DNA of 64,000 bases from positions 310,001 to 374,000 of the forward strand of contig JAHIRF010000005.1 in assembly GCA_018818785.1 (NCBI GenBank). Reading direction: 5' to 3'. The number at the start of each line of letters is the position of its first letter. The first letter of the stretch is position 1. The notes under the pieces were generated by a model. The model saw nothing but the letters and a program-made list of their open reading frames with translations. It searched no databases and was not told the origin of the DNA. Made by a program: the position numbers and the translations under genes. Positions 1 to 64,000 of this stretch are shown here, in pieces. The stretch is from Thermoplasmatota archaeon. Its GTDB lineage: Archaea > Thermoplasmatota > Thermoplasmata > UBA10834.

Positions 1-48
1 ACACCAGGGACTGTATGGTGAAGCGGTAATAAGTCTTTCACGGAGACG

Positions 49-71
49 GTTCTGTCAATTTTCGGGTGGTG
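49..71 (+). repeat. Left terminal inverted repeat of the TnpB element
   Basis: This 23-bp sequence pairs with the reverse complement of 1398-1420 with two mismatches (positions 60 and 61). The flanking direct repeat CACGGAGAC is at 39-47. Confidence 0.7.
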
Positions 72-175
72 TTGTCGATGGTGCCTTTCTCGATGACATG
101 AATATCTCGTCGATTGCATGAGTAGCATGCATGTAACCAAGCGGTGAATATGCCCCTGGCCAGATACCGTATTCG

Positions 176-1393
176 ATGCTCCACAGAGCGGTAGTGTTCC
201 ACATTCATGGCGAGCTACCATTTGAGGCTACGATGCTCATGGAGGATTTCCGCCTGGCAGTCAACTCTGCGATCAGAGCGGGCCTAAATGCGAAGGTCAC
301 CTCCAGGAATGCCCTGGCGAAGCTTGCGTACAAGGACTTCAGGAAAGAGCATCCGAACATGTATGCCCAGCATCTGGTATCCTCGTTCGAGGTCGCGGGT
401 TCGGTGCTGAAGAACCTGCGAAGGCGTTGGGGGAAGGGCCCGACCCATCGCATTCCATATGTGCGTCGACTGATGATGAAGGCGGAGAACCAGGCATACA
501 AGCTCGATCGAGAGAATGGCGTGATCGACCTTCCTATACGGGCAGGATGTCATGTGAAGCTGAGGCTCGTCCTGAGCGATTACCATCGCATCTATCTGAA
601 CGACAGAACTCTCTCTCTTGGTTCACTGACCCTACTTCCAGACAGAGTCATAATAGCCTTCAGGAAGAGCCTGCCTGAATCATACATTCCAGAGACGGCC
701 CTGTCTCTGGATACCAATGAACGATCCTTGGACGGCGTGTTACTGAGCGAAGATGAGTGCCTGCCAGTCCAGGCCGCGTATCCCGATGTCCCGATAATCC
801 AGGCACGGCATCATGACCAGCGCAGGAGCCTCCAGAAGAAGAAGGCGCACGACCGGCGGACATCGAGGCGGTTGTGTCGCAGAGAGGGGAAGAGAGAGCG
901 TCATCGGATCGAGTATCGCATGCACCAGGTGGCCAATGCGGTCCTCGGCTTCGCGGAGGAGCATAAATCGACGATTGTGCTCGAGGATCTGAGTTGGATG
1001 ACAGCGCGTAAGCGCGGCAAATCGCTCAACAGGCGGTTGAACTCATGGCCTCGGAGGAAGCTTCACGACTTCATCGAGTACAAGGCAGCCTGGAAAGGCG
1101 TGCCAGTCATCAAGGTGGACCCATACAACAGCAGCAGGAGGTGCCCAATATGTAGGAGATTGAATCATTCCCGAATGGGCGCCGATTTCGAGTGTGAGTG
1201 CGGTTGGTGTGCCGACAGGCATGTCAACGCTGGCATAAACCTGCTGCAGACAGCCTTCCCAGAAGGGATGGCAGGGGGCTTACGGTTCAGCCCCGGCGCG
1301 TTCCAGCATGACGTGGTGATGACCCTCTACGACCCAGAGATGGGCGCACGGTTGGAGCCGAATGGGACGAGTCGATCGGTGGTTCAGTCATGA
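176..1393 (+). CDS. tnpB: RNA-guided endonuclease TnpB (OrfB family)
   Basis: At 405 aa this is a typical full-length TnpB/OrfB. An N-terminal helical half leads into a split RuvC nuclease with the expected acidic triad: D179 in SLDTNERS, E270 in IVLEDLS and D347 in CADRHVNAGINLL. A C-terminal zinc ribbon sits between the last two (CPIC at 323-326, then CECGWC at 340-345). The cysteine spacing of the second half is slightly unusual, CxCxxC instead of CxxC. TnpB proteins are RNA-guided DNA nucleases that keep their transposons in place by re-cutting donor sites; the guide RNA normally overlaps the 3' end of the gene. No TnpA Y1 transposase is present, though only 175 bp lie upstream. The reading frame is intact, so the nuclease could be active. 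Confidence 0.9.
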   Translation: MLHRAVVFHIHGELPFEATMLMEDFRLAVNSAIRAGLNAKVTSRNALAKLAYKDFRKEHPNMYAQHLVSSFEVAGSVLKNLRRRWGKGPTHRIPYVRRLMMKAENQAYKLDRENGVIDLPIRAGCHVKLRLVLSDYHRIYLNDRTLSLGSLTLLPDRVIIAFRKSLPESYIPETALSLDTNERSLDGVLLSEDECLPVQAAYPDVPIIQARHHDQRRSLQKKKAHDRRTSRRLCRREGKRERHRIEYRMHQVANAVLGFAEEHKSTIVLEDLSWMTARKRGKSLNRRLNSWPRRKLHDFIEYKAAWKGVPVIKVDPYNSSRRCPICRRLNHSRMGADFECECGWCADRHVNAGINLLQTAFPEGMAGGLRFSPGAFQHDVVMTLYDPEMGARLEPNGTSRSVVQS

Positions 1394-1397
1394 TGAC

Positions 1398-1420
1398 CAC
1401 CACCCGATTATTGACAGAAC
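1398..1420 (-). repeat. Right terminal inverted repeat of the TnpB element
   Basis: This is the inverted copy of 49-71 and begins five bases after the tnpB stop codon. The flanking direct repeat CACGGGGAC at 1422-1430 leads straight into a short perfect hairpin (GGGAC T GTCCC, 1426-1436). For a TnpB effector, the 3' end of the gene and the element's right end are where the omega RNA would be expected. Confidence 0.7.
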
Positions 1421-1425
1421 TCACG

Positions 1426-1436
1426 GGGACTGTCCC
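1426..1436. other. Short hairpin beside the TnpB element right end
   Basis: GGGAC and GTCCC form a perfect 5-bp stem with a one-base loop, six bases outside the right inverted repeat. It overlaps the flanking direct repeat and may be part of the omega RNA or a transcription terminator. The role is unknown. Confidence 0.35.
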
Positions 1437-1443
1437 TGCCAAG

Positions 1444-1452
1444 CATTAATAA
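1444..1452 (+). promoter_or_regulatory. TATA-like box for the sugar-nucleotide operon
   Basis: CATTAATAA lies about 25-30 nt before the ATG at 1476, the spacing expected for a leaderless archaeal transcript. It follows directly after the TnpB element, so the insertion ends just short of this promoter. Confidence 0.45.
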
Positions 1453-1475
1453 CGCGGTATGGGGATTTGGCGCGC

Positions 1476-2453
1476 ATGCGCATAGGTGTGATTGGCGTCG
1501 GTTCGATGGGCCAGAACCATGCGAGGATACTGGCCGACATGGGTCTTCTGGCTGGCGTTTCTGATATCTCGCCAGAGGCGGCGAAGAAGGTCGGCGACCG
1601 GTATTCGGTCCCTTACATGACCAAACACTCCGACCTCCTCAAAGAAGATATTGATGCGGTCATCATCGTGACGCCCACGACCACCCACAAGAAGGTGGCG
1701 TCGTGCGCCTTGCGCGCGGGCAAGCATGTGCTTCTCGAGAAGCCGATGACCGGCTCGTCGAAGGACCTCGTGGAATTGAACCGCCAGGCATCGCGTTCGA
1801 AGCTGGTCCTTGCGGGTGGATTCGTCGAGAGGCACAATCCTGTCGTATCGTTCGCCAGGAACAGCCTTCAGAAGGGCGATTTCGGCACGCTCATCACGGC
1901 CGCTACCAGACGCGTGTCCTCGCTCCCGAGCAGGATAAGGGACATCGGCGTGGTCATGGACCTGGGCATACACGACATGGATGTCGTGCAGCACGTGGTC
2001 GGCGAGCGCGCACTGTCGGTGTACGCCCTTGGCGGGACCGGGAAAGGCATCAAGTTCGAGGACCACGCGAACATACTCATCGATTTCGAGAAGGGTGCGA
2101 CGGGCTTCATAGAGGTCAATTGGCTCACCCCTATGAGGGTGAGGAAGCTCGCCCTCACCTGCGACAAGAACTTCGTCGAGGTGGATTACATGGACCAGAG
2201 CGTGCAGGTCTGCTCATCCACATTCAAGCCCTTCGAACCGGGCAACCTGTTCAATGTGCCGATCGATTTCGACCTGAGGCGCGTCGCTCTCAGGAAGGAA
2301 GAGCCGCTCAGGCGGGAGCTCAACGATTTCATATCCGCCATGAAAGATGGCAAGGACCCGCTCGTCACAGGTGAGAGTGCGGTGCATACCCTGAAGATCG
2401 CTGAGGCCGCACTGAAGTCCATGAAATCCGGACGGAAGGAACTGGTGCGCTGA
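1476..2453 (+). CDS. Gfo/Idh/MocA family NAD(P)-dependent sugar oxidoreductase
   Basis: This 325-aa protein opens directly with a Rossmann dinucleotide-binding motif (MRIGVIGVGSMGQNHARIL). It carries the family EKP motif (HVLLEKPMT) about 90 residues in, and the C-terminal half has the usual alpha/beta substrate domain with GIHDMDV. The ATG at 1476 was chosen over a longer upstream frame because the Rossmann strand starts there and a TATA-like box lies about 25 nt before it. The family oxidises sugar or nucleotide-sugar hydroxyls; in archaea members can act as UDP-GlcNAc 3-dehydrogenase. The following epimerase and the convergent UDP-ManNAc-type dehydrogenase make a role in activated-sugar synthesis for surface glycans likely. 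The exact substrate cannot be read from the sequence. Confidence 0.85.
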   Translation: MRIGVIGVGSMGQNHARILADMGLLAGVSDISPEAAKKVGDRYSVPYMTKHSDLLKEDIDAVIIVTPTTTHKKVASCALRAGKHVLLEKPMTGSSKDLVELNRQASRSKLVLAGGFVERHNPVVSFARNSLQKGDFGTLITAATRRVSSLPSRIRDIGVVMDLGIHDMDVVQHVVGERALSVYALGGTGKGIKFEDHANILIDFEKGATGFIEVNWLTPMRVRKLALTCDKNFVEVDYMDQSVQVCSSTFKPFEPGNLFNVPIDFDLRRVALRKEEPLRRELNDFISAMKDGKDPLVTGESAVHTLKIAEAALKSMKSGRKELVR

Positions 2454-2499
2454 TAGGTGGTGTTTGGATGATCACGTTCATGTCCTGGCTGGTGTCTCA

Positions 2500-3396
2500 A
2501 TGAAGGTGCTCGTCACTGGATCGTCCGGCCAGCTCGGGTCGTACGTTTGCGAACTGCTGCTGGATAAGCACGACGTCTCGGGCATAGATAACAAACCCGC
2601 GACCTACGATTCCGTGAAGGCACTCACACGGATGGGTGACATCCGCAGGATGAGCGATGTCGAGTCAGTCGTGGCCGATGTGGATGTGGTCGTGCATTGT
2701 GCTGCGCAGGTGAGCGTCGAACGTTCGACCGAGGACCCGGTAGCCGATGCGGAGACGAACGTCCTAGGGACCATCAACCTGCTTCACGCCGCGTCCAAGG
2801 CCGGTGTGTCCCGCTTCATCTACATCAGCAGCGCCGCGGTATACGGTGACCCGCTCAGAACACCCATCGACGAGTCTCATCCGACAGAACCGATGAGCAA
2901 CTACGGCGCCAGCAAATTATCCGGCGAGAAGTTCTCCCTGGCCTTCGCTCATACGACGTCCATGGAGTCAGTCGTGATCCGTCCGTTCAATTTCTATTCC
3001 GAGAGGGCCGACCCGAAGAGCCCTTACTCCGGGGTGATAACGAAGTTCGTGGCCCGCGTCCGTGCTGGCGATCCTCCCGTGATAGAAGGCGATGGCACCC
3101 AGACTCGGGATTTCATACACGCTCGCGATGTCGCACGCATGATCGAGATGGCCCTGACCAAGAAAGGGATATCCGGTCTCGTCCTGAACTGTGGCTCTGG
3201 ATCGTCCACGAGCATCGCTGATCTCGCGGATGTGGCCATCGCGGCGTCCGGCAGACCCGATCTCAAGCCGGAGTTCGTCGCTCCGCGCAAGGGTGACATA
3301 AAGCACAGCCTCGCAGATACGCGACTCGCACAAGAGAGACTGGGGTTCGGTCCCAAGGTGTCCATGAAAGACGGCATCGCGGAGCTTCTCAGCTGA
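2500..3396 (+). CDS. NAD-dependent nucleotide-sugar epimerase/dehydratase (extended SDR)
   Basis: This 298-aa extended short-chain dehydrogenase has the N-terminal GxxGxxG NAD motif (LVTGSSGQLGSYV). The catalytic Ser-Tyr-Lys set is visible in YISSAAVYG and NYGASKLSGE, and the C-terminal segment typical of UDP-glucose/UDP-GlcNAc 4-epimerase-like enzymes (TRDFIHARDVARMIEMAL) is present. The ATG at 2500 starts exactly at the Rossmann strand; a TTG at 2464 would add 12 residues and is the alternative. The gene follows the oxidoreductase by about 45 nt and probably shares its transcript. Its 3' end overlaps the convergent dehydrogenase by 8 nt. Expected role: interconversion of UDP-sugars for glycan building. 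Epimerase against dehydratase cannot be settled by eye. Confidence 0.85.
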   Translation: MKVLVTGSSGQLGSYVCELLLDKHDVSGIDNKPATYDSVKALTRMGDIRRMSDVESVVADVDVVVHCAAQVSVERSTEDPVADAETNVLGTINLLHAASKAGVSRFIYISSAAVYGDPLRTPIDESHPTEPMSNYGASKLSGEKFSLAFAHTTSMESVVIRPFNFYSERADPKSPYSGVITKFVARVRAGDPPVIEGDGTQTRDFIHARDVARMIEMALTKKGISGLVLNCGSGSSTSIADLADVAIAASGRPDLKPEFVAPRKGDIKHSLADTRLAQERLGFGPKVSMKDGIAELLS

Positions 3397-4690
3397 GCCT
3401 CTTGCCTATGCCGGAGTATGCGATCCCGGCCTTCTTCATCTTCTCGGTCGAGAAGATGTTCCTTCCATCCACCACCCTCGGGGTCCTCATGAACTTCTTC
3501 AAGGTGGCCGGGGTTATACTTGCGTATTGGCTGTGCGCCACCATGAATATGGCTATGTCTGCGCCTTCAAGGGCGCTCCTGAGGTCGCTGACCACGTCGA
3601 CCCCGTCGATCTCCGTGACATAAGGGTCGTGGACCGTCAGCTTCGTGCAGCTCTTGAACGACCTCATGACGGGTATCGTAGGCGAGTTCCTGATGTCTCC
3701 ACTCTCCTGGAGGAACGATGCTCCAAGGATCGTCACGCAGGCCTTCCGTTTGTCTATCTTGGCATTGGCCAGCATCTTCATCGTGAGGTCGACGATGTGC
3801 AACGGCATACCATCGTTCACCTCCCTTGCGGTCGGTATCAGCTTCGGCTTCGCTGCCTTGCCTCCGTGAACAAGCAGCCACGGATCCTTGGGCAGGCAAT
3901 GCCCTCCGACCCCGGCTCCAGGAACGTGCATGTCCCTGAACGGACACGAGTTCACGAGCCGCCTGACCTCGAACGCGTCGATGTCCAGCGTTTCACAGAT
4001 GAGTGCAACCTCGTTCGCGAACGCGATCTGTACATCCCTGTAGGTGTTCTCCGTCGTCTTCACGACCTCCGCGGTCGTCAGGTCCGTCGGATGCAGCTTG
4101 CCCTTCATGATACGTGAGTATATCGAGCTGGCCCTCGCGATGCTCTGCTTGTCCAGCCCTCCGAGCACTCTGTCGTAGTTCCTCAGATTGTAGAGCAGTC
4201 GTCCCGGCATCACCCTCTCCGGACAATGGGCCAGCTTGAAATCCTTCCCCATCTTCATCTTCTTCGATCGTTCCAAGGCCGGTGCGACCACGTTCATCAT
4301 GGTTCCCGGAGCGATGGTCGATTCGATGATGACCAGGGTGCCCTTCCGCATGTTCTCCCCTATGCTCGTCACCGCTGCCATCAACCTCGAGTTGTTGGGC
4401 TTGTGCGATTCGTTGATCGGTGTGTCGACGCAGACGAATATCGCGTCCCTGTCGGAGCACATTGAGAAATCGGTGGATGCTCTGAGCTTCCCCTTCGCGA
4501 CGGCCTTCGCGAGGAGCTCGTCCAGCTCCGGCTCGTCCCCTTTCAGCGGCAGCACACCCTCGTTGATCTTCATCGCGCGCTCTGCGGAGACGTCTATTCC
4601 TACGACATCGAACCCCTTGTCCGCTAGAAGAACGGAGAGTGGGATTCCGACATAGCCCAGACCTACAATAGCCAATTTCTCCTTTGGCAT
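3389..4690 (-). CDS. Nucleotide-sugar dehydrogenase, UDP-N-acetyl-mannosaminuronate dehydrogenase type
   Basis: This 433-aa member of the UDP-glucose/GDP-mannose dehydrogenase family has three recognisable parts. The NAD domain begins KLAIVGLGYVGIPLSVLLA. The central domain carries the catalytic cysteine in GVGGHCLPKDPWLL. The C-terminal UDP-binding domain includes GASFLQESGDIRNSP. The GGHCLPKDPW form is closer to WecC-type UDP-ManNAc dehydrogenases than to UDP-glucose dehydrogenases (GGxCFPKD). The reaction is a four-electron oxidation of the C6 hydroxyl to a uronic acid. The ATG at 4690 is preferred because a TATA box (CTTATACG on this strand, 4713-4720) lies about 26 nt upstream, giving a leaderless start; a GTG three codons earlier is the alternative. 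It is convergent with the epimerase. Confidence 0.88.
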   Translation of the reverse strand: MPKEKLAIVGLGYVGIPLSVLLADKGFDVVGIDVSAERAMKINEGVLPLKGDEPELDELLAKAVAKGKLRASTDFSMCSDRDAIFVCVDTPINESHKPNNSRLMAAVTSIGENMRKGTLVIIESTIAPGTMMNVVAPALERSKKMKMGKDFKLAHCPERVMPGRLLYNLRNYDRVLGGLDKQSIARASSIYSRIMKGKLHPTDLTTAEVVKTTENTYRDVQIAFANEVALICETLDIDAFEVRRLVNSCPFRDMHVPGAGVGGHCLPKDPWLLVHGGKAAKPKLIPTAREVNDGMPLHIVDLTMKMLANAKIDKRKACVTILGASFLQESGDIRNSPTIPVMRSFKSCTKLTVHDPYVTEIDGVDVVSDLRSALEGADIAIFMVAHSQYASITPATLKKFMRTPRVVDGRNIFSTEKMKKAGIAYSGIGKRLS

Positions 4691-4712
4691 CGGATGCACA
4701 ATCGTCGAGGAG

Positions 4713-4720
4713 CGTATAAG
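4713..4720 (-). promoter_or_regulatory. TATA box for the nucleotide-sugar dehydrogenase
   Basis: CTTATACG on the minus strand is centred about 27 nt before the ATG at 4690, matching a leaderless archaeal promoter. Confidence 0.5.
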
Positions 4721-4840
4721 GCTTTCTCAACGGGTCCGGGCCATCTTCGAATAATGGGCCCAGCACTCTGGCCATGCGAGGAAAAAATCAGAAATGAAAG
4801 GGATTTCGTAAGAGGTTTGAGCTGGTTCTGATTCAGCGAC

Positions 4841-7249
4841 CTACTGTGGTTCCGTCGGTTCTTCGGGTGGTGGAGGCGAGTGGGTCATATGTTCTGGTCT
4901 CGCCGGCTTCGGCGCACCCATCCTGCCCTTCGCGAATGGCACGACTATCAGCAACACGATCATGACCAATAGAAGTATCATGATTGTGAAGTCAGTCATG
5001 CTCATCCCAGCCACATCCTTCTCCCAGAGACCCTGGTCGGATTCGACGCTCATCGGAGTCCAGTCGCCTGATAGGTATGCGCCACTGATACCGTTGTACA
5101 AGCTGGCCCAGACCTCGTAGCCTCCGTCAGGCAGGTTCGCGGGCACCTCTATCGTGAATGTGCCGCTCGAACCGGTCGTCAGGAGGGACCAGTCCTGGTT
5201 CTCCATGTTGGACGAGAACCATATCTCGTACACCGACAGATGCGTCGCACCGTTCGTTGTGATCGAATAGCCGAAGGTCACAACAGTGCCAGGCTCGAAC
5301 GCGCCGGAGACGGTCTTCGAGCTGCTCTGGACCCAGATGCTGAGATCGTAGTCGTTCATCAGATAGACGGTCGCGCTCGCGGCGACATTGTTGCCCAGTC
5401 CATCCTTCAGAGTCACTGTCGCTCTGTACCAGTTGGCTGGTTCCTCATCTGGTGCACTGAAGCTGAACGACCCGCTTGTGCGGAAGCCGAGTATTTCGGA
5501 ACCGACAGTCTTTCCCGTGTTATCCGAGATCACATACGACAAAGAGCCGTTCGTCATGGCGGTCACGATCTGGTAGGACCATGTGAGCAAATCTCCACCG
5601 GCGTAGGTGTAGGTGTTCGCAGTGACTGCGAGGTACGCCTTGGCCACGGTCGCATCATCATAGGCGCCCATGAAGTATCCGTTCACGAGCGTGTATGCCT
5701 CGACATTGATGTCGCCGACATAGTCACTCGGTATCTGGTACATCACGCTGCTCGCGGTCGTGTTGCCAGCCTCGATGAGTCCCTGGTCTCCCGAGATTAT
5801 GTAGAACACAGAGTTGTTGTATACTCTGTCGACACCCCATACGGTCTCGAAGGTCATCACCATGTTCTGTCCGCTCCAGTAATCGTCGAAGTCCAGGTTG
5901 ACTGCGAAGCTACCATCGATCTCGATGTCGAAGCTGGTCATTCTGACGACTGTGTTGCCGATCTTGGACACGGTCGCGTAGACGAGGTATGTGCCGAGTT
6001 CCGCGTCAGCGGCGAGCACGAACTCATGCTCGACGAGGCCTTCGACGCTGGTCATCAGACCTGCTGCGCCGTACTCCTCAAGCTCCGATCCATCCTTCTC
6101 GACGACTATATCCACATCTGCATCTGGCAGAGGTTCCGAGGAGCCGCCATCGACTTCAACGGCGACATCCAACACGACCTTCTCGCCTGCAAGATACACA
6201 TCGTTGTCGGTCTCGACAGATGCCTGCATTTCGCCTACCGAGAACTCGATGTATTCCTGCTGGGTCCTGTCATCCGAGTCGTTCGCCCAGAAGGTGATCT
6301 CGTAATCGGAGGTCAGATTTATGCTCGCAGGTATGGTGAAGATCTTAATGCCCTTGTAGCTCGGCGCGAGATCACCTGTCGCGTTTATCTGAACGCCAGT
6401 GTTGTTGAACCATGTGGCGCTCCACTCCACCTGGACATCGGTATAGAATGTCAGTGTGGCCATGTCAAGCACCACATATTCAACGGCGATGCTCTCTCCT
6501 GGCAGTACGACTGACCTGTCCGATCCGATCATCAGGAAGTACTTCGCGACCTCGAAGGTGTCGTGGTACCATGTGGTATCCGAGACCTCCCAGATGACCC
6601 TTATGTGGTAAGTTCCATCCTTCGCATCAGCGGGCACGGTCCACGCGACGCTCCACACACCGTTCGCATTGGCGGTCTGGAAATCCCAATGGTCTACCAT
6701 GTGATCGGTCTCGTTCGTGATCTCGACCCTGAACGCGTCGTCCTCACCGGTGAGGACGCTTATCGCGACATCCTGTCCCGGATAGTAGAAGCCCGAGCTC
6801 GGGTCCAGAGTTACGCCGCTCCTCTTCACGATGATCTGTGTGCTGGTGAATTGCACCCATCCGTATATCCCGTTGACGAGCACGACAACGTCGCAGACGG
6901 TCATGTCTCCTTCGAAGTACACATCGGCATTCAGCCATATGTCCACATCGGAGCTGTTGTAGTATCCGTCTATTGGCTCATCCGTGATAGCATCGAAAGT
7001 GCTCTCAAGCCCTCCACTCTGGTCGAGGAGACGGACCCTTATGTTGTCCCTGGTCAGCTCGCCCTCGAAGTAGAGTTCGACATTCACATAGACGTGATCT
7101 CCCTGGAAGAAGACGTCTTTCAATTCGCCCGTATCGTCCGTTGTCTGTACAGAGCCTGTGTAGAATATCTCTCCCTTAGCGGGGACAGAGACGAAGACTA
7201 CAGCGACCATGCACAGTGCCAACGCTATGCTTAGAATCCTATTTTTCAT
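4841..7249 (-). CDS. Large surface protein with beta-sandwich repeats and C-terminal membrane anchor
   Basis: This 802-aa protein starts with a clear signal peptide (MKNRILSIALALCMVAVVFV, with cleavage likely near AKG). About 730 extracellular residues follow, in which several Ig/MG2-like beta-sandwich units can be made out; motifs such as VYLAGEKVVLDVAV and YPGQDVAISV recur. A single membrane helix near residues 758-778 (FTIMILLLVMIVLLIVVPFA) is followed by a short proline-rich cytoplasmic tail (SPPPPEEPTEPQ). The domains resemble the macroglobulin/invasin-type modules that archaea use in cell-surface proteins, but I do not recognise a named family. It is transcribed alone, from a strong TATA element overlapped by a small palindrome. 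Possible roles are envelope structure or adhesion. Confidence 0.75.
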   Translation of the reverse strand: MKNRILSIALALCMVAVVFVSVPAKGEIFYTGSVQTTDDTGELKDVFFQGDHVYVNVELYFEGELTRDNIRVRLLDQSGGLESTFDAITDEPIDGYYNSSDVDIWLNADVYFEGDMTVCDVVVLVNGIYGWVQFTSTQIIVKRSGVTLDPSSGFYYPGQDVAISVLTGEDDAFRVEITNETDHMVDHWDFQTANANGVWSVAWTVPADAKDGTYHIRVIWEVSDTTWYHDTFEVAKYFLMIGSDRSVVLPGESIAVEYVVLDMATLTFYTDVQVEWSATWFNNTGVQINATGDLAPSYKGIKIFTIPASINLTSDYEITFWANDSDDRTQQEYIEFSVGEMQASVETDNDVYLAGEKVVLDVAVEVDGGSSEPLPDADVDIVVEKDGSELEEYGAAGLMTSVEGLVEHEFVLAADAELGTYLVYATVSKIGNTVVRMTSFDIEIDGSFAVNLDFDDYWSGQNMVMTFETVWGVDRVYNNSVFYIISGDQGLIEAGNTTASSVMYQIPSDYVGDINVEAYTLVNGYFMGAYDDATVAKAYLAVTANTYTYAGGDLLTWSYQIVTAMTNGSLSYVISDNTGKTVGSEILGFRTSGSFSFSAPDEEPANWYRATVTLKDGLGNNVAASATVYLMNDYDLSIWVQSSSKTVSGAFEPGTVVTFGYSITTNGATHLSVYEIWFSSNMENQDWSLLTTGSSGTFTIEVPANLPDGGYEVWASLYNGISGAYLSGDWTPMSVESDQGLWEKDVAGMSMTDFTIMILLLVMIVLLIVVPFAKGRMGAPKPARPEHMTHSPPPPEEPTEPQ

Positions 7250-7265
7250 GGGCTATCCCATCCAA

Positions 7266-7293
7266 GTCCATTATTTGATGGACTATATATATA
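7266..7293 (-). promoter_or_regulatory. TATA box with adjoining palindrome upstream of the surface protein
   Basis: A long TATA element (TATATATATA, 7284-7293) lies about 35-45 nt before the ATG at 7249. Directly downstream of it on the minus strand, GTCCAT and ATGGAC form a perfect 6-bp inverted repeat with a 6-nt spacer (7266-7283). A protein bound there would block the initiation region, so an operator is possible. Confidence 0.5.
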
Positions 7294-7437
7294 CGTTTCG
7301 TAAAAGAACGACTGACTATATAAATGGCCCAAGTTCGCCGTAGGTTCTATAAGGCAATTGCAGATGTGTTCTTGACCGCGAATTATGCGCATAGTCACCC
7401 GCACGCAGCTGCGCACACGCGAGGTGCCGCTAACACC

Positions 7438-8691
7438 TCATCCATCTTGATGGTGATCTTCGTCCCGTTCCTTATGGCCTGCGGTCGACCTCATCTCTTG
7501 GATGTTTGCTGGACTGAACGGTGACATCGCCCTCAGCTTCTTCACGATCCCTGGCACCACCTCGATCACGAAGTCGATATCGTCATCGGTGTTGCTCCTA
7601 CCTAGGGTGAACTGCACTGCACTCTGCGCCTCCTCGGTTGGTATGTCGCATGCCAACAGCACGTGCGAAGGCAACAGGCTCTTGGACGTGCATGGAGAAC
7701 TCGACGAGACAGATATGCCCATCATGTCTAGGTTGAGCAGCATCGACTCTCCTTCGATGTATCTGAACCTGAAGTTCGCGTTGTTGGGGAGCCTCCTGGT
7801 CGGATGTCCGTTGAGGAACACGTCCTGGACATTCCCGCGCATCCCCTTGACCAGTCTGTCCCTGAGTCTCGTGAGCCTGGCCCCCTCTTCCACCATCTCG
7901 TTCGCTGCCAACTCGGCCGCGGTGCCGAACCCCACGATGCCTGGGACGTTCTCGGAGCCGGACCTCAGCCCACGTTCCTGTCCGCCTCCCTGTCCCATCG
8001 CCTCGACTGACACGCCATCCTTCACATATAACGCTCCCACACCCTTAGGCCCGTACATGTCGTTCGAGGAGATGGTCATGAGGTCGGTCCCAAGGCTCTG
8101 TACGTCTATCGGTACCTTGCCCGTCGCGGCCACGGCGTCGACGTGGAACCGGATCTCCTTCCCTCTGATCATGTCGCCGATCTCAATGATCGGTTGGAGT
8201 GTGCCTATCTCGTTGTTCGCATACATCACGGAGACCAGGATGGTATCGTCTCTGATAGAGGACCTGAGCTGTTCGATGTCGACGAATCCTTCAGGGGTAG
8301 ACGGCACGTAGGTCACCTCGAACCCGTTCTTCTGAAGATACTTCATGATGTTCAGGACGGAGATGTGTTCTATCGCTGACGTGACGATGTGCTTACCCTT
8401 CTTCCGCATCCGCATCGCGGCGCCTTTGATGCCCAGGTTGTTCGCTTCCGTCCCGCCAGAGGTGAATATGATCTCTTCCTTCCTCTTGGCGTTGATCAGT
8501 CCCGCGACCTTCTCTCTGGCGTCCTCGACCGCATCCTTGGGCCCCCGACCAGAACCGTGCAACGAAGAGGGATTTCCGAAATCATCTGAGAAATAAGGCA
8601 TCATCTCGCTGAGGACCCTTTCGTCCACAGGTGAGGCGGCCGCATAATCCATGTACACCCTTCTCTTCGCTCCGCTTTGACATATGGGCAT
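7438..8691 (-). CDS. Cysteine desulfurase (NifS/IscS family)
   Basis: This PLP-dependent class V aminotransferase-fold enzyme of about 417 aa takes sulfur from cysteine. Visible motifs are VYMDYAAASPVDERVL at the N terminus, the substrate-binding segment IIFTSGGTEANNLGIKG, HVDAVAATGKVPIDV, and SSNDMYGPKGVGALYV. The last is the lysine loop (normally SxHKxxGPKG). The active-site cysteine loop reads SVSSSSPCTSKSLLPSHVL. The histidine before the PLP lysine (usually SSHK) and the lysine itself both appear changed (SSND, then MYGPKG), which is odd and worth checking. An ATG at 8691 is chosen because GGAGG lies about 10 nt upstream; the longer start at 8727 lies only 3 nt beyond the preceding stop and has no ribosome site. 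It is the last gene of a LarC-like, TusA, DsrE-like, NifS series. Confidence 0.82.
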   Translation of the reverse strand: MPICQSGAKRRVYMDYAAASPVDERVLSEMMPYFSDDFGNPSSLHGSGRGPKDAVEDAREKVAGLINAKRKEEIIFTSGGTEANNLGIKGAAMRMRKKGKHIVTSAIEHISVLNIMKYLQKNGFEVTYVPSTPEGFVDIEQLRSSIRDDTILVSVMYANNEIGTLQPIIEIGDMIRGKEIRFHVDAVAATGKVPIDVQSLGTDLMTISSNDMYGPKGVGALYVKDGVSVEAMGQGGGQERGLRSGSENVPGIVGFGTAAELAANEMVEEGARLTRLRDRLVKGMRGNVQDVFLNGHPTRRLPNNANFRFRYIEGESMLLNLDMMGISVSSSSPCTSKSLLPSHVLLACDIPTEEAQSAVQFTLGRSNTDDDIDFVIEVVPGIVKKLRAMSPFSPANIQEMRSTAGHKERDEDHHQDG

Positions 8692-8730
8692 CGTGCACAC
8701 ATCCTCCCAGATGGAGATTCCAACCATGGC

Positions 8731-9099
8731 CTAAAAGGTTAGCACCGCATCCGCTTCCAACGCGAGGTCGTTGAGCGTCGCCGCGCCCACTATCCTCGAC
8801 GGTTGCTCGAACTCCTCAGGTGTCGCCCTGCCGCCCCACAGTTGTGCGCTCTGTGCGCAGATCAGTATCTCGACGCCCGCGTTCGTGGCCTGGTCCATCA
8901 CTTCCTTGAGATCCGGGAAGCTCCCCATCTTGATCTTCTGAGGCTCCCCCTTCTTCACCGACAATATGCCTTTCGCGAGGAAGTAGATGGTCGCTTCGAT
9001 GTTCATCGCGCGTGCCGTGGTCGCGAGTACGAATGGTGAGTAGAGTCGCTCCGGTGTATCGGGACCGGATGTCTGAACGTACAATATCTTCTTGCTCAT
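8731..9099 (-). CDS. DsrE/DsrF-like sulfur relay protein
   Basis: This 122-aa protein has the DsrE-like fold pattern: KKILYVQTSGPDTPERLYSPF at the N terminus, an internal segment on mobility of small molecules in the cell (ATIYFLAKGILSV), and the signature ILICAQSAQLWG, in which the cysteine of ICAQS is the likely persulfide carrier. The ATG at 9099 is supported by a GGAGGAT ribosome site 7 nt upstream. The gene lies 28 nt downstream of tusA and 39 nt upstream of the cysteine desulfurase start, all on one strand. DsrE proteins pass persulfide sulfur between TusA-like carriers and acceptors. It ends with TAG, showing that amber is an ordinary stop codon here. Confidence 0.85.
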   Translation of the reverse strand: MSKKILYVQTSGPDTPERLYSPFVLATTARAMNIEATIYFLAKGILSVKKGEPQKIKMGSFPDLKEVMDQATNAGVEILICAQSAQLWGGRATPEEFEQPSRIVGAATLNDLALEADAVLTF

Positions 9100-9127
9100 T
9101 GACGGATCCTCCTTTTGGCTCAGAGAT

Positions 9128-9421
9128 TCAAGACATCCTCTTGAGAAGGAACCTGAAGCCCTCGTCCGTCTTTTCGACGGATAATAATTCGTGCCCCGCG
9201 TATTTCGCCCAGCTGCGTATGTCCGACTCTGAGGCTGGGTCGTCCGCCAAGACCTCCAGGATCTGTCCAACCTGGACCTTCGAGATATCCTCTCTGGTCC
9301 TGAACACCGGCTCCGGACAGTAGAGGCCGATGCAGTCGAGGGTCTTGGTGGGTCGGGGGAATCCTTCGCCTCTATTCGGCATAACTATCCTCGAATCGCC
9401 TCGGCAGACGACCTCCGTCAT
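9128..9421 (-). CDS. tusA: TusA/SirA-family sulfur carrier protein
   Basis: This small protein of 97 aa (84 aa from the internal ATG at 9382) has the TusA signature LDCIGLYCPEPVFRTRE. The CPEP cysteine accepts persulfide from a cysteine desulfurase. The rest follows the family pattern (GQILEVLADDPASESDIRSW and a C-terminal EGFRFLLKR strand). Both starts are plausible: the ATG at 9421 would be nearly leaderless, while the ATG at 9382 has a GAGGAT ribosome site about 7 nt upstream and gives a length nearer the family norm. The neighbouring DsrE-like and desulfurase genes fit a sulfur relay from desulfurase to TusA to DsrE. Confidence 0.88.
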   Translation of the reverse strand: MTEVVCRGDSRIVMPNRGEGFPRPTKTLDCIGLYCPEPVFRTREDISKVQVGQILEVLADDPASESDIRSWAKYAGHELLSVEKTDEGFRFLLKRMS

Positions 9422-9506
9422 AGTAACGGCGTTTAGTGATGGGGTTTTTTGTTGATAAGGATTTTCCCATCGCAGTATGGTTCTTGCCCTCGCTCCCCCT
9501 CATCGG

Positions 9507-10235
9507 TCACACAAGCCTGAGGGTCGTCCTCCCCAACCTTCCCGCGAACCTCTTAGTGCCGAAACCAACGCTCTTCCTCAAAGGATCATCGGGCACATCG
9601 TCGGTCTGCTCGCTGATCAACGCGGAGATGGCAGCGACACCCGTCGGCGTGGCCCTCTCCCCGGGACAATCTCCCGGGACGTGTCTCAATGCCTTGAGCA
9701 AGTGGGCCGTGGCAGGCGCTGGGAGTCTGAACGTGCCGTGCCCTGTCACAACTATCCCTCTCCCCGTCGTCAATGTGGATGAAACGAACTCTCCATGTGA
9801 GTCCTTCTCCAGAAGGGTCGCGATGAACCCGATCCCTGCCATGTTCATCATGGCCTGCGGTCTGCCTATCTCGTGCAGATGGACCTCTTCAGGCGAGACG
9901 CCGTGCGCGGCGGCTTCTGCTTCGAACACCTTGTCGAGTATGGCATTCGACGATTCTCTGCCAGAGCCTAGCAAAGTCGTTATCTCGTCAATACATCTGT
10001 AGGCATCACGGTATTCGGTCGTGCCTTCGGTCTGTACCCTCTGCACGTACGAGATGCCGATGCCCCTGTCTCCAGAATCCTCGATGTCTATGATTTGCAT
10101 CGACAGACCCTTTCCCTCGGCTGCTGAGACCAGCTTTCGGATCGCGTCCTCTTTCACCGTTTCGGGCAACAGATCGATCATTGCGGCGAGCAGCATGTCG
10201 GCGGATACGCCCTCCCGCGCGTCTATGTGAATCAC
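9507..10235 (-). CDS. LarC N-terminal-domain homologue (DUF111, nickel pincer cofactor protein)
   Basis: This 242-aa protein matches the N-terminal half of LarC. It has an early GVSADMLLAAMIDL segment (normally GAAGDMxLAAL), EVHLHEIGRPQAMMNMAGI (normally HLHEIGxxDAIxDIVG), STLTTGRGIVVTGHGTFRLPAPATAHLL, ERATPTGVAAI, and it ends with the SVGFGTKRF and LRLV motifs. LarC inserts nickel into the nickel-pincer nucleotide cofactor. Usual LarC is about 400 aa, and in Lactobacillus it is made as LarC1 plus LarC2. This protein stops at the end of the LarC1-like domain and only 85 nt separate it from tusA, so no second half follows. Changes at usual positions (DA to QA after HEIGR) suggest an altered function. 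A GTG start at 10235 fits a leaderless promoter (CAATTATC about 27 nt upstream, reading the minus strand). Confidence 0.75.
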   Translation of the reverse strand: MIHIDAREGVSADMLLAAMIDLLPETVKEDAIRKLVSAAEGKGLSMQIIDIEDSGDRGIGISYVQRVQTEGTTEYRDAYRCIDEITTLLGSGRESSNAILDKVFEAEAAAHGVSPEEVHLHEIGRPQAMMNMAGIGFIATLLEKDSHGEFVSSTLTTGRGIVVTGHGTFRLPAPATAHLLKALRHVPGDCPGERATPTGVAAISALISEQTDDVPDDPLRKSVGFGTKRFAGRLGRTTLRLV

Positions 10236-10308
10236 GAATATCTCGAATGCGCTTGTCTGGGATAATTGTTCTGTGACCTAGGATGGGTGGATTGAACCGG
10301 TCCGCCCG

Positions 10309-11157
10309 TTACTTGGTCTTGACCTTCCTGGTCTTGAGTTTCCGCTGTTTCGGCTTCTCGGGCGGAGCCATCTCAGGTTCCTTCTCCTCGACTTCTTCCT
10401 TCTCCAGATGCTCCTCTTCACGCGGCTCCTCGGCAGTGACTGGTTCAGGTTCCTGAGGTGCGATCACCTGCTGGTCGACCTCCTGGACAGGTTCCATCGG
10501 TTCCGGTACGGCCATGGGCTCGACTATCTCCACTTGCGGCTCGGGCAATGGTTCTTCCACCGCCTCGACCCTCATCTCTTCCTCTGCTTGTGGAGCGACG
10601 ACCTCCTCATCCACACTCTCGACGATCTCAGACTCCGAAGGTACCTCGACTTTGTCGATGGTCGTCTCAGCGGCGATCACTTCGGGCTCGGTCTCGGTGA
10701 ACGCGAAGTCGGAACCGCACTCATCGCACTTGAGCGCCTCTGCGGCGACCAAGGCCGCGCAGATCGGACATTGGTAGCTCACGTCATCCCCGAATGTCGC
10801 GCTACACTTCGGGCATCGTTCCTCGCTTCCGTCAAGCATCCACGAGCAATGAGGACAGCTGAGCTTCTTGTCCTCCACCTTGACCTGCATCGACTCGATG
10901 GCGATTATCTCGGTCAGCAGAGTGTCAATGCTCTCGTCCGTATTCTTGGTGTCCGATTTCGAATAGAACTCGCGGTAGACGACATGGCACGATGGACAGC
11001 TCACGGATTCCTGATCCACATGCGCTCCGCAGAACGGACACTCGAAGAGTGTGTTCTTGCTATATCTGACACTACATCGTGGGCACGCCTCCTCGCGACC
11101 ATTGACTCTGAAGCCGCATGTAGGGCAGCCGAACAGTTTCTTCCCGTCAATATCCAT
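10309..11157 (-). CDS. Four-zinc-ribbon protein with acidic Pro/Glu-rich tail
   Basis: This protein is about 282 aa. The first 160 residues hold four zinc ribbons as CxxC pairs: CPTC/CPRC, CPFC/CPSC, CPHC/CPKC and CPIC/CDEC. They are arranged as two doublets joined by a linker (near SKSDTKNTDESIDTLLTEI). The rest is a low-complexity tail rich in Glu, Pro and Val, ending in a basic patch (KPKQRKLKTRKVKTK). There is no membrane segment, so it is cytoplasmic. Multi-ribbon proteins of this sort are common in Thermoplasmata and may act as scaffolds or nucleic-acid or protein binders; I cannot name a function. The ATG at 11157 is preferred over a GTG two codons earlier. Confidence 0.75.
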   Translation of the reverse strand: MDIDGKKLFGCPTCGFRVNGREEACPRCSVRYSKNTLFECPFCGAHVDQESVSCPSCHVVYREFYSKSDTKNTDESIDTLLTEIIAIESMQVKVEDKKLSCPHCSWMLDGSEERCPKCSATFGDDVSYQCPICAALVAAEALKCDECGSDFAFTETEPEVIAAETTIDKVEVPSESEIVESVDEEVVAPQAEEEMRVEAVEEPLPEPQVEIVEPMAVPEPMEPVQEVDQQVIAPQEPEPVTAEEPREEEHLEKEEVEEKEPEMAPPEKPKQRKLKTRKVKTK

Positions 11158-11358
11158 CGACACTTACCTAGACTTATGAAGGCTCTGCCCAGTCTAAACA
11201 TTTTCGGTGGTCGTGTATCGTATTACCCGTCTCCATGGCGAATGCGAAGTGTGGTAGGTGTCATATCATCCGCATCGTCGATCTCAGAAAGTCCGAGCGA
11301 TCTTGAGCACATAGCTGTGCCAAAAGTGCCGCTGGGATGAGAGCGAGATATCGTCCCG

Positions 11359-12153
11359 TCAGATCGTGAATGCGACCACGATCGCCCCGAGGATCGCGCA
11401 ATACACGCCGAATATCCACAGCTTGCCAGACTTGACCGCCTTCAGCAGGAACCCTATGGATGCGAGCCCGGTCATGAAGGCGGTCACAGCGCCTGCCGAC
11501 ATGATGATCATATCCGAATCGTAGATGTCTAGCTTGACAATCCCGTATGCGAACGCGGCCACGAGCGCAGGTACCGACAGCAGGAACGCGAATGTCGCGG
11601 CGACCTCCCTCTCCAATCCCGTGAAGAGTCCTCCTGATAGGGTAGATCCACTCCTGGATATGCCCGGAAATATCGCGACCGCCTGGAATATGCCGGCAAC
11701 CATCGCCTCGACGAATCCGACGCTCTTATTCGTGTTCCTCGTTCCAGCCCTCTCTGCTAGTACAAGGACGACGGCGTTGATGAGTAACGCGGCTCCGACG
11801 AGTTGCAGTGTGAATATCTCCTCGATGACATCAGTGAGCAGTATCCCCGTGATCCCCACGGGTATCGTGGCGATTAGTATGAGGTACCCGAGCTTACGGA
11901 GCTTTTCGTCGTTCTCGTCCCGCATATCCTTGCACTTGAACATCGCCAAGATGATCTTGAGTATCTCCCGTCGGAAAAACACGCACACTGCAGCGAGAGT
12001 GCCTGCATGGACGAACAAGTCGAACAATAGGTTCTCTTCCGCCGACAGGCCGAGCATCTCCTGCGCTATGACCAGATGGCCAGAGCTTGACACTGGCAGC
12101 CATTCGGTGATACCTTGGATGATGCCTAGCAGTAGTGCGTGGATCAGGTCCAT
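11359..12153 (-). CDS. uppP: Undecaprenyl-diphosphatase-type polyprenyl pyrophosphate phosphatase (UppP/BacA)
   Basis: This 264-aa polytopic membrane protein has both family signatures: the N-terminal LLLGIIQGITEWLPVSSSGHL with its glutamate and serines, and the second motif GISRSGSTLSGGL. About eight membrane helices are apparent. The enzyme removes a phosphate from polyprenyl diphosphate so that the lipid carrier of glycan synthesis can be reused. In an archaeon the substrate would probably be dolichyl or a similar C55-C60 polyprenyl diphosphate. This links it to the flippase, initiating transferase and glycosyltransferases elsewhere in the window. It is a single gene, with the zinc-ribbon gene next on the same strand 200 nt downstream. 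Confidence 0.93.
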   Translation of the reverse strand: MDLIHALLLGIIQGITEWLPVSSSGHLVIAQEMLGLSAEENLLFDLFVHAGTLAAVCVFFRREILKIILAMFKCKDMRDENDEKLRKLGYLILIATIPVGITGILLTDVIEEIFTLQLVGAALLINAVVLVLAERAGTRNTNKSVGFVEAMVAGIFQAVAIFPGISRSGSTLSGGLFTGLEREVAATFAFLLSVPALVAAFAYGIVKLDIYDSDMIIMSAGAVTAFMTGLASIGFLLKAVKSGKLWIFGVYCAILGAIVVAFTI

Positions 12154-12341
12154 TACGAGGTCAAGAGAGATTCTCCCTATTCAAGGTTCTCCAAGCCTGA
12201 GGGATGTATCGAACTAGATAACGGAGGGAAAACGTATTTATCGCTTGGAATGGCTTGGATGCTTTCAGCGTCGACCATTCGAATCTACGTGCTGTCGATG
12301 GTATGATCGTCCATCGCGGCTAAGATATCAGGGTAATCTCT

Positions 12342-14522
12342 ATGAGGCTGACCATTTCGATATGCGTGTTGTTGGCTCTGGTGATAATGCTCACAGGCCC
12401 TTCGCAGCCGATCCTGTCTGGATCGCACATGCAATCCGTCTCCTCAACAGCTTCCATATCCATACTTCCTGGTTCGACGGACCTTATCATCGAGGTGGCC
12501 GGGCCAGACGTGTTCGACGAAGTCTCGGACATCGTGATCGGCACGGGCTCGACCATCACCTTCTCGAGCAGGGACACTGGAATACTGTCGTTCACGGCTG
12601 CCACGGACGCAGAATCGATCGCCAGGTCGCTCTCGTCGATTCCAGGCGTCGTGAGCGTATCTTCCGAGGTGAGGGCGAGCCTATCGTTCTTGCCTGACGA
12701 TCCGGGACTGGAATACCAATGGGGTCTGGACACGATCGATGCATATGCTGCCTGGGACATCACCGTCGGCGACGAGGAGACGATAGTCGCGGTCCTGGAC
12801 ACGGGCATCGACTGGAACCATCCCGACCTTGTTGCGAACATCTGGACGAATGCTCAGGGCTATCATGGGTACAATTTCATCGACGACAACTGGTTCCCTA
12901 TGGATGACAACATAAACGGCTATGATGACAATGGGGACTTCGTATCGAACATCTACACATATCACGGCACGCACGTGGCCGGCATCATGGGTGCCACCAT
13001 CGACAACGCGATAGGGGTCGCGGGTATCGCTCAGGTCAAATTGATGGCCGTCAAGGTCATGAACGATTCTGGCGAGGGCACCGATTCAACCGTCTCGAGC
13101 GGAGTCAGGTGGGCGGTCGACAATGGCGCTCGGGTGATCGTGATGAGCCTCGGGTTGGATGGTCTATCCGCACCCCTCCAGAACGCGGTCAACTATGCCA
13201 CCAGTCGAGGCGTGGTCCTCGTAGCGTCCGCAGGCAACAGCGGCACGAGCGTGCTGAGCTATCCCGCGGCGTTCCCGAATGTGATCTCGGTCGGGGCATC
13301 GGACAATCTCGATAGACGAGCGTCCTTCAGCAACTTCGGTGTGAACCTCGACGTCATGGCACCAGGTGTGAGCATATATTCCACACAAGGTGGGGGCAGC
13401 TACCAGTCGCTTTCAGGTACGTCCGCTGCCGCCCCTCATGTCGCTGCTATTGCCGCCTTGATGCTCACACTGAACCCCGCGCTCACCACGGCCGAGGTCG
13501 GTGACATCATCAACTCGACCACCACGGATATTTCGATAAATGGATATGACACACAGACCGGATGGGGCATAGTCAATGCATTCCGCGCCGTCGAATCTGT
13601 CGCGGACCCCACGGTCACCATAACGGAGTTTCCTGAGAGCGTGGGCCTCAACGCGACCTTCTCTGTCTCATGGATGGTAAGCGGCGGAGACCCAGGCGAC
13701 ATAGAGTCGACATACCTCACTTGGGGGTATTCGGAGACCGAACTCACCTATCAATCCGACATCTTCTCGGGCATGACATGGGCCGAGTTCTCGATAGCCG
13801 GCATACCATCTCTTCCGACCAATGGCACGGTCTATCTCAAGGCCTACGCGGTTGTCGACGGGTTCGAATGCGAATCCGATCTGGAGGCAGTCATCGTGAC
13901 GGAATCCATCGGCGATAACCTTTTCATGCAGTTCTTCACGGATCTCCAGAACTTCATATTCAACGACCTCGGTCTCATCAACTTCCTTCTTCTGATGTGT
14001 GTGCTCATAGCGATCCCCGTCATCGTGGTCGTGGCAAGGCCGAAGAAGCGCAAGGTGCAGGCACAGACCATTGCGACGGTTCCCGCACCTGGCAGGCTGG
14101 AACATTACCAGCCCGTGACGGGAGTGCACCACCTACCACCGCCACCACCGCCACCGCCTCGTTTCGAGGCGTACGTGGACATCGTGGGCAACAACATCGT
14201 ACCGGAAGTGGTCAAGGTGGTCGAGGGGACCAAGGTCGTTTGGGTGAACCGTACTTGGGCCGCTCCTCCAGGCGTCGGCATAAGGTCCGGCACATTCGAT
14301 ACATCGGGCGAGCATCCGGACGGACTGTTCCAGAGCGGCCTGCTCATCGCGCCGGGGGATTACTGGAGCTGCACGTTCCACAGGTCCGGCGTGTACCAGT
14401 ATTATCTGACCTCTGTTTGGTTCAAGGCGAAGATCATCGTCGAGCCGCACAAGGGCAGCAACGGACCGCAACCATCGACGAGCTCGGCGCCCGCGACGCA
14501 GAAGAGATCTCCGGGAAGCTGA
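12342..14522 (+). CDS. Membrane-anchored subtilisin-like protease with a C-terminal cupredoxin-like domain
   Basis: This 726-aa protein has a signal peptide (residues 1-26), a propeptide-like region, and then an S8 domain with the complete triad: D153 (AVLDTGIDWNHPD), H211 (YHGTHVAGI) and S361 (LSGTSAAAPHVAA), with N299 as the oxyanion residue. A beta domain follows (425-520), then a membrane helix (about 545-565, LINFLLLMCVLIAIPVIVVV) ending in RPKKRK, an eight-proline run (599-606) and a cupredoxin-like domain (608-702). In that domain the usual copper ligands are absent: the segment after YQYY is LTSVWFKAK, where C-x-x-H and Met would be expected. By the positive-inside rule the cupredoxin part would be cytoplasmic. 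A TATA-like TATTTATC lies near 12235. Confidence 0.88.
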   Translation: MRLTISICVLLALVIMLTGPSQPILSGSHMQSVSSTASISILPGSTDLIIEVAGPDVFDEVSDIVIGTGSTITFSSRDTGILSFTAATDAESIARSLSSIPGVVSVSSEVRASLSFLPDDPGLEYQWGLDTIDAYAAWDITVGDEETIVAVLDTGIDWNHPDLVANIWTNAQGYHGYNFIDDNWFPMDDNINGYDDNGDFVSNIYTYHGTHVAGIMGATIDNAIGVAGIAQVKLMAVKVMNDSGEGTDSTVSSGVRWAVDNGARVIVMSLGLDGLSAPLQNAVNYATSRGVVLVASAGNSGTSVLSYPAAFPNVISVGASDNLDRRASFSNFGVNLDVMAPGVSIYSTQGGGSYQSLSGTSAAAPHVAAIAALMLTLNPALTTAEVGDIINSTTTDISINGYDTQTGWGIVNAFRAVESVADPTVTITEFPESVGLNATFSVSWMVSGGDPGDIESTYLTWGYSETELTYQSDIFSGMTWAEFSIAGIPSLPTNGTVYLKAYAVVDGFECESDLEAVIVTESIGDNLFMQFFTDLQNFIFNDLGLINFLLLMCVLIAIPVIVVVARPKKRKVQAQTIATVPAPGRLEHYQPVTGVHHLPPPPPPPPRFEAYVDIVGNNIVPEVVKVVEGTKVVWVNRTWAAPPGVGIRSGTFDTSGEHPDGLFQSGLLIAPGDYWSCTFHRSGVYQYYLTSVWFKAKIIVEPHKGSNGPQPSTSSAPATQKRSPGS

Positions 14523-14751
14523 TGCGCATCCCCCATCATATTATCGAGTTCAGAATCCAGAAGTGTTTTGTTTTCGGGTTTTATGGGATATGGGGAAGCG
14601 AGTCCGGCCAAGCGGAGATCGAGAGGATTCATAACACGCGTTCGGACCACCACGAGGGCGTTCACACCCTTCGCCAGCGCGTCTCGCTGCGGTCACTCCA
14701 GCGCATCAATCTTCCTCTTCTTCGCTTGGTTGCGGACCCGACTTCATTTGT

Positions 14752-15534
14752 TTAATTCTCGGACTGACCCTTTCCCTTGGGTTCATCTGCGGGATCATCT
14801 GAGCTGCTGTCATCTTCCGAAGGGCCGGCGTTGTCATTGCCCTCTCCCTTGTCGTCGTCACAGTCGCTGTCCACAGTCTGTTCGAGCGGTGTCTCCAGCT
14901 CGACTGCCTGGGCCTTCTCCTTCTTCATCTCAGGCTCGTTGGCCTCCACCTGCTGCTGTGGTTCCTGTGCAGCCAGCTGCTCGTTCTTGCATCCCTCGTT
15001 TGAACCCTTGTCCTCGGCCTTGGCATCTAGAGACGCGTCAGCTGCGGACTCGTGGTCCTCTGAGTGCTGACTCTGGATCTGGGTGTTCTCACCATGGTTC
15101 CTCTCCCTGTGGCGGTAGCAGTGTCCGTTCTGTTCTCCGTTGCCTTCCTGCTCATCGTCATCCTGATCCTCGTCGTCATCATCGCCCTGATCCTCATCGT
15201 CATCGTTCTGGTCCTCATCCGAGTCACCCTCGTCATCATCGTTGGTGGTCTGATCATCATCAGTACCATCATCAGATGAATCGTCGTCAGAAGTATCATC
15301 TGAACCATCAGATGTGCCATCATCGCTGCCATCGTCCGATGAGCCATCGTCGGTCGGGGTCGTATCATCCGTATTGTCGTCGGGTGATTGTTCATCTTCT
15401 GGCGGGATATCTGCCGAGATATCGGGCTTGTCATTGCCTCCTATCAACGCCACTATCAGAACTGTCGCGATAATGAGTATCGCTGCCACAGCCGCCGAAG
15501 TGAGCAATCTCTTGCTAATTCTTATCGTTCTCAC
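14752..15534 (-). CDS. Membrane-anchored, extremely acidic Asp/Ser-rich low-complexity protein
   Basis: This protein is about 260 aa. A single N-terminal membrane helix (LLTSAAVAAILIIATVLIVAL) follows a short basic start, so the rest faces outward. The exposed part is dominated by Asp with Ser, Thr, Asn, Gln and Glu in near-repeats such as DDGSSDDGSDDGTSDGSDDT and DDEDQGDDDDEDQDDD. It then has a short His/Arg segment (HCYRHRERNHGEN) and a less biased acidic C-terminal third with four or five cysteines. The frame is open further upstream to 15645, but a minus-strand TATA-like element (near 15590) lies inside that extension. The GTG at 15534, with GGAG about 9 nt before it, is therefore the better start. 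Calcium binding or a hydrated surface layer are possible roles; no family is recognised. Confidence 0.6.
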   Translation of the reverse strand: MRTIRISKRLLTSAAVAAILIIATVLIVALIGGNDKPDISADIPPEDEQSPDDNTDDTTPTDDGSSDDGSDDGTSDGSDDTSDDDSSDDGTDDDQTTNDDDEGDSDEDQNDDDEDQGDDDDEDQDDDEQEGNGEQNGHCYRHRERNHGENTQIQSQHSEDHESAADASLDAKAEDKGSNEGCKNEQLAAQEPQQQVEANEPEMKKEKAQAVELETPLEQTVDSDCDDDKGEGNDNAGPSEDDSSSDDPADEPKGKGQSEN

Positions 15535-15714
15535 CTCCCATTGCTCCGCAACCCTTATGAGCCTACATGCGTCATCGGTGAATCTATTATTTAATGCATT
15601 TGTGTCTGACGGAGGTTCCTGGCATCGGCCGTCGCTGTCAGACACGGCCTGTTTTAGGCTCCTCGCTCGGCATCCCTCGACTCGCCTGATTACATAGTAA
15701 TCACGCGTGACATC

Positions 15715-17247
15715 TCAAGGGATCTCGGGTAGCGGTGTGCCACCTAGACACTCGACAACGCTCGCATAACCCGTGTATAGAAGTGTGATTCCACCATCGC
15801 TAAGGTGCCCGCTCATGAACAGACCGTGCAACTGATTGTAGAAGTCATCCATGGTCTCCAGGCACAACACTATGTCCCCTGCGTCCAGGGCATATTGCGC
15901 GACGATCAACTTGGCAATGAGTCCGTTCTCCGAATGTCCTCTCAGCTCGGAAGCGACCGAGAGGACGAGTGGCACCAGGTCGATCGGCCGGCATGGTTCG
16001 GTCACAGGCGGCTCCACCTGCGTCTCCACGAGGATCTCCACTGACGAGAGCGGGACCTCTCCGGACCTCCCGCCAATCACGCACACTGAACCATCGGTCA
16101 TCATGACCGCTCCGTGTGCGCCCCTGTCCTTGATCATGTCCGCACTCGCGGTCCATACCATGTTCTTCACGCAGAACATCTCGGTCGTGTCCGTGCTTCC
16201 TCCGGAACTCGATGATCCTGCGGCGATCAACTTCCCATCGGACAGGCCTGTCAGAGAGAACCGCATCCTGGGCTGGGTCATATCTCCGGCAGATGTCCAT
16301 GAGTTGGAAGTGGGGTCGTAGATCTCTGCAGATGACATGACCACGCCATCGTCCATGCCCCCTGCCACGACGATCCTTCCATCCTCCAGCTCTGCAGCGG
16401 CGAACTCGTATCTGCCGCACCCCATCGGAACCGCATCCGCCCAAACGCCTGTCGCTGGATCGAACATCTCGCTGGTCCCGACGATATCTCCGCCCACCGC
16501 CAATACATCCCCGCTCGCGAGCAAGTGCATCGTGAACAGCATCCTGGTGTGCTGCATCGATCCTGCAGGCTCGAACGAATGTGTCGATGGGTTGTACGCC
16601 TCAGCCTGGTACCATGTCCCTGATGTCCAGTCTGTGCCGCCACTGATGAGGACCCTGCCATCTGGAAGTGGCGAGGCGGCGTGACCCGACCTCGCGAAAT
16701 ACATGGACCCTACCGGGAGAGCGCCCCCGCGCACGACATCTATTATCTCCGCAGAGGCGACCGTCCCTTTTCCGGACTCTCCTCCCGTCACTAGTACGGT
16801 ACCGTCGTCCAGCAATGTGGCCGTATGCCCGACGCGTGCGGAGTTCATGGTTGGTCCGGGCTTCCAGACGAGAGCCTCGGAATCGAATATCTCCGTGGTC
16901 GCAGTGGGACCGTTCGTGGATATCCCACCTATGACGAGTATGTCCCCGCTCGTGAGAATGAGCGCCACCGGTGAGGCCCTAGGGAGTATCATCGAACTGG
17001 CACTGGACCATTCGTAGACGACGGATGGTTCGGATGCGCCCTGAGTCATCGATAGTATCGGCATCAATGAGGCGCTGAAGCTCGTTGAAAGCACCAACAG
17101 AACTGCGACTAACGACGTCCACGAACCTCTGAGTTCTCCACTCCCAGAGAGTGCATCCACTAAACTCTCTCCCCCTTTTCTTGACAGGATGCTGCGAAAA
17201 CCACTCCCCCGAGCAGCGCGCGACCCCTGTCTGATCTCTTTGTCCAA
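15715..17247 (-). CDS. Kelch-repeat secreted or membrane-attached protein
   Basis: This 510-aa protein has an N-terminal signal or anchor helix (near residues 44-62, SLVAVLLVLSTSFSASLMPI). At least five kelch blades of about 50 residues follow, with recurrent motifs like GDILVIGG, DGTVLVTGGESG, DGRVLISGG, SGDVLAVGG, DGRIVVAGG and DGSVCVIGG, each followed by a TxxxEIxD-type strand. The blades should form a beta-propeller outside the cell. The last 110 residues (from EPPVTEPCRPIDLV) are not kelch and look like an alpha-helical domain with a few cysteines. Kelch propellers of this kind usually bind partners or glycans and have no fixed catalytic role. The TTG at 17247 has a palindromic TATA-like CCTTATTAAGG about 20 nt upstream. 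It runs in tandem with the DUF835 gene. Confidence 0.82.
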   Translation of the reverse strand: MDKEIRQGSRAARGSGFRSILSRKGGESLVDALSGSGELRGSWTSLVAVLLVLSTSFSASLMPILSMTQGASEPSVVYEWSSASSMILPRASPVALILTSGDILVIGGISTNGPTATTEIFDSEALVWKPGPTMNSARVGHTATLLDDGTVLVTGGESGKGTVASAEIIDVVRGGALPVGSMYFARSGHAASPLPDGRVLISGGTDWTSGTWYQAEAYNPSTHSFEPAGSMQHTRMLFTMHLLASGDVLAVGGDIVGTSEMFDPATGVWADAVPMGCGRYEFAAAELEDGRIVVAGGMDDGVVMSSAEIYDPTSNSWTSAGDMTQPRMRFSLTGLSDGKLIAAGSSSSGGSTDTTEMFCVKNMVWTASADMIKDRGAHGAVMMTDGSVCVIGGRSGEVPLSSVEILVETQVEPPVTEPCRPIDLVPLVLSVASELRGHSENGLIAKLIVAQYALDAGDIVLCLETMDDFYNQLHGLFMSGHLSDGGITLLYTGYASVVECLGGTPLPEIP

Positions 17248-17344
17248 GTGTCGGAAGACCGTTCCTTATTAAGGTTTTTTGGGTACTGACTCCCCCTCGG
17301 TCAGTACGGATGTCTAGATGGGGACGTTGGGTCGCGGAGAGCAT

Positions 17345-18565
17345 CTATGCCTGCGCTTCCGCCCTCTCTTCCTCGACATCGCTATCGAAGGGTTCGTACG
17401 GCTCGACGACCTTCGCCGACCTTTCCATGAGCGCCAACTCCCTCATGTTCAACACGCGTGGGTCTATCACCAAAACGATGGCGCAGTCATGGGTGAGGAC
17501 GAAATCATGCAGATGGTTCACGAACCTGAGCACGGTCTCGAAATCGTTCTGGGTAATCATGTACTCTAGCCCTTCGATCATCACCACGGCCTTCGTGTGG
17601 GCCTCAGCGAATTTGGTTATCAGGAGCGTCACGAGGCTCAGCTCTGTTGGATCGACATGGTCCTTGCCTGCCCTGCGTGTGAGCCACAGCATCTTCTCGG
17701 CCTGGAACTGGATGACCTTTCTCAGCCTGTCCGGATGCTCCCTCACGACCAGCATTCCCTTGGCCCCGTGTTCGACGGCCTCGTTGTACATCGTGATCGA
17801 GATGGCTGGCCTCTTCTCCTTCACGAGATAGATGAAACCTTTCTCGATCGGGAAGTGTTCTCCAGGGACCGGATGTATCGTAGGGAACGCTCCATCGGGC
17901 GTGATGGTGTGCGCGATGGACGCTGCCTTCGCTTCCTGATATCTGTCGGCTCCTCCGCTCCGTCTGTGATACATGACCGCACCGAGCGCGCCGATCGATA
18001 GGACGACCGCGAAGAACGCGAGATATGGTACGTAGTCGACAACGACTCGAGGATCGTCTGCGGCCAGTTGAGTGGCCACATCGAAGTCACCGTAGGTCGT
18101 GCCCACGCCCCATGTATAAGTTATGTTGCCCCAGGCCGTGTGGACCAGGTATGTGAGTTTGAAGTAGTAGCTGTAGCTCTGATCCAGCGCGTTCTCGGGC
18201 ACGCAGAAATCCACCGTATAAGTGCCGACTCCGACGCCATCAGGAGCGAGCCATTCAGACGAGTTCGATACATCGGTCCACGCGAACTCGTTAGGCGCCA
18301 TCCAGGATAAGTGGATCGACACGTTCTGTACCTTGACCATATAGGCGAGTTCGTCGTAGACATAGTCCCCGGACGGCATCGCGTTGACCACCATCACCTC
18401 GGCATCGAGCACATCACCGGGACAGTAATACGATCTTCCAGGGACGAAAGTGAAGCTCACATCTACCGCGTCGGCTGCCATCACGCCCACTGGTACACAG
18501 CAGAATGCGCTGATCAACAACGGAATCAAGACGCTCGATAAGACGAGCCTCGATCTATAGCCCAT
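17345..18565 (-). CDS. Membrane protein with extracellular beta domain and cytoplasmic DUF835 domain
   Basis: This 406-aa protein has a signal peptide (MGYRSRLVLSSVLIPLLISA, with cleavage near VMAAD). An exposed beta-sandwich domain (about 30-175) is followed by a membrane helix (about 180-200, YVPYLAFFAVVLSIGALGAV), a basic YHRR stop-transfer and a cytoplasmic DUF835 domain (about 230-390). The DUF835 part shows GFIYLVKEKRPA, GMLVVREHPDRLRK, MIEGLEYMITQNDFETVL and IVLVIDPRVLN, resembling a RecA-like or KaiC-like core without a usable P-loop. In archaea and some bacteria DUF835 occurs with signalling modules, so a surface-to-cytoplasm sensor is plausible. GGGGAAGGGAG precedes the ATG directly. 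Confidence 0.82.
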   Translation of the reverse strand: MGYRSRLVLSSVLIPLLISAFCCVPVGVMAADAVDVSFTFVPGRSYYCPGDVLDAEVMVVNAMPSGDYVYDELAYMVKVQNVSIHLSWMAPNEFAWTDVSNSSEWLAPDGVGVGTYTVDFCVPENALDQSYSYYFKLTYLVHTAWGNITYTWGVGTTYGDFDVATQLAADDPRVVVDYVPYLAFFAVVLSIGALGAVMYHRRSGGADRYQEAKAASIAHTITPDGAFPTIHPVPGEHFPIEKGFIYLVKEKRPAISITMYNEAVEHGAKGMLVVREHPDRLRKVIQFQAEKMLWLTRRAGKDHVDPTELSLVTLLITKFAEAHTKAVVMIEGLEYMITQNDFETVLRFVNHLHDFVLTHDCAIVLVIDPRVLNMRELALMERSAKVVEPYEPFDSDVEEERAEAQA

Positions 18566-18652
18566 CTCCCTTCCCCGAGGCCACGCGGCCCCGTTACCTC
18601 TATCTCCGCGGTTCTACATAACAATTCGCAGTCAGTATGGTGCTAAACGTCG

Positions 18653-19102
18653 CTATACGAGCACTCTCTTCTCGTCCTTCGTGATGTTGAGGACGACCTG
18701 CGTGTAAGTCCTGTCGACGTTCTCATGGTCCAGGACATTCTTGACGAAGGAGTTCAGCTCGGTCCTGCTCTTGAACCGGGCCATGACGATGGCGTCCCAT
18801 TCGCCGGTGGAATCGAACACAGCGAACACCCCAGGTCCTTTGGCCAGGTCCTTCTCGGTGTCCACGATCTTGCCATGGATGACCTTGATACCGATGACCG
18901 CCATGATGTCGTATCCTAGCTTGGTCGCGTCTATCATCGGCATGTAGCCCTGGATGACGCCTGCACGTTCCATCGCCTTCACCCTGTTCGATACGGTCGT
19001 GAGCGAAACCTGCAGTTCCTTGGCGATGTCCCTGAAGCTCTTCCTCGCATTATTGTTGAGGCTCCTCATGATGTCAATGTCAAGTTCATCGATCTCCATC
19101 AT
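18653..19102 (-). CDS. Lrp/AsnC family transcriptional regulator
   Basis: This 149-aa protein has an N-terminal winged helix-turn-helix (DELDIDIMRSLNNNARKSFRDIAKELQVSLTTVSNRVKAME is spread over residues 4-44). A C-terminal RAM/AsnC ligand-binding beta-alpha domain follows (VIQGYMPMIDATKLGYDIMAV through the final strand). Lrp-type regulators form octamers and respond to amino acids or related metabolites. The ATG pair at 19102/19099 is preceded by GGAGG 5-8 nt upstream; an ATG nine codons earlier is less likely. The promoter just upstream carries repeats around the TATA box that could serve for self-control. No amino-acid gene is adjacent, so the ligand is unknown. Confidence 0.9.
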   Translation of the reverse strand: MMEIDELDIDIMRSLNNNARKSFRDIAKELQVSLTTVSNRVKAMERAGVIQGYMPMIDATKLGYDIMAVIGIKVIHGKIVDTEKDLAKGPGVFAVFDSTGEWDAIVMARFKSRTELNSFVKNVLDHENVDRTYTQVVLNITKDEKRVLV

Positions 19103-19134
19103 GCCAGCCTCCTTGCTTTCAGGGACCATTGGAT

Positions 19135-19167
19135 GTGCTCAAGCACTTGCTTTTATAAATAACTTGC
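19135..19167 (-). promoter_or_regulatory. Lrp gene promoter with repeats flanking the TATA box
   Basis: Listed on the plus strand, GTGCT-CA-AGCAC (19135-19146) is a perfect inverted repeat. A TATA element, TTTTATAAAT, occupies 19151-19160. The hexamer ACTTGC lies on both sides of it (19145-19150 and 19162-19167). Transcription of the Lrp gene runs leftwards, so the inverted repeat falls between TATA and start site. This is a typical position for autorepression. Confidence 0.5.
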
Positions 19168-19295
19168 ATACTTGAGCGAACCGAATGGTCAAAACGCTCG
19201 AAATAATGCCGTAATGTGTTCAACTGTCCAGGATTACTCAAATAAGTTTGATATATGGTCACAGACGTATGGTATCTAGCAGGAGGTCGACAACA

Positions 19296-19433
19296 ATGCC
19301 AGGAGAATCTATGTGTTATGATGCTCGGATTCGATATTGGGAAGAGGAATGGGTATCTCAGCTCCTAGCAGAAGCCTTGAGGCTCAAGGGTGAGACCCCC
19401 TCAGAAGAGACCCCTGCATCAGACAAGTCATGA
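19296..19433 (+). CDS. Small 45-aa hypothetical protein with strong ribosome-binding site
   Basis: This short ORF begins MPGESMCYDARIRYWEEEW and continues as a charged helix (SQLLAEALRLKGET) with a Thr/Glu/Pro-rich end. Three features support translation: AGGAGGT at 19281-19287, 8 nt before the ATG; a plausible amphipathic helix; and a clean position between the Lrp gene and the convergent MFS gene with no other gene on that stretch. A TATA-like element has not been pinned down. The function is unknown. It reads like the small MCYD-start proteins that I believe occur in related archaea, but I cannot confirm this without a search. Confidence 0.55.
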   Translation: MPGESMCYDARIRYWEEEWVSQLLAEALRLKGETPSEETPASDKS

Positions 19434-19564
19434 TGGACCCCTGAGTGGCTGGTCAGGTCTCTCTGAACCGCATGGCATTCATCGCGGTTCAAATTCTAAT
19501 GCTGTTCCCCTTATCAAGTTCGGAATTCAGAAGGCCGGCCCCACTCAGTCACATCTCCAGGCGA

Positions 19565-20851
19565 TCAGGCTTTCTGGACGATCTCTTCGGAACCTTCGTC
19601 CCTTATATTCCTGAAGCAGAAGAAGAAGAACAGAGTGCCTGCCGTGTAGAATATGGCACAGTACAGGAACGGCTCCGTCCTGGTGTAATCGTTGTCCCAT
19701 ACGTAGCCTGCCACGACTTCTGATATCAGGAATGCGATCGTCCAGACCAGGGTGGTTATCGCGTAGAACGATGCGCGTATCCGCTCGGTCACGATGTTCA
19801 TGAGATATGCGTTCAGCACTGGCATAGGCACCAGCATCAAGAGTGATCTGACCGCATACAGCACGGCCGCTATGAGCAAGTTCGGTGAGTATGGTATCAG
19901 CACGAGGAACCCGATCGATGCGAGCTGGGACACGCTGATGAGCATCACCGCCCCTCTCGTCCGCGCGAGCATCGGGACTATGAAGTATCCTGCGACCAGC
20001 ATGACGTTCGAGAGAGTGAGCATGAGTGCGAGATCTGTTTCAGTGGCCCCCATGCCGTCGGAGAAGATGATGGCGATCCATGGCATCACCAGTCCCGCCC
20101 CGAACCCGATGAGCGCGTTCTGGACGGAGAACATGACGAGCTTCTTCTGCATGGGTCGGTCGAAGTCTAGTAGGAGCTTCTCCGGTTTCGTCTTGACCTC
20201 TTTGACCCTGAGCGCATAGAGCACTGGCAAGACCGCGACGAGAGTGGCGGCCGCGTACACATACCTGTACCCCGTGATCAGGTCGGAGCCCAGCAGGCTG
20301 CTGAGCAGGTCTGGCATCATGAACCCTACCATGGTTCCGACCGTCAGACCTATCGTGTTGGAGACGGACTGCATGCCATAGAGGTACTTCAGCTTGGACG
20401 GGGTGGCCTTGGTGGACAACAGCGCGATTATCGAAGGTCCTGTGATGGACCCCGCCATGCTCACAACGATGCTGGCCGCGATGTATATTGGCAGGCTCTT
20501 CTCCGCCAGGAACATCGCGATCCCGACGACGTCTAAGATGAGACCTATCACCAGCAGGTTCTTCCTGCCGAACTTGTCCGCGAGGAATCCGCTTGCAAGG
20601 AGCGTCACGGCGCTCGATGCGGATCCGACTGCGAACATGAGACCTATCTCGAGGGAAGTGAACCCCAGCTTGTCCCAGTATGTCGATAGGATGTACCATA
20701 GGACCGAGCTGGTGATGCCCATGAACAGGGCGACCTTGATCAACCTTCGTTCGTCCGCTCCGCTGTCTGCATAATAAACGAAGGTCTCTTTCACCCCGCC
20801 CTGGCCGATGCGCGCCAGCCCGCGGATGCCCGTTCCAATCCTGGAAGTCAA
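19565..20851 (-). CDS. Major facilitator superfamily transporter
   Basis: This 428-aa protein has about 12 hydrophobic segments in two sets of six. The loop 2-3 MFS signature is visible as GFLADKFGRKNLLVIG (the G-x-x-x-D-x-x-G-R-K pattern). A cytoplasmic middle loop (RVKEVKTKPEKLLLDFDRPM) separates the halves, and the C terminus ends in a basic/acidic tail (RNIRDEGSEEIVQKA). The family exchanges small solutes or drugs using proton or ion gradients. The substrate cannot be read from sequence and neighbours do not help. Start: TTG at 20851, giving a soluble N-terminal lead of about 40 residues; a GTG at 20794 is an alternative. It is divergent from the archaeosortase gene, with a shared TATA-like element at 20882-20891. 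Confidence 0.85.
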   Translation of the reverse strand: MTSRIGTGIRGLARIGQGGVKETFVYYADSGADERRLIKVALFMGITSSVLWYILSTYWDKLGFTSLEIGLMFAVGSASSAVTLLASGFLADKFGRKNLLVIGLILDVVGIAMFLAEKSLPIYIAASIVVSMAGSITGPSIIALLSTKATPSKLKYLYGMQSVSNTIGLTVGTMVGFMMPDLLSSLLGSDLITGYRYVYAAATLVAVLPVLYALRVKEVKTKPEKLLLDFDRPMQKKLVMFSVQNALIGFGAGLVMPWIAIIFSDGMGATETDLALMLTLSNVMLVAGYFIVPMLARTRGAVMLISVSQLASIGFLVLIPYSPNLLIAAVLYAVRSLLMLVPMPVLNAYLMNIVTERIRASFYAITTLVWTIAFLISEVVAGYVWDNDYTRTEPFLYCAIFYTAGTLFFFFCFRNIRDEGSEEIVQKA

Positions 20852-20881
20852 CAGTCGCCCCGGCGGTGAAGCTTTGTGCTC

Positions 20882-20891
20882 TAATAATTAA
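20882..20891. promoter_or_regulatory. Divergent TATA-like element between MFS and archaeosortase genes
   Basis: TAATAATTAA is nearly symmetrical. It sits 31-40 nt before the MFS start (minus) and 55-64 nt before the archaeosortase start (plus). Confidence 0.4.
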
Positions 20892-20945
20892 CTTGCCGTT
20901 TCACAATGGATCGAATTCGGATCACTGGCTCTTATGTGGTGAGAT

Positions 20946-21923
20946 TTGAGCAAAGTTTTATCTTTGAGAGATATCTGTGACTCCATTGTGCAATCCAGAG
21001 ATGACCGAATTCGTCTTCCGCAGTCGTTGAGCGACCGACTGCTCAAGAATCGGGAATTGTTGTTCTACTCGACACTTGCGGTGTCATGTGCAGTCGCATT
21101 TCTGCCATTTGCGCGTGAGACTGGCCCCTCGAATTTCTTGATCTATGCACTGCTTCCCATGATATTGGTGTTTGTCAACAGAAGCAAGTTCGAATCCATC
21201 CCACTCCCCAGAAACCTGGACCTTGTGATTGGCGTAGCGTTGATCCCATCGAGTTTCGCGTTCAATTGGCTTTTTGGTTCGGTCACTGGGGATTGGGCGT
21301 ATGGTCTGACTGATTATACGATCTTGGTCGTTGGCATCTTCGCCTTCTACTATCCGATATCCGAGAAGATTGTCCAGCTCGGACTAGTTCTCCTGATATT
21401 GCTCAGACTATTGACTATCGGATTGAGCCATGTCTATTCATCGGGGTTCGTGGTCGTATCTGATTTCATAGTGGGAATCGTCGTCGCCTTCTCAAAAATA
21501 TTGATCTCAAGCGACATTACGAGCGGAATGATCCCTGGAGAGATATTCGTGGGCGGAGCTGCAGGATCGACGCCGATATTCATTGGCTGGGCATGCGTCG
21601 GCCTGGAGGAGCTCGTGCTCATCTCGGTGATTCTCTACATATTGATCGATTCCTTTCATCTGCACAGAACAGCGACCATTCTCTGGTTTGCGATTGGGGT
21701 CATCGGGTCATTCCTCGTGAATATCCTGAGGATGGTCATATTGATCTGGGTTGCTTTCAGCCGCGGGATCGGGGATATGCTCTGGGTTCATACCCACATC
21801 GGCGATGTTCTATTCCTTGTATGGATTGCAATCTTCTGGTGGATATTCTTAGGATTCGCATCACGGGGTCGTCGAATCGATAAGGCCAGCTCACTGGAGG
21901 AACGAGATTCCCTGGTAGAATAA
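20946..21923 (+). CDS. Archaeosortase/exosortase family protein (first copy)
   Basis: This 325-aa integral membrane protein has about eight helices. The catalytic residues of the exosortase/archaeosortase family stand in the right order and setting: C217 in GWACVGLEELVLIS, R262 in NILRMVILIW and H284 (or H282) in WVHTHIGDVLF. The enzymes act as transpeptidases that cleave C-terminal tripartite signals (short motif, membrane helix, basic tail) and attach the protein to a lipid. The TTG start at 20946 has GGTGAG just upstream. It opens the A+T-rich glycan island and directly precedes a glycosyltransferase, fitting known links between such sortases and surface-glycan genes. The subfamily (ArtA, ArtC, etc.) is not resolved by eye. 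No intact target protein with a matching tail is encoded next to it. Confidence 0.85.
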   Translation: MSKVLSLRDICDSIVQSRDDRIRLPQSLSDRLLKNRELLFYSTLAVSCAVAFLPFARETGPSNFLIYALLPMILVFVNRSKFESIPLPRNLDLVIGVALIPSSFAFNWLFGSVTGDWAYGLTDYTILVVGIFAFYYPISEKIVQLGLVLLILLRLLTIGLSHVYSSGFVVVSDFIVGIVVAFSKILISSDITSGMIPGEIFVGGAAGSTPIFIGWACVGLEELVLISVILYILIDSFHLHRTATILWFAIGVIGSFLVNILRMVILIWVAFSRGIGDMLWVHTHIGDVLFLVWIAIFWWIFLGFASRGRRIDKASSLEERDSLVE

Positions 21924-22094
21924 TACTTATTGATGGACGTCTTGCTTGTGCATGTCGTTTCCTTTAGCGTCAGAGTTCCTACGGGTGCCAGAAATGAATG
22001 ACAAGGACAGACCTTTGATTCTATTCACGACGATGAATGATCTCCCTTTATATTATGGGATTGAAACGAAAGCATACGGAACGAGTGTGCGTTT

Positions 22095-23243
22095 ATGATG
22101 TCTTCTCAGACTCGCTCTCGAATTCTCGTTTGCAGTGATTTCTTGTATCCTCCTAAGGGTGGGGGGAATCTCTCGATTCGTTCAGTATCACTCGAATTGA
22201 AGAAGCGAGGTTTTGAAGTCCATAGTGCCTACTTCGGCGACCAATCGGATCCGGACCTCATTGCACATCCACAACCGCAGGGGGTGCTGCTCAGAGGGCT
22301 ATGGCCACGCCTCTGGAATAGCGATTCCATTTGGCGCACCCGCCTCAGGTCACTCCTGAATGAGGTCAAACCTGATATTGTGATTGCACAACAGACAGTC
22401 TCGATTCCCACTATTTCTGTTTGTAAGGAATTCGGAATTCCCGTCATCCTATTCATCCGGAATCTAGACGATTTTTGCCTGGGTGGTTTCTGGACTGGAC
22501 AGGCGAAGAAATGCGATTACAGATGTATTGGATGCAAAGACGCAGGTCCTCGCATCTGGCAGTTCCCTTTCTTCATAATGTATCATTCCCGGGTTCTCAG
22601 GTTAATACGCTCTGCCGATGCGATTATTGCAAACAGTCAAAATGTGCAGAGGATTCTGAGAGATTTGTTGGGGATGGAATCATTGGTGATTCTCCCACAG
22701 GTTGAAGCTCCATGCAAGGACGCGACTGAAATGCGTGATAAGATCCTGTTTATCTCTCCAGTGCAGCATAAAGGGAGCGAGATAGCATTGAAGATTGCCG
22801 AACACATGCCAAACGAATCGTTTCTTTTCGTCGGTGATGCCAAGCAATCCACAATCGAGAGAATGCAGCGATTGGCCAATGTCCAACATATCCATTGGAC
22901 ACGCGATGTTGGTTCCATCTACAATTCCTCTCGACTGCTGATCGTCCCGTCCATCTCCTCTGAATCCTTTGGCCGGGTATGTCTGGAGGCAATGTCGCTG
23001 GGGATTCCCTGCATTGTGAGTAGATCCGGTTCGCTTCCAGAAACGGTTGGTGCGAGTGGCGATGTTGTGATGGATTCACTCAATCATGAATCTTGGATAG
23101 CTACTATCCAGAGATATTCTGATGGCGTCTACTATGAAACCAAGTCCAATCTCTCTCTCTCTCGATACCAAGAATATATGGAAAATCTGGGGATCGACAA
23201 TCTGTTGCTGACCATCGAGCGCCTATTGGCGAATCGCAGATAA
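22095..23243 (+). CDS. Glycosyltransferase family 4 (GT-B fold)
   Basis: This 382-aa protein has an N-terminal acceptor-side domain beginning ILVCSDFLYPPKGGGNLSIRSV. The C-terminal nucleotide-sugar domain ends with the GT4 E-x7-E pattern (SSESFGRVCLEAMSLGIPCIVS). A cysteine cluster (GQAKKCDYRCIGCKDAG, near 135-150) sits in the N-terminal half, as in some polysaccharide GT4 enzymes. It transfers a sugar from an NDP-sugar with retained configuration, on the cytoplasmic face of the membrane. A TATA-like CTTTATATTA lies at 22045-22054. It is downstream of the archaeosortase on the same strand and convergent with the flippase gene. The sugar and acceptor cannot be determined from the sequence. Confidence 0.85.
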   Translation: MMSSQTRSRILVCSDFLYPPKGGGNLSIRSVSLELKKRGFEVHSAYFGDQSDPDLIAHPQPQGVLLRGLWPRLWNSDSIWRTRLRSLLNEVKPDIVIAQQTVSIPTISVCKEFGIPVILFIRNLDDFCLGGFWTGQAKKCDYRCIGCKDAGPRIWQFPFFIMYHSRVLRLIRSADAIIANSQNVQRILRDLLGMESLVILPQVEAPCKDATEMRDKILFISPVQHKGSEIALKIAEHMPNESFLFVGDAKQSTIERMQRLANVQHIHWTRDVGSIYNSSRLLIVPSISSESFGRVCLEAMSLGIPCIVSRSGSLPETVGASGDVVMDSLNHESWIATIQRYSDGVYYETKSNLSLSRYQEYMENLGIDNLLLTIERLLANRR

Positions 23244-23284
23244 TCGATCGAATACCGATCATCCGAAGCGATTTCCCGCGATCG

Positions 23285-24823
23285 TCAGAATATCCGCAGC
23301 TTTCTCATTACGCCCCTGGCCATCTTCTTTATTTGGCTCCTTTCGAATTGATCGAGGACCAGGCTATACCCTGCCAGTGCCATCGCAGACGAGAATACGG
23401 CCCCACCAATGAGACGTCCCGAGAAGTCCAGGCTCATAAAGTATTCATCATAGATGACGAGGATTGAGCCAAACGCGAGACACAACAGGAGGACTCTTAT
23501 GACGGAGACTCTGAATGATCTCCAGAAGTAAATGCTCAATATGAAGACATATATTCCAAATGATGCGAGATATGCCGAAGCAAGTCCTTTGCTCCCCAAA
23601 TCTCCGACGAACATGAATAGAACTGTGAGGAACACAAAAAACCATATCAGATTGAGGAAGAACGCATGCCATACCCTACCTGTGCCGAGAATCACATTCG
23701 ATACGATCGAGCAGATTACCCGGTATGAAGCCGCCCCGAACATCACAACTGCCGCGGCATATGCTGTACTGTACTCGACGCCATATAGCAGTCTTATCAC
23801 GCTGTCCAAGAACGGTAGGGCAAGAATGCAGAGGGGAATGACAGCAACTGCCGTGATGCACAAGAGCCTCTTCACATTCTCCCCGACTTTGTGCGGCATG
23901 GATGCATCCTGCTCGCTTATCATTGGCAGGAGAGGGACGCTCATTGCTGCAGACAAGATGAGAAGCATCTGCGCCAGATTATCTGCGATCTGAAAATCAC
24001 CAACGGAGTCAAATCCCCATTCTGTGGCAAGCACAGTTCGACCAATCCAGTGCGCCAATATCAGAATCAAACCACTGAATAGCAGTGGGATGGAAAAGGC
24101 AAATATGTTTTTCATGTGTCCCTTATTTGCCAGTATTGATTTTGATGCGCTGAATGATAGCCCAGCCACTCGCCTGACTACAAATGCTAGCATTGTTATC
24201 GAAATCAGATTCGAGATAATGAGCGCGAGGATTGCTCCATTGAGTCCAAACCCCCATATGCATATGGTGGTGACAGGCTGTGCCAGAATGGCGACCGCAG
24301 CATTTACTCTTGCGAGGGATTTGATGCGTTGGCATCCTTGGACGAATGATGCTAAGCCGATGTTCATTGAGGCTATCAAGACCAGCAGCGCTGAGAGTCT
24401 GATCGCCGTTATGATCGATTCATTGTTGTAGATATCTCTCGCGATTGTCTCTGAGAGGGCCAGATAGATCAATGAAGTTATCGCCGACGTTATAGCGATC
24501 ACTATGATCAGAGCACTTCCTATGCTCTTCGCCAGATTCGAATCCCTTTGGCTGATCTCAGATATATGTTTGATCATCGCCACAGGGACTCCGAAAACCG
24601 CGACTATGACCACTAACCCCTCAAGATTTACGATTATCGAAAGCGCTCCATAATCCGCTGGTTGAAGAAGCCTTGCAGCGATGATGGAATTGATGAGGGT
24701 CATTCCCTTGATTACCAATAGTGATAGAAAGGTAACCCCACTTCCGAATATCACTCTCTTTAGGAATCCATCCAAGTCAATCACTGGGTGTTGTCGCGAA
24801 TGCTTGCACGCAATCTGCCACAT
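23285..24823 (-). CDS. Wzx-like lipid-linked oligosaccharide flippase (MOP superfamily)
   Basis: This 512-aa protein has about 14 membrane helices. The polysaccharide-export pattern is clear at the N terminus (FLKRVIFGSGVTFLSLLVIKG, then AARLLQPADYGALSIIVNLEG). A basic last segment follows the final helix (FERSQIKKMARGVMRKLRIF). Proteins of this type move lipid-linked glycan units across the membrane. Its setting among glycosyltransferases supports that role. It is divergent from the GT-C-like gene at 24896, and both appear to use one symmetrical TATA-like element (GGTTTTATACC, 24865-24875). The first 20 residues before the hydrophobic start (MWQIACKHSRQHP) are unusual for the family, so the true start may lie further in. 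Confidence 0.85.
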   Translation of the reverse strand: MWQIACKHSRQHPVIDLDGFLKRVIFGSGVTFLSLLVIKGMTLINSIIAARLLQPADYGALSIIVNLEGLVVIVAVFGVPVAMIKHISEISQRDSNLAKSIGSALIIVIAITSAITSLIYLALSETIARDIYNNESIITAIRLSALLVLIASMNIGLASFVQGCQRIKSLARVNAAVAILAQPVTTICIWGFGLNGAILALIISNLISITMLAFVVRRVAGLSFSASKSILANKGHMKNIFAFSIPLLFSGLILILAHWIGRTVLATEWGFDSVGDFQIADNLAQMLLILSAAMSVPLLPMISEQDASMPHKVGENVKRLLCITAVAVIPLCILALPFLDSVIRLLYGVEYSTAYAAAVVMFGAASYRVICSIVSNVILGTGRVWHAFFLNLIWFFVFLTVLFMFVGDLGSKGLASAYLASFGIYVFILSIYFWRSFRVSVIRVLLLCLAFGSILVIYDEYFMSLDFSGRLIGGAVFSSAMALAGYSLVLDQFERSQIKKMARGVMRKLRIF

Positions 24824-24864
24824 GCTCTATATGACTTTCGAATCATGCATGCCGTTGCCGATTA

Positions 24865-24875
24865 GGTTTTATACC
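24865..24875. promoter_or_regulatory. Shared divergent TATA element, flippase and GT-C-like genes
   Basis: GGTTTTATACC reads as a TATA box on both strands. On the plus strand the GTG at 24896 is about 25 nt away, which gives a leaderless transcript. On the minus strand the ATG at 24823 is about 45 nt away. Confidence 0.5.
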
Positions 24876-24895
24876 GCCGAGGCTTAATTGGTCCC

Positions 24896-26731
24896 GTGTC
24901 CGTAGATTCCGTGACGCCAAATTCTCGGCGTTATCGCCGATCATTCATCCTCTTTCTGCTTGCATTTGTCATCATCCTGAATGTCGTGATTCGGTATCCC
25001 ATTTTTCACGCATCCCCACATGGTTCGGACACATACTTCACCCTTGAGCTTGCCAGGGCTATTGCCGAAGATGGCAGGGCAGGATGGATGCTCAGCCCGC
25101 TATCATATTTTGGGATGTATCCTCTATCCTACCCCGGCGGCACATCGTTCCTGTACGCAGATATCCAGCTGCTATCTGATGCAAATTGGAATTCCTTGCC
25201 ATGGATAATTAGCACATATTTCGGCGTCTTTCTCATTTTAGTTGGATTCATGTTCTTCAGATTATTTCACATAAGAGACGAAATATCTGTGTTAATGGCT
25301 GGGTTGATGGGTATATCCCCCTACTTCCTCTACCTCACTTTCAGCCAAGCTTCAGGGCGAGCATTCATACTGCCTCTATTCGTTCTTGCGTTGTATCTGA
25401 TATTCTGGGACAATCGTAATCGTTATACGCGTCTCTGCCTGTTCGTCATTTTCACTTTTGGGGCGATTACAATTCACCGCTCAAGCCTCATTGTATTCTT
25501 CGCTGAAGCAATCGCGATACTCGTTGTATCCTTGGTGCCAATACTCCCTGCCAAGCTTTCAAAAATAAGATACCCTGCATACATCACATATCTGATTTTC
25601 GGAGCCATGCTGCTGTTATGGCCTTACGTGCCAGGTCTCAGAGATATCATCAATTCCGTACCCGAAATGTCATCCACATATAGTATGGCTGAGTGGGAGT
25701 TCAAGACAGGATTCTTGTTGGAGGGCGAATCCGTTTGGATCCTTGTGGTGAATCTAGCCACGAATTATATCGGAAGCATGGGGATTATACTTATTCTGCT
25801 TCCCTTGGCATTCATCGCCCTTTTCCCTAGATTCAGACATATGCGTGAGAAAGATATCTTCATGCTTGCCATGCTAATCGTTCTGGCACCGTTCATTTGG
25901 AAGGCCCAGTATGTCCAACTCATATTCGTTCCATTCGCATATGCGATATGTGGCATGACTTTGCATAGATGGTCATATGTCGTATCGGCATTCCGTCATC
26001 TATGTCGAATATGTCGCATGCCTTCGCTCCGAACGAATGTCCGATTCCACGCCGCACGTCCACTTCTCTTGACGACGCTGATTATCTCGTCTTCGGCCTT
26101 CTCGCTGGTTCTCTTTGATCACAGATCAATAATGCCTGATAGTTACACGGGAGAGCGTAATTGGCCCAAAGATTCGGAGGTCAATATTGGTCTGTATCTC
26201 GGGGATGTCGATTGTGATGAATTCAATGCATTCGTATCTTATTCTGGCCTAGTGGATCGTCGAATTAGATGGTACTCCGGATTGGATTCTCCCGTGATTG
26301 ACTCCGTATGTCTTCTTGCGACAGGATATCTCGAAGTCGACAGGGACGGGTTTATCTTCAGCGCCAATGCAGAAGATGATTTCATCGAATTCATAATCTC
26401 GTTCTATAGATCAGACAAATACTACGAATTGAACGCTTCGATTCCGAACGCCAATCTCTTTCGTTTGAGTTGGGGCGACGTGTATGGGTTCCTGAGATTA
26501 TATTTCGAGGATCCATCAGATGCTGTGTTGTTCCCCCGAATCAGTACGAATGAAGCCGGAATAGGCATAGTCGTGGTATCCAATTCGCTTGACGAAAATA
26601 TCCGGAACCCATTTACCTGGGAAGGGCTGATGGTCAGTGAATTCCTTGATGAAGTGATTTCGGGGACATATTGCATCTATTCGAATGATGAATACCGTTC
26701 CTATCTGGCCGCATCCATGAAATCAGTTTGA
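24896..26731 (+). CDS. Large polytopic membrane protein, likely GT-C-type glycosyltransferase
   Basis: This 611-aa protein has an N-terminal half of about ten membrane helices and a C-terminal soluble region of about 200 residues (from LFDHRSIMPDSY) facing outward. In the first extracytoplasmic loop, just after helix 1, is an acidic site (HASPHGSDTYFTLELARAI), the position of the catalytic Asp in GT-C enzymes such as PMT, ArnT and STT3. No STT3 WWDYG-type motif is seen, so an oligosaccharyltransferase is not proven. GT-C enzymes use polyprenyl-phosphate sugars outside the membrane. A leaderless GTG start fits the TATA at 24865-24875. Function is inferred from topology and context. Confidence 0.6.
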   Translation: MSVDSVTPNSRRYRRSFILFLLAFVIILNVVIRYPIFHASPHGSDTYFTLELARAIAEDGRAGWMLSPLSYFGMYPLSYPGGTSFLYADIQLLSDANWNSLPWIISTYFGVFLILVGFMFFRLFHIRDEISVLMAGLMGISPYFLYLTFSQASGRAFILPLFVLALYLIFWDNRNRYTRLCLFVIFTFGAITIHRSSLIVFFAEAIAILVVSLVPILPAKLSKIRYPAYITYLIFGAMLLLWPYVPGLRDIINSVPEMSSTYSMAEWEFKTGFLLEGESVWILVVNLATNYIGSMGIILILLPLAFIALFPRFRHMREKDIFMLAMLIVLAPFIWKAQYVQLIFVPFAYAICGMTLHRWSYVVSAFRHLCRICRMPSLRTNVRFHAARPLLLTTLIISSSAFSLVLFDHRSIMPDSYTGERNWPKDSEVNIGLYLGDVDCDEFNAFVSYSGLVDRRIRWYSGLDSPVIDSVCLLATGYLEVDRDGFIFSANAEDDFIEFIISFYRSDKYYELNASIPNANLFRLSWGDVYGFLRLYFEDPSDAVLFPRISTNEAGIGIVVVSNSLDENIRNPFTWEGLMVSEFLDEVISGTYCIYSNDEYRSYLAASMKSV

Positions 26732-26764
26732 CTACTGATTCATTGGGTTCAATTGCCTTCGCTA

Positions 26765-27892
26765 TTAGTCGCCTGCCAGATGATTGATTATCTTTCTATA
26801 GGATTCTCTGAAATTCTCGATGTCATGATGCTTCTCGGCAAACTGTCTGGATGCCAACGAAACCGCATCCCTTTCATGTGGTGAGCTCTTCAGTGACTGA
26901 ACACATTTGATATATCCGTCCACATTCCGATCAGGAACGATATATTTCCTCAAGAGTTCATCCTTCTGGATATCAAGAGCCCCTCCGATGGGTGATGTAA
27001 TCACCGGTAATCCACATGCAAGTGCTTCGATTATTGTGAAGCTGCATCCTTCATAGAGTGTTGGAAGGACGAGCGCATCGCATGATTGGTAGAGTTCAAT
27101 CAATTGTTCTGCAGGCAGCCTTCCTACCACCACGGTTCCCTCTGGAACTTCTGAGACCTCTGTCCGCAGAATCAGTTGAGTATCATTGTTAAGCTTTGGT
27201 CTGAGCTCCCTAATGATCCATTCAACACCTTTTCTGGAACTGGGAGGCCCTACATAGAGTAGCAAGAATCGGTCGATGGGCAGCCCCAGCTTCTTTCGGA
27301 TGGATTCCTTATCCTGTACTGGCTTGAAGACTCTGAGGTCGACTGCATTCGGGACTATCGCATCGATTCTATGCCCATAATAGTCGGTTACTTCGTCGCC
27401 GGTGGCCTTGGAGACCGCAACCACAACCCTACCTTTGCCTGATTTCTTGTCCAAGAATGCGCCAACGGTACCGACCGCATAGTCCGTCAATCGTTTGGAT
27501 TCTTGATCCACATTCTTCGCTCTCCCAGCTTCGGATCCGTGATAGACAACCAATGATCTGGATCTCCTTGCATTCCAAGAGAAATATCCGTTGCAGATTA
27601 TGATGTCATCATCGCTACAGAGCCTATTAATCGTCCGGCCAATCTTGAACGCGCTCAATGGTCTCAATTTCCTGAGCAGCTCACTCTTGAAAACTTGAGT
27701 CGAATCGATCACCCTGACATCAAACCCTTCCTCTTTCAGGATGTCTGTGATCAAGTTTATGAATCGCTCGACGCCAGATCCTCTATCTGGTTCCAGGAAT
27801 GAACTGATCCAAACACAACTAGTGCATGAAGCTGCCTTTGCAGTCGGGATGTTCGACGCCATCAAATCGTTCTGTGATGCGCTACTCATCAA
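26765..27892 (-). CDS. Glycosyltransferase family 4 (GT-B fold), second copy
   Basis: This 375-aa protein has a GT4 architecture: an N-terminal domain with WISSFLEPDRGSGVERFINL (the glycine-rich loop of the acceptor domain) and a C-terminal domain with LLLYVGPPSSRKGVEWIIRE and CSFTIIEALACGLPVITSPIGG, carrying the E-x7-E-type ending. No membrane segment is present. About 25 residues precede the first strand (MMSSASQNDLMASNIPTAKAA), so the start may be later. It is convergent with the GT-C-like gene and faces away from the GT2 pair. It probably adds a sugar to a lipid-linked glycan on the cytoplasmic side. The sugar is not known. Confidence 0.85.
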   Translation of the reverse strand: MMSSASQNDLMASNIPTAKAASCTSCVWISSFLEPDRGSGVERFINLITDILKEEGFDVRVIDSTQVFKSELLRKLRPLSAFKIGRTINRLCSDDDIIICNGYFSWNARRSRSLVVYHGSEAGRAKNVDQESKRLTDYAVGTVGAFLDKKSGKGRVVVAVSKATGDEVTDYYGHRIDAIVPNAVDLRVFKPVQDKESIRKKLGLPIDRFLLLYVGPPSSRKGVEWIIRELRPKLNNDTQLILRTEVSEVPEGTVVVGRLPAEQLIELYQSCDALVLPTLYEGCSFTIIEALACGLPVITSPIGGALDIQKDELLRKYIVPDRNVDGYIKCVQSLKSSPHERDAVSLASRQFAEKHHDIENFRESYRKIINHLAGD

Positions 27893-27971
27893 TCAAACCT
27901 TCTATTACCTTGGGGGTGTACGATTGAGCCTCCATGATTTAGATGGTCAATATTGAAATATCTCGCTTCGG

Positions 27972-28904
27972 ATGCCTTATCCCAAGATGACGAAGAAAAT
28001 CTCGGTGATAATCCCATCCCTCGGTCGTTGGAATCGTCTGATCCAGTGCATCGAATCCATTCTCAAGCAGAAGAGGGAATATCCACTGGAGATCATCGTG
28101 ATATTGGATGGTGTGTCTTCAATCGAGGCCGAAGGTCGTCTCAGGTCTGCCATTAGTGGTGCTGGAGACATGATAATCGATGCCTCTCTGAATCGGCGCG
28201 GGTCTCCGAGAGCAAAAAATGATGGAGCTCGATTATCTACCGGGGATGTTCTGGTATTCGTCGACGATGACATAACTGCCGAAGCCGAATGGCTATCGAC
28301 AATAGTCGAGTCGATATCGGATGATGTTGTCGGCGTGGGCGGGGCAGAGAGAAAGCCGCAGCGGATTGATATCTTTCGCAATATTTGGTTCCGAGTCAAT
28401 GGAAATGTCACTGGCAAGGTGGGGTTCACCGGTCAGGTCATCTCAAATTTCACCCCGACAAAGTGCGAGCCCGAGCAAGTTGATTGTCTTGCTGGCTGCA
28501 ACATGGCGTTCTCTCGGGCTGCATTCGAGAACTGCAATGGCTTCGATGAATGCTATGGCGGGAATGCATACAGAGAGGAGACCGATTTATGTCTGAGAAT
28601 ATCTCGCTTTGGGAAATTGATCTTCCTTCCGAAAGCTGTCGTATTTCACCACGAAGAACCTTCTGGAGGAAATACTCCGAATTCAATCCGGGATTGGCAC
28701 TATTGGTATCACAGGAACAATACCTATTTCTTTATGAAGAACCTGAACGGTCATCGCCTGTCCAGGATATCGTTGCATATCTTGAACGAGATTCTCCTTG
28801 CGGTGGTGCGTATGATTGCAGGACGGACAATGTCTCCCATATCCACAATGTATCGTGGGTTCAAGGACGGCAAGGCTGTCTATAATCGAGATCCGGTCGG
28901 ATGA
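27972..28904 (+). CDS. Glycosyltransferase family 2 (GT-A fold)
   Basis: This 310-aa protein begins with the GT2 nucleotide-binding strand (KKISVIIPSLGRWNRLIQCI) and contains RRGSPRAKNDGARLSTGDVL, the metal-binding DxD-type site (VFVDDDIT), and the acceptor-side motif with the catalytic acidic residues (NAYREETDLCLRI). The C-terminal part is amphipathic without a clear membrane helix. GT2 enzymes act with inversion and use UDP-, GDP- or dTDP-sugars. The ATG at 27972 or, five codons in, at 27987 starts the protein. Its stop overlaps the ATG of the next gene by 4 nt (ATGA), so the two GT2 genes are translationally coupled. Confidence 0.88.
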   Translation: MPYPKMTKKISVIIPSLGRWNRLIQCIESILKQKREYPLEIIVILDGVSSIEAEGRLRSAISGAGDMIIDASLNRRGSPRAKNDGARLSTGDVLVFVDDDITAEAEWLSTIVESISDDVVGVGGAERKPQRIDIFRNIWFRVNGNVTGKVGFTGQVISNFTPTKCEPEQVDCLAGCNMAFSRAAFENCNGFDECYGGNAYREETDLCLRISRFGKLIFLPKAVVFHHEEPSGGNTPNSIRDWHYWYHRNNTYFFMKNLNGHRLSRISLHILNEILLAVVRMIAGRTMSPISTMYRGFKDGKAVYNRDPVG

Positions 28905-29845
28905 TATTTATGACTAAAACGATTGGCGATGACTGCTTCGAAAATGTAGATGTTACATTTTGTCTCGTTTCTCTCAACGAGGAGCGGTCCATTCGTGCTT
29001 CATTGGGTGCGATAATCCGCGAGAGCAAGGGTTTTGCAAGAGCGGAAATACTCGTGATGGCTGGCGGCACGGATGACACTTATGACATTGCAGTGTCCAT
29101 GTTGAGCGACGTCAAAGATGCCATCGTAATCGAGGATGCGGAACCAAAAGGCAAGCCCGCAGCGCTCAATACTCTTTTCTCTATGGCGCATGGCAAGATC
29201 CTGATCTTGTCCGATGGGGATGTAATCCTCGGAGCTGGCTCAGCCAGAAAACTCGTGGACTCCTTCAACAATGTGGGCATTGGATGCGCCAGTGGCCGCG
29301 TCATTGGAGCACAAGATAGACCCACTCCCGTTACCCGATCCTGCAGATTGATGAATGAAATGATGCATGCTGCCAGATCAAGGGACTTTGCTGACAGGGG
29401 CACAATCGAATTGGCCTCCGGCTACCTGATAGCCATAAGAAGAGAGCTAGTTCCCGTTCTCCCACACTCAATCAATTCTGATGACGGATTCTTGTCCCGA
29501 AGTGTCCGTTCACAGAAGAAGACTATCGTGTACGTTGAAGACGCGATCGTCACCATCAATTTCCCACTAACCATGCAGGATTTCATGAAGCAGAAGGTGC
29601 GCACACGGGTCGGTCATCTCGAATTGCGACGATGGTTCGATGCAGACGCCAATCGAAACATCTTCACTGAGATGAAGGAATATACTCGCGCTTTGAGATC
29701 GGGCACGATTTCGGATATCGATATCGTCTCAATCCTTGGAGCCACCGTGCTCTCAATTTCTGTATGGATTCTTGTATATCTCAGAATCCACGTTCCGTTT
29801 TTATTCGGACATAAGGTCTGGACTCCCGTGCTGTCTACGAAATAG
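28901..29845 (+). CDS. Glycosyltransferase family 2 with C-terminal membrane segment
   Basis: This 314-aa GT2 protein has the first strand VTFCLVSLNEERSIRASLGA, the substrate loop PKGKPAALNTLFSMAHGK, the metal site LILSDGDVILG and a later acceptor motif (NSDDGFLSRSVRSQKK). One membrane helix near the end (about 285-305, VSILGATVLSISVWILVYL) probably ties it to the membrane next to a lipid-linked substrate. It starts by an ATGA overlap with the preceding GT2 gene, and an 80-nt gap leads to the GT-C-like gene at 29925. The substrate is unknown. The general shape resembles processive or polyprenyl-phosphate-sugar-forming enzymes, but a single helix argues against a synthase of large polymers. 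Confidence 0.85.
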   Translation: MIFMTKTIGDDCFENVDVTFCLVSLNEERSIRASLGAIIRESKGFARAEILVMAGGTDDTYDIAVSMLSDVKDAIVIEDAEPKGKPAALNTLFSMAHGKILILSDGDVILGAGSARKLVDSFNNVGIGCASGRVIGAQDRPTPVTRSCRLMNEMMHAARSRDFADRGTIELASGYLIAIRRELVPVLPHSINSDDGFLSRSVRSQKKTIVYVEDAIVTINFPLTMQDFMKQKVRTRVGHLELRRWFDADANRNIFTEMKEYTRALRSGTISDIDIVSILGATVLSISVWILVYLRIHVPFLFGHKVWTPVLSTK

Positions 29846-29924
29846 TGATTCTGCACGGTGAAGCATCACTGGGCAGGTTCCCAAACTATTAATCTAGGGA
29901 TATCTTCAGGTCGAATGTCGAATC

Positions 29925-31607
29925 ATGGGTGTTAAGCACATTATGAGGTTTAGACTCCATTTCAGACGGGAGCATTCGATTCATTTCGGACTGCTCTTAG
30001 TCATAGCTCTCTTGGCCTTCTCGACTCGGATACTTCCAATTGCGATTTCTCCGCTTCCCTACAACAATGATGGTCTGACGGAGTGCAGGATTGCTCAAGA
30101 TATCGCGATTTCTGGAAATCTAGAATATGTCGAAGGCAGCTACTATGCTGATACTCACTCAATCATAACGCCAGCATACGATGTCTTACTCGCGTTCACA
30201 TCTCTGGTAATCGGTACGGAGACTTACGACATCGCGCAATTATCCGTCGGCATCTTTTCGATGGTCACTATCATATGCATCTATCTTCTGACTCTTGAAT
30301 TGACAGGGAGTCGAAAATCGGCTTTGATCAGCGCGTTATTCCTGGGTCTATTCGGAACGTTTGTCTATCTCACTGGTTCGACGTGGAAGGAATCCCTGGG
30401 AGTCGCATTACTGACCCTCTTCTATTATTCTTATGTCAAGCGAGCGGATAAGAGGATGCTGATTTTGGGCATATTAGTGCTTGGAATCCTTCCCTTTGTT
30501 CACCATCTGGTCACGATCATGGCCTACCTCTCTTTCGCCTTCTTCACATTATGGTCACTATTTTTCGCCTGGCGCAATAATATCGTTCGAACCCGTCATT
30601 GGGTCGATCTGGCCGTCTTGATGGCGATTTCCGCGATTGCTCTTGGCTATTATAAGTTGAAATCCCATGACAGGATCGTCTATTTTTCGGACCCTATCGG
30701 ATTGACCACGCTTCTCATATCATTCGCCGTCCTCTTCGCACTCGCATGCATCATCTTGTCTCAGAAGCGCCATGCTCGGATGACTTTTGCACCGATTCCA
30801 GCTATCGCAGTATTCGCACTCTTTGTCGTGGATTATGTGCACCCAATCTTTCCCTACACCTCCGGTTCCCCTGTGTATACTCTATTATTGGCAGGAGCTA
30901 TGTCAATAATGATCTCAGTAGCATGGTTCGGATTCGAGAACATCATCGAATCGAAATCAAGGTATCGGGCAATACCGCTGGGTCTTCTGCTCCCGACAAT
31001 GACCTTTCTCTTGTTTGCCGTACTCAAAGGTTTCAATACAACAAGTCATTGGATGCTCTATAGATCGTTTGACTTTGCAGATATCGGACTCGCAGTCGGA
31101 ATCGGACTCGCTCTCATGCATTTTGCACCACGACCACGCGTTCAGGTCTTACTCACGGTCATCGTATTGGTTCTTCTCGTCATCACGTTCCCATTCGGTT
31201 ACTTCACGAGCGAGTTAGTGGGCATTCGTCACGACACTCAGCAGTATGAGACCGATGCATTTGACTGGATTGCGGCGAATACGGATGGATTATATTCTGT
31301 GCAGACAGATGAACGCCTATCGTATGTCGCAATGGCTTGGAGCAATTTCGAGAAGATCCCATATCTCCCCAGTCGAATCTCGGGGGATGGATTGCTCGGC
31401 AAGGGTGCTTACTACGTCCTGGAGACCGAATGGACGACCATCGGTGTCAATGATTACCCGCGTGGCCATCCTGTCCTGGATCCGGTCGAAGTAAAGATGA
31501 TATTGGAGTCTTCGCAAGTATGTTATCTTGGCGGACCGTTTGATAACCAATTGGCATTCTTCTACACATCGACTGATGGCCAGGATGCAATCTTCGGATA
31601 CCACTGA
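29925..31607 (+). CDS. Large polytopic membrane protein, second GT-C-type candidate
   Basis: This 560-aa protein has a basic N terminus (MRFRLHFRREHS) followed by about 12 membrane helices and a C-terminal soluble part of about 120 residues outside. After helix 1 there is the acidic extracytoplasmic motif ISPLPYNNDGLTECRIAQDI, similar in place to the GSDTYFTLE motif of the other large protein at 24896. A repeated long loop contains GSTWKESLGVALLTL. This is the arrangement of GT-C transferases using polyprenyl-phosphate sugars. The protein could equally be a glycan polymerase of the Wzy type. The gene follows the GT2 pair in the same direction. No sequence motif fixes the reaction. Confidence 0.58.
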   Translation: MGVKHIMRFRLHFRREHSIHFGLLLVIALLAFSTRILPIAISPLPYNNDGLTECRIAQDIAISGNLEYVEGSYYADTHSIITPAYDVLLAFTSLVIGTETYDIAQLSVGIFSMVTIICIYLLTLELTGSRKSALISALFLGLFGTFVYLTGSTWKESLGVALLTLFYYSYVKRADKRMLILGILVLGILPFVHHLVTIMAYLSFAFFTLWSLFFAWRNNIVRTRHWVDLAVLMAISAIALGYYKLKSHDRIVYFSDPIGLTTLLISFAVLFALACIILSQKRHARMTFAPIPAIAVFALFVVDYVHPIFPYTSGSPVYTLLLAGAMSIMISVAWFGFENIIESKSRYRAIPLGLLLPTMTFLLFAVLKGFNTTSHWMLYRSFDFADIGLAVGIGLALMHFAPRPRVQVLLTVIVLVLLVITFPFGYFTSELVGIRHDTQQYETDAFDWIAANTDGLYSVQTDERLSYVAMAWSNFEKIPYLPSRISGDGLLGKGAYYVLETEWTTIGVNDYPRGHPVLDPVEVKMILESSQVCYLGGPFDNQLAFFYTSTDGQDAIFGYH

Positions 31608-31617
31608 CCCTATCGAA

Positions 31618-32580
31618 TCAGATGGAGAAATCAACGATTATAACTGTTGCACATGCGAGTGCCTCAATCAGCAGAATCATTCCTACGAGCCCATTCTCAG
31701 ACACTCTCATGCTTCGCATGATGATGTGAGTCAGAGACTCAACACGGCCATGATATTCCAGATGTCCATTATTCGCTGTGGAGCAATAGTTCTCCGCTCT
31801 GAATTTGCCTCTCATCTTCAGGAAGAACTCTACGATCATGGGCATGAATATTATGATTGTCTGTATGTATAGGCTGGAAAGCATTCCTGCAACCGCGATT
31901 GTTGCTCCCATGAACAACATGAGGGTGTCTCCTGGGAATATCTTGGCGGGGTATTTGTTGAACCACATGAATGCCACTAGGCACCCAAGGAGTGGGATGA
32001 GCAGGTAAACGCCGTCCAGATCATCGTGTGCGAATGCAAGTATCACGAGGGTTGAAGACATTATTATTCCGAGTCCTGTGCCGAGACCGTTGAATCCTTC
32101 GAGCATATTGCCTGCATTCGCAGCGCAGGTGATCGCGAAGGGCGCGGCGATGATCATCAACGGTCCAAAATCAAAGTCTCCTATGAATGGAAGGTTGATC
32201 GTAGGCTCTAAAGCTGCTCCAAGTGGAAGTGCGAGCAGGAACGGGAAGAACGCCTTCTGTCGTTGCCTTAGTTCAAAGAGGTCGTCCAGCATGCCTATGA
32301 ACGCGGCTCCGAGAACGACTGCGAGCGACACGTTCAGAAGCGAGACATTGGTGATGCCATCCACAGCGAGCAGGAGGCTCACACCTGCAAAGAAACCGAT
32401 GACAACGGCGATCCCGCCCATTTCGGCTACCTGCGGGGTGCCCGGTTTGTTGAGGTCTCTGCCGACGATGCCTCTGGCTTTCAACTTCGGCATCATCCAG
32501 GGTATGATGAGGAATGTCATCGCAAAAGCGATTGCGAAGGCTCCTATGTATGCGAACTCGTCAGCCAACTGAGTACCCAC
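31618..32580 (-). CDS. Polyprenyl-phosphate N-acetylhexosamine-1-phosphate transferase (AglH/WecA/MraY-like)
   Basis: This 320-aa protein of 10-11 helices belongs to the archaeal/eukaryotic-type branch of the polyprenyl-phosphate phosphosugar transferases. Motifs are PGTPQVAEMGGIAVVIGF, the acidic GMLDDLFELRQRQKAF, the archaeal/eukaryotic-type NAGNMLEGFNGLGTGLGI, and KIFPGDTLMLFMGAT. It transfers GlcNAc-1-P or a related phosphosugar from UDP-sugar to dolichyl phosphate, the first step of lipid-linked glycan synthesis. This fits the transferases and flippase just to its left. The GTG at 32580 is about 25 nt from a TATA-like GAAATATACC (32598-32607), giving a leaderless start. The exact sugar is inferred from family, not seen. 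Confidence 0.88.
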   Translation of the reverse strand: MGTQLADEFAYIGAFAIAFAMTFLIIPWMMPKLKARGIVGRDLNKPGTPQVAEMGGIAVVIGFFAGVSLLLAVDGITNVSLLNVSLAVVLGAAFIGMLDDLFELRQRQKAFFPFLLALPLGAALEPTINLPFIGDFDFGPLMIIAAPFAITCAANAGNMLEGFNGLGTGLGIIMSSTLVILAFAHDDLDGVYLLIPLLGCLVAFMWFNKYPAKIFPGDTLMLFMGATIAVAGMLSSLYIQTIIIFMPMIVEFFLKMRGKFRAENYCSTANNGHLEYHGRVESLTHIIMRSMRVSENGLVGMILLIEALACATVIIVDFSI

Positions 32581-32666
32581 CTGTCATCTACCGGGTATAT
32601 TTCATACTTTCCAGGTAACGATGTCTAAATAAATACATTCATGTCGCGCAGAATAGGTCATGACAA

Positions 32667-33338
32667 TCATCCCTGACTCTCAAGTTCCGCGGAACCTTCC
32701 ATGAGCCTTATCCTCTTGGTCGAATGAGATGCCAGACTGGGATCATGTGTAGCTAGCACTATCGTAGTACCGAACTCCTTCCTTGCCAATTGGAACATTT
32801 CGATCACATTCTCCGCGTTCTCGTCATCTAGGTTGCCTGTAGGCTCGTCCGCGAGTATTATTCTAGGGTTGTTCATCATGGCCCTCGCGATAGCCGTCCT
32901 CTGCGCCTCCCCTCCGCTGATTTTGTTCGCCCTCTCGTCGGCGATATCAGCTATGTCAAACTTCTCGAGCAGCTCCCCTACCCTGCCCGCATCCTTCTTC
33001 TTGGAGAATCTCAACGGGAGCTCCAGATTCTCCCTTACCGTGAGATCGAGGAGCAGGTTGTAATCTTGGAACACGAAGCCGATTTTCTCGAGGCGTAGGG
33101 TGGCGAGCGCGTCCTCGGTCAGTCCAATGATGCTCATGCCGTCTATCGCTATGTCACCCGATGAAGGTCTGTCGAGTCCGCCTATGATGTTCAACAGCGT
33201 GGTCTTCCCACATCCGGACTTTCCGTATACGGCCACGAAGTCCCTATCATCGACTAGAAAGGAGACACTGTTCAGGACCGGCTGTCTTCCGTCGTACGTC
33301 TTGACCAGGTCCTTGATCGCTATCACGGGTGGGGCCAT
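32667..33338 (-). CDS. ABC transporter ATP-binding protein (LolD/MacB type), no partner nearby
   Basis: This 223-aa ATPase has Walker A (AVYGKSGCGKTTLLNIIGG), the Q-loop (FVFQDYNLLLDLTV), the ABC signature in a slightly changed form (ISGGEAQRTAIARAM; the common form is LSGGQ/LSGGE), Walker B (RIILADEPTGNLD) and the H-loop (IVLATHDPSLA). The DEPTGNLD ending and overall length are typical of LolD, FtsE and MacB subunits, which drive mechanotransmission-type exporters. No FtsX-like permease gene is present in the window on either side, so it is an orphan here and must pair with a membrane subunit elsewhere. It is divergent from the TIM-barrel gene. Confidence 0.92.
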   Translation of the reverse strand: MAPPVIAIKDLVKTYDGRQPVLNSVSFLVDDRDFVAVYGKSGCGKTTLLNIIGGLDRPSSGDIAIDGMSIIGLTEDALATLRLEKIGFVFQDYNLLLDLTVRENLELPLRFSKKKDAGRVGELLEKFDIADIADERANKISGGEAQRTAIARAMMNNPRIILADEPTGNLDDENAENVIEMFQLARKEFGTTIVLATHDPSLASHSTKRIRLMEGSAELESQG

Positions 33339-33444
33339 CTACGCTCTTGGCTACCCTCGCCTGAGGTAATAATTGTTTCTGAAATCCCTGCTCCTCGGAT
33401 TGGTTTACATATTTTATAGTCCATCGCGCCCTTGGTTGTATTCG

Positions 33445-34236
33445 ATGCTTCGACTAGGCGCGATGGTCGGCTTGGATGATTTTTTCCGTATGAGAGTCCC
33501 TGACGCGGATTTCTCAGAACTGTTGTTGTTCAACGGGGATCTGCATATTATCGACGGACAGGTCGCGGATATGTGTTCCGCCACGCCTCGCATAGAGCTT
33601 GTACATGTCCAGGAATTCATGGAGTTCGAAGGGTCGGAGGTCATGGTCGATCTGTCATCCGAATCGGAGGCGGTAAGGGCGTCTTCCGTGGACATCGTAT
33701 GCAGGACCAGAGACGTCGCTGATTCGCTCGGTTGTAGGATGGTCGTCATACATCCTGGCGGCATCCACAGTTCGCGGGTCGATCGCTCGATTCTGCTGGA
33801 GAATCTGAAACGGTCATTAGCCGACCTCGGTCCTGAGAACCTCTTGCTCGAGAACATGCCCTGGTACTATTGGTACAGAAAGGAAGAACAGATGGTCTCT
33901 AACATCTGCGTTTCGATAGAGGACATGAAGCTCGTTCAGGACCTCGTCGACGGATTCACCCTCGACATGTGCCATGGATATCTCTCGCGTCCGGAAGGCG
34001 ATGAAGGATACAACAGACGATTCATCGAGACGTTTGGGCAGGATGTCTTGCACATACATGCCTCAGACGCGAAGGCGCCTGACCGTGAAGGTCTGCAGAT
34101 CGGAGAGGGTGAAGTGGACTTCTCCATTCTGGGCGGATCAGGGGTTCCAGTACTAGTCGAGATATGGAACGGTCACGTGAATGATGGGGAAGGGTTCAGA
34201 ATAGGAATAGAGCGCCTGCGTGAGATGTTCAGATGA
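33445..34236 (+). CDS. Xylose isomerase-like TIM-barrel protein (sugar phosphate isomerase/epimerase family)
   Basis: This protein is about 263 aa. Its core is a TIM barrel of the AP-endonuclease 2 family, with metal-ligand type motifs on successive strands: CRMVVIHPGG, NLLLENMPW (Glu ligand), FTLDMCHGYLS (Asp and His), DVLHIHASDA (His) and a late VLVEIWNGH (Glu). Members act as sugar isomerases or epimerases or as endonuclease IV relatives; this one lacks enough detail to pick. A longer frame is open to 33373, but a TATA-like TATTTTATA (about 33409-33417) lies in it, about 30 nt before the ATG at 33445. The shorter, nearly leaderless form is preferred. The gene is single. Confidence 0.8.
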   Translation: MLRLGAMVGLDDFFRMRVPDADFSELLLFNGDLHIIDGQVADMCSATPRIELVHVQEFMEFEGSEVMVDLSSESEAVRASSVDIVCRTRDVADSLGCRMVVIHPGGIHSSRVDRSILLENLKRSLADLGPENLLLENMPWYYWYRKEEQMVSNICVSIEDMKLVQDLVDGFTLDMCHGYLSRPEGDEGYNRRFIETFGQDVLHIHASDAKAPDREGLQIGEGEVDFSILGGSGVPVLVEIWNGHVNDGEGFRIGIERLREMFR

Positions 34237-34522
34237 GCGATAACGGACCGATCGTTATGCTCGCAGTCAGAGTCAGGACGAGGAATATCACCAGCACTGA
34301 CCGAACATTGTTCAATCGGATCTTTGTCGCGAGCAATGGTTCCAGATGTTGATATTTCAATCGAGTCCTCTCCTGTTTGTCGAAATGCTGAGAGAGTTTC
34401 AGTGCATCCCAGTGATGTGATTGTCATCGCTTCGATATCTAGTTTTTCTCCGTCAATCCTGTTTTGGCGCCAATCGAAAAGGACAAATGGTACGTTCGGC
34501 AATGCTCACCTGAGGCCCTGGG
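34237..34522. other. Intergenic stretch, 286 bases, with hairpin at left edge
   Basis: The TIM-barrel stop is followed by GAGCGATAACG ... CGTTATGCTC (34234-34263), a stem with one bulge that may end transcription. The rest contains no convincing gene: the one open frame (34324-34536) has no supporting composition or ribosome site. Confidence 0.4.
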
Positions 34523-34768
34523 ATGCAGCTTTCTGAGAAGATAGCCCTTGCGATGTTGATCTGGGTATTCTTCGCCCTCGTGCTCTCGATGGGCGCTGGC
34601 CTCGAAGTATTCCTCACCCTAATATTGATCGGAGTGCTGGTCATCCGCGAGCTCACGGATTCGTTCACTCCTCTTCATCTGAAGGAACGCATCGATTTCT
34701 TCATCTACACGTTCCTGGTCGTCTTCGCGATCATAGTCGTGAGACGGGTCTGGGAGATATTGTCGTGA
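34523..34768 (+). CDS. Small three-helix membrane protein of unknown function
   Basis: This 81-aa protein is almost wholly hydrophobic. Helix 1 spans about 5-26 (EKIALAMLIWVFFALVLSMG), helix 2 about 29-45 (EVFLTLILIGVLVIREL), and helix 3 about 58-75 (FFIYTFLVVFAIIVVRRV). A short charged loop (LTDSFTPLHLKERID) separates the last two. TGAGG precedes the ATG. It lies alone between the TIM-barrel gene and the convergent proC. No family is recognised. Composition and clean helix boundaries make a real gene likely. Confidence 0.65.
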   Translation: MQLSEKIALAMLIWVFFALVLSMGAGLEVFLTLILIGVLVIRELTDSFTPLHLKERIDFFIYTFLVVFAIIVVRRVWEILS

Positions 34769-34834
34769 TGCAGGAATCCAATCTCGCTCCCGCTGGATCA
34801 TGAACTATATGACACATCGGTGAGACACGTGCGC

Positions 34835-35671
34835 TCACTCGGAGCTCTTATCCTTCCTCTTGATTCCGAGTTCCGCCGACCGCAGCGAAGCGACTTCTAC
34901 CGCATCGATCAACATGGCCTTGAGCCCGTTCCTCTCGAGCGAGTGGAGCGCGCTTATCGCGGTGCCACCGGGTGAGGTCACGAGGTCCTTCAGCTTCGCA
35001 GGATGCTCTTTCGTCTCCTGTATCAGCTTTGAGGATCCGATCAGCGTCTGCACTGCGAGTGTGTTGGCGATGTCCCTGGACAGGCCGACCTTGACTCCCG
35101 CGTCGGAGAGGCCTTCGAGTATCTGGAAGACGTACATAGGTCCGGTGCCGCTCAGGCCAGTGACGGCGTCCATGAGCACCTCTTCGACCTCGACCACTAT
35201 GCCGACCGATTCGAATATGTGCGCGGCAGCGGCCATGTCCGTCTCAGTCGCATACTCGCCTGGACAGATTGCAGTAGCCGCTTCTCTGACCACAGCCGCG
35301 ATGTTCGGCATCGCCCTGACGACATGAACCTTGCCGCCGGATTTCTTCTCCATCTCGGAGGTCGTGAGTCCGGCCGCTACAGAGATCAGGAGCTTGCTGT
35401 CCTTCAGGGCAGGCTTGATCTCGTCTATCACTTTGAGCAGTATCTGCGGCTTCACGGACAGGACTATTATGTCCGCGAACTGAGCCGCTTCGATATTGGA
35501 GTGTGAGACTTTGACCCCTGGCACCAGGTTCTTGATGTGCTCGAACCTCGACTTCAGAGGCTCGGCTACCATGATATGTTCCGGTGCTGCCCATGAGGTC
35601 TGGAGTATGCCCTTCGCAAGGGCGATACCCATGTTGCCTCCGCCGATGATGGCTATCTTCTTGTTGTTCAT
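34835..35671 (-). CDS. proC: Pyrroline-5-carboxylate reductase
   Basis: This 278-aa protein has the N-terminal Rossmann motif (KKIAIIGGGNMGIALAKGIL), the family segment LSVKPQILLKVIDEI and VRAMPNIAAVVREAATAI. The C-terminal ProC signature begins DAVTGLSGTGPMYVFQILE and continues to TLIGSSKLIQET, then KLKDLVTSPGGTAISALHSLERNG. It reduces pyrroline-5-carboxylate to proline with NAD(P)H, the last step of proline synthesis. Length and motif order are standard. GGGACC lies just before the ATG. No other proline gene is adjacent. The gene is convergent with the small membrane protein. Confidence 0.95.
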   Translation of the reverse strand: MNNKKIAIIGGGNMGIALAKGILQTSWAAPEHIMVAEPLKSRFEHIKNLVPGVKVSHSNIEAAQFADIIVLSVKPQILLKVIDEIKPALKDSKLLISVAAGLTTSEMEKKSGGKVHVVRAMPNIAAVVREAATAICPGEYATETDMAAAAHIFESVGIVVEVEEVLMDAVTGLSGTGPMYVFQILEGLSDAGVKVGLSRDIANTLAVQTLIGSSKLIQETKEHPAKLKDLVTSPGGTAISALHSLERNGLKAMLIDAVEVASLRSAELGIKRKDKSSE

Positions 35672-35885
35672 GGTGGTCCCTTGTCTGTTATATTGGCCAC
35701 AATGAGCCGGATATATAATCTAAACGGTACAGAATTGGACGTTCTCCCCGCTGCTTGGTCGCCATCACGACGTGGGTCGAATATACAATTGCGTATATGA
35801 CAAGAATGTATTATACTTAAATGTATATTGGAGTAGCGTACATGCATTGGCGGGACTGTAGTGCCAGAGGTCGCGTCCAGGGAGT

Positions 35886-37028
35886 ATGGAAGATATGGCC
35901 AACCCGTTCGTCTACGGCTCGAGCGTCACGGGCGATGATTTCGTCGACAGGGATGAGGAACTCGCGAACATCGAGCGAGAGCTCAGATCCGGCATCAGTG
36001 TCATATTGTACTCGCACAGACGCATGGGCAAAACATCGCTCATGTGCGAGCTAGCGAGAAGGAAGCCGAAGGGACTCGTGTTCGCTTTCATCGATTTGTA
36101 TGGCGTGACATCGACCGAGAGACTCCTTGAGCAGATCGTCAGCAAATCTGCCGTGGCATGTCTTGGTGGCGTGGAGAGGTTCGCAATGTCTGCATGGTCC
36201 CTCTTCAGGAGTACGAGGCTCCGTCTAGCAGTCACGCCTGAGGGGGAGCTGGCAGTCGATTTCGTGAGGGGCGGTCCCACAGTGGCTGAGACTGCGGACG
36301 CCCTCGACATGCCGGAGAGGCTCGCCTCGTCCAAGGGTAAGCGGTTGGTCGTAGTATTCGACGAGTTCCAGGAGGTCTCAGTCCTGGGCGGTGTGTCGCT
36401 CCTCAAGACCATGAGGTCTCGGTTCCAGCATCACCGGAACGTCTCATACGTCTTTTCCGGGAGCAAGGTGCACCTGCTCCGGCAGATCTTCGAGGAGCAC
36501 GAGGGTGCCTTCTACAAGTCAGGGGTGTCAGTGGACCTGGGACCGATCGGCGTGGAACCCTTCTCCGAGTTCATAGTGCGCAAGTTCCGACTCGAGGGCG
36601 GGAAGATATCCAAGGACCTGGCTCGCGCGCTGGTCCAAAGGACAGGCGGGCACCCGTACTACACGCAGCAACTGGCCCACGAGCTATGGAGCATCTCGAA
36701 CGCTCCCTCGGGGACGTTAGAACTCGATGAGGCGATGGAACGCGCTATGGAGCACCAGGCTCTCGCCTATCTCTATGTCTGGGAGTCCATGAAGAGCCCG
36801 GTCCAGAAGCGCCTGCTCTTGGCTCTCGCTTCGGAACCGGAACCCACCATGGGTGTGGACTTCATCCTGAGGCACAGACTCCTGTCCCGCTCCCATGTCC
36901 AGCGGGCCGAAGGTCATCTGGTCGAGCGTGGGCTGATCGAGCGCGGGCATGTGGTCGATCCCATGTTCGCAGCTTGGCTGAGGAGGATGTCCGGTCTTAC
37001 GCTTCCCTCTACGCGCAAGAATGGGTGA
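35886..37028 (+). CDS. Archaeal ATPase (AAA/STAND-like P-loop) protein
   Basis: This 380-aa protein of the archaeal ATPase family has an N-terminal NPFVYGSSVTGDDFVDRDEEL start, Walker A in the family form HRRMGKTSLM, Walker B (RLVVVFDEFQEV) and a sensor-like FSGSKVHLLRQIF. A C-terminal winged-helix region contains LVQRTGGHPYYTQQLAHELW and a final helical part (VQRAEGHLVERGLI). These STAND-like ATPases are common in archaea with poorly known roles, sometimes near mobile elements or as regulators. The ATG at 35886 follows GGGAG closely; an ATG at 35895 is an alternative. TATA-like sequences occur near 35810-35825. It stands alone. Confidence 0.85.
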   Translation: MEDMANPFVYGSSVTGDDFVDRDEELANIERELRSGISVILYSHRRMGKTSLMCELARRKPKGLVFAFIDLYGVTSTERLLEQIVSKSAVACLGGVERFAMSAWSLFRSTRLRLAVTPEGELAVDFVRGGPTVAETADALDMPERLASSKGKRLVVVFDEFQEVSVLGGVSLLKTMRSRFQHHRNVSYVFSGSKVHLLRQIFEEHEGAFYKSGVSVDLGPIGVEPFSEFIVRKFRLEGGKISKDLARALVQRTGGHPYYTQQLAHELWSISNAPSGTLELDEAMERAMEHQALAYLYVWESMKSPVQKRLLLALASEPEPTMGVDFILRHRLLSRSHVQRAEGHLVERGLIERGHVVDPMFAAWLRRMSGLTLPSTRKNG

Positions 37029-37122
37029 AGTCGAGAATAGCGACGGGCGCATTTGGTGGTAGTGAGATGCTATCGGTCTCGTCGCGTCCCTCGTGTTCTA
37101 CTTCATCGAGGCCCTCGTCCGA

Positions 37123-38076
37123 TCATTCCCTCGGAGACACAATGAGCCATAGGTGCGTCCCTCTGTAGGAGTCCTGCGTGAGCGGCTGCCCCTCGATGAA
37201 CAGCAGGAACTGCAGCTTCCATGTGCCTTCCTCGGTGACATTGAAGTCGAAGGTCTGGTTGTAATACTCCAGATGATCGATCGAGAAGTTCTGCGCTATG
37301 GCAGAATATGGTGTCATGGCATTGGTCTGACCCCAATCGATCGAGTAATCGTCCACCGTGAAGTTGTAATCGGTCGCATTCGTCAACACGATCACGATCG
37401 TGTAGTTCATCGGCTCGTGCTCGAATGATTTCACACTCAGCAGCACCCTCGCATCCTCACCTACCGTAAGGTTCCTGGGATAGTCACTGGCCATGCCGTC
37501 AGGGCCCAGTAACGCCAGCTGTGTGAAGGTCTCCCCTTCCCTTGGCGTGGTGATAGCCCATGCGAGCACCACGACCGATGCGATCAGCATGACCGCGATG
37601 CCTATCGTGAGCATCTTGTCGACCATCGGCATGCCTTTCCAGTCCATCTCGAAGTCGACGACGATCGCGAACCGCTCGTCCTCTGGTATGCTGACCCTTC
37701 GGTACCATCCGATCAACGATGCGGCGATTATGAATGCTGAGACGCTCGCTAGTATCGGGTCCAGCCGTATCCCGAATGGTGTGAAATTAAGTGCAAGGCC
37801 TATGAGCGGGACGATCGCTATGCTGAGCCCGAAGCTGAGGGCCACCCTCTCTATCCCGTCTATCTGCTCGTTCTCTGGAAACAGAGCTGCGGTCGCCGCA
37901 TACCCTGGCAGGAACAGAACGAATATGAGTCCGAGTATCTGGCGCGCAAGACTGTCGGGGACGAATAGGACCAGGGCGACGAGCACCAGTGCGAGCACGA
38001 TGCACGTCAGCAGGTCGTAGGGTCTTTCCCTGACCTCGAGATGGAACCTGAACGGTTTCGTGTCCTCTTCCGCCAT
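37123..38076 (-). CDS. DUF1616 membrane protein
   Basis: This protein is about 317 aa. The N-terminal half carries the DUF1616 pattern: RERPYDLLTCIVLALVLV, SLARQILGLIFVLFLPGYA, ERVALSFGLSIAIVPLIGLAL and IRLDPILASVSAFIIAASL, giving four to five helices. Another helix is followed by an exposed C-terminal beta domain (about 205-317) with APHP/CARDB-like character (YPRNLTVGEDARVLLSVKSFE, MNYTIVIVLTNAT). DUF1616 proteins are widespread in euryarchaeal and Thermoplasmata envelopes without a known reaction. The ATG at 38076 is favoured over a GTG at 38097. It is divergent from the MoxR-DUF58 operon. Confidence 0.85.
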   Translation of the reverse strand: MAEEDTKPFRFHLEVRERPYDLLTCIVLALVLVALVLFVPDSLARQILGLIFVLFLPGYAATAALFPENEQIDGIERVALSFGLSIAIVPLIGLALNFTPFGIRLDPILASVSAFIIAASLIGWYRRVSIPEDERFAIVVDFEMDWKGMPMVDKMLTIGIAVMLIASVVVLAWAITTPREGETFTQLALLGPDGMASDYPRNLTVGEDARVLLSVKSFEHEPMNYTIVIVLTNATDYNFTVDDYSIDWGQTNAMTPYSAIAQNFSIDHLEYYNQTFDFNVTEEGTWKLQFLLFIEGQPLTQDSYRGTHLWLIVSPRE

Positions 38077-38303
38077 GCCTCTATCCCCGGATGCCACTAA
38101 AGGCCATGGTGTGAAGTGGATTACGGTATATCAAAGCTGTCAGCATGAGCATGGCTTACGAACATGCCGGCGAGTGCGTTGATATGCAGCCGGCCAGTTC
38201 GGCGAATTTACCGGAATACGGCTCTTTGTCTGCATATGGTAGGTTTTATACAGAACGAATTGAATCAAGGTCGAGACCCTTCCCCCATATTAGGAGGACT
38301 CGC

Positions 38304-39281
38304 ATGGATTTGATTATCGAAACCCCCGCGGATGCGCGGAAAGCACTGAGAGACGTCATCAGCGAGGTGGCGAGGGCCGTCGTAGGTTACGAGCAGACCA
38401 TCTTCGATTTCATGGTGGCGCTGTCCGCTGGTGAGCACATACTCCTGGAGGGCGTGCCTGGCATAGCGAAGACCACTCTCTCGAAATCGGTGGCCAAAGC
38501 GATGGCGATAGACTTCAACAGGATACAGTTCACGCAGGACCTCCTACCGACGGACATCACAGGGCACAACTACTACAACCAGCTCACGAAACAGTTCGAG
38601 ATGAGGAAGGGGCCAGTGTTTACGGAGCTTCTCCTGGCGGATGAGATCAACAGGGCACCTCCGAAGACGCAGTCCGCCCTTCTCGAGTCCATGCAGGAGA
38701 AGCAGGTGACCATCGAAGGCTCGACGCTCAAGCTGCCTGAACTATTCATGGTCGTAGCCACTCTGAACCCCATCGAGACGGAGGGCGTCTACCCACTCCC
38801 GGAGGCTCAGATAGACAGGTTCATGCTCAAGATCAAGATGGACTACCCCGACGAGGACGATGAACTGACCATCCTCAGCCTGAAGAACCTGTTCGAGGAG
38901 GAGCCTCAGTCAGTCATGACTCGGGAGAACGTCCTACAGCTGCGAAAGCTGTGCTTCAATGTCCACGCGCACAGGAGCATACTCACCTACATCAACGGTA
39001 TCACGAGGGCCACGAGGTCTCGGGAGAACGTCGAGCTCGGGTTGAGCCCGAGAGGAGGGATACACCTGCTCGAGAGTTCCAAGGGCAGGGCGTTGCTCTC
39101 CGGTCGACCGTACGTGATCCCGGATGATGTGAAGGCCATGGCGCACGCCGTCATGGACCATCGGCTCATGCTCTCGCCCGAGGCCGAGCTCGAGGGGCTG
39201 ACCGCGGGCGGCATCACCGAGTCCATTCTCTCCGAAGTGCCCGTCCCGAAGGGGGATTTCGGCGAGGACAAGAAGAGATGA
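38304..39281 (+). CDS. MoxR-family AAA+ ATPase
   Basis: This 325-aa AAA+ ATPase has Walker A in the MoxR form (LLEGVPGIAKTTLSKS), Walker B with the typical LLLADEINRAPPKTQSALLE and ALLESMQEKQVTIEG, sensor 1 (VVATLNPIETEGVYPLPEAQ) and arginine finger DRFM. MoxR proteins are chaperone-type ATPases that act with DUF58 and von Willebrand factor A partners on envelope assembly. The ATG at 38304 is set by an AGGAGG at 38292-38297. The open frame reaching back to 38145 is not needed, and a TATA-like TTTTATA at about 38244 fits a transcript starting between. The DUF58 gene starts 11 nt after its stop. Confidence 0.95.
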   Translation: MDLIIETPADARKALRDVISEVARAVVGYEQTIFDFMVALSAGEHILLEGVPGIAKTTLSKSVAKAMAIDFNRIQFTQDLLPTDITGHNYYNQLTKQFEMRKGPVFTELLLADEINRAPPKTQSALLESMQEKQVTIEGSTLKLPELFMVVATLNPIETEGVYPLPEAQIDRFMLKIKMDYPDEDDELTILSLKNLFEEEPQSVMTRENVLQLRKLCFNVHAHRSILTYINGITRATRSRENVELGLSPRGGIHLLESSKGRALLSGRPYVIPDDVKAMAHAVMDHRLMLSPEAELEGLTAGGITESILSEVPVPKGDFGEDKKR

Positions 39282-39292
39282 TGTGATCCGAT

Positions 39293-40744
39293 TTGCAGAC
39301 TCAGGCCTCTGGAATAGTGTTGTTCGTATCCGCCGCCGTGTTCGCCCTAGCTGGCATACTCTTCCCTAGCCTGCCGTTCGCCCTCATGTGCCCCGTGCTC
39401 CTCGGTGTGCTCATCTACGCGCGTTCCAAGTTCATGGGCGAGGTGCAGGAGACCGAGCTCATCGTCAACAGGTCCACGCACGACGAGGTTCCATTCGCGG
39501 GGCAGCCGATCGCCCTGAGCGTCGAGATACTCAACGCGGGTCCTGCACCCATACGCTGCGTGCTCGAGGATGTGATTCCAGAGGACTGCGAGGTCGCCGC
39601 TGGATCAAACAGGTACTCTGGACTCATCCCAGCCCGGTCGCAGACGACCATATCCTACACGCTGGTCCCGCACAAGAGGAAGGTCTATACGTTCGAAGGG
39701 TTGAGACTCGAGATGCGGGATGAATACGGCCTCTTCTCCCACACATCTTCTGTAGAGGACGGCACCAAGATCGCAGTGCACACTTCGAAGAGGAGCCTCC
39801 AGGCCGCCAGGAGGATTGCTGGCAGGGAGCACCTGGAGCACTCCGGGAAGTCGAGGCACCTCGCGGCGGTGATGCACGACCTGGAATTCGACAGACTCAG
39901 AGACTACCTTCCGGGCGACAGACCCAGGGACATCGACTGGAAGTTACTATCCAGGCTCGACAAGCTGTTCACGAAGGTCTACACCAAGGAGGGTGCGATA
40001 CAGACCATGATATTCGTGGACTGTTCAAGGAGCATGCGTACGGCCGGATCTGGCATCACGAAGCTCGACCACTCAGTCGACCTCTGCCTCCAGCTGTCGA
40101 GGGTGTTGCTGAGCAGTCACCACGCGGCCGGCGTCGCGTTGATAGACGAGGTCACGGTCATCGACCAGCTACGTCCTTCGCTCATCCGCCATCAGTTCGA
40201 AAGGATCATACAGATGCTCAGGAACGCACCTTCCACCGTGCCTGGTAATGTACACGAATCGATAGACACCCAGCCCATGGCGGATGCGCCAGATGGGCTG
40301 ACAGCCAATGGCAACACGGAAGAGGCCGCGCAGATGGAGAAGTTCCTGTCCGCAGTGAGGGATATCGGGGTCCGCACATCCAAGCGTTCGAAGGGGGTCG
40401 GGCTCGACGAAGTGATCTGGAAGCTCCTCACCGGCGCCAAGGACCAGAAGCAGATGATCATCGTGATATCCGACCTCATATCGTCTCGGGACGCCGTCCT
40501 GGCCAGCGCGAAGCTATGCCAGAAGAAAGGCAGTCAGATGCTGGTCCTGCACATTTACGACGACTGGTACGAGAGATCGGAGACTCCCTTGGAAGTCGGC
40601 GAGGCCGAGAGGATGTATGGAAACCTGCTGAACTACCTCGATGTCGAGGTCAAGTTGCGGAAGATGGGTGCGTCTTATGTGAAAGTCGGTCCAGCCGATG
40701 CGACGGCGAGCATCGTGAGAACGATAAGGTGGGGTAAGGCATGA
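39293..40744 (+). CDS. DUF58 domain protein with von Willebrand factor A-type metal site
   Basis: This 483-aa protein has two N-terminal membrane helices (about 7-45), then a beta domain that extends to about residue 180. The DUF58 core is FDRLRDYLPGDRPRDIDWKL, and a vWA-like part opens with IFVDCSRSMRTAGSG, a DxSxS metal site. The family partners MoxR ATPases. The TTG start at 39293 is the only reasonable one; it follows the MoxR stop by 11 nt. Its stop overlaps the next ATG by four bases (ATGA). A DUF4129/DUF4350 pair, often in the same cluster in other organisms, lies separately at 59026-62386. Confidence 0.92.
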   Translation: MQTQASGIVLFVSAAVFALAGILFPSLPFALMCPVLLGVLIYARSKFMGEVQETELIVNRSTHDEVPFAGQPIALSVEILNAGPAPIRCVLEDVIPEDCEVAAGSNRYSGLIPARSQTTISYTLVPHKRKVYTFEGLRLEMRDEYGLFSHTSSVEDGTKIAVHTSKRSLQAARRIAGREHLEHSGKSRHLAAVMHDLEFDRLRDYLPGDRPRDIDWKLLSRLDKLFTKVYTKEGAIQTMIFVDCSRSMRTAGSGITKLDHSVDLCLQLSRVLLSSHHAAGVALIDEVTVIDQLRPSLIRHQFERIIQMLRNAPSTVPGNVHESIDTQPMADAPDGLTANGNTEEAAQMEKFLSAVRDIGVRTSKRSKGVGLDEVIWKLLTGAKDQKQMIIVISDLISSRDAVLASAKLCQKKGSQMLVLHIYDDWYERSETPLEVGEAERMYGNLLNYLDVEVKLRKMGASYVKVGPADATASIVRTIRWGKA

Positions 40745-41256
40745 ACCGGTTCAGGATGCGAATGCTGCTTATGTTCTCGACATCCATCATCGCCATACTC
40801 GTCTTCTCGAGGATGAGTTCTTACAGCCTATTCGTGCTTGCCTTCGGAGCGCTCATCATGCTGATAGCGTTCGCCAGCTACTACAGGCCAGCAGGTTTGT
40901 TCGGCCTGTTCATCGTGGCGATATCCGCGACGATGTCCATGCAGATCGACACGCTCATCGAGACTGGCCCTATGATCGCCGTCGCGGTTGGCATGCTGAT
41001 CCCCATGACGCTGCTCACGCTGTTCGCGCTGTCCAGCGAGAGCGATGGGGAGAACGGCTACTTCCAGAGGCGCCCCGTTTTCCTGGGCGCCGCGTACATC
41101 GGCTGTTGCCTACTGTCCGTTGCCGTGGTCATAGCCATCACAGGGCTGGTATTCCCTCACATGTCGTTGCGGTTCTATGGCCTGATGGAGATATCCATAC
41201 TCCTGATGGTCTCCGCGGTCCTAGCGATCGCCCTTACATCGCGCGATCCGGAGTGA
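40741..41256 (+). CDS. Small polytopic membrane protein of the MoxR-DUF58 operon
   Basis: This 171-aa hydrophobic protein has about five to six helices: about 8-27 (MLLMFSTSIIAILVFSRM), then LFVLAFGALIMLIAFASY, GLFGLFIVAISATMSM, MIAVAVGMLIPMTLLTL, AYIGCCLLSVAVVIAI and EISILLMVSAVLAIAL. A short acidic loop (SSESDGENGYFQRRP) lies between the fourth and fifth. It begins by ATGA overlap with DUF58, so it is co-translated and probably belongs to the same complex. No family can be named. The archaeosortase gene 43 nt downstream has its own TATA box. Confidence 0.7.
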   Translation: MNRFRMRMLLMFSTSIIAILVFSRMSSYSLFVLAFGALIMLIAFASYYRPAGLFGLFIVAISATMSMQIDTLIETGPMIAVAVGMLIPMTLLTLFALSSESDGENGYFQRRPVFLGAAYIGCCLLSVAVVIAITGLVFPHMSLRFYGLMEISILLMVSAVLAIALTSRDPE

Positions 41257-41270
41257 TTCAGTCCGAACCG

Positions 41271-41278
41271 TTATATAT
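41271..41278 (+). promoter_or_regulatory. TATA box for the second archaeosortase gene
   Basis: TTATATAT lies about 25 nt before the GTG at 41300. No ribosome site precedes the GTG, so the transcript should be leaderless. The gene is thereby separated from the MoxR-DUF58 operon. Confidence 0.6.
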
Positions 41279-41299
41279 CCGCGTAAGTTTGGTTCAGGT

Positions 41300-42355
41300 G
41301 TGAGATTCTCCTGGGATTGGAGGCTGCTGATCGGCTCCTTGCTCATCATAGGTGCATTGTACAACCACTATCTCGGGCACTCCGTCCTTGTTTTCGAGTT
41401 GGTGCTTCTAGCGATTGGTTCCGTGCTCGGTCTGCTATCCATCGGACCATCACTCCGTTCGAGGGCGGAGCTAGCGGAACACGGCATGTTCACACGCTTC
41501 CTCATGAGGTTCGCGAGCGAGAGACTGGTCGTGTTCGCGATACCGCTCTTGGGCATCCTGCTGCTCATCGGCTGGTCTGCCTGGAAGGTCCTCTCCGTGG
41601 GCGAATCGAACCTTCGCATGGAAGACATCGTCGTGACGTTGTTCGCCCTCTCGCTCGTGCTCTACCAGTCAGGGCCATCCAGGTTCTACGACCAGAAGGA
41701 TTTCGTCGTTCTCTTCCTCCTGTTCCTGACGATCGTGTTCGCAGTCATGTGGAAGATATACACGATCGTGACGGGTGAGTCCTATGGGCGCATCACGGCC
41801 TACTCGGAGTTCTACTTCATCACTCAACCCGTCGTCGCGATAGTCAATCTCTTGGGCGTCAACGCCACGGCGGTCCTCAACTTCAGCGGGATCGGGCTGT
41901 CGAACGTGATCGAATATTTCTACGATGGCAGACTCGTCAGACTCGGGATCGGGTCCGGCTGCAGCGGTCTTTACTCGGCAGGACTCTTCTTCTCCGCTTT
42001 CCTGGCGTTCGTGCTGGTGAGATACAAGACTCTGAACGTGCGGATCATCGCAGGTCTCGGGATCGGGCTCCTTGTCACCTGGTTCTCCAACATAATCAGG
42101 ATGGTCGTGACCGTCTTCGTCGGGGCTGCATATGGTCCCATTGCGCTGGCGACATTCCACATGTATTTCGGAATTCTCCTATTCGTAGGCGTCGTCCTTG
42201 TGTTCTGGTATGTCGTAACGGGTTGGCTCGACAAACACATCCCTTATGAATCATCAGAGAAAGGCCCCGCCATCGATTCAGGAGACCCTGGTCCAGCAAG
42301 TGACGAACTTGTCGAGAATATTGGCGGTCCGGTTGACGAGGATACGTTAGACTGA
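41300..42355 (+). CDS. Archaeosortase/exosortase family protein (second copy)
   Basis: This 351-aa polytopic membrane protein has the three family landmarks: C221 in IGSGCSGLYSAGLFF, R267 in WFSNIIRMVVTVFVG and H287 in IALATFHMYFGILLF. The GSGCSGL context is the classical exosortase form, different from the WACVGLEEL form of the first copy, so the two are not recent duplicates. It has about nine helices and an acidic soluble tail (ESSEKGPAIDSGDPGPASDE). It should cleave a C-terminal sorting signal of some exported protein. It starts at GTG 41300 from its own TATA box and is convergent with the giant subtilase gene, which lacks a matching tail (4 nt between the stops). Confidence 0.85.
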   Translation: MRFSWDWRLLIGSLLIIGALYNHYLGHSVLVFELVLLAIGSVLGLLSIGPSLRSRAELAEHGMFTRFLMRFASERLVVFAIPLLGILLLIGWSAWKVLSVGESNLRMEDIVVTLFALSLVLYQSGPSRFYDQKDFVVLFLLFLTIVFAVMWKIYTIVTGESYGRITAYSEFYFITQPVVAIVNLLGVNATAVLNFSGIGLSNVIEYFYDGRLVRLGIGSGCSGLYSAGLFFSAFLAFVLVRYKTLNVRIIAGLGIGLLVTWFSNIIRMVVTVFVGAAYGPIALATFHMYFGILLFVGVVLVFWYVVTGWLDKHIPYESSEKGPAIDSGDPGPASDELVENIGGPVDEDTLD

Positions 42356-42359
42356 GATC

Positions 42360-45300
42360 TCAGCGTTGCCCCTGACGAGGTCTGCCTGAGCTGTTCATCA
42401 TTTGCATCTTTTGCATCCTCGCATATTGCTCGCGCGAGACCGGTACCTTCACGACCATCTTGCCCGCGTTTGATGTATTGTGCCTCGGGCGCGCCGTCCC
42501 CGACATCGTATTAGTTCTGGGATTCGCAGCGGTGACTGGCGAGGGCTTCGGCGTGGTCGATGTCGAAGCGCGGTTCGCCTCTGCAGCTGCATGCACCGGC
42601 TTCTTTGGATTGTTGGTTCTGCGCCTCCTGACCTTCTCTTCCGCAAGTCTTCGGGACCTGAGGATGAGGATCATCGAGAGCAGTGAAGCCGCGCCTCCGG
42701 CAGCGATGATTCCGGCGATCGTCAGGATCATTCCATCTGATTTGTCTGTCTGGTCGTCCGCGCCGGGCGTCTCATCCGGCACCTCGTCATCGACGATAGG
42801 TCCCTCGATGAGTGACATGGTCAGATGCTCGCTCTCAGCGACATTGCCGGCGAAATCTACTGCGATCACATAGGCATCCATGCCGTCCCACATCGCGTCC
42901 GAGCCAATATCTGCAGTGTATGTTCCTCCGTTGGCCTGCATCTGGATGGCTGAGTAGGTCCCGTTGCCGTTGTTGTAGTAGAGTGTGACGGATTGGACTC
43001 CAAAGTCATCCGATATGATCGCGGATATGATGGCGGTCCCGTCTGAAGAGTATGTGCAGTTATCGTTCATTCTGATGACAGGGTTCATCCCGTCCACATA
43101 GAGTGACTGGTTGTGCCAGCTGGTCTGTCCCGAGAAGTCCCGGGCGTAGACCTGGAATAGGTACCATCCCGGACTCCATGCCGCTGTATCGATCGTTTGC
43201 GGGGCTGTCATCTGTTCGAAGTTCTCGCCATCTATCGACCAGGCTGCCTCCGAAAGGAACGCGTCCTCCACGGACACCTCGATCGGTGTTCCCGCTTTGA
43301 GAGAGCTTCCCGAGGCGGGGTCGACTGTGATGGTAGGCGGGGTCGAGTCCATCGCGAATGCATATGATGCATGCGCCTCGTTCCCTGCCAAGTCGTAGAC
43401 GATGACTGTCACGGTAAAGTAACCATCCGCGGGGCAGTTAGTGAGTGATATGTAGATATCGTGGTACGGGCTCGTCCTCATCTCTCCCCAGAGCATCCAG
43501 CTTACGATATCCAGGTGCTCCTCGGTGATATCCAGTGTTATTGTATCATCGGGGTTGACGAACGAGCCGTCGATCGGGGATGCGAGCATGATCTCTGGTG
43601 GCGTGTCGTCCACGGTTACCGTGAATGTCTTCTGTGCCGACTGGTCATGATCGTTGGTTGCGTTGACCGTAACCTCGTACACGCCTTCGCTCCAGTCTTC
43701 GGTCTGTATCGTGTAGGGTTCTTCCAGGTCATGCCAGGAACCGCCGATGGTCCATATGGCAGTCATATCTCCCAATCCGAGGAACGAGAATTCGAGTGGA
43801 ACACCAGATTGCACGACGGCATCGTCACCGGGGCTCTCCAGCAAGATGACTATGAACTGATCGGATATCTCGAAACTAGTGGATGCTGAGGCTGAATTCC
43901 CGAGCAGGTCTGTTGCCGTGACCTCGACAGTGTGCGTCCCGATCTCCCACCCCGTCATATCTATCGTGTAGGGTGTATCGAAGACCTGCGGGGCGCCGCT
44001 GTCCATGCTCCAGACCACCGAAGCGAGATGCTCGTCGCTCACCGATGCGGTAAGTGTATCGCATTGAGGAATCAGCATGCCATCTTCCGGATAGGTGATC
44101 GCAACGATCGGGTCCGATCCATCGACCTCGAACACGAACGACGCCTCTGTCTCTCCTCTGAGGTCGTCCGTCGCGACCACGGTCATGGTATGGGTCCCAT
44201 CTTTCCAGGTGCTTGTCGAAACGTCCCAAGGTGAGGACAACGCTCCCATCGGTGCGCCGTCCAGATACCACTGCGCCGTTACCGTGCCGTCATCCTCCAC
44301 AATGAGGTCGATTCCCGTCCCAGGTGCGATCAGACTGCCGTCGCCGGGTGAGACGAGCGTTATGCTGGGTAGCGTGTTGGAGTATTCTCCAGATGTGAAT
44401 GCGATAGTCCTCGTGACGCTCTCGTATATCCCTAGGTCGAAAGTCGCCGTGACGAGGACCGTATCACCCTGTGCGGTGAAGAGGTCTAGTGGGTTGAAGT
44501 GCCACTCGAAGCGTATCGCGCCGTTGTGCTCGTGGCCGTCCGAGGTGACATACTCGTCCAGGATTACGCCGATTTTAACACCATCGACCGTGAGTTCGAT
44601 CGGGACTGCGCCGCTTGCGTGGAGTGGCTCGCCGGACATGTCCGTGAGCTCTCCGTATAGGACGACAACCTCGTCGGCACTTCTGTATCCGATCTCAGTC
44701 TCGTCCGTTGTAAGCTGGAATGTAACCGGCACCTGCATCAGCGCTGCGTTTGATGCGGTGTACTGTATGTAGTTGCCGGATGAATCCGTGACCTTCATCA
44801 ATAGGTCGATTGCTGTGTCGCTCCCATCGGTCTGTATGCTTGTCTTGTAGGCTCCGCCACCGAGGTTAGTCACTGTGAGCGGATTCCATGCGGAGACATC
44901 GTCCGATCTCCAGCTCACTTCGACCGTCCCTATGGTAGACGCGTCGGTGGTCGTGAATTCCAGGTCCACAAGGTCCCCTGGAACGAACTTCTGGGACATC
45001 GCGAGCGAGGTTATTGCTGGCGGATCCGAGTCGACGCTGGGTGAGGTGAACCCGAGCTCGATGATAACATTGTCACATATCTGCGCCGATGGTGTATAGG
45101 TAATTCTTGCGACGTAGCTGCCGGCACCCATCAAGTCCATCGTCTTGACTGCATCTGGTCTGGACAGGAACTCTGAGAGCTGGTACACTCCGACAAACTG
45201 ACCATTCTTGTAGAGATTCAGCACAGGTGTACTGATCCCTCCGACCTTGGCCCCAGCCTGGTCCCTGAGGAGCGGGTGGTACAGGACCATCGTATCGTCT

Positions 45301-48119
45301 CCGTTTATCGTGTAGACCGATGGATAGAATGGTCCAGCACCGAGTCTATCCGACTCCGTCAGATCACCGATCGGTTCGAGGTAGGTGCGGTCCGGGAGTT
45401 CTATATTCGAAGCTGTCGCGGTTGCGACGAGATGGTCGTAGTCCGCTGTGTAGTATGCCCTTTCCGAGTACCCTCCGAATATGCTCTGTGGGAAGTACAG
45501 CTCAGAGAACACACCTTGGACTATCGTCGTCCTGGTCATGCCCGAGAAGAAGGAGTTGAGGGAAGTGTCCGTGTCCCTTCTTGTGAAGAATGCAGCATCT
45601 CCACCTATCGAGAGATGGTTGCCCCAGTCTCCCCAGATATCTGTGAGCTGGCCAGAGATGTCGTACTTTGTCTCGTATACGGAGTATTGTCCGTCGATTA
45701 GTGTGAGTGTAGTGGGCGTGCTCGCGTCCACGCCGTCGAACTCCCATGCGAGGAGGTACTGGAGATCTGCGTTGGCCTCGATGTAGAACTCAGTCGAGGT
45801 TCCGCTGGTGTACTCGTACCAGTTGTGCCAGTTCCTGCTCATGAACTCCCACATGGGGGCGGTATATGAGAAGCCTGAGACCGATATGCCGATGCTCTCG
45901 GTCGTATCGGATACGAAGATGTACTTGGAGTGCGGGATGGAGAAGACATCGCTGCCGGACATCGAGTAGTCCGAGCCGATGAGATGGAATGATATGTTCT
46001 TCGTCCCCTCGTGTCTGAGGTAGACGCGATAATCCTTCACGTATATCGGAAGTCCCTCGTCCGTTTCGAGATCGAGAGTCATCTTCCTTGCGGTCGACAT
46101 CGTGAGGTAGACATCGACTGTGGACAGTCTGCCGACAGTCACGGTCTTGGATAGAAGGTACGGATCCACGTAGTTGTATATGTCCTGATGGCCCGCAGCG
46201 CTCACGGAATAATCACCCGACGGCACGAGGAAGCTAGCCGGAGGTGCAGGGTTGATGTTTCCCCTCGCCATCATGGTCAGATCCGCATCCGGGAGCCTAT
46301 ATGCCCACACTCCTCCGAACGGGTCGTTGACCTCCTTGCCGTTCTCATCCAGGACATGCACGTTCAGGGTCGATAGAGCAGCGAATCCAAAGGGTATGAT
46401 CACGCTCTTGGAGGCGTATGTCAACCTCACTTCGCCCTCGAAGTATCCTTCATCAGTGTTCGGACCAGGTGCGGGTACTGAGAGGGTGACTGCCCCGCTC
46501 ATACCCGAGCTGATGGGTATCGAAGAGGGAGATACGCTGGAAGTGTTCGCCCAGACCATAAGGTTCGTGACGCCGTCTGCCGAGAGCGAGAGCCAATCGT
46601 CGGTAGAGCTGGCGAGGTTCACATACAATCCTATGTTGGTCACCGTAGCTGTCTGCACAGGCGCTCCTGCGAAGCCGTATGAGATAAGCGCGGGCACCGG
46701 GAACAGAGTCGTGTCCGCAGCGGCCGGGAGCCACATCTCGCCTGCACCGACGCTCCACAATGATGCGTCCAAGTCGTTCGCGCTGGTTATGATTGCTGAT
46801 TTGATCTGTTGAGGAGTCCATTCTGGATGAAGTTGCAGAAGGAGTGCCACACCACCGCTGACGTGCGGGGTGGCCATCGAGGTTCCGCTAGCTGCGAGAT
46901 ACCCTGTCGGTGAGCTGAGAGAACCGCTGGTAGGCACGGTCGAGGTTATTGAGACGCCAGGAGCGGATATCTCCGGCTTGATCGTCAGATCTGGGATGGT
47001 TCCCCTGGAGCTGAAAGCTGCCAGCACGCCGTCGTCATCGACCGCCCCGACGGTTATCGCATCGAGCGCGACCCCTGGAGACGCAACGGTCCCCATCGCC
47101 GGTCCTGCATTGCCCGCAGCAACCACGACCACGATCCCTGCTTCCACTGCTCTCGTTACTGCGAGACAGACCGGGTCGGATGCTTCGCCGGCACCACCGA
47201 GGCTCATGCTTATGACGTCAGCCTGGTCGGAGGTGTCGCCGTCGCCGTTGGGGTCCATCGCCCTGTCGATGGCTGCTATGACATCGCTCATGCTGCCCTG
47301 CCCGTCGGGTCCCAGGGTCTTGTACGCGAGCAGTTTTGCGTCGGGTGCGACGCCCTTGATCCCGCCGTTCGCGGCGATCGTTCCTGCCACATGAGTCCCG
47401 TGGCCGTTGTCATCCATCGGGTTTGAGTCATGATTATAGAAGTCGTATCCGCCGATCACCTTGTAGGTCGGACCGAACCCGCCGCCTAGATCGGGATGAG
47501 TGTAATCGATGCCAGTGTCGATGACTGCTACGACGATTCCCCTGCCTGTCACTGGGTATCCGTTTGAGTCCGTGCGCTCCCAGAGCTCGTCGGCGCCTAT
47601 CTGCGTGACGCTCTCCGTCAAGAACGCCTCGACCGGGAGGTCGGGATAGACCGAGATGGACTCATCGAGTGATAGGATTTCGTCCAGGGTCTGTATCGTG
47701 ACTCTGGCTGAGAATCCTGTGAATGCATATGTATACTCGCTTCCGGAGGTCAACTGCATGTCGAAGAACCGTAGCCCTCCTTCCGAGTCGGTGTGCTGAT
47801 AGGTGTAACCCTCGGGTACCGATACGATTATTCCTATGTAGCCCGCCTCGTCTGCCATGCTATCCCAGTCCCACTGCTGTCCGTTCCAGGATGGGGATAG
47901 TCTCGTGATCGTGTTGGCGTCTCCGCTAATTGCGACCTCATGCGGTTGGCTTTCGGTGGACGAGGTCAATGCTGAGAGCGCACCTGGTGAGGAGAATAAC
48001 ATGAGGGCCGCTATCGTGAGGGCGAATAGCATCACCGCTGAGAAATGGACCGACATCAGCCCGCGCTCTTCGGTTGTTCTGCAGCCGTTGCGCAGCCGCA
48101 GCGAATACTTCCTTCTCAC
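42360..48119 (-). CDS. Giant membrane-anchored subtilisin-like protease with Ig-like repeats
   Basis: This 1919-aa protein has a signal peptide (about 22-48) and a propeptide-like segment, then an S8 domain with complete triad: D201 (VVAVIDTGIDYTHPD), H243 (DNGHGTHVAGT), S414 (ASGTSMATPHV), and N337 in VVAAGNAGP. Beta-rich domains occupy 450-1080. At least six Ig-like repeats then run from about 1080 to 1750 with the recurring pattern IVSPxDGSxVxPxxTI / WxIDGxxxxxxxxP. The membrane helix is at about 1795-1815 (LTIAGIIAAGGAASLLSMIL). A basic cytoplasmic tail of about 100 residues has no PEF- or PGF-type sorting motif. It is probably a cell-surface protease. The ATG at 48119 or a later ATG (codon 22) starts it. 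Confidence 0.9.
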   Translation of the reverse strand: MRRKYSLRLRNGCRTTEERGLMSVHFSAVMLFALTIAALMLFSSPGALSALTSSTESQPHEVAISGDANTITRLSPSWNGQQWDWDSMADEAGYIGIIVSVPEGYTYQHTDSEGGLRFFDMQLTSGSEYTYAFTGFSARVTIQTLDEILSLDESISVYPDLPVEAFLTESVTQIGADELWERTDSNGYPVTGRGIVVAVIDTGIDYTHPDLGGGFGPTYKVIGGYDFYNHDSNPMDDNGHGTHVAGTIAANGGIKGVAPDAKLLAYKTLGPDGQGSMSDVIAAIDRAMDPNGDGDTSDQADVISMSLGGAGEASDPVCLAVTRAVEAGIVVVVAAGNAGPAMGTVASPGVALDAITVGAVDDDGVLAAFSSRGTIPDLTIKPEISAPGVSITSTVPTSGSLSSPTGYLAASGTSMATPHVSGGVALLLQLHPEWTPQQIKSAIITSANDLDASLWSVGAGEMWLPAAADTTLFPVPALISYGFAGAPVQTATVTNIGLYVNLASSTDDWLSLSADGVTNLMVWANTSSVSPSSIPISSGMSGAVTLSVPAPGPNTDEGYFEGEVRLTYASKSVIIPFGFAALSTLNVHVLDENGKEVNDPFGGVWAYRLPDADLTMMARGNINPAPPASFLVPSGDYSVSAAGHQDIYNYVDPYLLSKTVTVGRLSTVDVYLTMSTARKMTLDLETDEGLPIYVKDYRVYLRHEGTKNISFHLIGSDYSMSGSDVFSIPHSKYIFVSDTTESIGISVSGFSYTAPMWEFMSRNWHNWYEYTSGTSTEFYIEANADLQYLLAWEFDGVDASTPTTLTLIDGQYSVYETKYDISGQLTDIWGDWGNHLSIGGDAAFFTRRDTDTSLNSFFSGMTRTTIVQGVFSELYFPQSIFGGYSERAYYTADYDHLVATATASNIELPDRTYLEPIGDLTESDRLGAGPFYPSVYTINGDDTMVLYHPLLRDQAGAKVGGISTPVLNLYKNGQFVGVYQLSEFLSRPDAVKTMDLMGAGSYVARITYTPSAQICDNVIIELGFTSPSVDSDPPAITSLAMSQKFVPGDLVDLEFTTTDASTIGTVEVSWRSDDVSAWNPLTVTNLGGGAYKTSIQTDGSDTAIDLLMKVTDSSGNYIQYTASNAALMQVPVTFQLTTDETEIGYRSADEVVVLYGELTDMSGEPLHASGAVPIELTVDGVKIGVILDEYVTSDGHEHNGAIRFEWHFNPLDLFTAQGDTVLVTATFDLGIYESVTRTIAFTSGEYSNTLPSITLVSPGDGSLIAPGTGIDLIVEDDGTVTAQWYLDGAPMGALSSPWDVSTSTWKDGTHTMTVVATDDLRGETEASFVFEVDGSDPIVAITYPEDGMLIPQCDTLTASVSDEHLASVVWSMDSGAPQVFDTPYTIDMTGWEIGTHTVEVTATDLLGNSASASTSFEISDQFIVILLESPGDDAVVQSGVPLEFSFLGLGDMTAIWTIGGSWHDLEEPYTIQTEDWSEGVYEVTVNATNDHDQSAQKTFTVTVDDTPPEIMLASPIDGSFVNPDDTITLDITEEHLDIVSWMLWGEMRTSPYHDIYISLTNCPADGYFTVTVIVYDLAGNEAHASYAFAMDSTPPTITVDPASGSSLKAGTPIEVSVEDAFLSEAAWSIDGENFEQMTAPQTIDTAAWSPGWYLFQVYARDFSGQTSWHNQSLYVDGMNPVIRMNDNCTYSSDGTAIISAIISDDFGVQSVTLYYNNGNGTYSAIQMQANGGTYTADIGSDAMWDGMDAYVIAVDFAGNVAESEHLTMSLIEGPIVDDEVPDETPGADDQTDKSDGMILTIAGIIAAGGAASLLSMILILRSRRLAEEKVRRRRTNNPKKPVHAAAEANRASTSTTPKPSPVTAANPRTNTMSGTARPRHNTSNAGKMVVKVPVSREQYARMQKMQMMNSSGRPRQGQR

Positions 48120-48379
48120 TTGCGTTCACCCTCTCTTGTGATGTTCTAGCGGGCGCGCGTAATATGAAGGCATATTGCGTAGTTATCACTCACAGAAACA
48201 TATCCCATCCCTTCACGAGATCGCTCACCGAGTGACGTTCAAGGCTTGCCTAGGCGAGCCTGGCATGATACTGACGCGTATAAAACATTATTCTCAATCT
48301 TGATACCCGTAGGTACAAGTTTCAATAGGTGAAGAAATCGGTATCAAGGGGTTTGGATGTATCCGTCTGGCGTACCGGT
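48120..48379. other. Noncoding stretch with TATA-like box and inverted repeats
   Basis: No gene is apparent. GGCTTGCC TA GGCGAGCC at 48243-48260 forms a near-perfect stem. A TATA-like box (TATAAAA, 48279-48285) faces right. About 20 nt further, CTTGATACC (48299-48307) and GGTATCAAG (48340-48348) form a perfect 9-bp inverted repeat. The arms start about where transcription would begin. Confidence 0.45.
48299..48348 (+). ncRNA. Candidate structured RNA or operator with 9-bp closing stem
   Basis: A perfect 9-bp inverted repeat encloses 32 bases, with the left arm beginning about where a TATA box at 48279-48285 would place transcription initiation. The enclosed part has a weak TTTC/GAAA pairing. 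It could be a 5' structured leader, a small RNA, or a two-half-site operator. The next plus-strand gene starts only at 48903. No known riboswitch is recognised. Confidence 0.25.
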
Positions 48380-48598
48380 TCAGCGGCGTCTCTTCATCGC
48401 GACGACCGCGATTCCGACGGCGCCGATCGCACCGCCAGCGAGCAACAGGCCGAAGTAGCTGCCGAACTCAGGTATTTCGAATGTGAATGATACGTTCACC
48501 CATTGATAGGGTGCTGACGTGGCGATCGTGGAGTTGGGCGGTTGCTGTGCAGATTCAGGATCAAGAATCCTATGGCCGATGTGAGACATCTTATGCAA
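48380..48598 (-). pseudogene. Remnant of an archaeosortase-target surface protein (PEF/PEFG-type C-terminal tail)
   Basis: The 72-aa frame ends in a full tripartite sorting signal: motif IPEFGS, membrane helix YFGLLLAGGAIGAVGIAVVA, basic end MKRRR. The preceding residues (QQPPNSTIATSAPYQWVNVSFTF) look like the last stretch of a larger exported protein. There is no signal peptide, and an in-frame stop (near 48640) lies just upstream, with no ribosome site at the TTG or at the ATG three codons later. This therefore seems to be the 3' remnant of a broken gene; a very short membrane protein is less likely. The tail is of the type processed by archaeosortases, two of which are encoded in this window. 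Confidence 0.6.
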
Positions 48599-48902
48599 GA
48601 GAATGATGCGTGACCTGATTATGAATGAATAGAATCAATTGACTGCTCAAAGCAATCTTTTCTTTCTCCACGATTGCGGGTGGTGCGGAATCAATTGTGA
48701 TGGTTCGTGGGAAGAATCCCTGGTCCAATTTACTGGGACGATGCCCTTCGGGACAATCCTTTTTGTAGGAGTTCAACATACAGTCTCAAAACCACAAATC
48801 ACTCGGCGCCTCTGGCACTTCTGGACGCATTGATTAGAGGCGGACCGCATAGACTGTGGAGAAGAAGACGATGAGCTGAAAACGGAAAAGGAGGCGAGAA
48901 AC
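48599..48902. other. Noncoding leader region of the MttB-like gene
   Basis: The 304 bases hold no supported gene. A short CCC-TTCG-GG hairpin occurs near 48753. The 3' end has the AGGAGG ribosome site (48889-48894) of the MttB-like gene. A TATA-like box for that gene was not located with confidence. Confidence 0.4.
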
Positions 48903-50351
48903 ATGGAGGGTATCAAGTGTGGACCCAAGCTGAAGGTTCTGACGGATGAACAGGTCGATGCGATTCACGAGGCTACGCTGAAGATTCTTGAGAAGACCGG
49001 CGTTAGGTTCGATAGCGAGAATGCTCTCAAACGCCTCATAGCTGCCGGGGCAGTCATGCACCCGACCAGGAAGAACGTGCTTACATTCCCGAGGAGCATG
49101 GTCGAGGAATGTATCAAGAAGATCCCACACTACGGGACCTACCTCGCGAGAGATCCAAAGAACGATGTTGAATTCGACGGGGAGACCACCTTCGCCCACT
49201 GCCTGGGCGGCAACCCGTTGATGAAGGACATCGACACGGGTGAACCGAGGATGTCCACTCTGAAGGACGTCGAGGATGCAACGAAGCTCATGGACGCGCT
49301 TCCCAACTGTCATACGATCTCCAATCTGGTGGTTGCTACGGACGTGCCACCAGAGATCCTTTCCATCAAGACGATGGAGGCCATGATCAAGAACACCAGC
49401 AAGTGCGTCTCCGGTTACGCACTGAACATACCGACCGTCGATGCGATGGTCAAGATGTGGGCCGCGGTCGCCGGCAGTATGGACGCGCTGATGAAGAGGC
49501 CTCTGTTCTCCGTGTACGGTTCGCCGAGCAGCCCGCTCACTTGGGACGAGCACGCTGCGGACGTCATGCTGAAAGGCGCGGAGTATGGAGCGTTCGTCGA
49601 CATAGTGCCCTGCCCGATCTGCGGAGGCACGGCACCAATCACACTCAGTGGCGGTCTCGCGCAGCAGAACGCAGAACTGCTCTCCGGTGTCATGCTCATA
49701 CAGACGGAGAGCGCGAAGATCCCGATGCAGTACTCCGGCAGGTTGAGCATGCTCGACCTCCGAACGGGCAAGAACATCTGGGGAGTTCCCGAGATGGCTC
49801 TGGTATCCGCTGCGACGGTACAGATCGCTCACAGGTACAACATGATCGCTGATGTGTACGGCGTCACCACCGATGCAAACGACTGGGGCATGCAGGTCGG
49901 ACTAGAGAGGATGATGGCGGGGATGCTGCCGGCGATGGCAGGCGCGGACAATCTGTCCGGCATCGGCGGAGCATGGGACAATGCCGCGAGCTACGAGATG
50001 CTTGTCATTGACAACGAGATCTATGCAGATATCTTCCAGGCGATGCGCGGGATATCCTTGGACGACAACAAACTCGCACTCGACATCATAGACAAGGTCG
50101 GTCCGATGGGCAACTACCTCGCACAGATACACACGATGAAGAACATGAAGGACATCCGCATATCGCCTCTGTACGACAAGCGCCCGGCGGACAAGGCGAG
50201 GAAGGATGGCATACGCCCGTTGCAGGACCTCGCGAGGGACGCGGCCAAGAAGATCCTGAAAGAGCACCAGCCAACTCCGTTGGACAAGGACCAGCTCAGG
50301 GAGTTGGAAAAGGTCGTGAAGGAGTCCGAGAAGATACTGATGAAGAAGTGA
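48903..50351 (+). CDS. MttB-superfamily corrinoid-dependent methyltransferase without pyrrolysine
   Basis: This 482-aa protein has trimethylamine methyltransferase family (MttB, COG5598) features: start region LKVLTDEQVDAIHEATLKILEKTGVRFDSENAL, central GYALNIPTVDAMVKMWAAVAG and YGSPSSPLTWDEHAADVML, VDIVPCPICGGTAPITLSGGLAQQNAELL, and the C-terminal half with ADVYGVTTDANDWGMQVGLE. The frame contains no in-frame TAG, and TAG is a normal stop elsewhere in the window. This is therefore the non-pyrrolysine branch that includes glycine betaine methyltransferases. It would move a methyl group from a quaternary or tertiary amine to a corrinoid protein. No corrinoid protein or methylcobamide:carrier methyltransferase is present nearby. 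An AGGAGG site 8 nt upstream sets the start. Confidence 0.85.
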   Translation: MEGIKCGPKLKVLTDEQVDAIHEATLKILEKTGVRFDSENALKRLIAAGAVMHPTRKNVLTFPRSMVEECIKKIPHYGTYLARDPKNDVEFDGETTFAHCLGGNPLMKDIDTGEPRMSTLKDVEDATKLMDALPNCHTISNLVVATDVPPEILSIKTMEAMIKNTSKCVSGYALNIPTVDAMVKMWAAVAGSMDALMKRPLFSVYGSPSSPLTWDEHAADVMLKGAEYGAFVDIVPCPICGGTAPITLSGGLAQQNAELLSGVMLIQTESAKIPMQYSGRLSMLDLRTGKNIWGVPEMALVSAATVQIAHRYNMIADVYGVTTDANDWGMQVGLERMMAGMLPAMAGADNLSGIGGAWDNAASYEMLVIDNEIYADIFQAMRGISLDDNKLALDIIDKVGPMGNYLAQIHTMKNMKDIRISPLYDKRPADKARKDGIRPLQDLARDAAKKILKEHQPTPLDKDQLRELEKVVKESEKILMKK

Positions 50352-50394
50352 ACCATCCCTCACCGGTATCCCTGCAAACCCGTTCAAAAAACCC

Positions 50395-53300
50395 TTACTT
50401 CGTTTTCATCTTTCGAACGAACAGGTAGCCCGCTGCGCCTATCACTGCGACGATTCCCGCGACCGCGCCGATGACCGCCCAAGGACCGACGGGGCCATTG
50501 AGACTGAATACACTCGTCTCGATGGAGAACATGATGGTAGTGGTCTGTGAATTGTTCGCTTCGTCATACAGTGTGATGACCAACTCGTGTTCGCCATCCG
50601 CCAGGTCCGTCAGTGTGATGCCATCGATCATCGCGGTGATCGGATCGCCGCTATTCAGTTGGCAGAGAATGATGCATGGGCCACTCATTTCGTCGGAGCA
50701 AGTCCATGTGATATCGATCATGTTCGATGTGGATCTGAAGCCCGATGCTCGATCAGGGGTCACCACGGGTTCATCCGTGTCAACCTTCACGACAATCGAT
50801 TTAACGGGCTCGACATTCCCTGAGAAATCGACGGAGTAATACTCCAGGAGGTGGACGCCATCTCCCAGGATTATCTCCGAAGAGTAGGTTGACCATTCCT
50901 CGGAATCGATCCTGATGAACGTCATGTAGACGTCGCTCGCATTATCTACTCCTGTGAAGCTGACAGTGACCGGCGAGACATACCATCCTCTTCCGCCTTG
51001 AGTTCCGTTCTTCGAGAACTCGGTGTGCGGAGCCTCGGCATCGATTCCGAATGAAATCTCTTGTGCATCCTCTATGTTGCCCGCGATATCGACAGAATAG
51101 AATTCGATCGTATGGAGCCCTTCGCCTTCGACGGTGAACGGTGCTGAATACTCCTGCGCTGCATCACCGTCTAAGCTGTAAAACATGCCAGCAACGCCGC
51201 TCAATCCATCATACGCTGATAGGTTCACCTCCACTGGTGAGCGGTACCAGTTGAAGTGTCCCCACGTTCCTGACAAATCGCAGCTCGTCACGGGCGCAGT
51301 GCCATCGATCATGACCTCGATTGATTTCGACGATTCGCTGTTGCTGTAGCAATCCACGGAGTAGTACTCGACATGGTGAACCATGTCTCCGAGGAGAATG
51401 ATTGGGAATTCGTAGACATACCATTCGCCACCGTCGACTCTGCAATATGTCACGGGGTCGGGATCGAAATCGTCCATCGCGTAGAGAGACACCGCGACCA
51501 CGCCGGTGTACCAGCCGTCAAGACCCTCTGAACCGTTCCATATCACGAACGTGAACGGGGCCTGGTTGTCATAGACCTCCACTGTGATAGATGCACTATC
51601 CGTGCTGCCCGATGAGTCGCGCACCTCCAGACCTACGGTGTACGTCCCGATCGTGGAATACGAGTGCGTGACCATCTTATCCGTGGACCAATCCACATCC
51701 CAAACACCATCACCCTCCCAATCCCATCGAACTTCCAATGAGGACGCAAGATCGATATCATCAGTGCACCCAGTAGCATCGAACTCGAATATCGTGGACA
51801 CATTTCCCGATGACGGCGTCACGGTAACTTCTGCGACGGGAGGCTGATCCAGGATATCGGACGACATCGAGAATCTGACGAAGGGTGCGCCATATGGCAT
51901 CAATCCGACCCTGTCCCATTCATTCTCCAGATAGCTATGGGCAACCTGAGTGTTCGACCACTCCCACATATCGATCGGACCGACGAATGCCAATGTGCGC
52001 GTCAGTGGATCAACGAATATCTGGTCCTCGAAATCTGTCCACATGGGCTCGGAATAGATGCAGGTCATCGACTCGTATATCTCGTTGATTACACCAGTTC
52101 CGGCGTTTTCCAGGAATAGTTGCTCCTCTGCAGGCCACTCGAAGAAGAGCGATTCTCCTTCAGACAGATTGAACGCACCAGGGACATTGTGATACCGCAC
52201 ATACTCGCCATATCTCGCAGATCCGGGAGTCAGGCTCAGCCGCTCCTCATATTCGTAGGCATCATAATCGGAATATGGATGCTGAATGCTCGAAGGCACG
52301 TAGTCTTGACACACAGGCTCCCAGACCCAGCAAGGATCGCCCCCGACAGATGATGCGAATGCATACATCGCATAATCGACCACCGTATCGATATCGATGT
52401 TCGATGATTCAGGACCGATCTCCGCGTGCATCGAGAAGTCCTCGAACCAGTACTCTGAATCATCCATCCACGCGTCGTGCAGCCATCTTGCCATGAGTGC
52501 CTCGAATCCCCATGATACGATCTGCTGGTTCACGACCACGGTGTCCCCTACACGCTCAGCCGTGAGCTGGTGCATGAACACCTGCAACGGATACTCGTAC
52601 ATGCAGTAGATGTCTAGTCTATCATTCGCTTCAGAATCGATGTAATCCCACCATGCGAACCTGACGGATTCGCTTTCTGCAGACCACCAGGATGCGAAGT
52701 CATCCCACGCATCCACGGGCATGCCCAAGACGGACATAGCTGCAGTCTGGTCGAGAATCATCTCACCGTCGAATATCGTGATCCATCCGTCGTTGTTGTC
52801 CGCAGCGACCGGTGATAAGATCTCCAGTTCTGCATCGGTGCCGTATGTGAAGTACCAATCGAGCGTGACGTTTCCACCACTTGTGGTCCCAAGGTTCGGG
52901 ACGAACAAAGGCTTCTCAATCATGTTGATCTCAGGCATGTTCCTTCCAGTTATGTCCAAGCGCATGTTGGAATATGTCCAGACGTTGCCCTCCTGAAATC
53001 CATCGACCCAGTCATAGATGTAGGGATAACTGTCACTCCATGTGATCTCGTCGCTCCTCTTCTCGTACCATTCACCGAAAGGAACGTTGAACATGTCGTA
53101 CCATCTGTATTGCATGGACCTCTCGTCTCCATAGCCTGGAAGGACTGTCACCACAAGCGAATCGAATGCCGATTGATCATCTTTGTCGGTGACGGTGAGC
53201 GTCACATCGATGTTGCCATCCGAATAGAAGCATGTGACCACGGACTGCCCGAACATGTCGTACGAACCATCGGGTCCGTCGAAGGACCATGTCCAGTTCA

Positions 53301-55140
53301 GAGATTCGATCGAGTCATCGGGGTCAATTGCGCTCCCGCTGAATACTACTGGAACGCCTTCATTCACAGTGACATCCTCACCTGCATAGACATCCATCGG
53401 ACCAGTATATTCGTTGAGCTCGATCGACAGGTAGAACCATGGTCCTGCAGGGGACATGTTGGGATTCTCATGCATATCTGGATAGTTGGTCCAGGTCATC
53501 TCGTCGTACGCCACCAGTGTGTACGGGTACCAGAGGACTACATACGGAGAATCGTGGTACAGAATATCCTGCATCTCGTACACGATATCCTGTCGGATCG
53601 CATCATCCGTCTCGGCCAACTGCTCTTCGTACAATTGATCATAATATGAGTTTGAGTAGAACGAATCGGACCAAGCGGTCCAATCGGTAGGAGATTCCGG
53701 TATCATATCCGTGGTCATAACGGATAGCGCGAAGCTGGGGTTAGCAGATCCTCCATATCCGAAGTCCCACCCCCAAATGAACAGGTCCAGACTGCAACTA
53801 AGCCAGTAGTTGTAGAGCATGCCCTCTGATATAGCGGTCACTGAGGTAGAGATGCCTATTGATGCTAGGCAGTCCGATATCAAGTTCGCTGCGGCAATAT
53901 CGGCGGTCTCATCGTTCCGGACATGAATAGTGAAATCCAATGGAACACCGCTCGTGACATTCTCCCTGATGCCGTCGCTATCGATGTCGATATATCCTGC
54001 CGCGTCCAACAGTGAGGCTGCAGCATCTAGGTCGAATGGCAACTCAGATTCATCCGGGATATCTAAGTGCCAATACTTCATCGTCTCAGGGAGCAGCGTC
54101 TCCCCTACTCCGGCATGACCGTCCAAGATCGCGTCCACCATATATGTCTGGTTCACGCACATGGCAATTGCTTGCCGCACTGACCTGTTCGTCGTCTCGA
54201 GGTTATCACTTGCCTTATAGAAGTTGGTCCTGATCTCCTCCGAGGCGCAGTTCACGCCAAGCTCAATGATACTCCCAGATTTGATGGACTGGCCTCCGAT
54301 CCCCGGAGTTGCGACGAGAGACTCCCAGTTCATGGCGGGAACATCATATGCTAGGTCTATCGAACCAGCCATGAGTGAATTGATAATTCCTTCCGGAGTT
54401 GAGAACATCTGGAAGAGTAATGTATCGAATTTTGCAGCTCCCAGATGATACATGGCCCAACTGGTCATGCGGACATAATTATTGTATACGAACTCATCCA
54501 GTATGAACGGTCCTGAGCCGATCGGGCCATCAGGGAAGTATGCTGAACTCAAGACATCGACATCGCTCAGGATACTGGGGGGCACGTTGCTCCATATATG
54601 CTCTGGTAGTATGGGGATCATCGAGTAAGGGAGGTCCGCCGTTGGAATGCTTGTGGTTATCTGCACGGTGTTGCTGTTCAGAGCGATGACCTCGGTCACA
54701 TCGGTCAAGAGTCTGATGTACAAGGAGCACTCAGCTGGGTTGGACAGGATCAAGTTGTAAGTGAATGCGACATCGTCCGCGTGAACCTGCTCACCGTCGT
54801 GCCAGTAGACGTCGTCGTCTATTACGAATGTCCAGACCAGCTCCGATTCGTCGCAATCCCATGACGATGCCAGCATGGGCGCAGGCATCATATCCGAATC
54901 GACCGATGTCAATGATTCGTACATCAGGGATAGTATGGTGTGGGAATTCCGCAAGACCGCCCTGAACGGATTCAACGTATCGACGCCACCAGTTGTTCCC
55001 ACGATGAACATCGCAGCGTCTGCGCCTTCCACGTCATCCGCGATGTATAGCAGGTAGGCAAATGGCGAAATCACCAATGCAACGATCAAAAGAGATACCT
55101 CTACGATTCTGAACTTTTCAGCGTTAGCGGGCCAACCCAT
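50395..55140 (-). CDS. Giant membrane-anchored family 5 solute-binding protein with PKD and Ig-like repeats
   Basis: The protein is 1581 aa. A signal or N-terminal helix (about 15-35) is followed by a family 5 extracellular solute-binding domain (about 45-560) with TLNPFRAVLRNSHTILSLMYESL, LVWTFVIDDDVYWHDG, HADDVAFTYNLI and late ILYHDSPYVVLWYPY motifs. A PKD domain follows (about 565-650), then about 400 residues I cannot assign, a second PKD (about 1085-1170), four repeats ending in FYSVDxxGNxE (OmpL47-like, about 1175-1530) and a C-terminal helix (about 1553-1574) with KMKTK. Family 5 proteins bind peptides, nickel or other solutes. No permease or ATPase gene is adjacent. Such a fusion of a transporter receptor and a surface protein is unusual. 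Confidence 0.85.
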   Translation of the reverse strand: MGWPANAEKFRIVEVSLLIVALVISPFAYLLYIADDVEGADAAMFIVGTTGGVDTLNPFRAVLRNSHTILSLMYESLTSVDSDMMPAPMLASSWDCDESELVWTFVIDDDVYWHDGEQVHADDVAFTYNLILSNPAECSLYIRLLTDVTEVIALNSNTVQITTSIPTADLPYSMIPILPEHIWSNVPPSILSDVDVLSSAYFPDGPIGSGPFILDEFVYNNYVRMTSWAMYHLGAAKFDTLLFQMFSTPEGIINSLMAGSIDLAYDVPAMNWESLVATPGIGGQSIKSGSIIELGVNCASEEIRTNFYKASDNLETTNRSVRQAIAMCVNQTYMVDAILDGHAGVGETLLPETMKYWHLDIPDESELPFDLDAAASLLDAAGYIDIDSDGIRENVTSGVPLDFTIHVRNDETADIAAANLISDCLASIGISTSVTAISEGMLYNYWLSCSLDLFIWGWDFGYGGSANPSFALSVMTTDMIPESPTDWTAWSDSFYSNSYYDQLYEEQLAETDDAIRQDIVYEMQDILYHDSPYVVLWYPYTLVAYDEMTWTNYPDMHENPNMSPAGPWFYLSIELNEYTGPMDVYAGEDVTVNEGVPVVFSGSAIDPDDSIESLNWTWSFDGPDGSYDMFGQSVVTCFYSDGNIDVTLTVTDKDDQSAFDSLVVTVLPGYGDERSMQYRWYDMFNVPFGEWYEKRSDEITWSDSYPYIYDWVDGFQEGNVWTYSNMRLDITGRNMPEINMIEKPLFVPNLGTTSGGNVTLDWYFTYGTDAELEILSPVAADNNDGWITIFDGEMILDQTAAMSVLGMPVDAWDDFASWWSAESESVRFAWWDYIDSEANDRLDIYCMYEYPLQVFMHQLTAERVGDTVVVNQQIVSWGFEALMARWLHDAWMDDSEYWFEDFSMHAEIGPESSNIDIDTVVDYAMYAFASSVGGDPCWVWEPVCQDYVPSSIQHPYSDYDAYEYEERLSLTPGSARYGEYVRYHNVPGAFNLSEGESLFFEWPAEEQLFLENAGTGVINEIYESMTCIYSEPMWTDFEDQIFVDPLTRTLAFVGPIDMWEWSNTQVAHSYLENEWDRVGLMPYGAPFVRFSMSSDILDQPPVAEVTVTPSSGNVSTIFEFDATGCTDDIDLASSLEVRWDWEGDGVWDVDWSTDKMVTHSYSTIGTYTVGLEVRDSSGSTDSASITVEVYDNQAPFTFVIWNGSEGLDGWYTGVVAVSLYAMDDFDPDPVTYCRVDGGEWYVYEFPIILLGDMVHHVEYYSVDCYSNSESSKSIEVMIDGTAPVTSCDLSGTWGHFNWYRSPVEVNLSAYDGLSGVAGMFYSLDGDAAQEYSAPFTVEGEGLHTIEFYSVDIAGNIEDAQEISFGIDAEAPHTEFSKNGTQGGRGWYVSPVTVSFTGVDNASDVYMTFIRIDSEEWSTYSSEIILGDGVHLLEYYSVDFSGNVEPVKSIVVKVDTDEPVVTPDRASGFRSTSNMIDITWTCSDEMSGPCIILCQLNSGDPITAMIDGITLTDLADGEHELVITLYDEANNSQTTTIMFSIETSVFSLNGPVGPWAVIGAVAGIVAVIGAAGYLFVRKMKTK

Positions 55141-55293
55141 GCCTACTTCCTCCCGAACACCCGATCCGATAGATACCGGATGCAGTCAATATACATGATA
55201 AAACGCTATATTAATGTTGAGTCAGACAACCACATAGACTCATGAGCAAGGTCTAATGTATGCGCAATCCATTCTGTAATCTGGTGGGATTCG

Positions 55294-56286
55294 GTGCTCT
55301 GTCCGAACTGTGGGAAGGAGAATCTGTATGATTCGTTGTATTGCATGACTTGCGGATCTGCGATACGACAAGTCAAATCGATCACGAGCAATGAACTCTC
55401 GAAGCCAAGAGAGGCGATCAAGGATGCGATAAGCCAACGGACAGCTTCCGACAAAATCCTGCCACCTTGGATCGTCATGATCCCATTCATGATATCGATA
55501 ATGGGTGGAACAGTCATCTTTGCCGTCGCGCTAAGCAAGGCGTTCGAATACTTCTCTGAGAATAACGAGATCGTGGACGATTATGATTTCATAGCCGGTT
55601 CCGAATGGATACTCATACTCGCACTTGCGATCTCTGCCATATTCTACTTCTCATATGGATTGATCACATACCAATTGATAGACAGGATGAACAAGCACAG
55701 CGCTAGGGAGATCAGTCTGAGGTTGTCGGTCTCTTCCTATATCGAGACGCTCACCAGTTCGTCCGCTCAAGGAGGCAGGAGCGAGTTGGGTTGGAGTTGG
55801 CTAGGGGACCAAAGCTTCCTATCATCCGACAATGTGAAGCGAAGGTCTCCGACCCTATGGATGGTAATCATCGCCTCACCGATCATAGGGTCGATCTTGC
55901 AGGCACTCCTCTACTTTGCATATGACTACGATACCATGTCCAGATATTCGCTACTCGTAACCGCGATGTTGCTGATAATCGGAGTGTTCATGCTGTATCT
56001 GTTCAACTCCCTTATGAAAGAAATTCACGAGCACGACCGTAGATGGATCGAGTTCACTAGGGATGTGAAGGTATCATTGGCAAGGGCGGGGTTCACCGCT
56101 GGCACGTTGCCCGATCACTCCCTGCTCGAGAAGCGTTCATTCGCGCTGTACTTCGTCCTATCATTTGTCACCATGGGATTGTTCATGATATACTGGTGGT
56201 ACATAATTCTGAAGGACCCGAACGATCACTTCAAGAAGCAATGGGAGTTCGAGGACGGGCTGATGGAATTCATATCTCCGAGATAG
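55294..56286 (+). CDS. Zinc-ribbon membrane protein with C-terminal DUF4234-like segment
   Basis: This 330-aa protein has an N-terminal zinc ribbon (LCPNCGKENLYDSLYCMTCG, residues 2-21), a linker, a helix pair at about 65-85 and 110-130, a central charged part, and further helices near 190-240. The C-terminal part has the DUF4234-like pattern FVTMGLFMIYWWYIILKDPN. The ribbon should lie in the cytoplasm. Such zinc-ribbon membrane proteins are frequent in archaea, with unknown roles. The GTG at 55294 begins two residues before the first Cys pair. It is divergent from the giant solute-binding gene. Confidence 0.75.
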   Translation: MLCPNCGKENLYDSLYCMTCGSAIRQVKSITSNELSKPREAIKDAISQRTASDKILPPWIVMIPFMISIMGGTVIFAVALSKAFEYFSENNEIVDDYDFIAGSEWILILALAISAIFYFSYGLITYQLIDRMNKHSAREISLRLSVSSYIETLTSSSAQGGRSELGWSWLGDQSFLSSDNVKRRSPTLWMVIIASPIIGSILQALLYFAYDYDTMSRYSLLVTAMLLIIGVFMLYLFNSLMKEIHEHDRRWIEFTRDVKVSLARAGFTAGTLPDHSLLEKRSFALYFVLSFVTMGLFMIYWWYIILKDPNDHFKKQWEFEDGLMEFISPR

Positions 56287-56310
56287 CCAAAGGCTCGTTG
56301 ATGAGCACGC

Positions 56311-57216
56311 CTACGGCTTCTCTGCGATTATCCTGTAGCTCGCGATCATGTTGGATAGGTCGGTCCCTTGGGAGACTTTGATGATGTTATTGTCAGGAGG
56401 TGCGAGGGAGAGCGATGTCTGGACATCCGGGACGTAGGCCCTCATCTGTTCGTAGGTGTAGATGACCTTGTCTTGGACCTTGATGTTGACGAAGCCCGCG
56501 AGCTTCATCCCACCGATATAATCCTCCTCAGATACCGCTCCGCTGACGCAGCTCGACCATGCAGCGAGGTTGGTCTTGAGTTCATCTGGAAGCTCGCGCA
56601 ACAGGATTATATCGGATACGGCAAGCCGTCCACCTGGTTTGAGTATCCTGAACGCCTCGTTGAATACCTGCTGCTTGAACGGTGATAGATTTATTACGCA
56701 ATTGCTTATCACGACATCCGCGCTCGAATCCTGGAGTGGGATGTGTTCGATCTCTCCCAGCCTGAATTCGACATTATCGAACCCGTTCTCCTTTGCGGTC
56801 CTGCGGGCTCTTACGATCATCTCTGGTGTCGCGTCGATCCCTATCGCCCTTCCTGTCGGACCGACCTTCTTGGCCGACAGGAACACGTCGATGCCTCCAC
56901 CGCTGCCGAGGTCGACCACGGTCATGCCGGACTTGAGGTCTGCGATCGCGGTCGGGTTGCCGCATCCGGCGCTCACCGCAGCCGCATCGGATGGAAGTGA
57001 TGCGACATCTGAATCCGAATAGATGGTCGAGCAACCGCACATCGTGTTCACCTTCGGACCGCAGCATGAGGTCTCCTGCTCTGCCAATGCCCGGTATCTC
57101 TTCCTCACCGCTTCTCGTATCTGCGATTCCTCGACATCTTCGGACTTCACTCTCTTCTCGTGATCGTTGGACAAAGGAGACACCTCGGTGATTACCATAC
57201 ACACTAGCTCGTTCAT
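56311..57216 (-). CDS. arsM: Arsenite methyltransferase
   Basis: This SAM-dependent methyltransferase of about 301 aa has motif I in VDLGSGGGIDVFLSA (residues 101-115) and later SDIILLRELP. The cysteines needed for arsenic are present: the pair C51/C52 with C60 and C62 in the N-terminal part, C173 in SNCVINL and C223 in WSSCVSGAV. The enzyme methylates As(III) and needs thiols, commonly reduced by thioredoxin or glutaredoxin. The start is taken at ATG 57216, with GGAAGGA about 8 nt upstream; frames from GTG 57267 or ATG 57264 are also open. A perfect palindrome and a divergent thioredoxin-fold gene lie just upstream. Confidence 0.9.
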   Translation of the reverse strand: MNELVCMVITEVSPLSNDHEKRVKSEDVEESQIREAVRKRYRALAEQETSCCGPKVNTMCGCSTIYSDSDVASLPSDAAAVSAGCGNPTAIADLKSGMTVVDLGSGGGIDVFLSAKKVGPTGRAIGIDATPEMIVRARRTAKENGFDNVEFRLGEIEHIPLQDSSADVVISNCVINLSPFKQQVFNEAFRILKPGGRLAVSDIILLRELPDELKTNLAAWSSCVSGAVSEEDYIGGMKLAGFVNIKVQDKVIYTYEQMRAYVPDVQTSLSLAPPDNNIIKVSQGTDLSNMIASYRIIAEKP

Positions 57217-57266
57217 CCGATATATTCCTTCCATATGCGCGATCGTGAGCCAAACCAACCCCATCA

Positions 57267-57286
57267 CGTACTACTCTCGTAGTACG
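57267..57286. promoter_or_regulatory. Perfect 8-bp palindrome upstream of arsM
   Basis: CGTACTAC-TCTC-GTAGTACG is an inverted repeat of two perfect 8-base arms with a 4-base spacer. It is about 10 nt downstream of the expected arsM start site (TATA at about 57317-57326). This location suits a repressor such as an ArsR-type regulator, though no such gene is in the window. Confidence 0.6.
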
Positions 57287-57310
57287 ATTATCGTAACAGT
57301 GCTCCGTTTC

Positions 57311-57339
57311 TCAACAATTAAATATACTCATAATGTTGA
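57311..57339. promoter_or_regulatory. Divergent TATA element flanked by an inverted repeat
   Basis: ATTAAATATA (57317-57326) can serve as TATA for both arsM and the thioredoxin-fold gene. TCAACA (57311-57316) and TGTTGA (57334-57339) form an exact inverted repeat around it. Confidence 0.4.
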
Positions 57340-57396
57340 ATAAGGACGTGTGGGTCGAAAGAATCTGGTACGATCAGAGTAAGCTGGAGAAATGGT

Positions 57397-58047
57397 ATGA
57401 TGGGTGCATCATCAGGGAAGATAGTCCGAATCGAAATGAAAGACGAAGTCACAATACGCCTGTTCGTGGAAGAGGGCCCGAAGATAACAAATGAATTGAC
57501 CGATCTGGCAAATTCTATGGCCGAGTCGAATGATAAGCTCAAGGTCGACATCGAGTACGTCGACCGTGGCAGGAATGAACTGCTCAAACAATACCACATC
57601 GAGCATTGGCCTTGCATTGTGCTTGAGAAGGATGGCGTCTCCAGGATCAGGTATTATGGAGTGCCTTCCGGCTACGAGCTCGTGGCCATGAAGGATGCGA
57701 TACACGAACTATCGACATCGAGACCTCGTCTATCCAACATGTCGCTCGAATCGCTGTCGAAGATAAGGCGAAAGGCGAGTGTGAAGGTGTTCGTCCTGAC
57801 GACCTGTCCTTTCTGTCCGAGCGTCGCGAGGCATGCATACAGGGCGGCGATCGTATCCGAGAACGTCACCACGGAGATCATAGACTTCTCCATGTTCCAG
57901 GACCTTGCGCTGAGACACTCGGTCATGGGCGTGCCGAAGATGATCCTGAACGATAACATAGACGTCACCGGCGTGGTCGATGAAGTGGATTTCTTCAAGC
58001 GATTGAGGGACGCGGACATGTCCCTCTTGGACGGTATGTATCAGTGA
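57397..58047 (+). CDS. Two-domain thioredoxin/glutaredoxin-like protein (PDO-like)
   Basis: This 216-aa protein has two thioredoxin folds in tandem, as in archaeal protein disulfide oxidoreductases. The first (about 7-110) lacks a CxxC (IRLFVEEGPKITNEL at that place). The second (about 125-210) has the active site LTTCPFCPSVARH and the cis-proline loop VMGVPKMILN. It may reduce disulfides or supply electrons to enzymes. Its divergent neighbour is ArsM, which needs such reductants. GGAGA at 57385-57389 precedes the ATG. The loss of the first CxxC differs from the typical PDO with two active sites. Confidence 0.85.
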   Translation: MMGASSGKIVRIEMKDEVTIRLFVEEGPKITNELTDLANSMAESNDKLKVDIEYVDRGRNELLKQYHIEHWPCIVLEKDGVSRIRYYGVPSGYELVAMKDAIHELSTSRPRLSNMSLESLSKIRRKASVKVFVLTTCPFCPSVARHAYRAAIVSENVTTEIIDFSMFQDLALRHSVMGVPKMILNDNIDVTGVVDEVDFFKRLRDADMSLLDGMYQ

Positions 58048-58079
58048 TGATCTGATCGTTCATCCATCGATACGACCGC

Positions 58080-58949
58080 TCACCATTCTCTGATCGACAA
58101 GGTGTATGTGACGGTGTCGCCCGAGATGCTGTCCACCTTCTCGATCTCCACCATCTTCCCCGTCGCCCTTGCAGCGGCTGTCAGGATGCACGAACATCCG
58201 AAGCAGGGCATCTGCCTGCAAGTGTCCGGCCGTTCCTTCCTTATCGCCGTGCATTGCTCCAGCAAGCCCGAGTACTCCACCCTGAGGACCGTCTTGCCGT
58301 CGCGCTCCTTGAAATGGAAGTCCCCCATGAGGCCATAGCCGTGCTTCAGTATCTGTAGGTACCCTTCCGTCGCTTCCAACCCCGCATCGACGAACCGGAC
58401 ATCCAGCTTCTGCTCGATGTCGTCGAGGAGTGCCTTCCCGAGAGGCTCCACGAGAAGTCCTGGGGACGACCCGTCCTTTCCCAGCAGCAACGTGAGATCG
58501 TCGGAAGCAACCACCGGAGGCGAGGCTGGTCCCGTCGTCGCTGGCACCAGGACCCTCTCCGATGAGAGGCCGTGCTTGGCCGGAAGGAAGGTGGCGTTTC
58601 CTGGCAAAGAAAGTGCAGAGACCACGTCGCCTGAGACCCTGGCAGTCGAGCGCATCTGCGACTCTGGGACCGACGAACTCATGTTCCTCTCCGTCAACAC
58701 GATCGCGGAGAAAAGCCCCAGGAAGATCGCGCCCGTGGAGCACAGGAGGAATATGTTGCGTTCGTCCTGCAGCTGCGTCACGCGTTCCTGCACTGCAGGG
58801 TCCGTCGTCTCCCCAATGGAACTGATATCGAACTGCGCGGACAACGCGATGAAAAGGAGGAATGCGCCGATGATGACCATCGCGGCGCCGACCATGTGTG
58901 GAGGCGTGACCACTACGGACCGCCCCATCATTTTCAGCCTGAGCTGCAT
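58080..58949 (-). CDS. Membrane protein with a cysteine-rich C-terminal domain
   Basis: This protein is about 289 aa. Two N-terminal membrane helices (HMVGAAMVIIGAFLLFIALS and IFLLCSTGAIFLGLFSAIVL) with a short loop between are followed by a soluble region of about 190 residues. It ends in an alpha/beta domain with five cysteines, CTAIRKERPDTCRQMPCFGC and SC, in a pattern possibly for metal or an Fe-S cluster. I do not recognise the family. The ATG at 58949 starts just before the first helix; an open frame to 59048 exists but starts inside nothing convincing. It is third in a DUF4129-DUF4350 operon. Confidence 0.65.
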   Translation of the reverse strand: MQLRLKMMGRSVVVTPPHMVGAAMVIIGAFLLFIALSAQFDISSIGETTDPAVQERVTQLQDERNIFLLCSTGAIFLGLFSAIVLTERNMSSSVPESQMRSTARVSGDVVSALSLPGNATFLPAKHGLSSERVLVPATTGPASPPVVASDDLTLLLGKDGSSPGLLVEPLGKALLDDIEQKLDVRFVDAGLEATEGYLQILKHGYGLMGDFHFKERDGKTVLRVEYSGLLEQCTAIRKERPDTCRQMPCFGCSCILTAAARATGKMVEIEKVDSISGDTVTYTLSIREW

Positions 58950-59025
58950 GGTAACCTGTGCAGAGAAGAGCGTACTATGATTTGTAAGTATGCAGGATGG
59001 ACATGCGGCTCGAGGACATGGATTC

Positions 59026-60243
59026 TCACTCGGAATCGGATTTCGCATGATCGATAAGTGTTGTCTTCTCCGTCAATTTGCCGAGGAATTCGTTGTGCCG
59101 ATTCCTTTCCCGGAGGGCGTGCCTGAGGAGTCCGACCTTCCATTCCGGATGGAGCTCCATCATCTTTGCCAGGAGCTCCTCGACTGTTTCCGGAGCGACG
59201 GGCTCAGGTTCTATGGCATTGCGGCCTAGCAGTCGCAGTATTCTTCCCCATATGCGTCTCATGCCCTGTACGACTGTCCCGACAAGACGGCCTATGTAGT
59301 CCGTGGTGACCCACACGAGAAGCACGAATGCCACGATCAGTACGTGGAACTTGTCCGAGTCCGATATCTCGGCCGTTAACTGCGTAGTCGCGGTTATCGG
59401 GTCGAAGTAGTCGCGGTGGCTCTCATCGAAATAGACGGCCAACCTCAAGCTGCAGATGTCGGTCACGAGGTTATCCGCGAACACCCCGTTGTCCAGCTGG
59501 TCTATCATCCCGTTGATGAGTATGCTCGGGTCGGATAGAAGCAGTATGCTGCCCGAGCCCATGCGTTCCCGTACTATCAGCGGGAACGGTCCCTGCGGCT
59601 CCCCCAGGTCCCTCGTTCTGTCACCATCGGAGTCGAGCCAGCTGGCCACGCTGGATTCCGCGATGACGGTGGTCCCGGATCCCGATACGGAGATCGAGGT
59701 CGGGTAGTTCATCAAGAGTCGGCTCACGTTGGCCGTGAGTGGATCTTCTTTCAGATCGAAGCATACGGAGAACTCCGGACTACGGTCGAATGACAGGTCC
59801 ATCATGAGTTTCCCCGAGAACCTGGAGCTGGCCCCCATGCCTACCAGCAGGCCGTTCCCCGTGCCGAAGTCGTCGGCGAGGACCAGGAGACCTCCGGCCT
59901 TCACGAAGGCGCCGACCAATCCGCTCTCGGCGGTAGTGAATGATTTGGTCGGACCGAGGATCATGAGGACATCCGTTGTAGGGTCGAGGTCCATCTCGAA
60001 GAGGTCGGAGTTGATGATGGTGAGGTCGGTGCCCGTGGCCTCGACGGTGAGCGCAGGAGCGAACCTTCCTAGTTGGTAGGTCGCAACCGCGATGTTGCTC
60101 GCGCCGTTCCAGCTGGTGTTGTATATGGAGAAGTCGTTCGTCGATGAGAATATCGGGGTGGCCATTGTGACCGCGAACAACGCGACCACGAGGAGCAGCA
60201 CCGCCACGGAGACGTAGGCGCGCTTGACCCTACTACCCTGCAT
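59026..60243 (-). CDS. DUF4350-type membrane protein (GldG-like)
   Basis: This protein is about 405 aa. An N-terminal membrane helix (about 10-30, AYVSVAVLLLVVALFAVTM) leads to an outward DUF4350-like domain (about 35-290): VLMILGPTKSFTTAESGLVGAF, KAGGLLVLADDFGTGNGLL, VVIAES-type strands and GSILLLSDPSILINGMID. A second helix (about 310-330) is followed by a soluble basic C-terminal region (about 340-405). The family partners DUF4129 proteins and MoxR ATPases. The ATG at 60243 has GGAGGTGGGG upstream and overlaps the DUF4129 gene by 11 nt, so the two genes are coupled. Confidence 0.82.
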   Translation of the reverse strand: MQGSRVKRAYVSVAVLLLVVALFAVTMATPIFSSTNDFSIYNTSWNGASNIAVATYQLGRFAPALTVEATGTDLTIINSDLFEMDLDPTTDVLMILGPTKSFTTAESGLVGAFVKAGGLLVLADDFGTGNGLLVGMGASSRFSGKLMMDLSFDRSPEFSVCFDLKEDPLTANVSRLLMNYPTSISVSGSGTTVIAESSVASWLDSDGDRTRDLGEPQGPFPLIVRERMGSGSILLLSDPSILINGMIDQLDNGVFADNLVTDICSLRLAVYFDESHRDYFDPITATTQLTAEISDSDKFHVLIVAFVLLVWVTTDYIGRLVGTVVQGMRRIWGRILRLLGRNAIEPEPVAPETVEELLAKMMELHPEWKVGLLRHALRERNRHNEFLGKLTEKTTLIDHAKSDSE

Positions 60244-62386
60244 GCGCACCCCACCTCCCCGCTGGTTTCTTGAGTTGATCGACATGATAGACCATCACCA
60301 TCATGTCGGTGTCCGTAACGTTTGTCCCAGAGTATCTTGCCAGCTCGAACAATGAGGTCATCTTTTCTACGAGCGATTCCGAATAGCCTAGGCTCCCCAA
60401 CAGCCGGGCGATCTCCCAATGGGTCATGCTGTCTCTGATCCCGACCTTCCGCTCCTGCGATAAGAACCTGAGGAACGAGTTGTAGTTCCACACGATCAAT
60501 TCTTTCGGTGTGTTGGGCGGCCCGTCGAATTCGATCGAACGGGCTGGAGCGAGGTCCTTGATATCCATCTCTGCGGCTCTAAGGTCGACCTTCATTTGTT
60601 CGAGCGCCTTCTGCTCATTGGTCCACCTACGAACCTTCAGTTGCTTATGCATCTGTAGGGCCTTGACCACGGCGCCTATAGTCGCTATGACTAGGAGCCA
60701 GAAGTAGTACGCGTACTGTCCGAAGAACAGATCGCTTGCAGTAAACGGGACTCCTCCCCAACCTGGTATGATCGGCCAGAATGGGTACTTGTCAGTCTTC
60801 TCTACGATGTATATTAGGAACTCCGCCTCGTCATGCGAAGTCCTCCAATATGAATTCGGGGGATTGAAATCCACCTGGATATGGTGCGATCCTATGGATA
60901 GCGTATATGCTGGTATTGAGAAGGCGAACGAACCTGTGTCGTTGGTTGTCGCGTTGATCAGCACTATGCCATCTATGGATAATGTGACATTCATTCCAGG
61001 AAGGGGATCGCTTGCATTGCCGGCAAGAGTAAAATCGCCCACGACGAAATGGCTCAAGTAGAATACGTCGGAGAACATGTTCAGAGTCAATGTTGTCGGC
61101 ACGTCGACCACTACGGTCTGCACCCCGGAAGCACATGATGCATATGGAAGTGAACCGTTGTATTCGGCATGGATCGTGTGCGTACCGACCTCCAGGGTCC
61201 CGGCAGGGAAGACCTGTTCGTACCCACCCGACAGGCTGGTTCTGAACTCTACCAACTCGTCATCCAACGACAGCGTGCAGGTCTTGTTGGCGAGTGATCC
61301 GCCATAGACATCGCGCAGTGTTATGGACACCGTCAACGATTCTTCGGGAGATAGGACCGTGCCGCTCAGAACGACCGTCAACGAGGTCGGGATCAGTGAG
61401 ATCGAGATTGAGACGGGGTCGGATGTGAGGTTTCCAGATTCGAAGCCCGTTCTAGATATGAGGACATGTGCACCAAGCAACGACTCGTTCAGCGGGATCT
61501 CCCAAGAGAAATCGAACCTGCCCAGCGCACCGGTCACGACCTCGGCGATAACAGCATCGCCCATGACTATTTCAACATGGCAGTCTGACCTGAAGCTGCC
61601 GTTGAAGAACAAGTAACCTCCACCGACGATCTCGTCTCCCAAGTATAGGCTGCTGTCCGATATCCAGAATGTTATGAACGGTTCCACCGATTCCCAGAGG
61701 TCGTCGTTATCGACCATGAAGTCGTAGATCTCCTCCTCCAATGGTATCAGGAGTTCCCTCAACTTCTCAAGCAGCTCCACTAGACGGTTGCCCGAGAACG
61801 GTTCGGTCTCCTCCACAGACAGGGCGGTTATCTCATCCGCCATCACGATCAACGAATCGATCGTGTCGTTGAAAGATCCGATCAGGTGCGATGCGCGGTC
61901 TATTGCGCTCATCGCATAGACCGCATCCTCTCCCTCCAAGGACGAGATGTTCGAAAGCGAGGCCACAAGGACCATGGCTTCGAGCAGCTCCTTTTCGGTT
62001 TGGATGAGCCCCTCCTCGCCGTCAATGAAGTCCGAGAACGGGGGGATCAAGAAGCTGAGGTCCGCATAGCTATCTGCGATATCGGGTGCTTCGTCCAACA
62101 GCTCAGATGCAGGCGTGATCAGCGAGGCCGCCGTCGCCAGCTCCTGAGTTCCACCGCCTATGTCCTCGACGTAGAGCAGCTCGAGCGAGTGCTCGAAGTA
62201 CTGTATCGACGTGTTAAGCAGCGCAACGACGATCTCAAGGTCCGACGTGACGTAGTCGTAGTTCTCGTGAGATATCTCGGCTCTGGCACCCAACGATGCT
62301 ACTGGTACCAGCAGTAGTAACGCGAGCGCAGGGACGATGAGTCTGCGTGCACCTCTTGATGTGTGCTGCGGGGGGCGCATCATCAA
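60233..62386 (-). CDS. Large membrane protein with Ig-like domains and C-terminal DUF4129
   Basis: This 717-aa protein has a signal peptide (RRLIVPALALLLLVPVASL, ending near ARAEI). A helical domain (about 35-230) leads to at least three Ig-like beta domains: VNGGxxFNGSF-type, TVVLSGTVLSPEESLTVSITL, and TLNMFSDVFYLSHFVVGDFTL. A membrane helix (about 570-590, YYFWLLVIATIGAVVKALQ) and a cytoplasmic DUF4129 domain (NSFLRFLSQERKVGIRDSMT, HWEIARLLG, LFELARYSG) close the protein. It is the first of a three-gene operon. TAG ends it at 60233, in the overlap. An inverted repeat lies 37-53 nt before the start. Confidence 0.85.
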   Translation of the reverse strand: MMMRPPQHTSRGARRLIVPALALLLLVPVASLGARAEISHENYDYVTSDLEIVVALLNTSIQYFEHSLELLYVEDIGGGTQELATAASLITPASELLDEAPDIADSYADLSFLIPPFSDFIDGEEGLIQTEKELLEAMVLVASLSNISSLEGEDAVYAMSAIDRASHLIGSFNDTIDSLIVMADEITALSVEETEPFSGNRLVELLEKLRELLIPLEEEIYDFMVDNDDLWESVEPFITFWISDSSLYLGDEIVGGGYLFFNGSFRSDCHVEIVMGDAVIAEVVTGALGRFDFSWEIPLNESLLGAHVLISRTGFESGNLTSDPVSISISLIPTSLTVVLSGTVLSPEESLTVSITLRDVYGGSLANKTCTLSLDDELVEFRTSLSGGYEQVFPAGTLEVGTHTIHAEYNGSLPYASCASGVQTVVVDVPTTLTLNMFSDVFYLSHFVVGDFTLAGNASDPLPGMNVTLSIDGIVLINATTNDTGSFAFSIPAYTLSIGSHHIQVDFNPPNSYWRTSHDEAEFLIYIVEKTDKYPFWPIIPGWGGVPFTASDLFFGQYAYYFWLLVIATIGAVVKALQMHKQLKVRRWTNEQKALEQMKVDLRAAEMDIKDLAPARSIEFDGPPNTPKELIVWNYNSFLRFLSQERKVGIRDSMTHWEIARLLGSLGYSESLVEKMTSLFELARYSGTNVTDTDMMVMVYHVDQLKKPAGRWGAHAG

Positions 62387-62722
62387 ACCAATAATCGTTT
62401 ATCCTATATCTATGAATAGCGAGGCTTCCTAGAAGGAAGCGGTCCTAGATGCCTTTGCATTGAAAAACCAATATTTCTTTGGCATTGCACGCTTCTTGGG
62501 AAGGTCCTGATCCGCTCAAATATCCTTCCATAGACCAATGGGCCAGTATTCTGACGAGGTTCATTCCGCCTCGGGATACATGTGCGGTAAGGCTCTAATC
62601 ATGGATGCGAAGATACCATCACGTACTGCCACTCGTGCCAACTTAGGACGTCTCACATTTTAAGTATCGGGACATTTTCATGGCGGAACAATACGGCACC
62701 AGATTGCGTTTCGGACAGTGCG
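62387..62722. other. Intergenic region, 336 bases, with a strong hairpin
   Basis: GCTTCCT AGA AGGAAGC (62423-62439) is a perfect 7-bp stem with a 3-base loop, 37 nt before the DUF4129 gene (which runs left). It could be an operator or the end of a rightward or leftward transcript. Two GCATTG copies lie near 62459 and 62484. A TATA-like element for the MFS gene may lie near 62657 (ATTTTAAGTA), about 65 nt before its ATG. No gene is seen. Confidence 0.45.
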
Positions 62723-64000
62723 ATGATGAAACCGACGAACAATAATGGCAACGGTCGAGCGATCAAGAACTCGACCTTCGTGCTCATACTCCTGGCATCT
62801 ATAGCCATCATGGTCATGTACGTCGAGGCGATGGCCTTCCCATCGCTGCCGATGGTGATGGAAGACTTCGGGCTGACGCCCCAGGACTATTCCCTCGCCT
62901 CATGGATCATCACGATATACCTCGTCGTCGGGGCAGTTTCCATACCTGTGTTCGGCAAGCTGGGCGACATCTACGGCAAGAAGAAGATGCTCGTCATCGC
63001 GATGTCGTTGTACACGGTCGCGGTGACATTGACGGGTTTCTCCAGAGACTTCTCAGATTCGATATACGTCATGATCGCCTTCAGGGCGTTCCAGGGGCTG
63101 GGCATGTGCATGTTTCCTCTGGCCTTCTCGATCATAAGGGACGAGTTCCCCAAGGGCCAGATCGCTGTGGCCCAGGGAGTGATATCCGCTATGTTCGGGG
63201 TGGGAGCCGCGGTAGGCTTCGTCCTAGGTGGATATGTCACCGACGCGCTCGGATGGGCATGGACCTATCATACCGTTGTGCCATTCATCGCGATAGCCAC
63301 CCTCCTGGTCGCGTTCAAGATGAAGGAGTCACCCGTGAGGTACAAGGGCAAGGTCGATTACATCGGCGCTTCGTTCCTCGGGGGCACCCTGGTCACCTTC
63401 CTGGTAGGAATGACAGAGACGAGCAACCGCGGCTGGACCGACCCCCTCGTCCTGTCTCTGCTAGCTTCATCTGTCGTGCTGCTGTTCATGTTCATATTCT
63501 GGCAGACCAGAGCGAAGGAACCTCTCGTCCGTCCATCTCTGATGGCTCAGAGGGAGATCGCTCTCACGAACATCATCGCGTTCCTGATCGGCTTCGCGAT
63601 GTTCACGGTGTCGCAGACCATCGCTGCGCTCGCGGGCTTCAACTTCGGGCTGGGAGCCATGGAGATCGGCTTGCTGAACCTGCCCATGTCCGGAATAATG
63701 CTGATACTTGGACCCACCGCCGGATTCTTGGTCAAGAAACGCGGCCCCAAGTGGCCTCTGACAATGGGCATGATCATCGGTATCGCAGGCTTCCTCTATA
63801 TGTACAGCTGGCACTCGACCCAGCTGGACGTGATGATCGGCATAGCCATCATGGGCTCTGGATTAGCATTCGCGATGGTCAGCAGCATCAACATAATCAT
63901 CGTGTGCACGCCTAAGGAGGAGACGGGCATATCGACTGGAATGAACATGATCATCAGGACCTCGGGTTCCGTCGTGGGTCCAGCAGTCGCAGCCGTCATC
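62723..64000 (+). CDS. MFS transporter, DHA2/EmrB-QacA-like (partial, runs off the window)
   Basis: The frame is open from ATG 62723 (or 62726) to the last base, giving 426 codons without a stop. Twelve or more hydrophobic segments are visible: the first helix (STFVLILLASIAIMVMYVEA), the motif A region GKLGDIYGKKKMLVIAMSLY, motif C-like GVGAAVGFVLGGYVTDALGW with WTYHTV, and a later GFLVKKRGPKWPLT. These are characteristic of the 14-helix drug:H+ antiporter family. The substrate is unknown. The gene is divergent from the DUF4129 operon with a 336-nt gap. The C-terminal end lies outside the window. Confidence 0.88.
   Translation, partial: MMKPTNNNGNGRAIKNSTFVLILLASIAIMVMYVEAMAFPSLPMVMEDFGLTPQDYSLASWIITIYLVVGAVSIPVFGKLGDIYGKKKMLVIAMSLYTVAVTLTGFSRDFSDSIYVMIAFRAFQGLGMCMFPLAFSIIRDEFPKGQIAVAQGVISAMFGVGAAVGFVLGGYVTDALGWAWTYHTVVPFIAIATLLVAFKMKESPVRYKGKVDYIGASFLGGTLVTFLVGMTETSNRGWTDPLVLSLLASSVVLLFMFIFWQTRAKEPLVRPSLMAQREIALTNIIAFLIGFAMFTVSQTIAALAGFNFGLGAMEIGLLNLPMSGIMLILGPTAGFLVKKRGPKWPLTMGMIIGIAGFLYMYSWHSTQLDVMIGIAIMGSGLAFAMVSSINIIIVCTPKEETGISTGMNMIIRTSGSVVGPAVAAVI

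What the first reader, a model, noticed from the sequence alone, without database searches (positions are those of the whole stretch)
39..1430. TnpB enclosed by 23-bp terminal inverted repeats plus imperfect 9-bp direct repeats
Read directly: 49-71 and 1398-1420 are inverted copies (21/23), flanked at equal one-base offsets by CACGGAGAC and CACGGGGAC. TnpB is known from IS200/IS605 and IS607 elements, which lack terminal inverted repeats and do not duplicate the target. Here the RNA-guided nuclease sits in what looks like a DDE-type terminal-repeat unit with no transposase. That suggests capture of TnpB by, or its stabilisation in, a nonautonomous element.
Basis: partly seen in the sequence, partly recalled or inferred. 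Interest (0 to 1): 0.72.

Follow-up and report, generated by a model that had tools for sequence, protein, structure and literature searches.

The report
TnpB inside a DDE-type inverted-repeat transposon
In a group of archaea, an RNA-guided DNA cutter (TnpB) and its guide RNA live in a transposon type not previously reported for them in prokaryotes, with inverted-repeat ends and 9-bp target duplications, apparently moved by a separate IS6-like transposase; this matters because it is a likely prokaryotic counterpart of the eukaryotic Fanzor transposons.

Summary
Window 48-1421 is a complete element: 24-bp terminal inverted repeats, an intact TnpB (D179/E270/D347 conserved), and flanking 9-bp direct repeats. 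Independent copies show the same edges. In 21 elements from the family the 9-bp flanks match (11 perfect; 1 of 420 mismatched pairings reaches 7/9), and relatives keep empty sites at the window locus. TnpB is under purifying selection (dN/dS 0.16-0.20). Elements lack a transposase. The same type of ends, 9-bp duplication and target motif (TATAA-N3-BTTN, just upstream of a neighbour's promoter) belong to autonomous IS6-like DDE insertion sequences in Thermoplasmata; the window genome keeps only a decayed copy. Non-coding 217-550 bp derivatives keep the guide-RNA scaffold, supported by compensatory changes, including a 3' stem in which the right terminal repeat itself pairs. So these are non-autonomous, IS6-like-mobilised transposons of TnpB plus omega-RNA, spanning at least four families. 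The guide would start with the target duplication, and the TT next to it could serve as TAM; all 21 elements share one orientation, whereas autonomous ISs occur in both. Inferred, not shown: RNA-guided cutting of empty sites for retention. I found no prokaryotic precedent in papers searched; Fanzors are the closest analogue.

The parts
39..47 (.). left 9-bp target-site duplication CACGGAGAC
   Evidence: abuts element; 8/9 to the right copy
27..38 (+). insertion-site motif TAATAAGTCTTT (TATA-like box, then CTTT next to the duplication; reverse complement reads as BRE plus TATA of the left gene); candidate TAM = CTTT
   Evidence: logo of 21 elements: T at -3 (95%) and -2 (100%), TATAA at -11 to -7; TAATAAG..TTT retained in several empty-site relatives
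48..71 (+). left terminal inverted repeat (LE) GGTTCTGTCAATTTTCGGGTGGTG
48..1421 (+). whole non-autonomous TIR element carrying tnpB and omega-RNA
   Evidence: edges shared by independent copies; empty sites in relatives
176..1393 (+). tnpB, 405 aa, RuvC residues D179, E270, D347 and zinc Cys 323/326/340/342 conserved
   Evidence: dN/dS 0.16-0.20
1252..1421 (+). omega-RNA scaffold region (model R1), overlapping the 3' end of tnpB and running to the element's last base
   Evidence: covariation; 12 of 21 genomes of the order have hits
1372..1377 (+). 5' arm of the 3'-terminal scaffold stem (TCGATC)
   Evidence: pairs with 1409-1414 (5 of 6 pairs in the window copy); helix covariation 0.835 against 0.265 in shuffles
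1409..1414 (+). 3' arm of that stem (TATTGA), lying inside the right terminal inverted repeat
1398..1421 (-). right terminal inverted repeat (RE)
1422..1430 (.). right 9-bp target-site duplication CACGGGGAC; predicted first 9 nt of the guide
   Evidence: guide role inferred from known TnpB omega-RNAs

Best explanation
Window 48-1421 is a non-autonomous transposon. It consists of the terminal inverted repeats of an IS6-like (SWIM, zinc ribbon, DDE) archaeal insertion sequence around an active-site-intact TnpB gene and its omega-RNA. A transposase supplied in trans inserts it with a 9-bp duplication directly beside the BRE/TATA promoter of a neighbouring gene (shown by ends, duplications, empty sites and shared target motif; the trans supply is inferred). 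The transcript's 3' end folds into a scaffold that includes the right terminal repeat (shown by covariation). The guide then begins with the duplication and the right flank (inferred from known TnpBs). The TnpB RNP would therefore recognise the empty, pre-insertion site, where the TT(N) of the target motif sits as TAM, cut it, and favour repair from the copy holding the element, as proposed for IS200/IS605 (inferred). Miniature derivatives are mobile guide-RNA genes that would use TnpB in trans (inferred).
For: Shared edges in independent copies; 9-bp duplications in 21 elements, 11 perfect, against 1/420 cross-pairs at 7/9 or better; empty sites. The IS6-like transposase C-terminus in G003 ends in GGTTCTGTCTAGCCATCGGGTG; a decayed relative in the own genome carries GGTTCTGTCTAATTAACGGGTGGTT. 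Complete ISs with such ends and 9/9 duplications have the same TATA..TTN site. Catalytic residues; purifying selection. Scaffold covariation, also in non-coding miniature copies and inside the terminal repeat. TnpB relatives at 40-56% identity in other families with the same type of ends.
Against: No intact autonomous partner with matching ends was found in the window's own genome; G003's copy is cut by a contig end. Two elements with good ends (L010, L155) lack matching duplications. No expression, transposition or cleavage data exist. The TT motif also flanks autonomous ISs lacking TnpB, so it is a transposase preference and not by itself proof of a TAM. Two miniature elements lacking most of the scaffold (L190, L191) have the same orientation. 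The own intact IS6-like ORF (L073) has no recognisable matching ends.
Confidence: 0.8

Rival explanations
1. An ordinary IS200/IS605-type (IS1341-like, TnpB-only) element whose terminal repeats and flanking repeats are coincidental.
For: TnpB with overlapping 3' omega-RNA is the hallmark of those elements; Y1 transposases elsewhere in these genomes were not searched for.
Against: Terminal repeats recur at every copy's edges, 9-bp duplications are general, and IS200/IS605 elements have neither (PMC3119063 table). Ends match IS6-like ISs.
Confidence: 0.04
2. TnpB is an inert passenger of a miniature transposon: the element moves by the IS6-like transposase and TnpB/omega-RNA contribute nothing now.
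For: Miniature copies without tnpB, two of them without most of the scaffold, spread as well.
Against: dN/dS 0.16-0.20 among copies, conserved active site at 40% identity, compensatory changes in the scaffold including non-coding copies, association in at least four families.
Confidence: 0.12
3. The uniform orientation of elements relative to the promoter reflects asymmetric ends read by the transposase, or avoidance of transcription into the neighbour, and not TAM-dependent retention.
For: Same target motif in autonomous ISs without TnpB; L190/L191 lack a full scaffold yet have the same orientation.
Against: Autonomous ISs with the same type of ends occur in both orientations, about 5 to 4 (read by eye), against 21 to 0 here (Fisher p about 0.005).
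Confidence: 0.4
4. TnpB with its omega-RNA chooses the insertion site (RNA-guided transposition).
For: Element carries only TnpB; insertions share a short motif.
Against: Flanks, which would be the guides, differ between copies, so a donor's guide cannot specify the next site; the same motif is used by ISs without TnpB.
Confidence: 0.03

Closest known systems
Eukaryotic Fanzor1 / Fanzor2* transposons (PMC10711439)
   Same: TnpB homologue inside a TIR/TSD cut-and-paste DNA transposon, often non-autonomous; terminal repeat predicted to be part of the guide-RNA scaffold
   Different: Archaeal; canonical TnpB with RuvC2 glutamate at the ordinary place (E270, about 50 residues before the zinc finger); partner is IS6-like; the 9-bp duplication varies in sequence and so would be guide, not scaffold
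IS200/IS605 and IS1341-type TnpB elements
   Same: TnpB plus omega-RNA overlapping the 3' end of tnpB and ending at the right end; TAM-like motif on the left side; miniature derivatives (PATEs) exist
   Different: No Y1 TnpA in the element; real terminal inverted repeats; 9-bp target duplication; double-strand DDE-type insertion
IS6 family insertion sequences (archaeal members)
   Same: DDE_Tnp_IS240 catalytic domain in the partner; ends beginning GGTTCTGT; GG tips
   Different: 9-bp instead of 8-bp duplication; N-terminal SWIM plus zinc-ribbon extension; the TnpB element itself has no transposase
MITEs of archaeal ISs
   Same: Short non-coding derivatives sharing ends and duplication length with an IS
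   Different: These conserve a structured guide-RNA scaffold
Cas12f / TnpB solved structures (9nzs, 8iaz, 8exa)
   Same: Fold and RuvC/zinc-finger end
   Different: Known ones come from CRISPR or IS605-type loci; our model is only moderate (pLDDT 71)

Membership tests
TnpB (RNA-guided nuclease) | RuvC D..E..D and Zn-finger cysteines | tested here: met
   D179, E270, D347, C323/326/340/342 invariant in 10 sequences; Cas12f1-like_TNB over cut-off; guided_TnpB 86.9 bits, under its cut-off of 100
TnpB (RNA-guided nuclease) | omega-RNA overlapping the 3' end and running to the right end | tested here: met
   covariation 0/500 shuffles reach it, and 3' stem within the terminal repeat; transcription itself not tested
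TnpB (RNA-guided nuclease) | guided DNA cleavage next to a TAM | not testable with these tools
   needs biochemistry
IS200/IS605 element | Y1 HUH transposase in the element or ends made for it, no TIR, no target duplication | tested here: not met
   TIRs and 9-bp duplications; no transposase ORF in the element
IS607 element | serine recombinase, no TIR, no target duplication | tested here: not met
   as above
IS6 family (for the partner transposase) | IS240/IS6-type DDE domain | tested here: met
   PF13610 61.7 bits, cut-off 27; IS6 model 66.3 bits, below its cut-off of 125, on a partial protein
IS6 family (for the partner transposase) | 8-bp target duplication | tested here: not met
   9/9 matches at length 9 in complete ISs
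Non-autonomous derivative of the IS6-like IS | same ends, same duplication length, no transposase | tested here: met
Non-autonomous derivative of the IS6-like IS | mobilised in trans by that transposase | not testable with these tools
   needs a transposition assay
Fanzor | eukaryotic host and relocated RuvC2 glutamate next to the zinc finger | tested here: not met
   archaeal genome; glutamate E270 at the canonical place

The most novel reading that the evidence does not exclude
A DDE-transposon version of the TnpB life cycle. The transposase's own target motif beside archaeal promoters supplies the TAM, the target duplication supplies the first 9 nt of the guide, the terminal inverted repeat is at once transposase site and guide-RNA stem, and the abundant miniature elements are mobile guide-RNA genes that a few TnpB copies serve in trans to defend every insertion.
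Probability: 0.45. Interest if true: 0.86.

Novelty: new variant of a known kind. Interest (0 to 1): 0.76.

Why it matters
TnpB in prokaryotes is known from IS200/IS605 and IS607 elements, which leave no target duplication, while its eukaryotic descendants sit in TIR/DDE transposons. A prokaryotic TnpB stably housed in a DDE-type element shows that the switch of transposase is not a eukaryotic invention. It gives a natural system in which the guide boundary, TAM and target duplication can be disentangled. It also offers a large set of naturally dispersed guide-RNA genes without nuclease, and an IS group that inserts beside core promoters.

Tried and rejected
1) IS605/IS607-type edges: rejected by alignment of copies and by duplications. 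2) ISL3 transposase as partner: 0 of 19 genomes. DDE_Tnp_1: only 3 of 19 genomes, none with a GGTTCTGT..CGGGT end near it. 3) My first idea, that the TT next to the duplication is a TAM signature left only by TnpB, was weakened by the control: autonomous ISs without TnpB show the same motif. Only the fixed orientation remains specific to the TnpB/omega-RNA elements, and L190/L191 are a small counter-example. 4) That the TATA box reads into the element: rejected, since in most cases the left neighbour's gene starts 25-76 nt beyond the duplication and reads away; the motif is BRE plus TATA of that gene. 5) Intact IS6-like transposase of the own genome (L073) as partner: no matching ends found. 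7) Rfam: no family matches. 8) Matches to the end pattern in Nocardiopsis, Actinopolymorpha, Cyclobacteriaceae, Acidobacteriota and Micromonospora had no TnpB or second end nearby and are taken as chance.

Full report
WHAT IS THERE. The window lies at 310001-374000 of contig 12 of a 1.97-Mb archaeal genome. Named relatives carrying the same ends are deposited as Thermoplasmatota/Thermoplasmata or Euryarchaeota MAGs. Window 48-1421 is bounded by 24-bp imperfect terminal inverted repeats and flanked by CACGGAGAC (39-47) and CACGGGGAC (1422-1430). The only long open frame that reads as a known protein is tnpB (176-1393), whose stop lies 4 nt before the right repeat. It matches the Pfam Cas12f1-like_TNB domain and, just under its cut-off, the NCBIfam guided_TnpB model. 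Its closest solved structures are Cas12f and TnpB by sequence and by a moderate AlphaFold model (pLDDT 71). D179, E270, D347 and the four zinc cysteines are invariant in ten relatives down to 40% identity.

COPIES FIX THE EDGES. The repeat occurs 13 times in the genome against 0 for the reversed control. Two other large copies share 85% of the DNA and lose similarity exactly at GGTTCTGT on the left; in the one that is complete, also on the right. Several contig ends fall inside copies. The starts of contigs 12 and 11 are the two sides of one element with CGGCGATTC on both sides. Six copies in the genome are miniature: left end (about 154 bp) joined to the right end (about 188 bp), most at the same junction.

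TARGET DUPLICATION AND EMPTY SITES. A covariance model of the right end found hits in 12 of 21 genomes of the order. Among these, 21 elements of 217-1506 bp have 9-bp flanking repeats: 11 are 9/9, 7 are 8/9, 2 are 7/9, 1 is 6/9. Left and right flanks of different elements reach 7/9 in 1 of 420 pairings. They include full tnpB elements in G015 (TTGGCCTTC, 9/9) and G009 (GCCATTTCA, 9/9). The window's gene pair without the element is contiguous in at least eight relatives, and the same holds for the miniature element L020 in six. TnpB copies differ with dN/dS 0.16-0.20.

THE PARTNER. The elements hold no transposase. ISL3 transposases are absent from the family. An IS240/IS6-type DDE protein in G003 ends in a repeat GGTTCTGTCTAGCCATCGGGTG, close to the left end of the TnpB elements (GGTTCTGTATAGTTATCGGGTG in copy L010). 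The window's genome has a decayed relative followed by GGTTCTGTCTAATTAACGGGTGGTT. Across 400 genomes of the class, 54 have relatives of this transposase. Several complete ISs have GGTTCTGT- or GGTTCCGT-type ends and 9/9 duplications, with N-terminal SWIM and zinc-ribbon segments read from the translations. IS6 proper makes 8-bp duplications (PMC7986276), and archaeal members are only distantly related to bacterial ones (PMC6807381), so I call the partner IS6-like.

TARGET SITE. Immediately left of the duplication the 21 elements read TATAA-N3-BTTN: T at -3 in 20/21 and at -2 in 21/21; TT expected at 0.11 per site; AA at the mirrored right position in 1/21. Read on the other strand this is BRE plus TATA. 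In most cases a gene starts 25-76 nt beyond the duplication and reads away. So the elements insert just upstream of a neighbour's core promoter. The autonomous ISs have the same site, but on either side relative to their transposase gene (5 upstream of the gene's start: L217, L218, L225, L234, L235; 4 on the other side: L198, L232, L236, L074; assigned by eye; L236 shows a weaker motif on the other side too). The motif is thus a transposase property. The fixed orientation (21 to 0, Fisher p about 0.005) is special to the TnpB/omega-RNA elements.

THE RNA. The right 170 nt are conserved in copies with and without tnpB. In 18 sequences, 11 of 28 pairs show compensatory changes, 0/500 shuffles. 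In 14 miniature, non-coding elements alone, 13 of 34 pairs do. A new 3' stem appears there, pairing the segment after the scaffold with the variable middle of the right terminal repeat (97.6% paired, covariation 0.835 against 0.265 in shuffles). The right terminal repeat is therefore both transposase end and RNA stem. Rfam has no such family.

SPREAD. TnpBs of this clade occur in many genomes of the class. At 40-56% identity they still have such ends: L250 (22/22 bases of the terminal repeats, same order), L266 (21/22), L263 (18/22, duplication 7/9) and L256 (16/22), covering at least four families. The association is old.

HOW IT MOST LIKELY WORKS. Shown: ends, duplication, empty sites, target motif, RNA fold, selection on TnpB. 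Inferred from known TnpB systems: the guide starts with the right duplication copy and flank, so the RNP matches the empty site, where BTTN stands in the TAM place; cutting the empty site favours copying the element back. Inferred: miniature elements are guide-RNA genes that use TnpB in trans. Alternative causes of the fixed orientation remain open; two miniature elements without most of the scaffold (L190, L191) also follow it.

COMPARISON. Searches of open papers found TnpB only in IS200/IS605, IS607 and IS1341 contexts in prokaryotes (for example PMC9956272). The nearest analogue is Fanzor in eukaryotic TIR transposons, where terminal repeat and duplication are predicted to be scaffold (PMC10711439). 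Subscription papers and most preprints could not be searched, so a prior report cannot be excluded.

VERDICT. Real, well supported, a new variant of TnpB-bearing transposons; the retention mechanism is a testable inference.

Noticed in passing
G000:C12:174108-175344 (L082, L197): Decayed IS6-like IS in the window's genome: transposase C-terminal fragment, then about 800 bp of unrelated sequence including a frame that looks like a NYN/PIN-type protein, then the right terminal repeat.
   Followed up: partly
G000:C12:178124-178552 (L073): Intact 436-aa IS6-like transposase ORF with zinc ribbon in the own genome, without recognisable terminal repeats of this family.
   Followed up: partly
G003:C95 (L074) and G002:C67 (L083): Apparently orthologous insertion of the IS6-like IS upstream of a ribbon-helix-helix gene and an FtsZ-like gene; G000 carries a terminal-repeat remnant at the corresponding place (L034).
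   Followed up: no
L190 and L191 (G008): 351-bp miniature elements that kept only the last part of the scaffold yet inserted in the same orientation at the same kind of site.
   Followed up: partly
L016 (G000:C1:258852-259068): 217-bp element: almost no left end, complete guide-RNA scaffold, duplication 8/9; close to a solo omega-RNA gene.
   Followed up: partly
G000 contigs C12:1 and C11:1: Contig starts are the two halves of one TnpB element (CGGCGATTC on both sides), so these contigs are neighbours in the genome.
   Followed up: yes
L063/L051 (G009:C218:548-571): A good terminal repeat without TnpB or scaffold, next to a 105-aa zinc-ribbon frame at a contig end; may be another cargo of the same IS group.
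   Followed up: no
L012 (G000:C5 end): A second kind of internal deletion (left 144 bp joined to the tnpB region from element base 922).
   Followed up: no

Follow-up and report, generated by a model that had tools for sequence, protein, structure and literature searches.

Gene content of the locus

The window, that is, the whole 64,000-nucleotide stretch of DNA that was analyzed, corresponds to positions 310001-374000 of contig C12 in a Thermoplasmatota archaeon genome of 1.97 Mb (12 contigs, 94.5% complete). A preliminary description of the sequence had placed the N-domain of LarC together with TusA, DsrE and NifS, in this order, on one strand, and we could confirm all four genes, arranged in just this way on the minus strand. 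The genes, together with the TATA-like elements located upstream of two of them, are the following (window coordinates):

9507..10235, minus strand: LarC1-only protein, 242 aa, GTG start; N-terminal half of LarC, no LarC2
9128..9421, minus strand: TusA-like sulfur carrier, 97 aa, CPEP motif (CPxP); PF01206, 1.2e-23
8731..9099, minus strand: DsrE-family sulfur carrier, 122 aa; PF02635, 1.6e-19; conserved Cys in LICAQSAQLWG
7438..8691, minus strand: IscS/NifS homolog of the Archaeoglobus IscS2 type, 417 aa; SSNDMYGPKG; Cys loop SSSSPCTS
10261..10265, minus strand: LarC1 TATA-like element with TTATC core, 30 nt upstream of the LarC1 start
9454..9458, minus strand: TusA TATA-like element with TTATC core, 37 nt upstream of the annotated TusA start

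For the IscS/NifS homolog, a start at 8691, giving 417 aa, appears more likely than the ORF maximum at 8727, because its relatives measure 413-420 aa. The TusA motif is kept in all relatives, and orthologs of the DsrE protein are present in families f1, f2, f11, f16 and f30. Upstream of LarC1, a further minus-strand gene (window 10309-11163) encodes a protein in which paired zinc ribbons are combined with a long tail rich in acidic residues and proline; it remains beside the trio of sulfur genes where LarC1 is absent.

The LarC homolog comprises only the LarC1 half

The LarC1-like protein matches PF01969 over positions 2-224 of 375 (E 3.5e-38; 132.2 bits, cut-off 22.1) and is the only PF01969 match in its genome. 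With 102.6 bits it also scores above the cut-off of 90 for TIGR00299 (nickel_LarC1), which establishes it as a homolog of the N-terminal half of LarC. That the protein stops at the LarC1 boundary, as described earlier, is borne out by the extent of the PF01969 match and by the lack of LarC2 throughout the genome. AlphaFold2 predicts a confident single domain (pLDDT 94.2, pTM 0.93). A fold search with this model against the PDB (to April 2026) returned no significant match, and the solved LarC 12bi was matched by sequence only (chain 12bi_D residues 23-237, profile E 3e-21). The nearest relatives in a named collection are found in Thermoplasmata MAGs, for example UBA9653. LarC-like proteins from Actinomycetaceae MAGs (L117-L120) are about 30% identical to the window LarC1 and share its conserved motifs.

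CTP binding is assigned to the LarC2 half of LarC. A profile built from the LarC2 halves of 12 full-length LarCs gave no match at E<=1 in the genome, either fused or separate, and no convincing match in other genomes whose LarC is half-length (the best, at 0.007, spanned 46 positions); three genomes with full-length LarC that served as positive controls (G030, G018, G005) were matched at 1e-58 to 1e-64. This genome-wide search with its controls rules out a LarC2 half that is hidden by a frameshift or encoded elsewhere. Truncation during assembly can likewise be dismissed, as the gene is internal, its flanks are intact and the same half-length is seen in eight f1 genomes. Within f1, the LarC1 proteins are 47-54% identical to their relatives and retain many invariant columns, which rules out a pseudogene in this family.

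The preliminary description had further stated that the usual residues of LarC are altered. This holds for four positions of full-length LarC (C6, D127, D131 and C164), each of which differs in the window protein, but not for 21 columns that are invariant across the half-length proteins of f1, f2 (G077), f22 and f20/f29 as well as full-length LarC, amongst them H111, H121, E122, H166 and E193. Across f1, C6 (in most proteins), D127, D131 and C164 are lost, with D127 replaced by Q and D131 by N throughout; every full-length LarC examined has both aspartates. Given the loss of D127 and D131, the chemistry of LarC1 could be altered.

In a tree of the N-terminal halves, the half-length LarCs of f1, f2 and f22 form one clade (99/100 support), which a long branch divides from full-length LarC. 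Half-length LarCs from f20 and f29 fall within the full-length proteins, and those from f12 form a separate long branch. The f12 proteins (L048, L049, L050) constitute a second, very divergent half-length LarC-like clade, and their genomes have LarB and LarE and no LarC2.

LarC1 occurs together with larB and larE

LarB and LarE had been reported as missing from the window, which is correct, though both are encoded elsewhere in the genome. Of the four components LarA, LarB, LarE and LarC2, the first three were thus found, and LarC2 alone gave no match in the profile search. The larE (307 bits) and larB (284 bits) genes, both over their cut-offs, overlap by 4 nt on contig C1, which also carries larA (190 bits) at a distance from this pair. 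As larE, larB and larA share the genome with LarC1, we assign the latter to a pathway of the nickel-pincer type, and as LarC2 is absent, this pathway would be a variant one, as the preliminary description had supposed.

The LarE protein carries the PP-loop SGGTDS and the CXXC-C cysteines (DRCYQC, NPCLATR) as in the [4Fe-4S] type of LarE, of which the Thermotoga member obtains sulfur from a cysteine desulfurase (PMC9283937). For LarA, the closest solved structure is the malate racemase Mar2. The H/H/K/H residues are retained in motifs aligned to solved LarAs (GMHR, EPHYFAG, GGRKSFLPG and NH), corresponding to the catalytic His pair, the NPN lysine and the Ni-ligand His (PMC9283937, PMC11770544).

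Across relatives, LarC1 co-occurs with larB and larE. All three are undetected in the sister genus g3 (0/7 genomes), some genomes of which, including G053 and G061, are single-contig assemblies; this loss may represent a single event and would then count as one observation instead of seven. LarC1 of family f22 lies next to the larE-larB pair, in divergent orientation, and the trio is missing there; these LarC1 proteins belong to the same clade as those of f1 and are more canonical in sequence. In family f2, LarC1 is found without the trio at its usual locus between BacA and a large surface-type gene. One f2 genome, G027, has the trio away from LarC1; it has no larB or larE, and its LarC1 (L046:6134-6916), still at the conserved locus, has lost most of the conserved His/Glu residues and sits on a very long branch. 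From its sequence, the G027 gene is possibly a pseudogene, and either decay or a new function may account for its state. Another genome, G077, which is fragmented, has a well-conserved LarC1 and no detected larB or larE.

LarA persists in g3 without LarB, LarE or LarC, and LarA alone is therefore no proof of the pathway. These g3 LarA proteins (L137-L140, L149, L150) keep all catalytic and cofactor-binding motifs, and perhaps use a scavenged cofactor. LarA, LarB and LarE are also over cut-offs in five genomes with an estimated completeness of 99% (G038, G070 and G155 of f20; G187 and G195 of f29) in which no PF01969 (LarC) protein and no LarC2 was found. At the larE-larB loci of genus g2, another DsrE-family gene lies directly upstream on the same strand in two genomes (L121:3506-3871 in G036, L122:4822-5370 in G112); in other g2 genomes an Alba gene is located near larE-larB in its place.

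The TusA-DsrE-IscS trio is independent of LarC1

The order BacA, zinc-ribbon gene, LarC1, TusA, DsrE, IscS is kept in genera g1 and g2 where contigs allow. In g3, TusA-DsrE-IscS comes directly after the zinc-ribbon gene at the corresponding position in at least three genomes, and in a fourth TusA-DsrE does so at a contig end. At least four g3 genomes keep the trio next to BacA and this gene despite the lack of LarC, LarB and LarE. The order TusA-DsrE-IscS recurs in G010 (f11) and in the four genomes of f30; in G026 (f16) a DsrE ortholog lies beside IscS. No lar gene was found on these short f30, f11 and f16 loci, and those of these genomes that the PF01969 search covered gave no LarC. The neighborhood as a whole is thus conserved in g1 and g2 only and is broken up in g3, f2, f22 and f30, so that LarC1 and the trio are separable outside of these two genera.

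The upstream regions point in the same direction. In seven of nine genomes, the LarC1 start is preceded at a distance of 29-32 nt by a TTATC core, and in 11 of 12 the same core occurs in the 120 nt before the TusA start; the latter include all four g3 loci examined, where LarC1 is lacking (4/4). The background is 5.3% per 120-nt stretch, a figure that yields no formal probability as the sequences are related. The core was not found in the upstream regions of NifS. The predicted TATA-like elements suggest that LarC1 has a promoter of its own and is not transcribed together with the trio.

The IscS/NifS homolog lacks the PLP lysine

The NifS of the window scores 506.6 bits against TIGR03402, just under the cut-off of 530.75, and both the homology to the fold type and the loop cysteine (SSSSPCTS) are present. 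Among solved structures it is closest to Archaeoglobus IscS2 (4eb5, 470.8 bits). Where active enzymes have HK in the motif SxHKxxGPxG, the window protein reads SSNDMYGPKG, the PLP lysine being replaced by Asp. The same SSND is seen in 4eb5, the engineered form of which (4r5f) has SSNK. N-D is found in every f1 copy that covers the region and also in the copies of f2 and f30, and the G010 copy has N-Q at this position. Archaeoglobus IscS is without desulfurase activity because its PLP lysine is an aspartate, and it contributes a cysteine that ligates the cluster carried by IscU (PMC7585200).

Judged by this motif, the window protein (hereafter IscS*) is unlikely to desulfurate cysteine, and it should therefore not feed a persulfide relay by itself. 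A canonical NifS/IscS (SSHK, over the curated cut-off) and a SufS are encoded on contig C1, which rules out IscS* as the sole cysteine desulfurase of the organism. In view of the missing lysine and of these canonical enzymes, the trio is better read as a unit for Fe-S or sulfur traffic than as a cysteine-fed relay to LarE.

A probable reduced nickel-pincer pathway beside a separate sulfur unit

Taken together, the data make it probable that the genome encodes a reduced nickel-pincer pathway with a LarC1-only protein, and that this gene stands beside a separate, conserved sulfur/Fe-S unit. In such a pathway, LarB would make P2CMN from NaAD, and LarE of the [4Fe-4S] type would turn P2CMN into P2TMN; the sulfur for this step would be supplied by a cysteine desulfurase, for which the canonical IscS or SufS encoded on contig C1 are the most likely candidates. 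Nickel would then be inserted by the LarC1 half, in the absence of the CTP-linked LarC2 domain, and the finished nickel-pincer nucleotide (NPN) would serve the LarA homolog, whose closest solved relative is Mar2. TusA-DsrE-IscS* would be a conserved operon of its own, devoted to sulfur or Fe-S traffic, in which IscS* may contribute a cysteine ligand, as Archaeoglobus IscS does, or accept sulfur from elsewhere. Speaking against this reading are the replaced aspartates of the f1 proteins, the well-conserved LarC1 of the fragmented genome G077 with no larB or larE detected, the LarA that persists by itself in g3, and the chance that g3 lost its lar genes only once.

The preliminary description had instead considered the four genes together, with a persulfide relay that would deliver sulfur to a variant nickel-pincer pathway. 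The gene order shared by two genera of the family, the dependence of this LarE type on a cysteine desulfurase (PMC9283937) and the different DsrE-family gene just upstream of larE-larB in G036 and G112 would all fit this reading. We nevertheless consider it very improbable, as the g3 genomes keep the trio without any lar biosynthesis gene, families free of LarC have it as well, LarC1 of f2 and f22 does without it, LarC1 and TusA have TATA-like elements of their own, and IscS* lacks the PLP lysine in a genome that encodes canonical IscS and SufS elsewhere. What remains of the earlier proposal is the variant Lar pathway and not its link to the relay: the neighborhood is limited to two genera, separate promoters are likely, and the lar set elsewhere in the genome is complete except for LarC2.

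Two further explanations concern the LarC1-only protein itself. It might no longer insert nickel and act as a nickel chaperone, as a P2TMN-binding regulator or as an enzyme adding another metal or group to a pincer-type nucleotide. The replacement of D127 and D131 across f1, the changes at C6 and C164, the long branch from full-length LarC and the missing LarC2 are consistent with this, but the 21 invariant columns with their histidines and glutamates are retained, and members of this clade from f22, which are more canonical, adjoin larE-larB; we therefore regard such a change of role as unlikely. We attach a similarly low probability to a two-component LarC, in which an unrelated, unrecognized protein replaces the LarC2 half. 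LarC is a CTP-dependent cyclometallase, with CTP cytidylylating the substrate before nickel insertion, and the use of CTP is established for the Lactiplantibacillus and Moorella enzymes (PMC11796402); together with the retention of LarC1 alongside LarB and LarE although LarC2 is absent everywhere, this would argue for a substitute. However, no candidate partner was found beside LarC1, and its neighbors differ among f1, f2 and f22.

Returning to the reduced pathway, we tentatively put forward a more specific proposal, which is itself rather doubtful: the single-domain LarC clade of Thermoplasmata might complete NPN synthesis without LarC2, inserting nickel into P2TMN with no cytidylylation of the substrate, or might make a pincer cofactor with an altered metal or structure. 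A clade that has LarB, LarE and LarA and only the LarC1 half offers a natural test of which half carries out the metal chemistry, and of whether CTP is always needed. The locus also cautions against treating neighboring genes as one pathway, as the sulfur genes are separable and the "cysteine desulfurase" among them is probably unable to desulfurate cysteine.

Comparison with known systems

The side-by-side arrangement of TusA and DsrE, both putative sulfur carriers, is shared with other archaeal DsrE-TusA clusters, such as dsrE3A-dsrE2B-tusA of Metallosphaera cuprina (PMC4175335); in contrast to the latter, the window pair is coupled to a lysine-less IscS and not to a heterodisulfide-reductase-like complex. 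Archaeoglobus fulgidus IscS2 (4eb5) resembles IscS* in the SSND aspartate at the position of the PLP lysine and in the loop cysteine, whereas the window protein is clustered with TusA and DsrE and no IscU was seen among the adjacent genes examined. With the [4Fe-4S] sulfur insertase LarE of Thermotoga maritima, the LarE of this genome has the PP-loop SGGTDS and the CXXC-C cysteines in common, motifs that make it a putative member of this type; its gene lies outside of the window and overlaps larB. The closest known relative of the LarC1-only protein is LarC, the P2TMN nickel insertion protein (PF01969/TIGR00299; solved 12bi-12bl), the full-length representatives of which in the same class are about 25-28% identical to it. 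The window protein differs in having no LarC2 half anywhere in the genome, in the change of two invariant Asp and two Cys and in being encoded apart from larB and larE, but it is homologous to the N-terminal half of LarC, keeps the His/Glu positions and shares its genome with the other lar genes.
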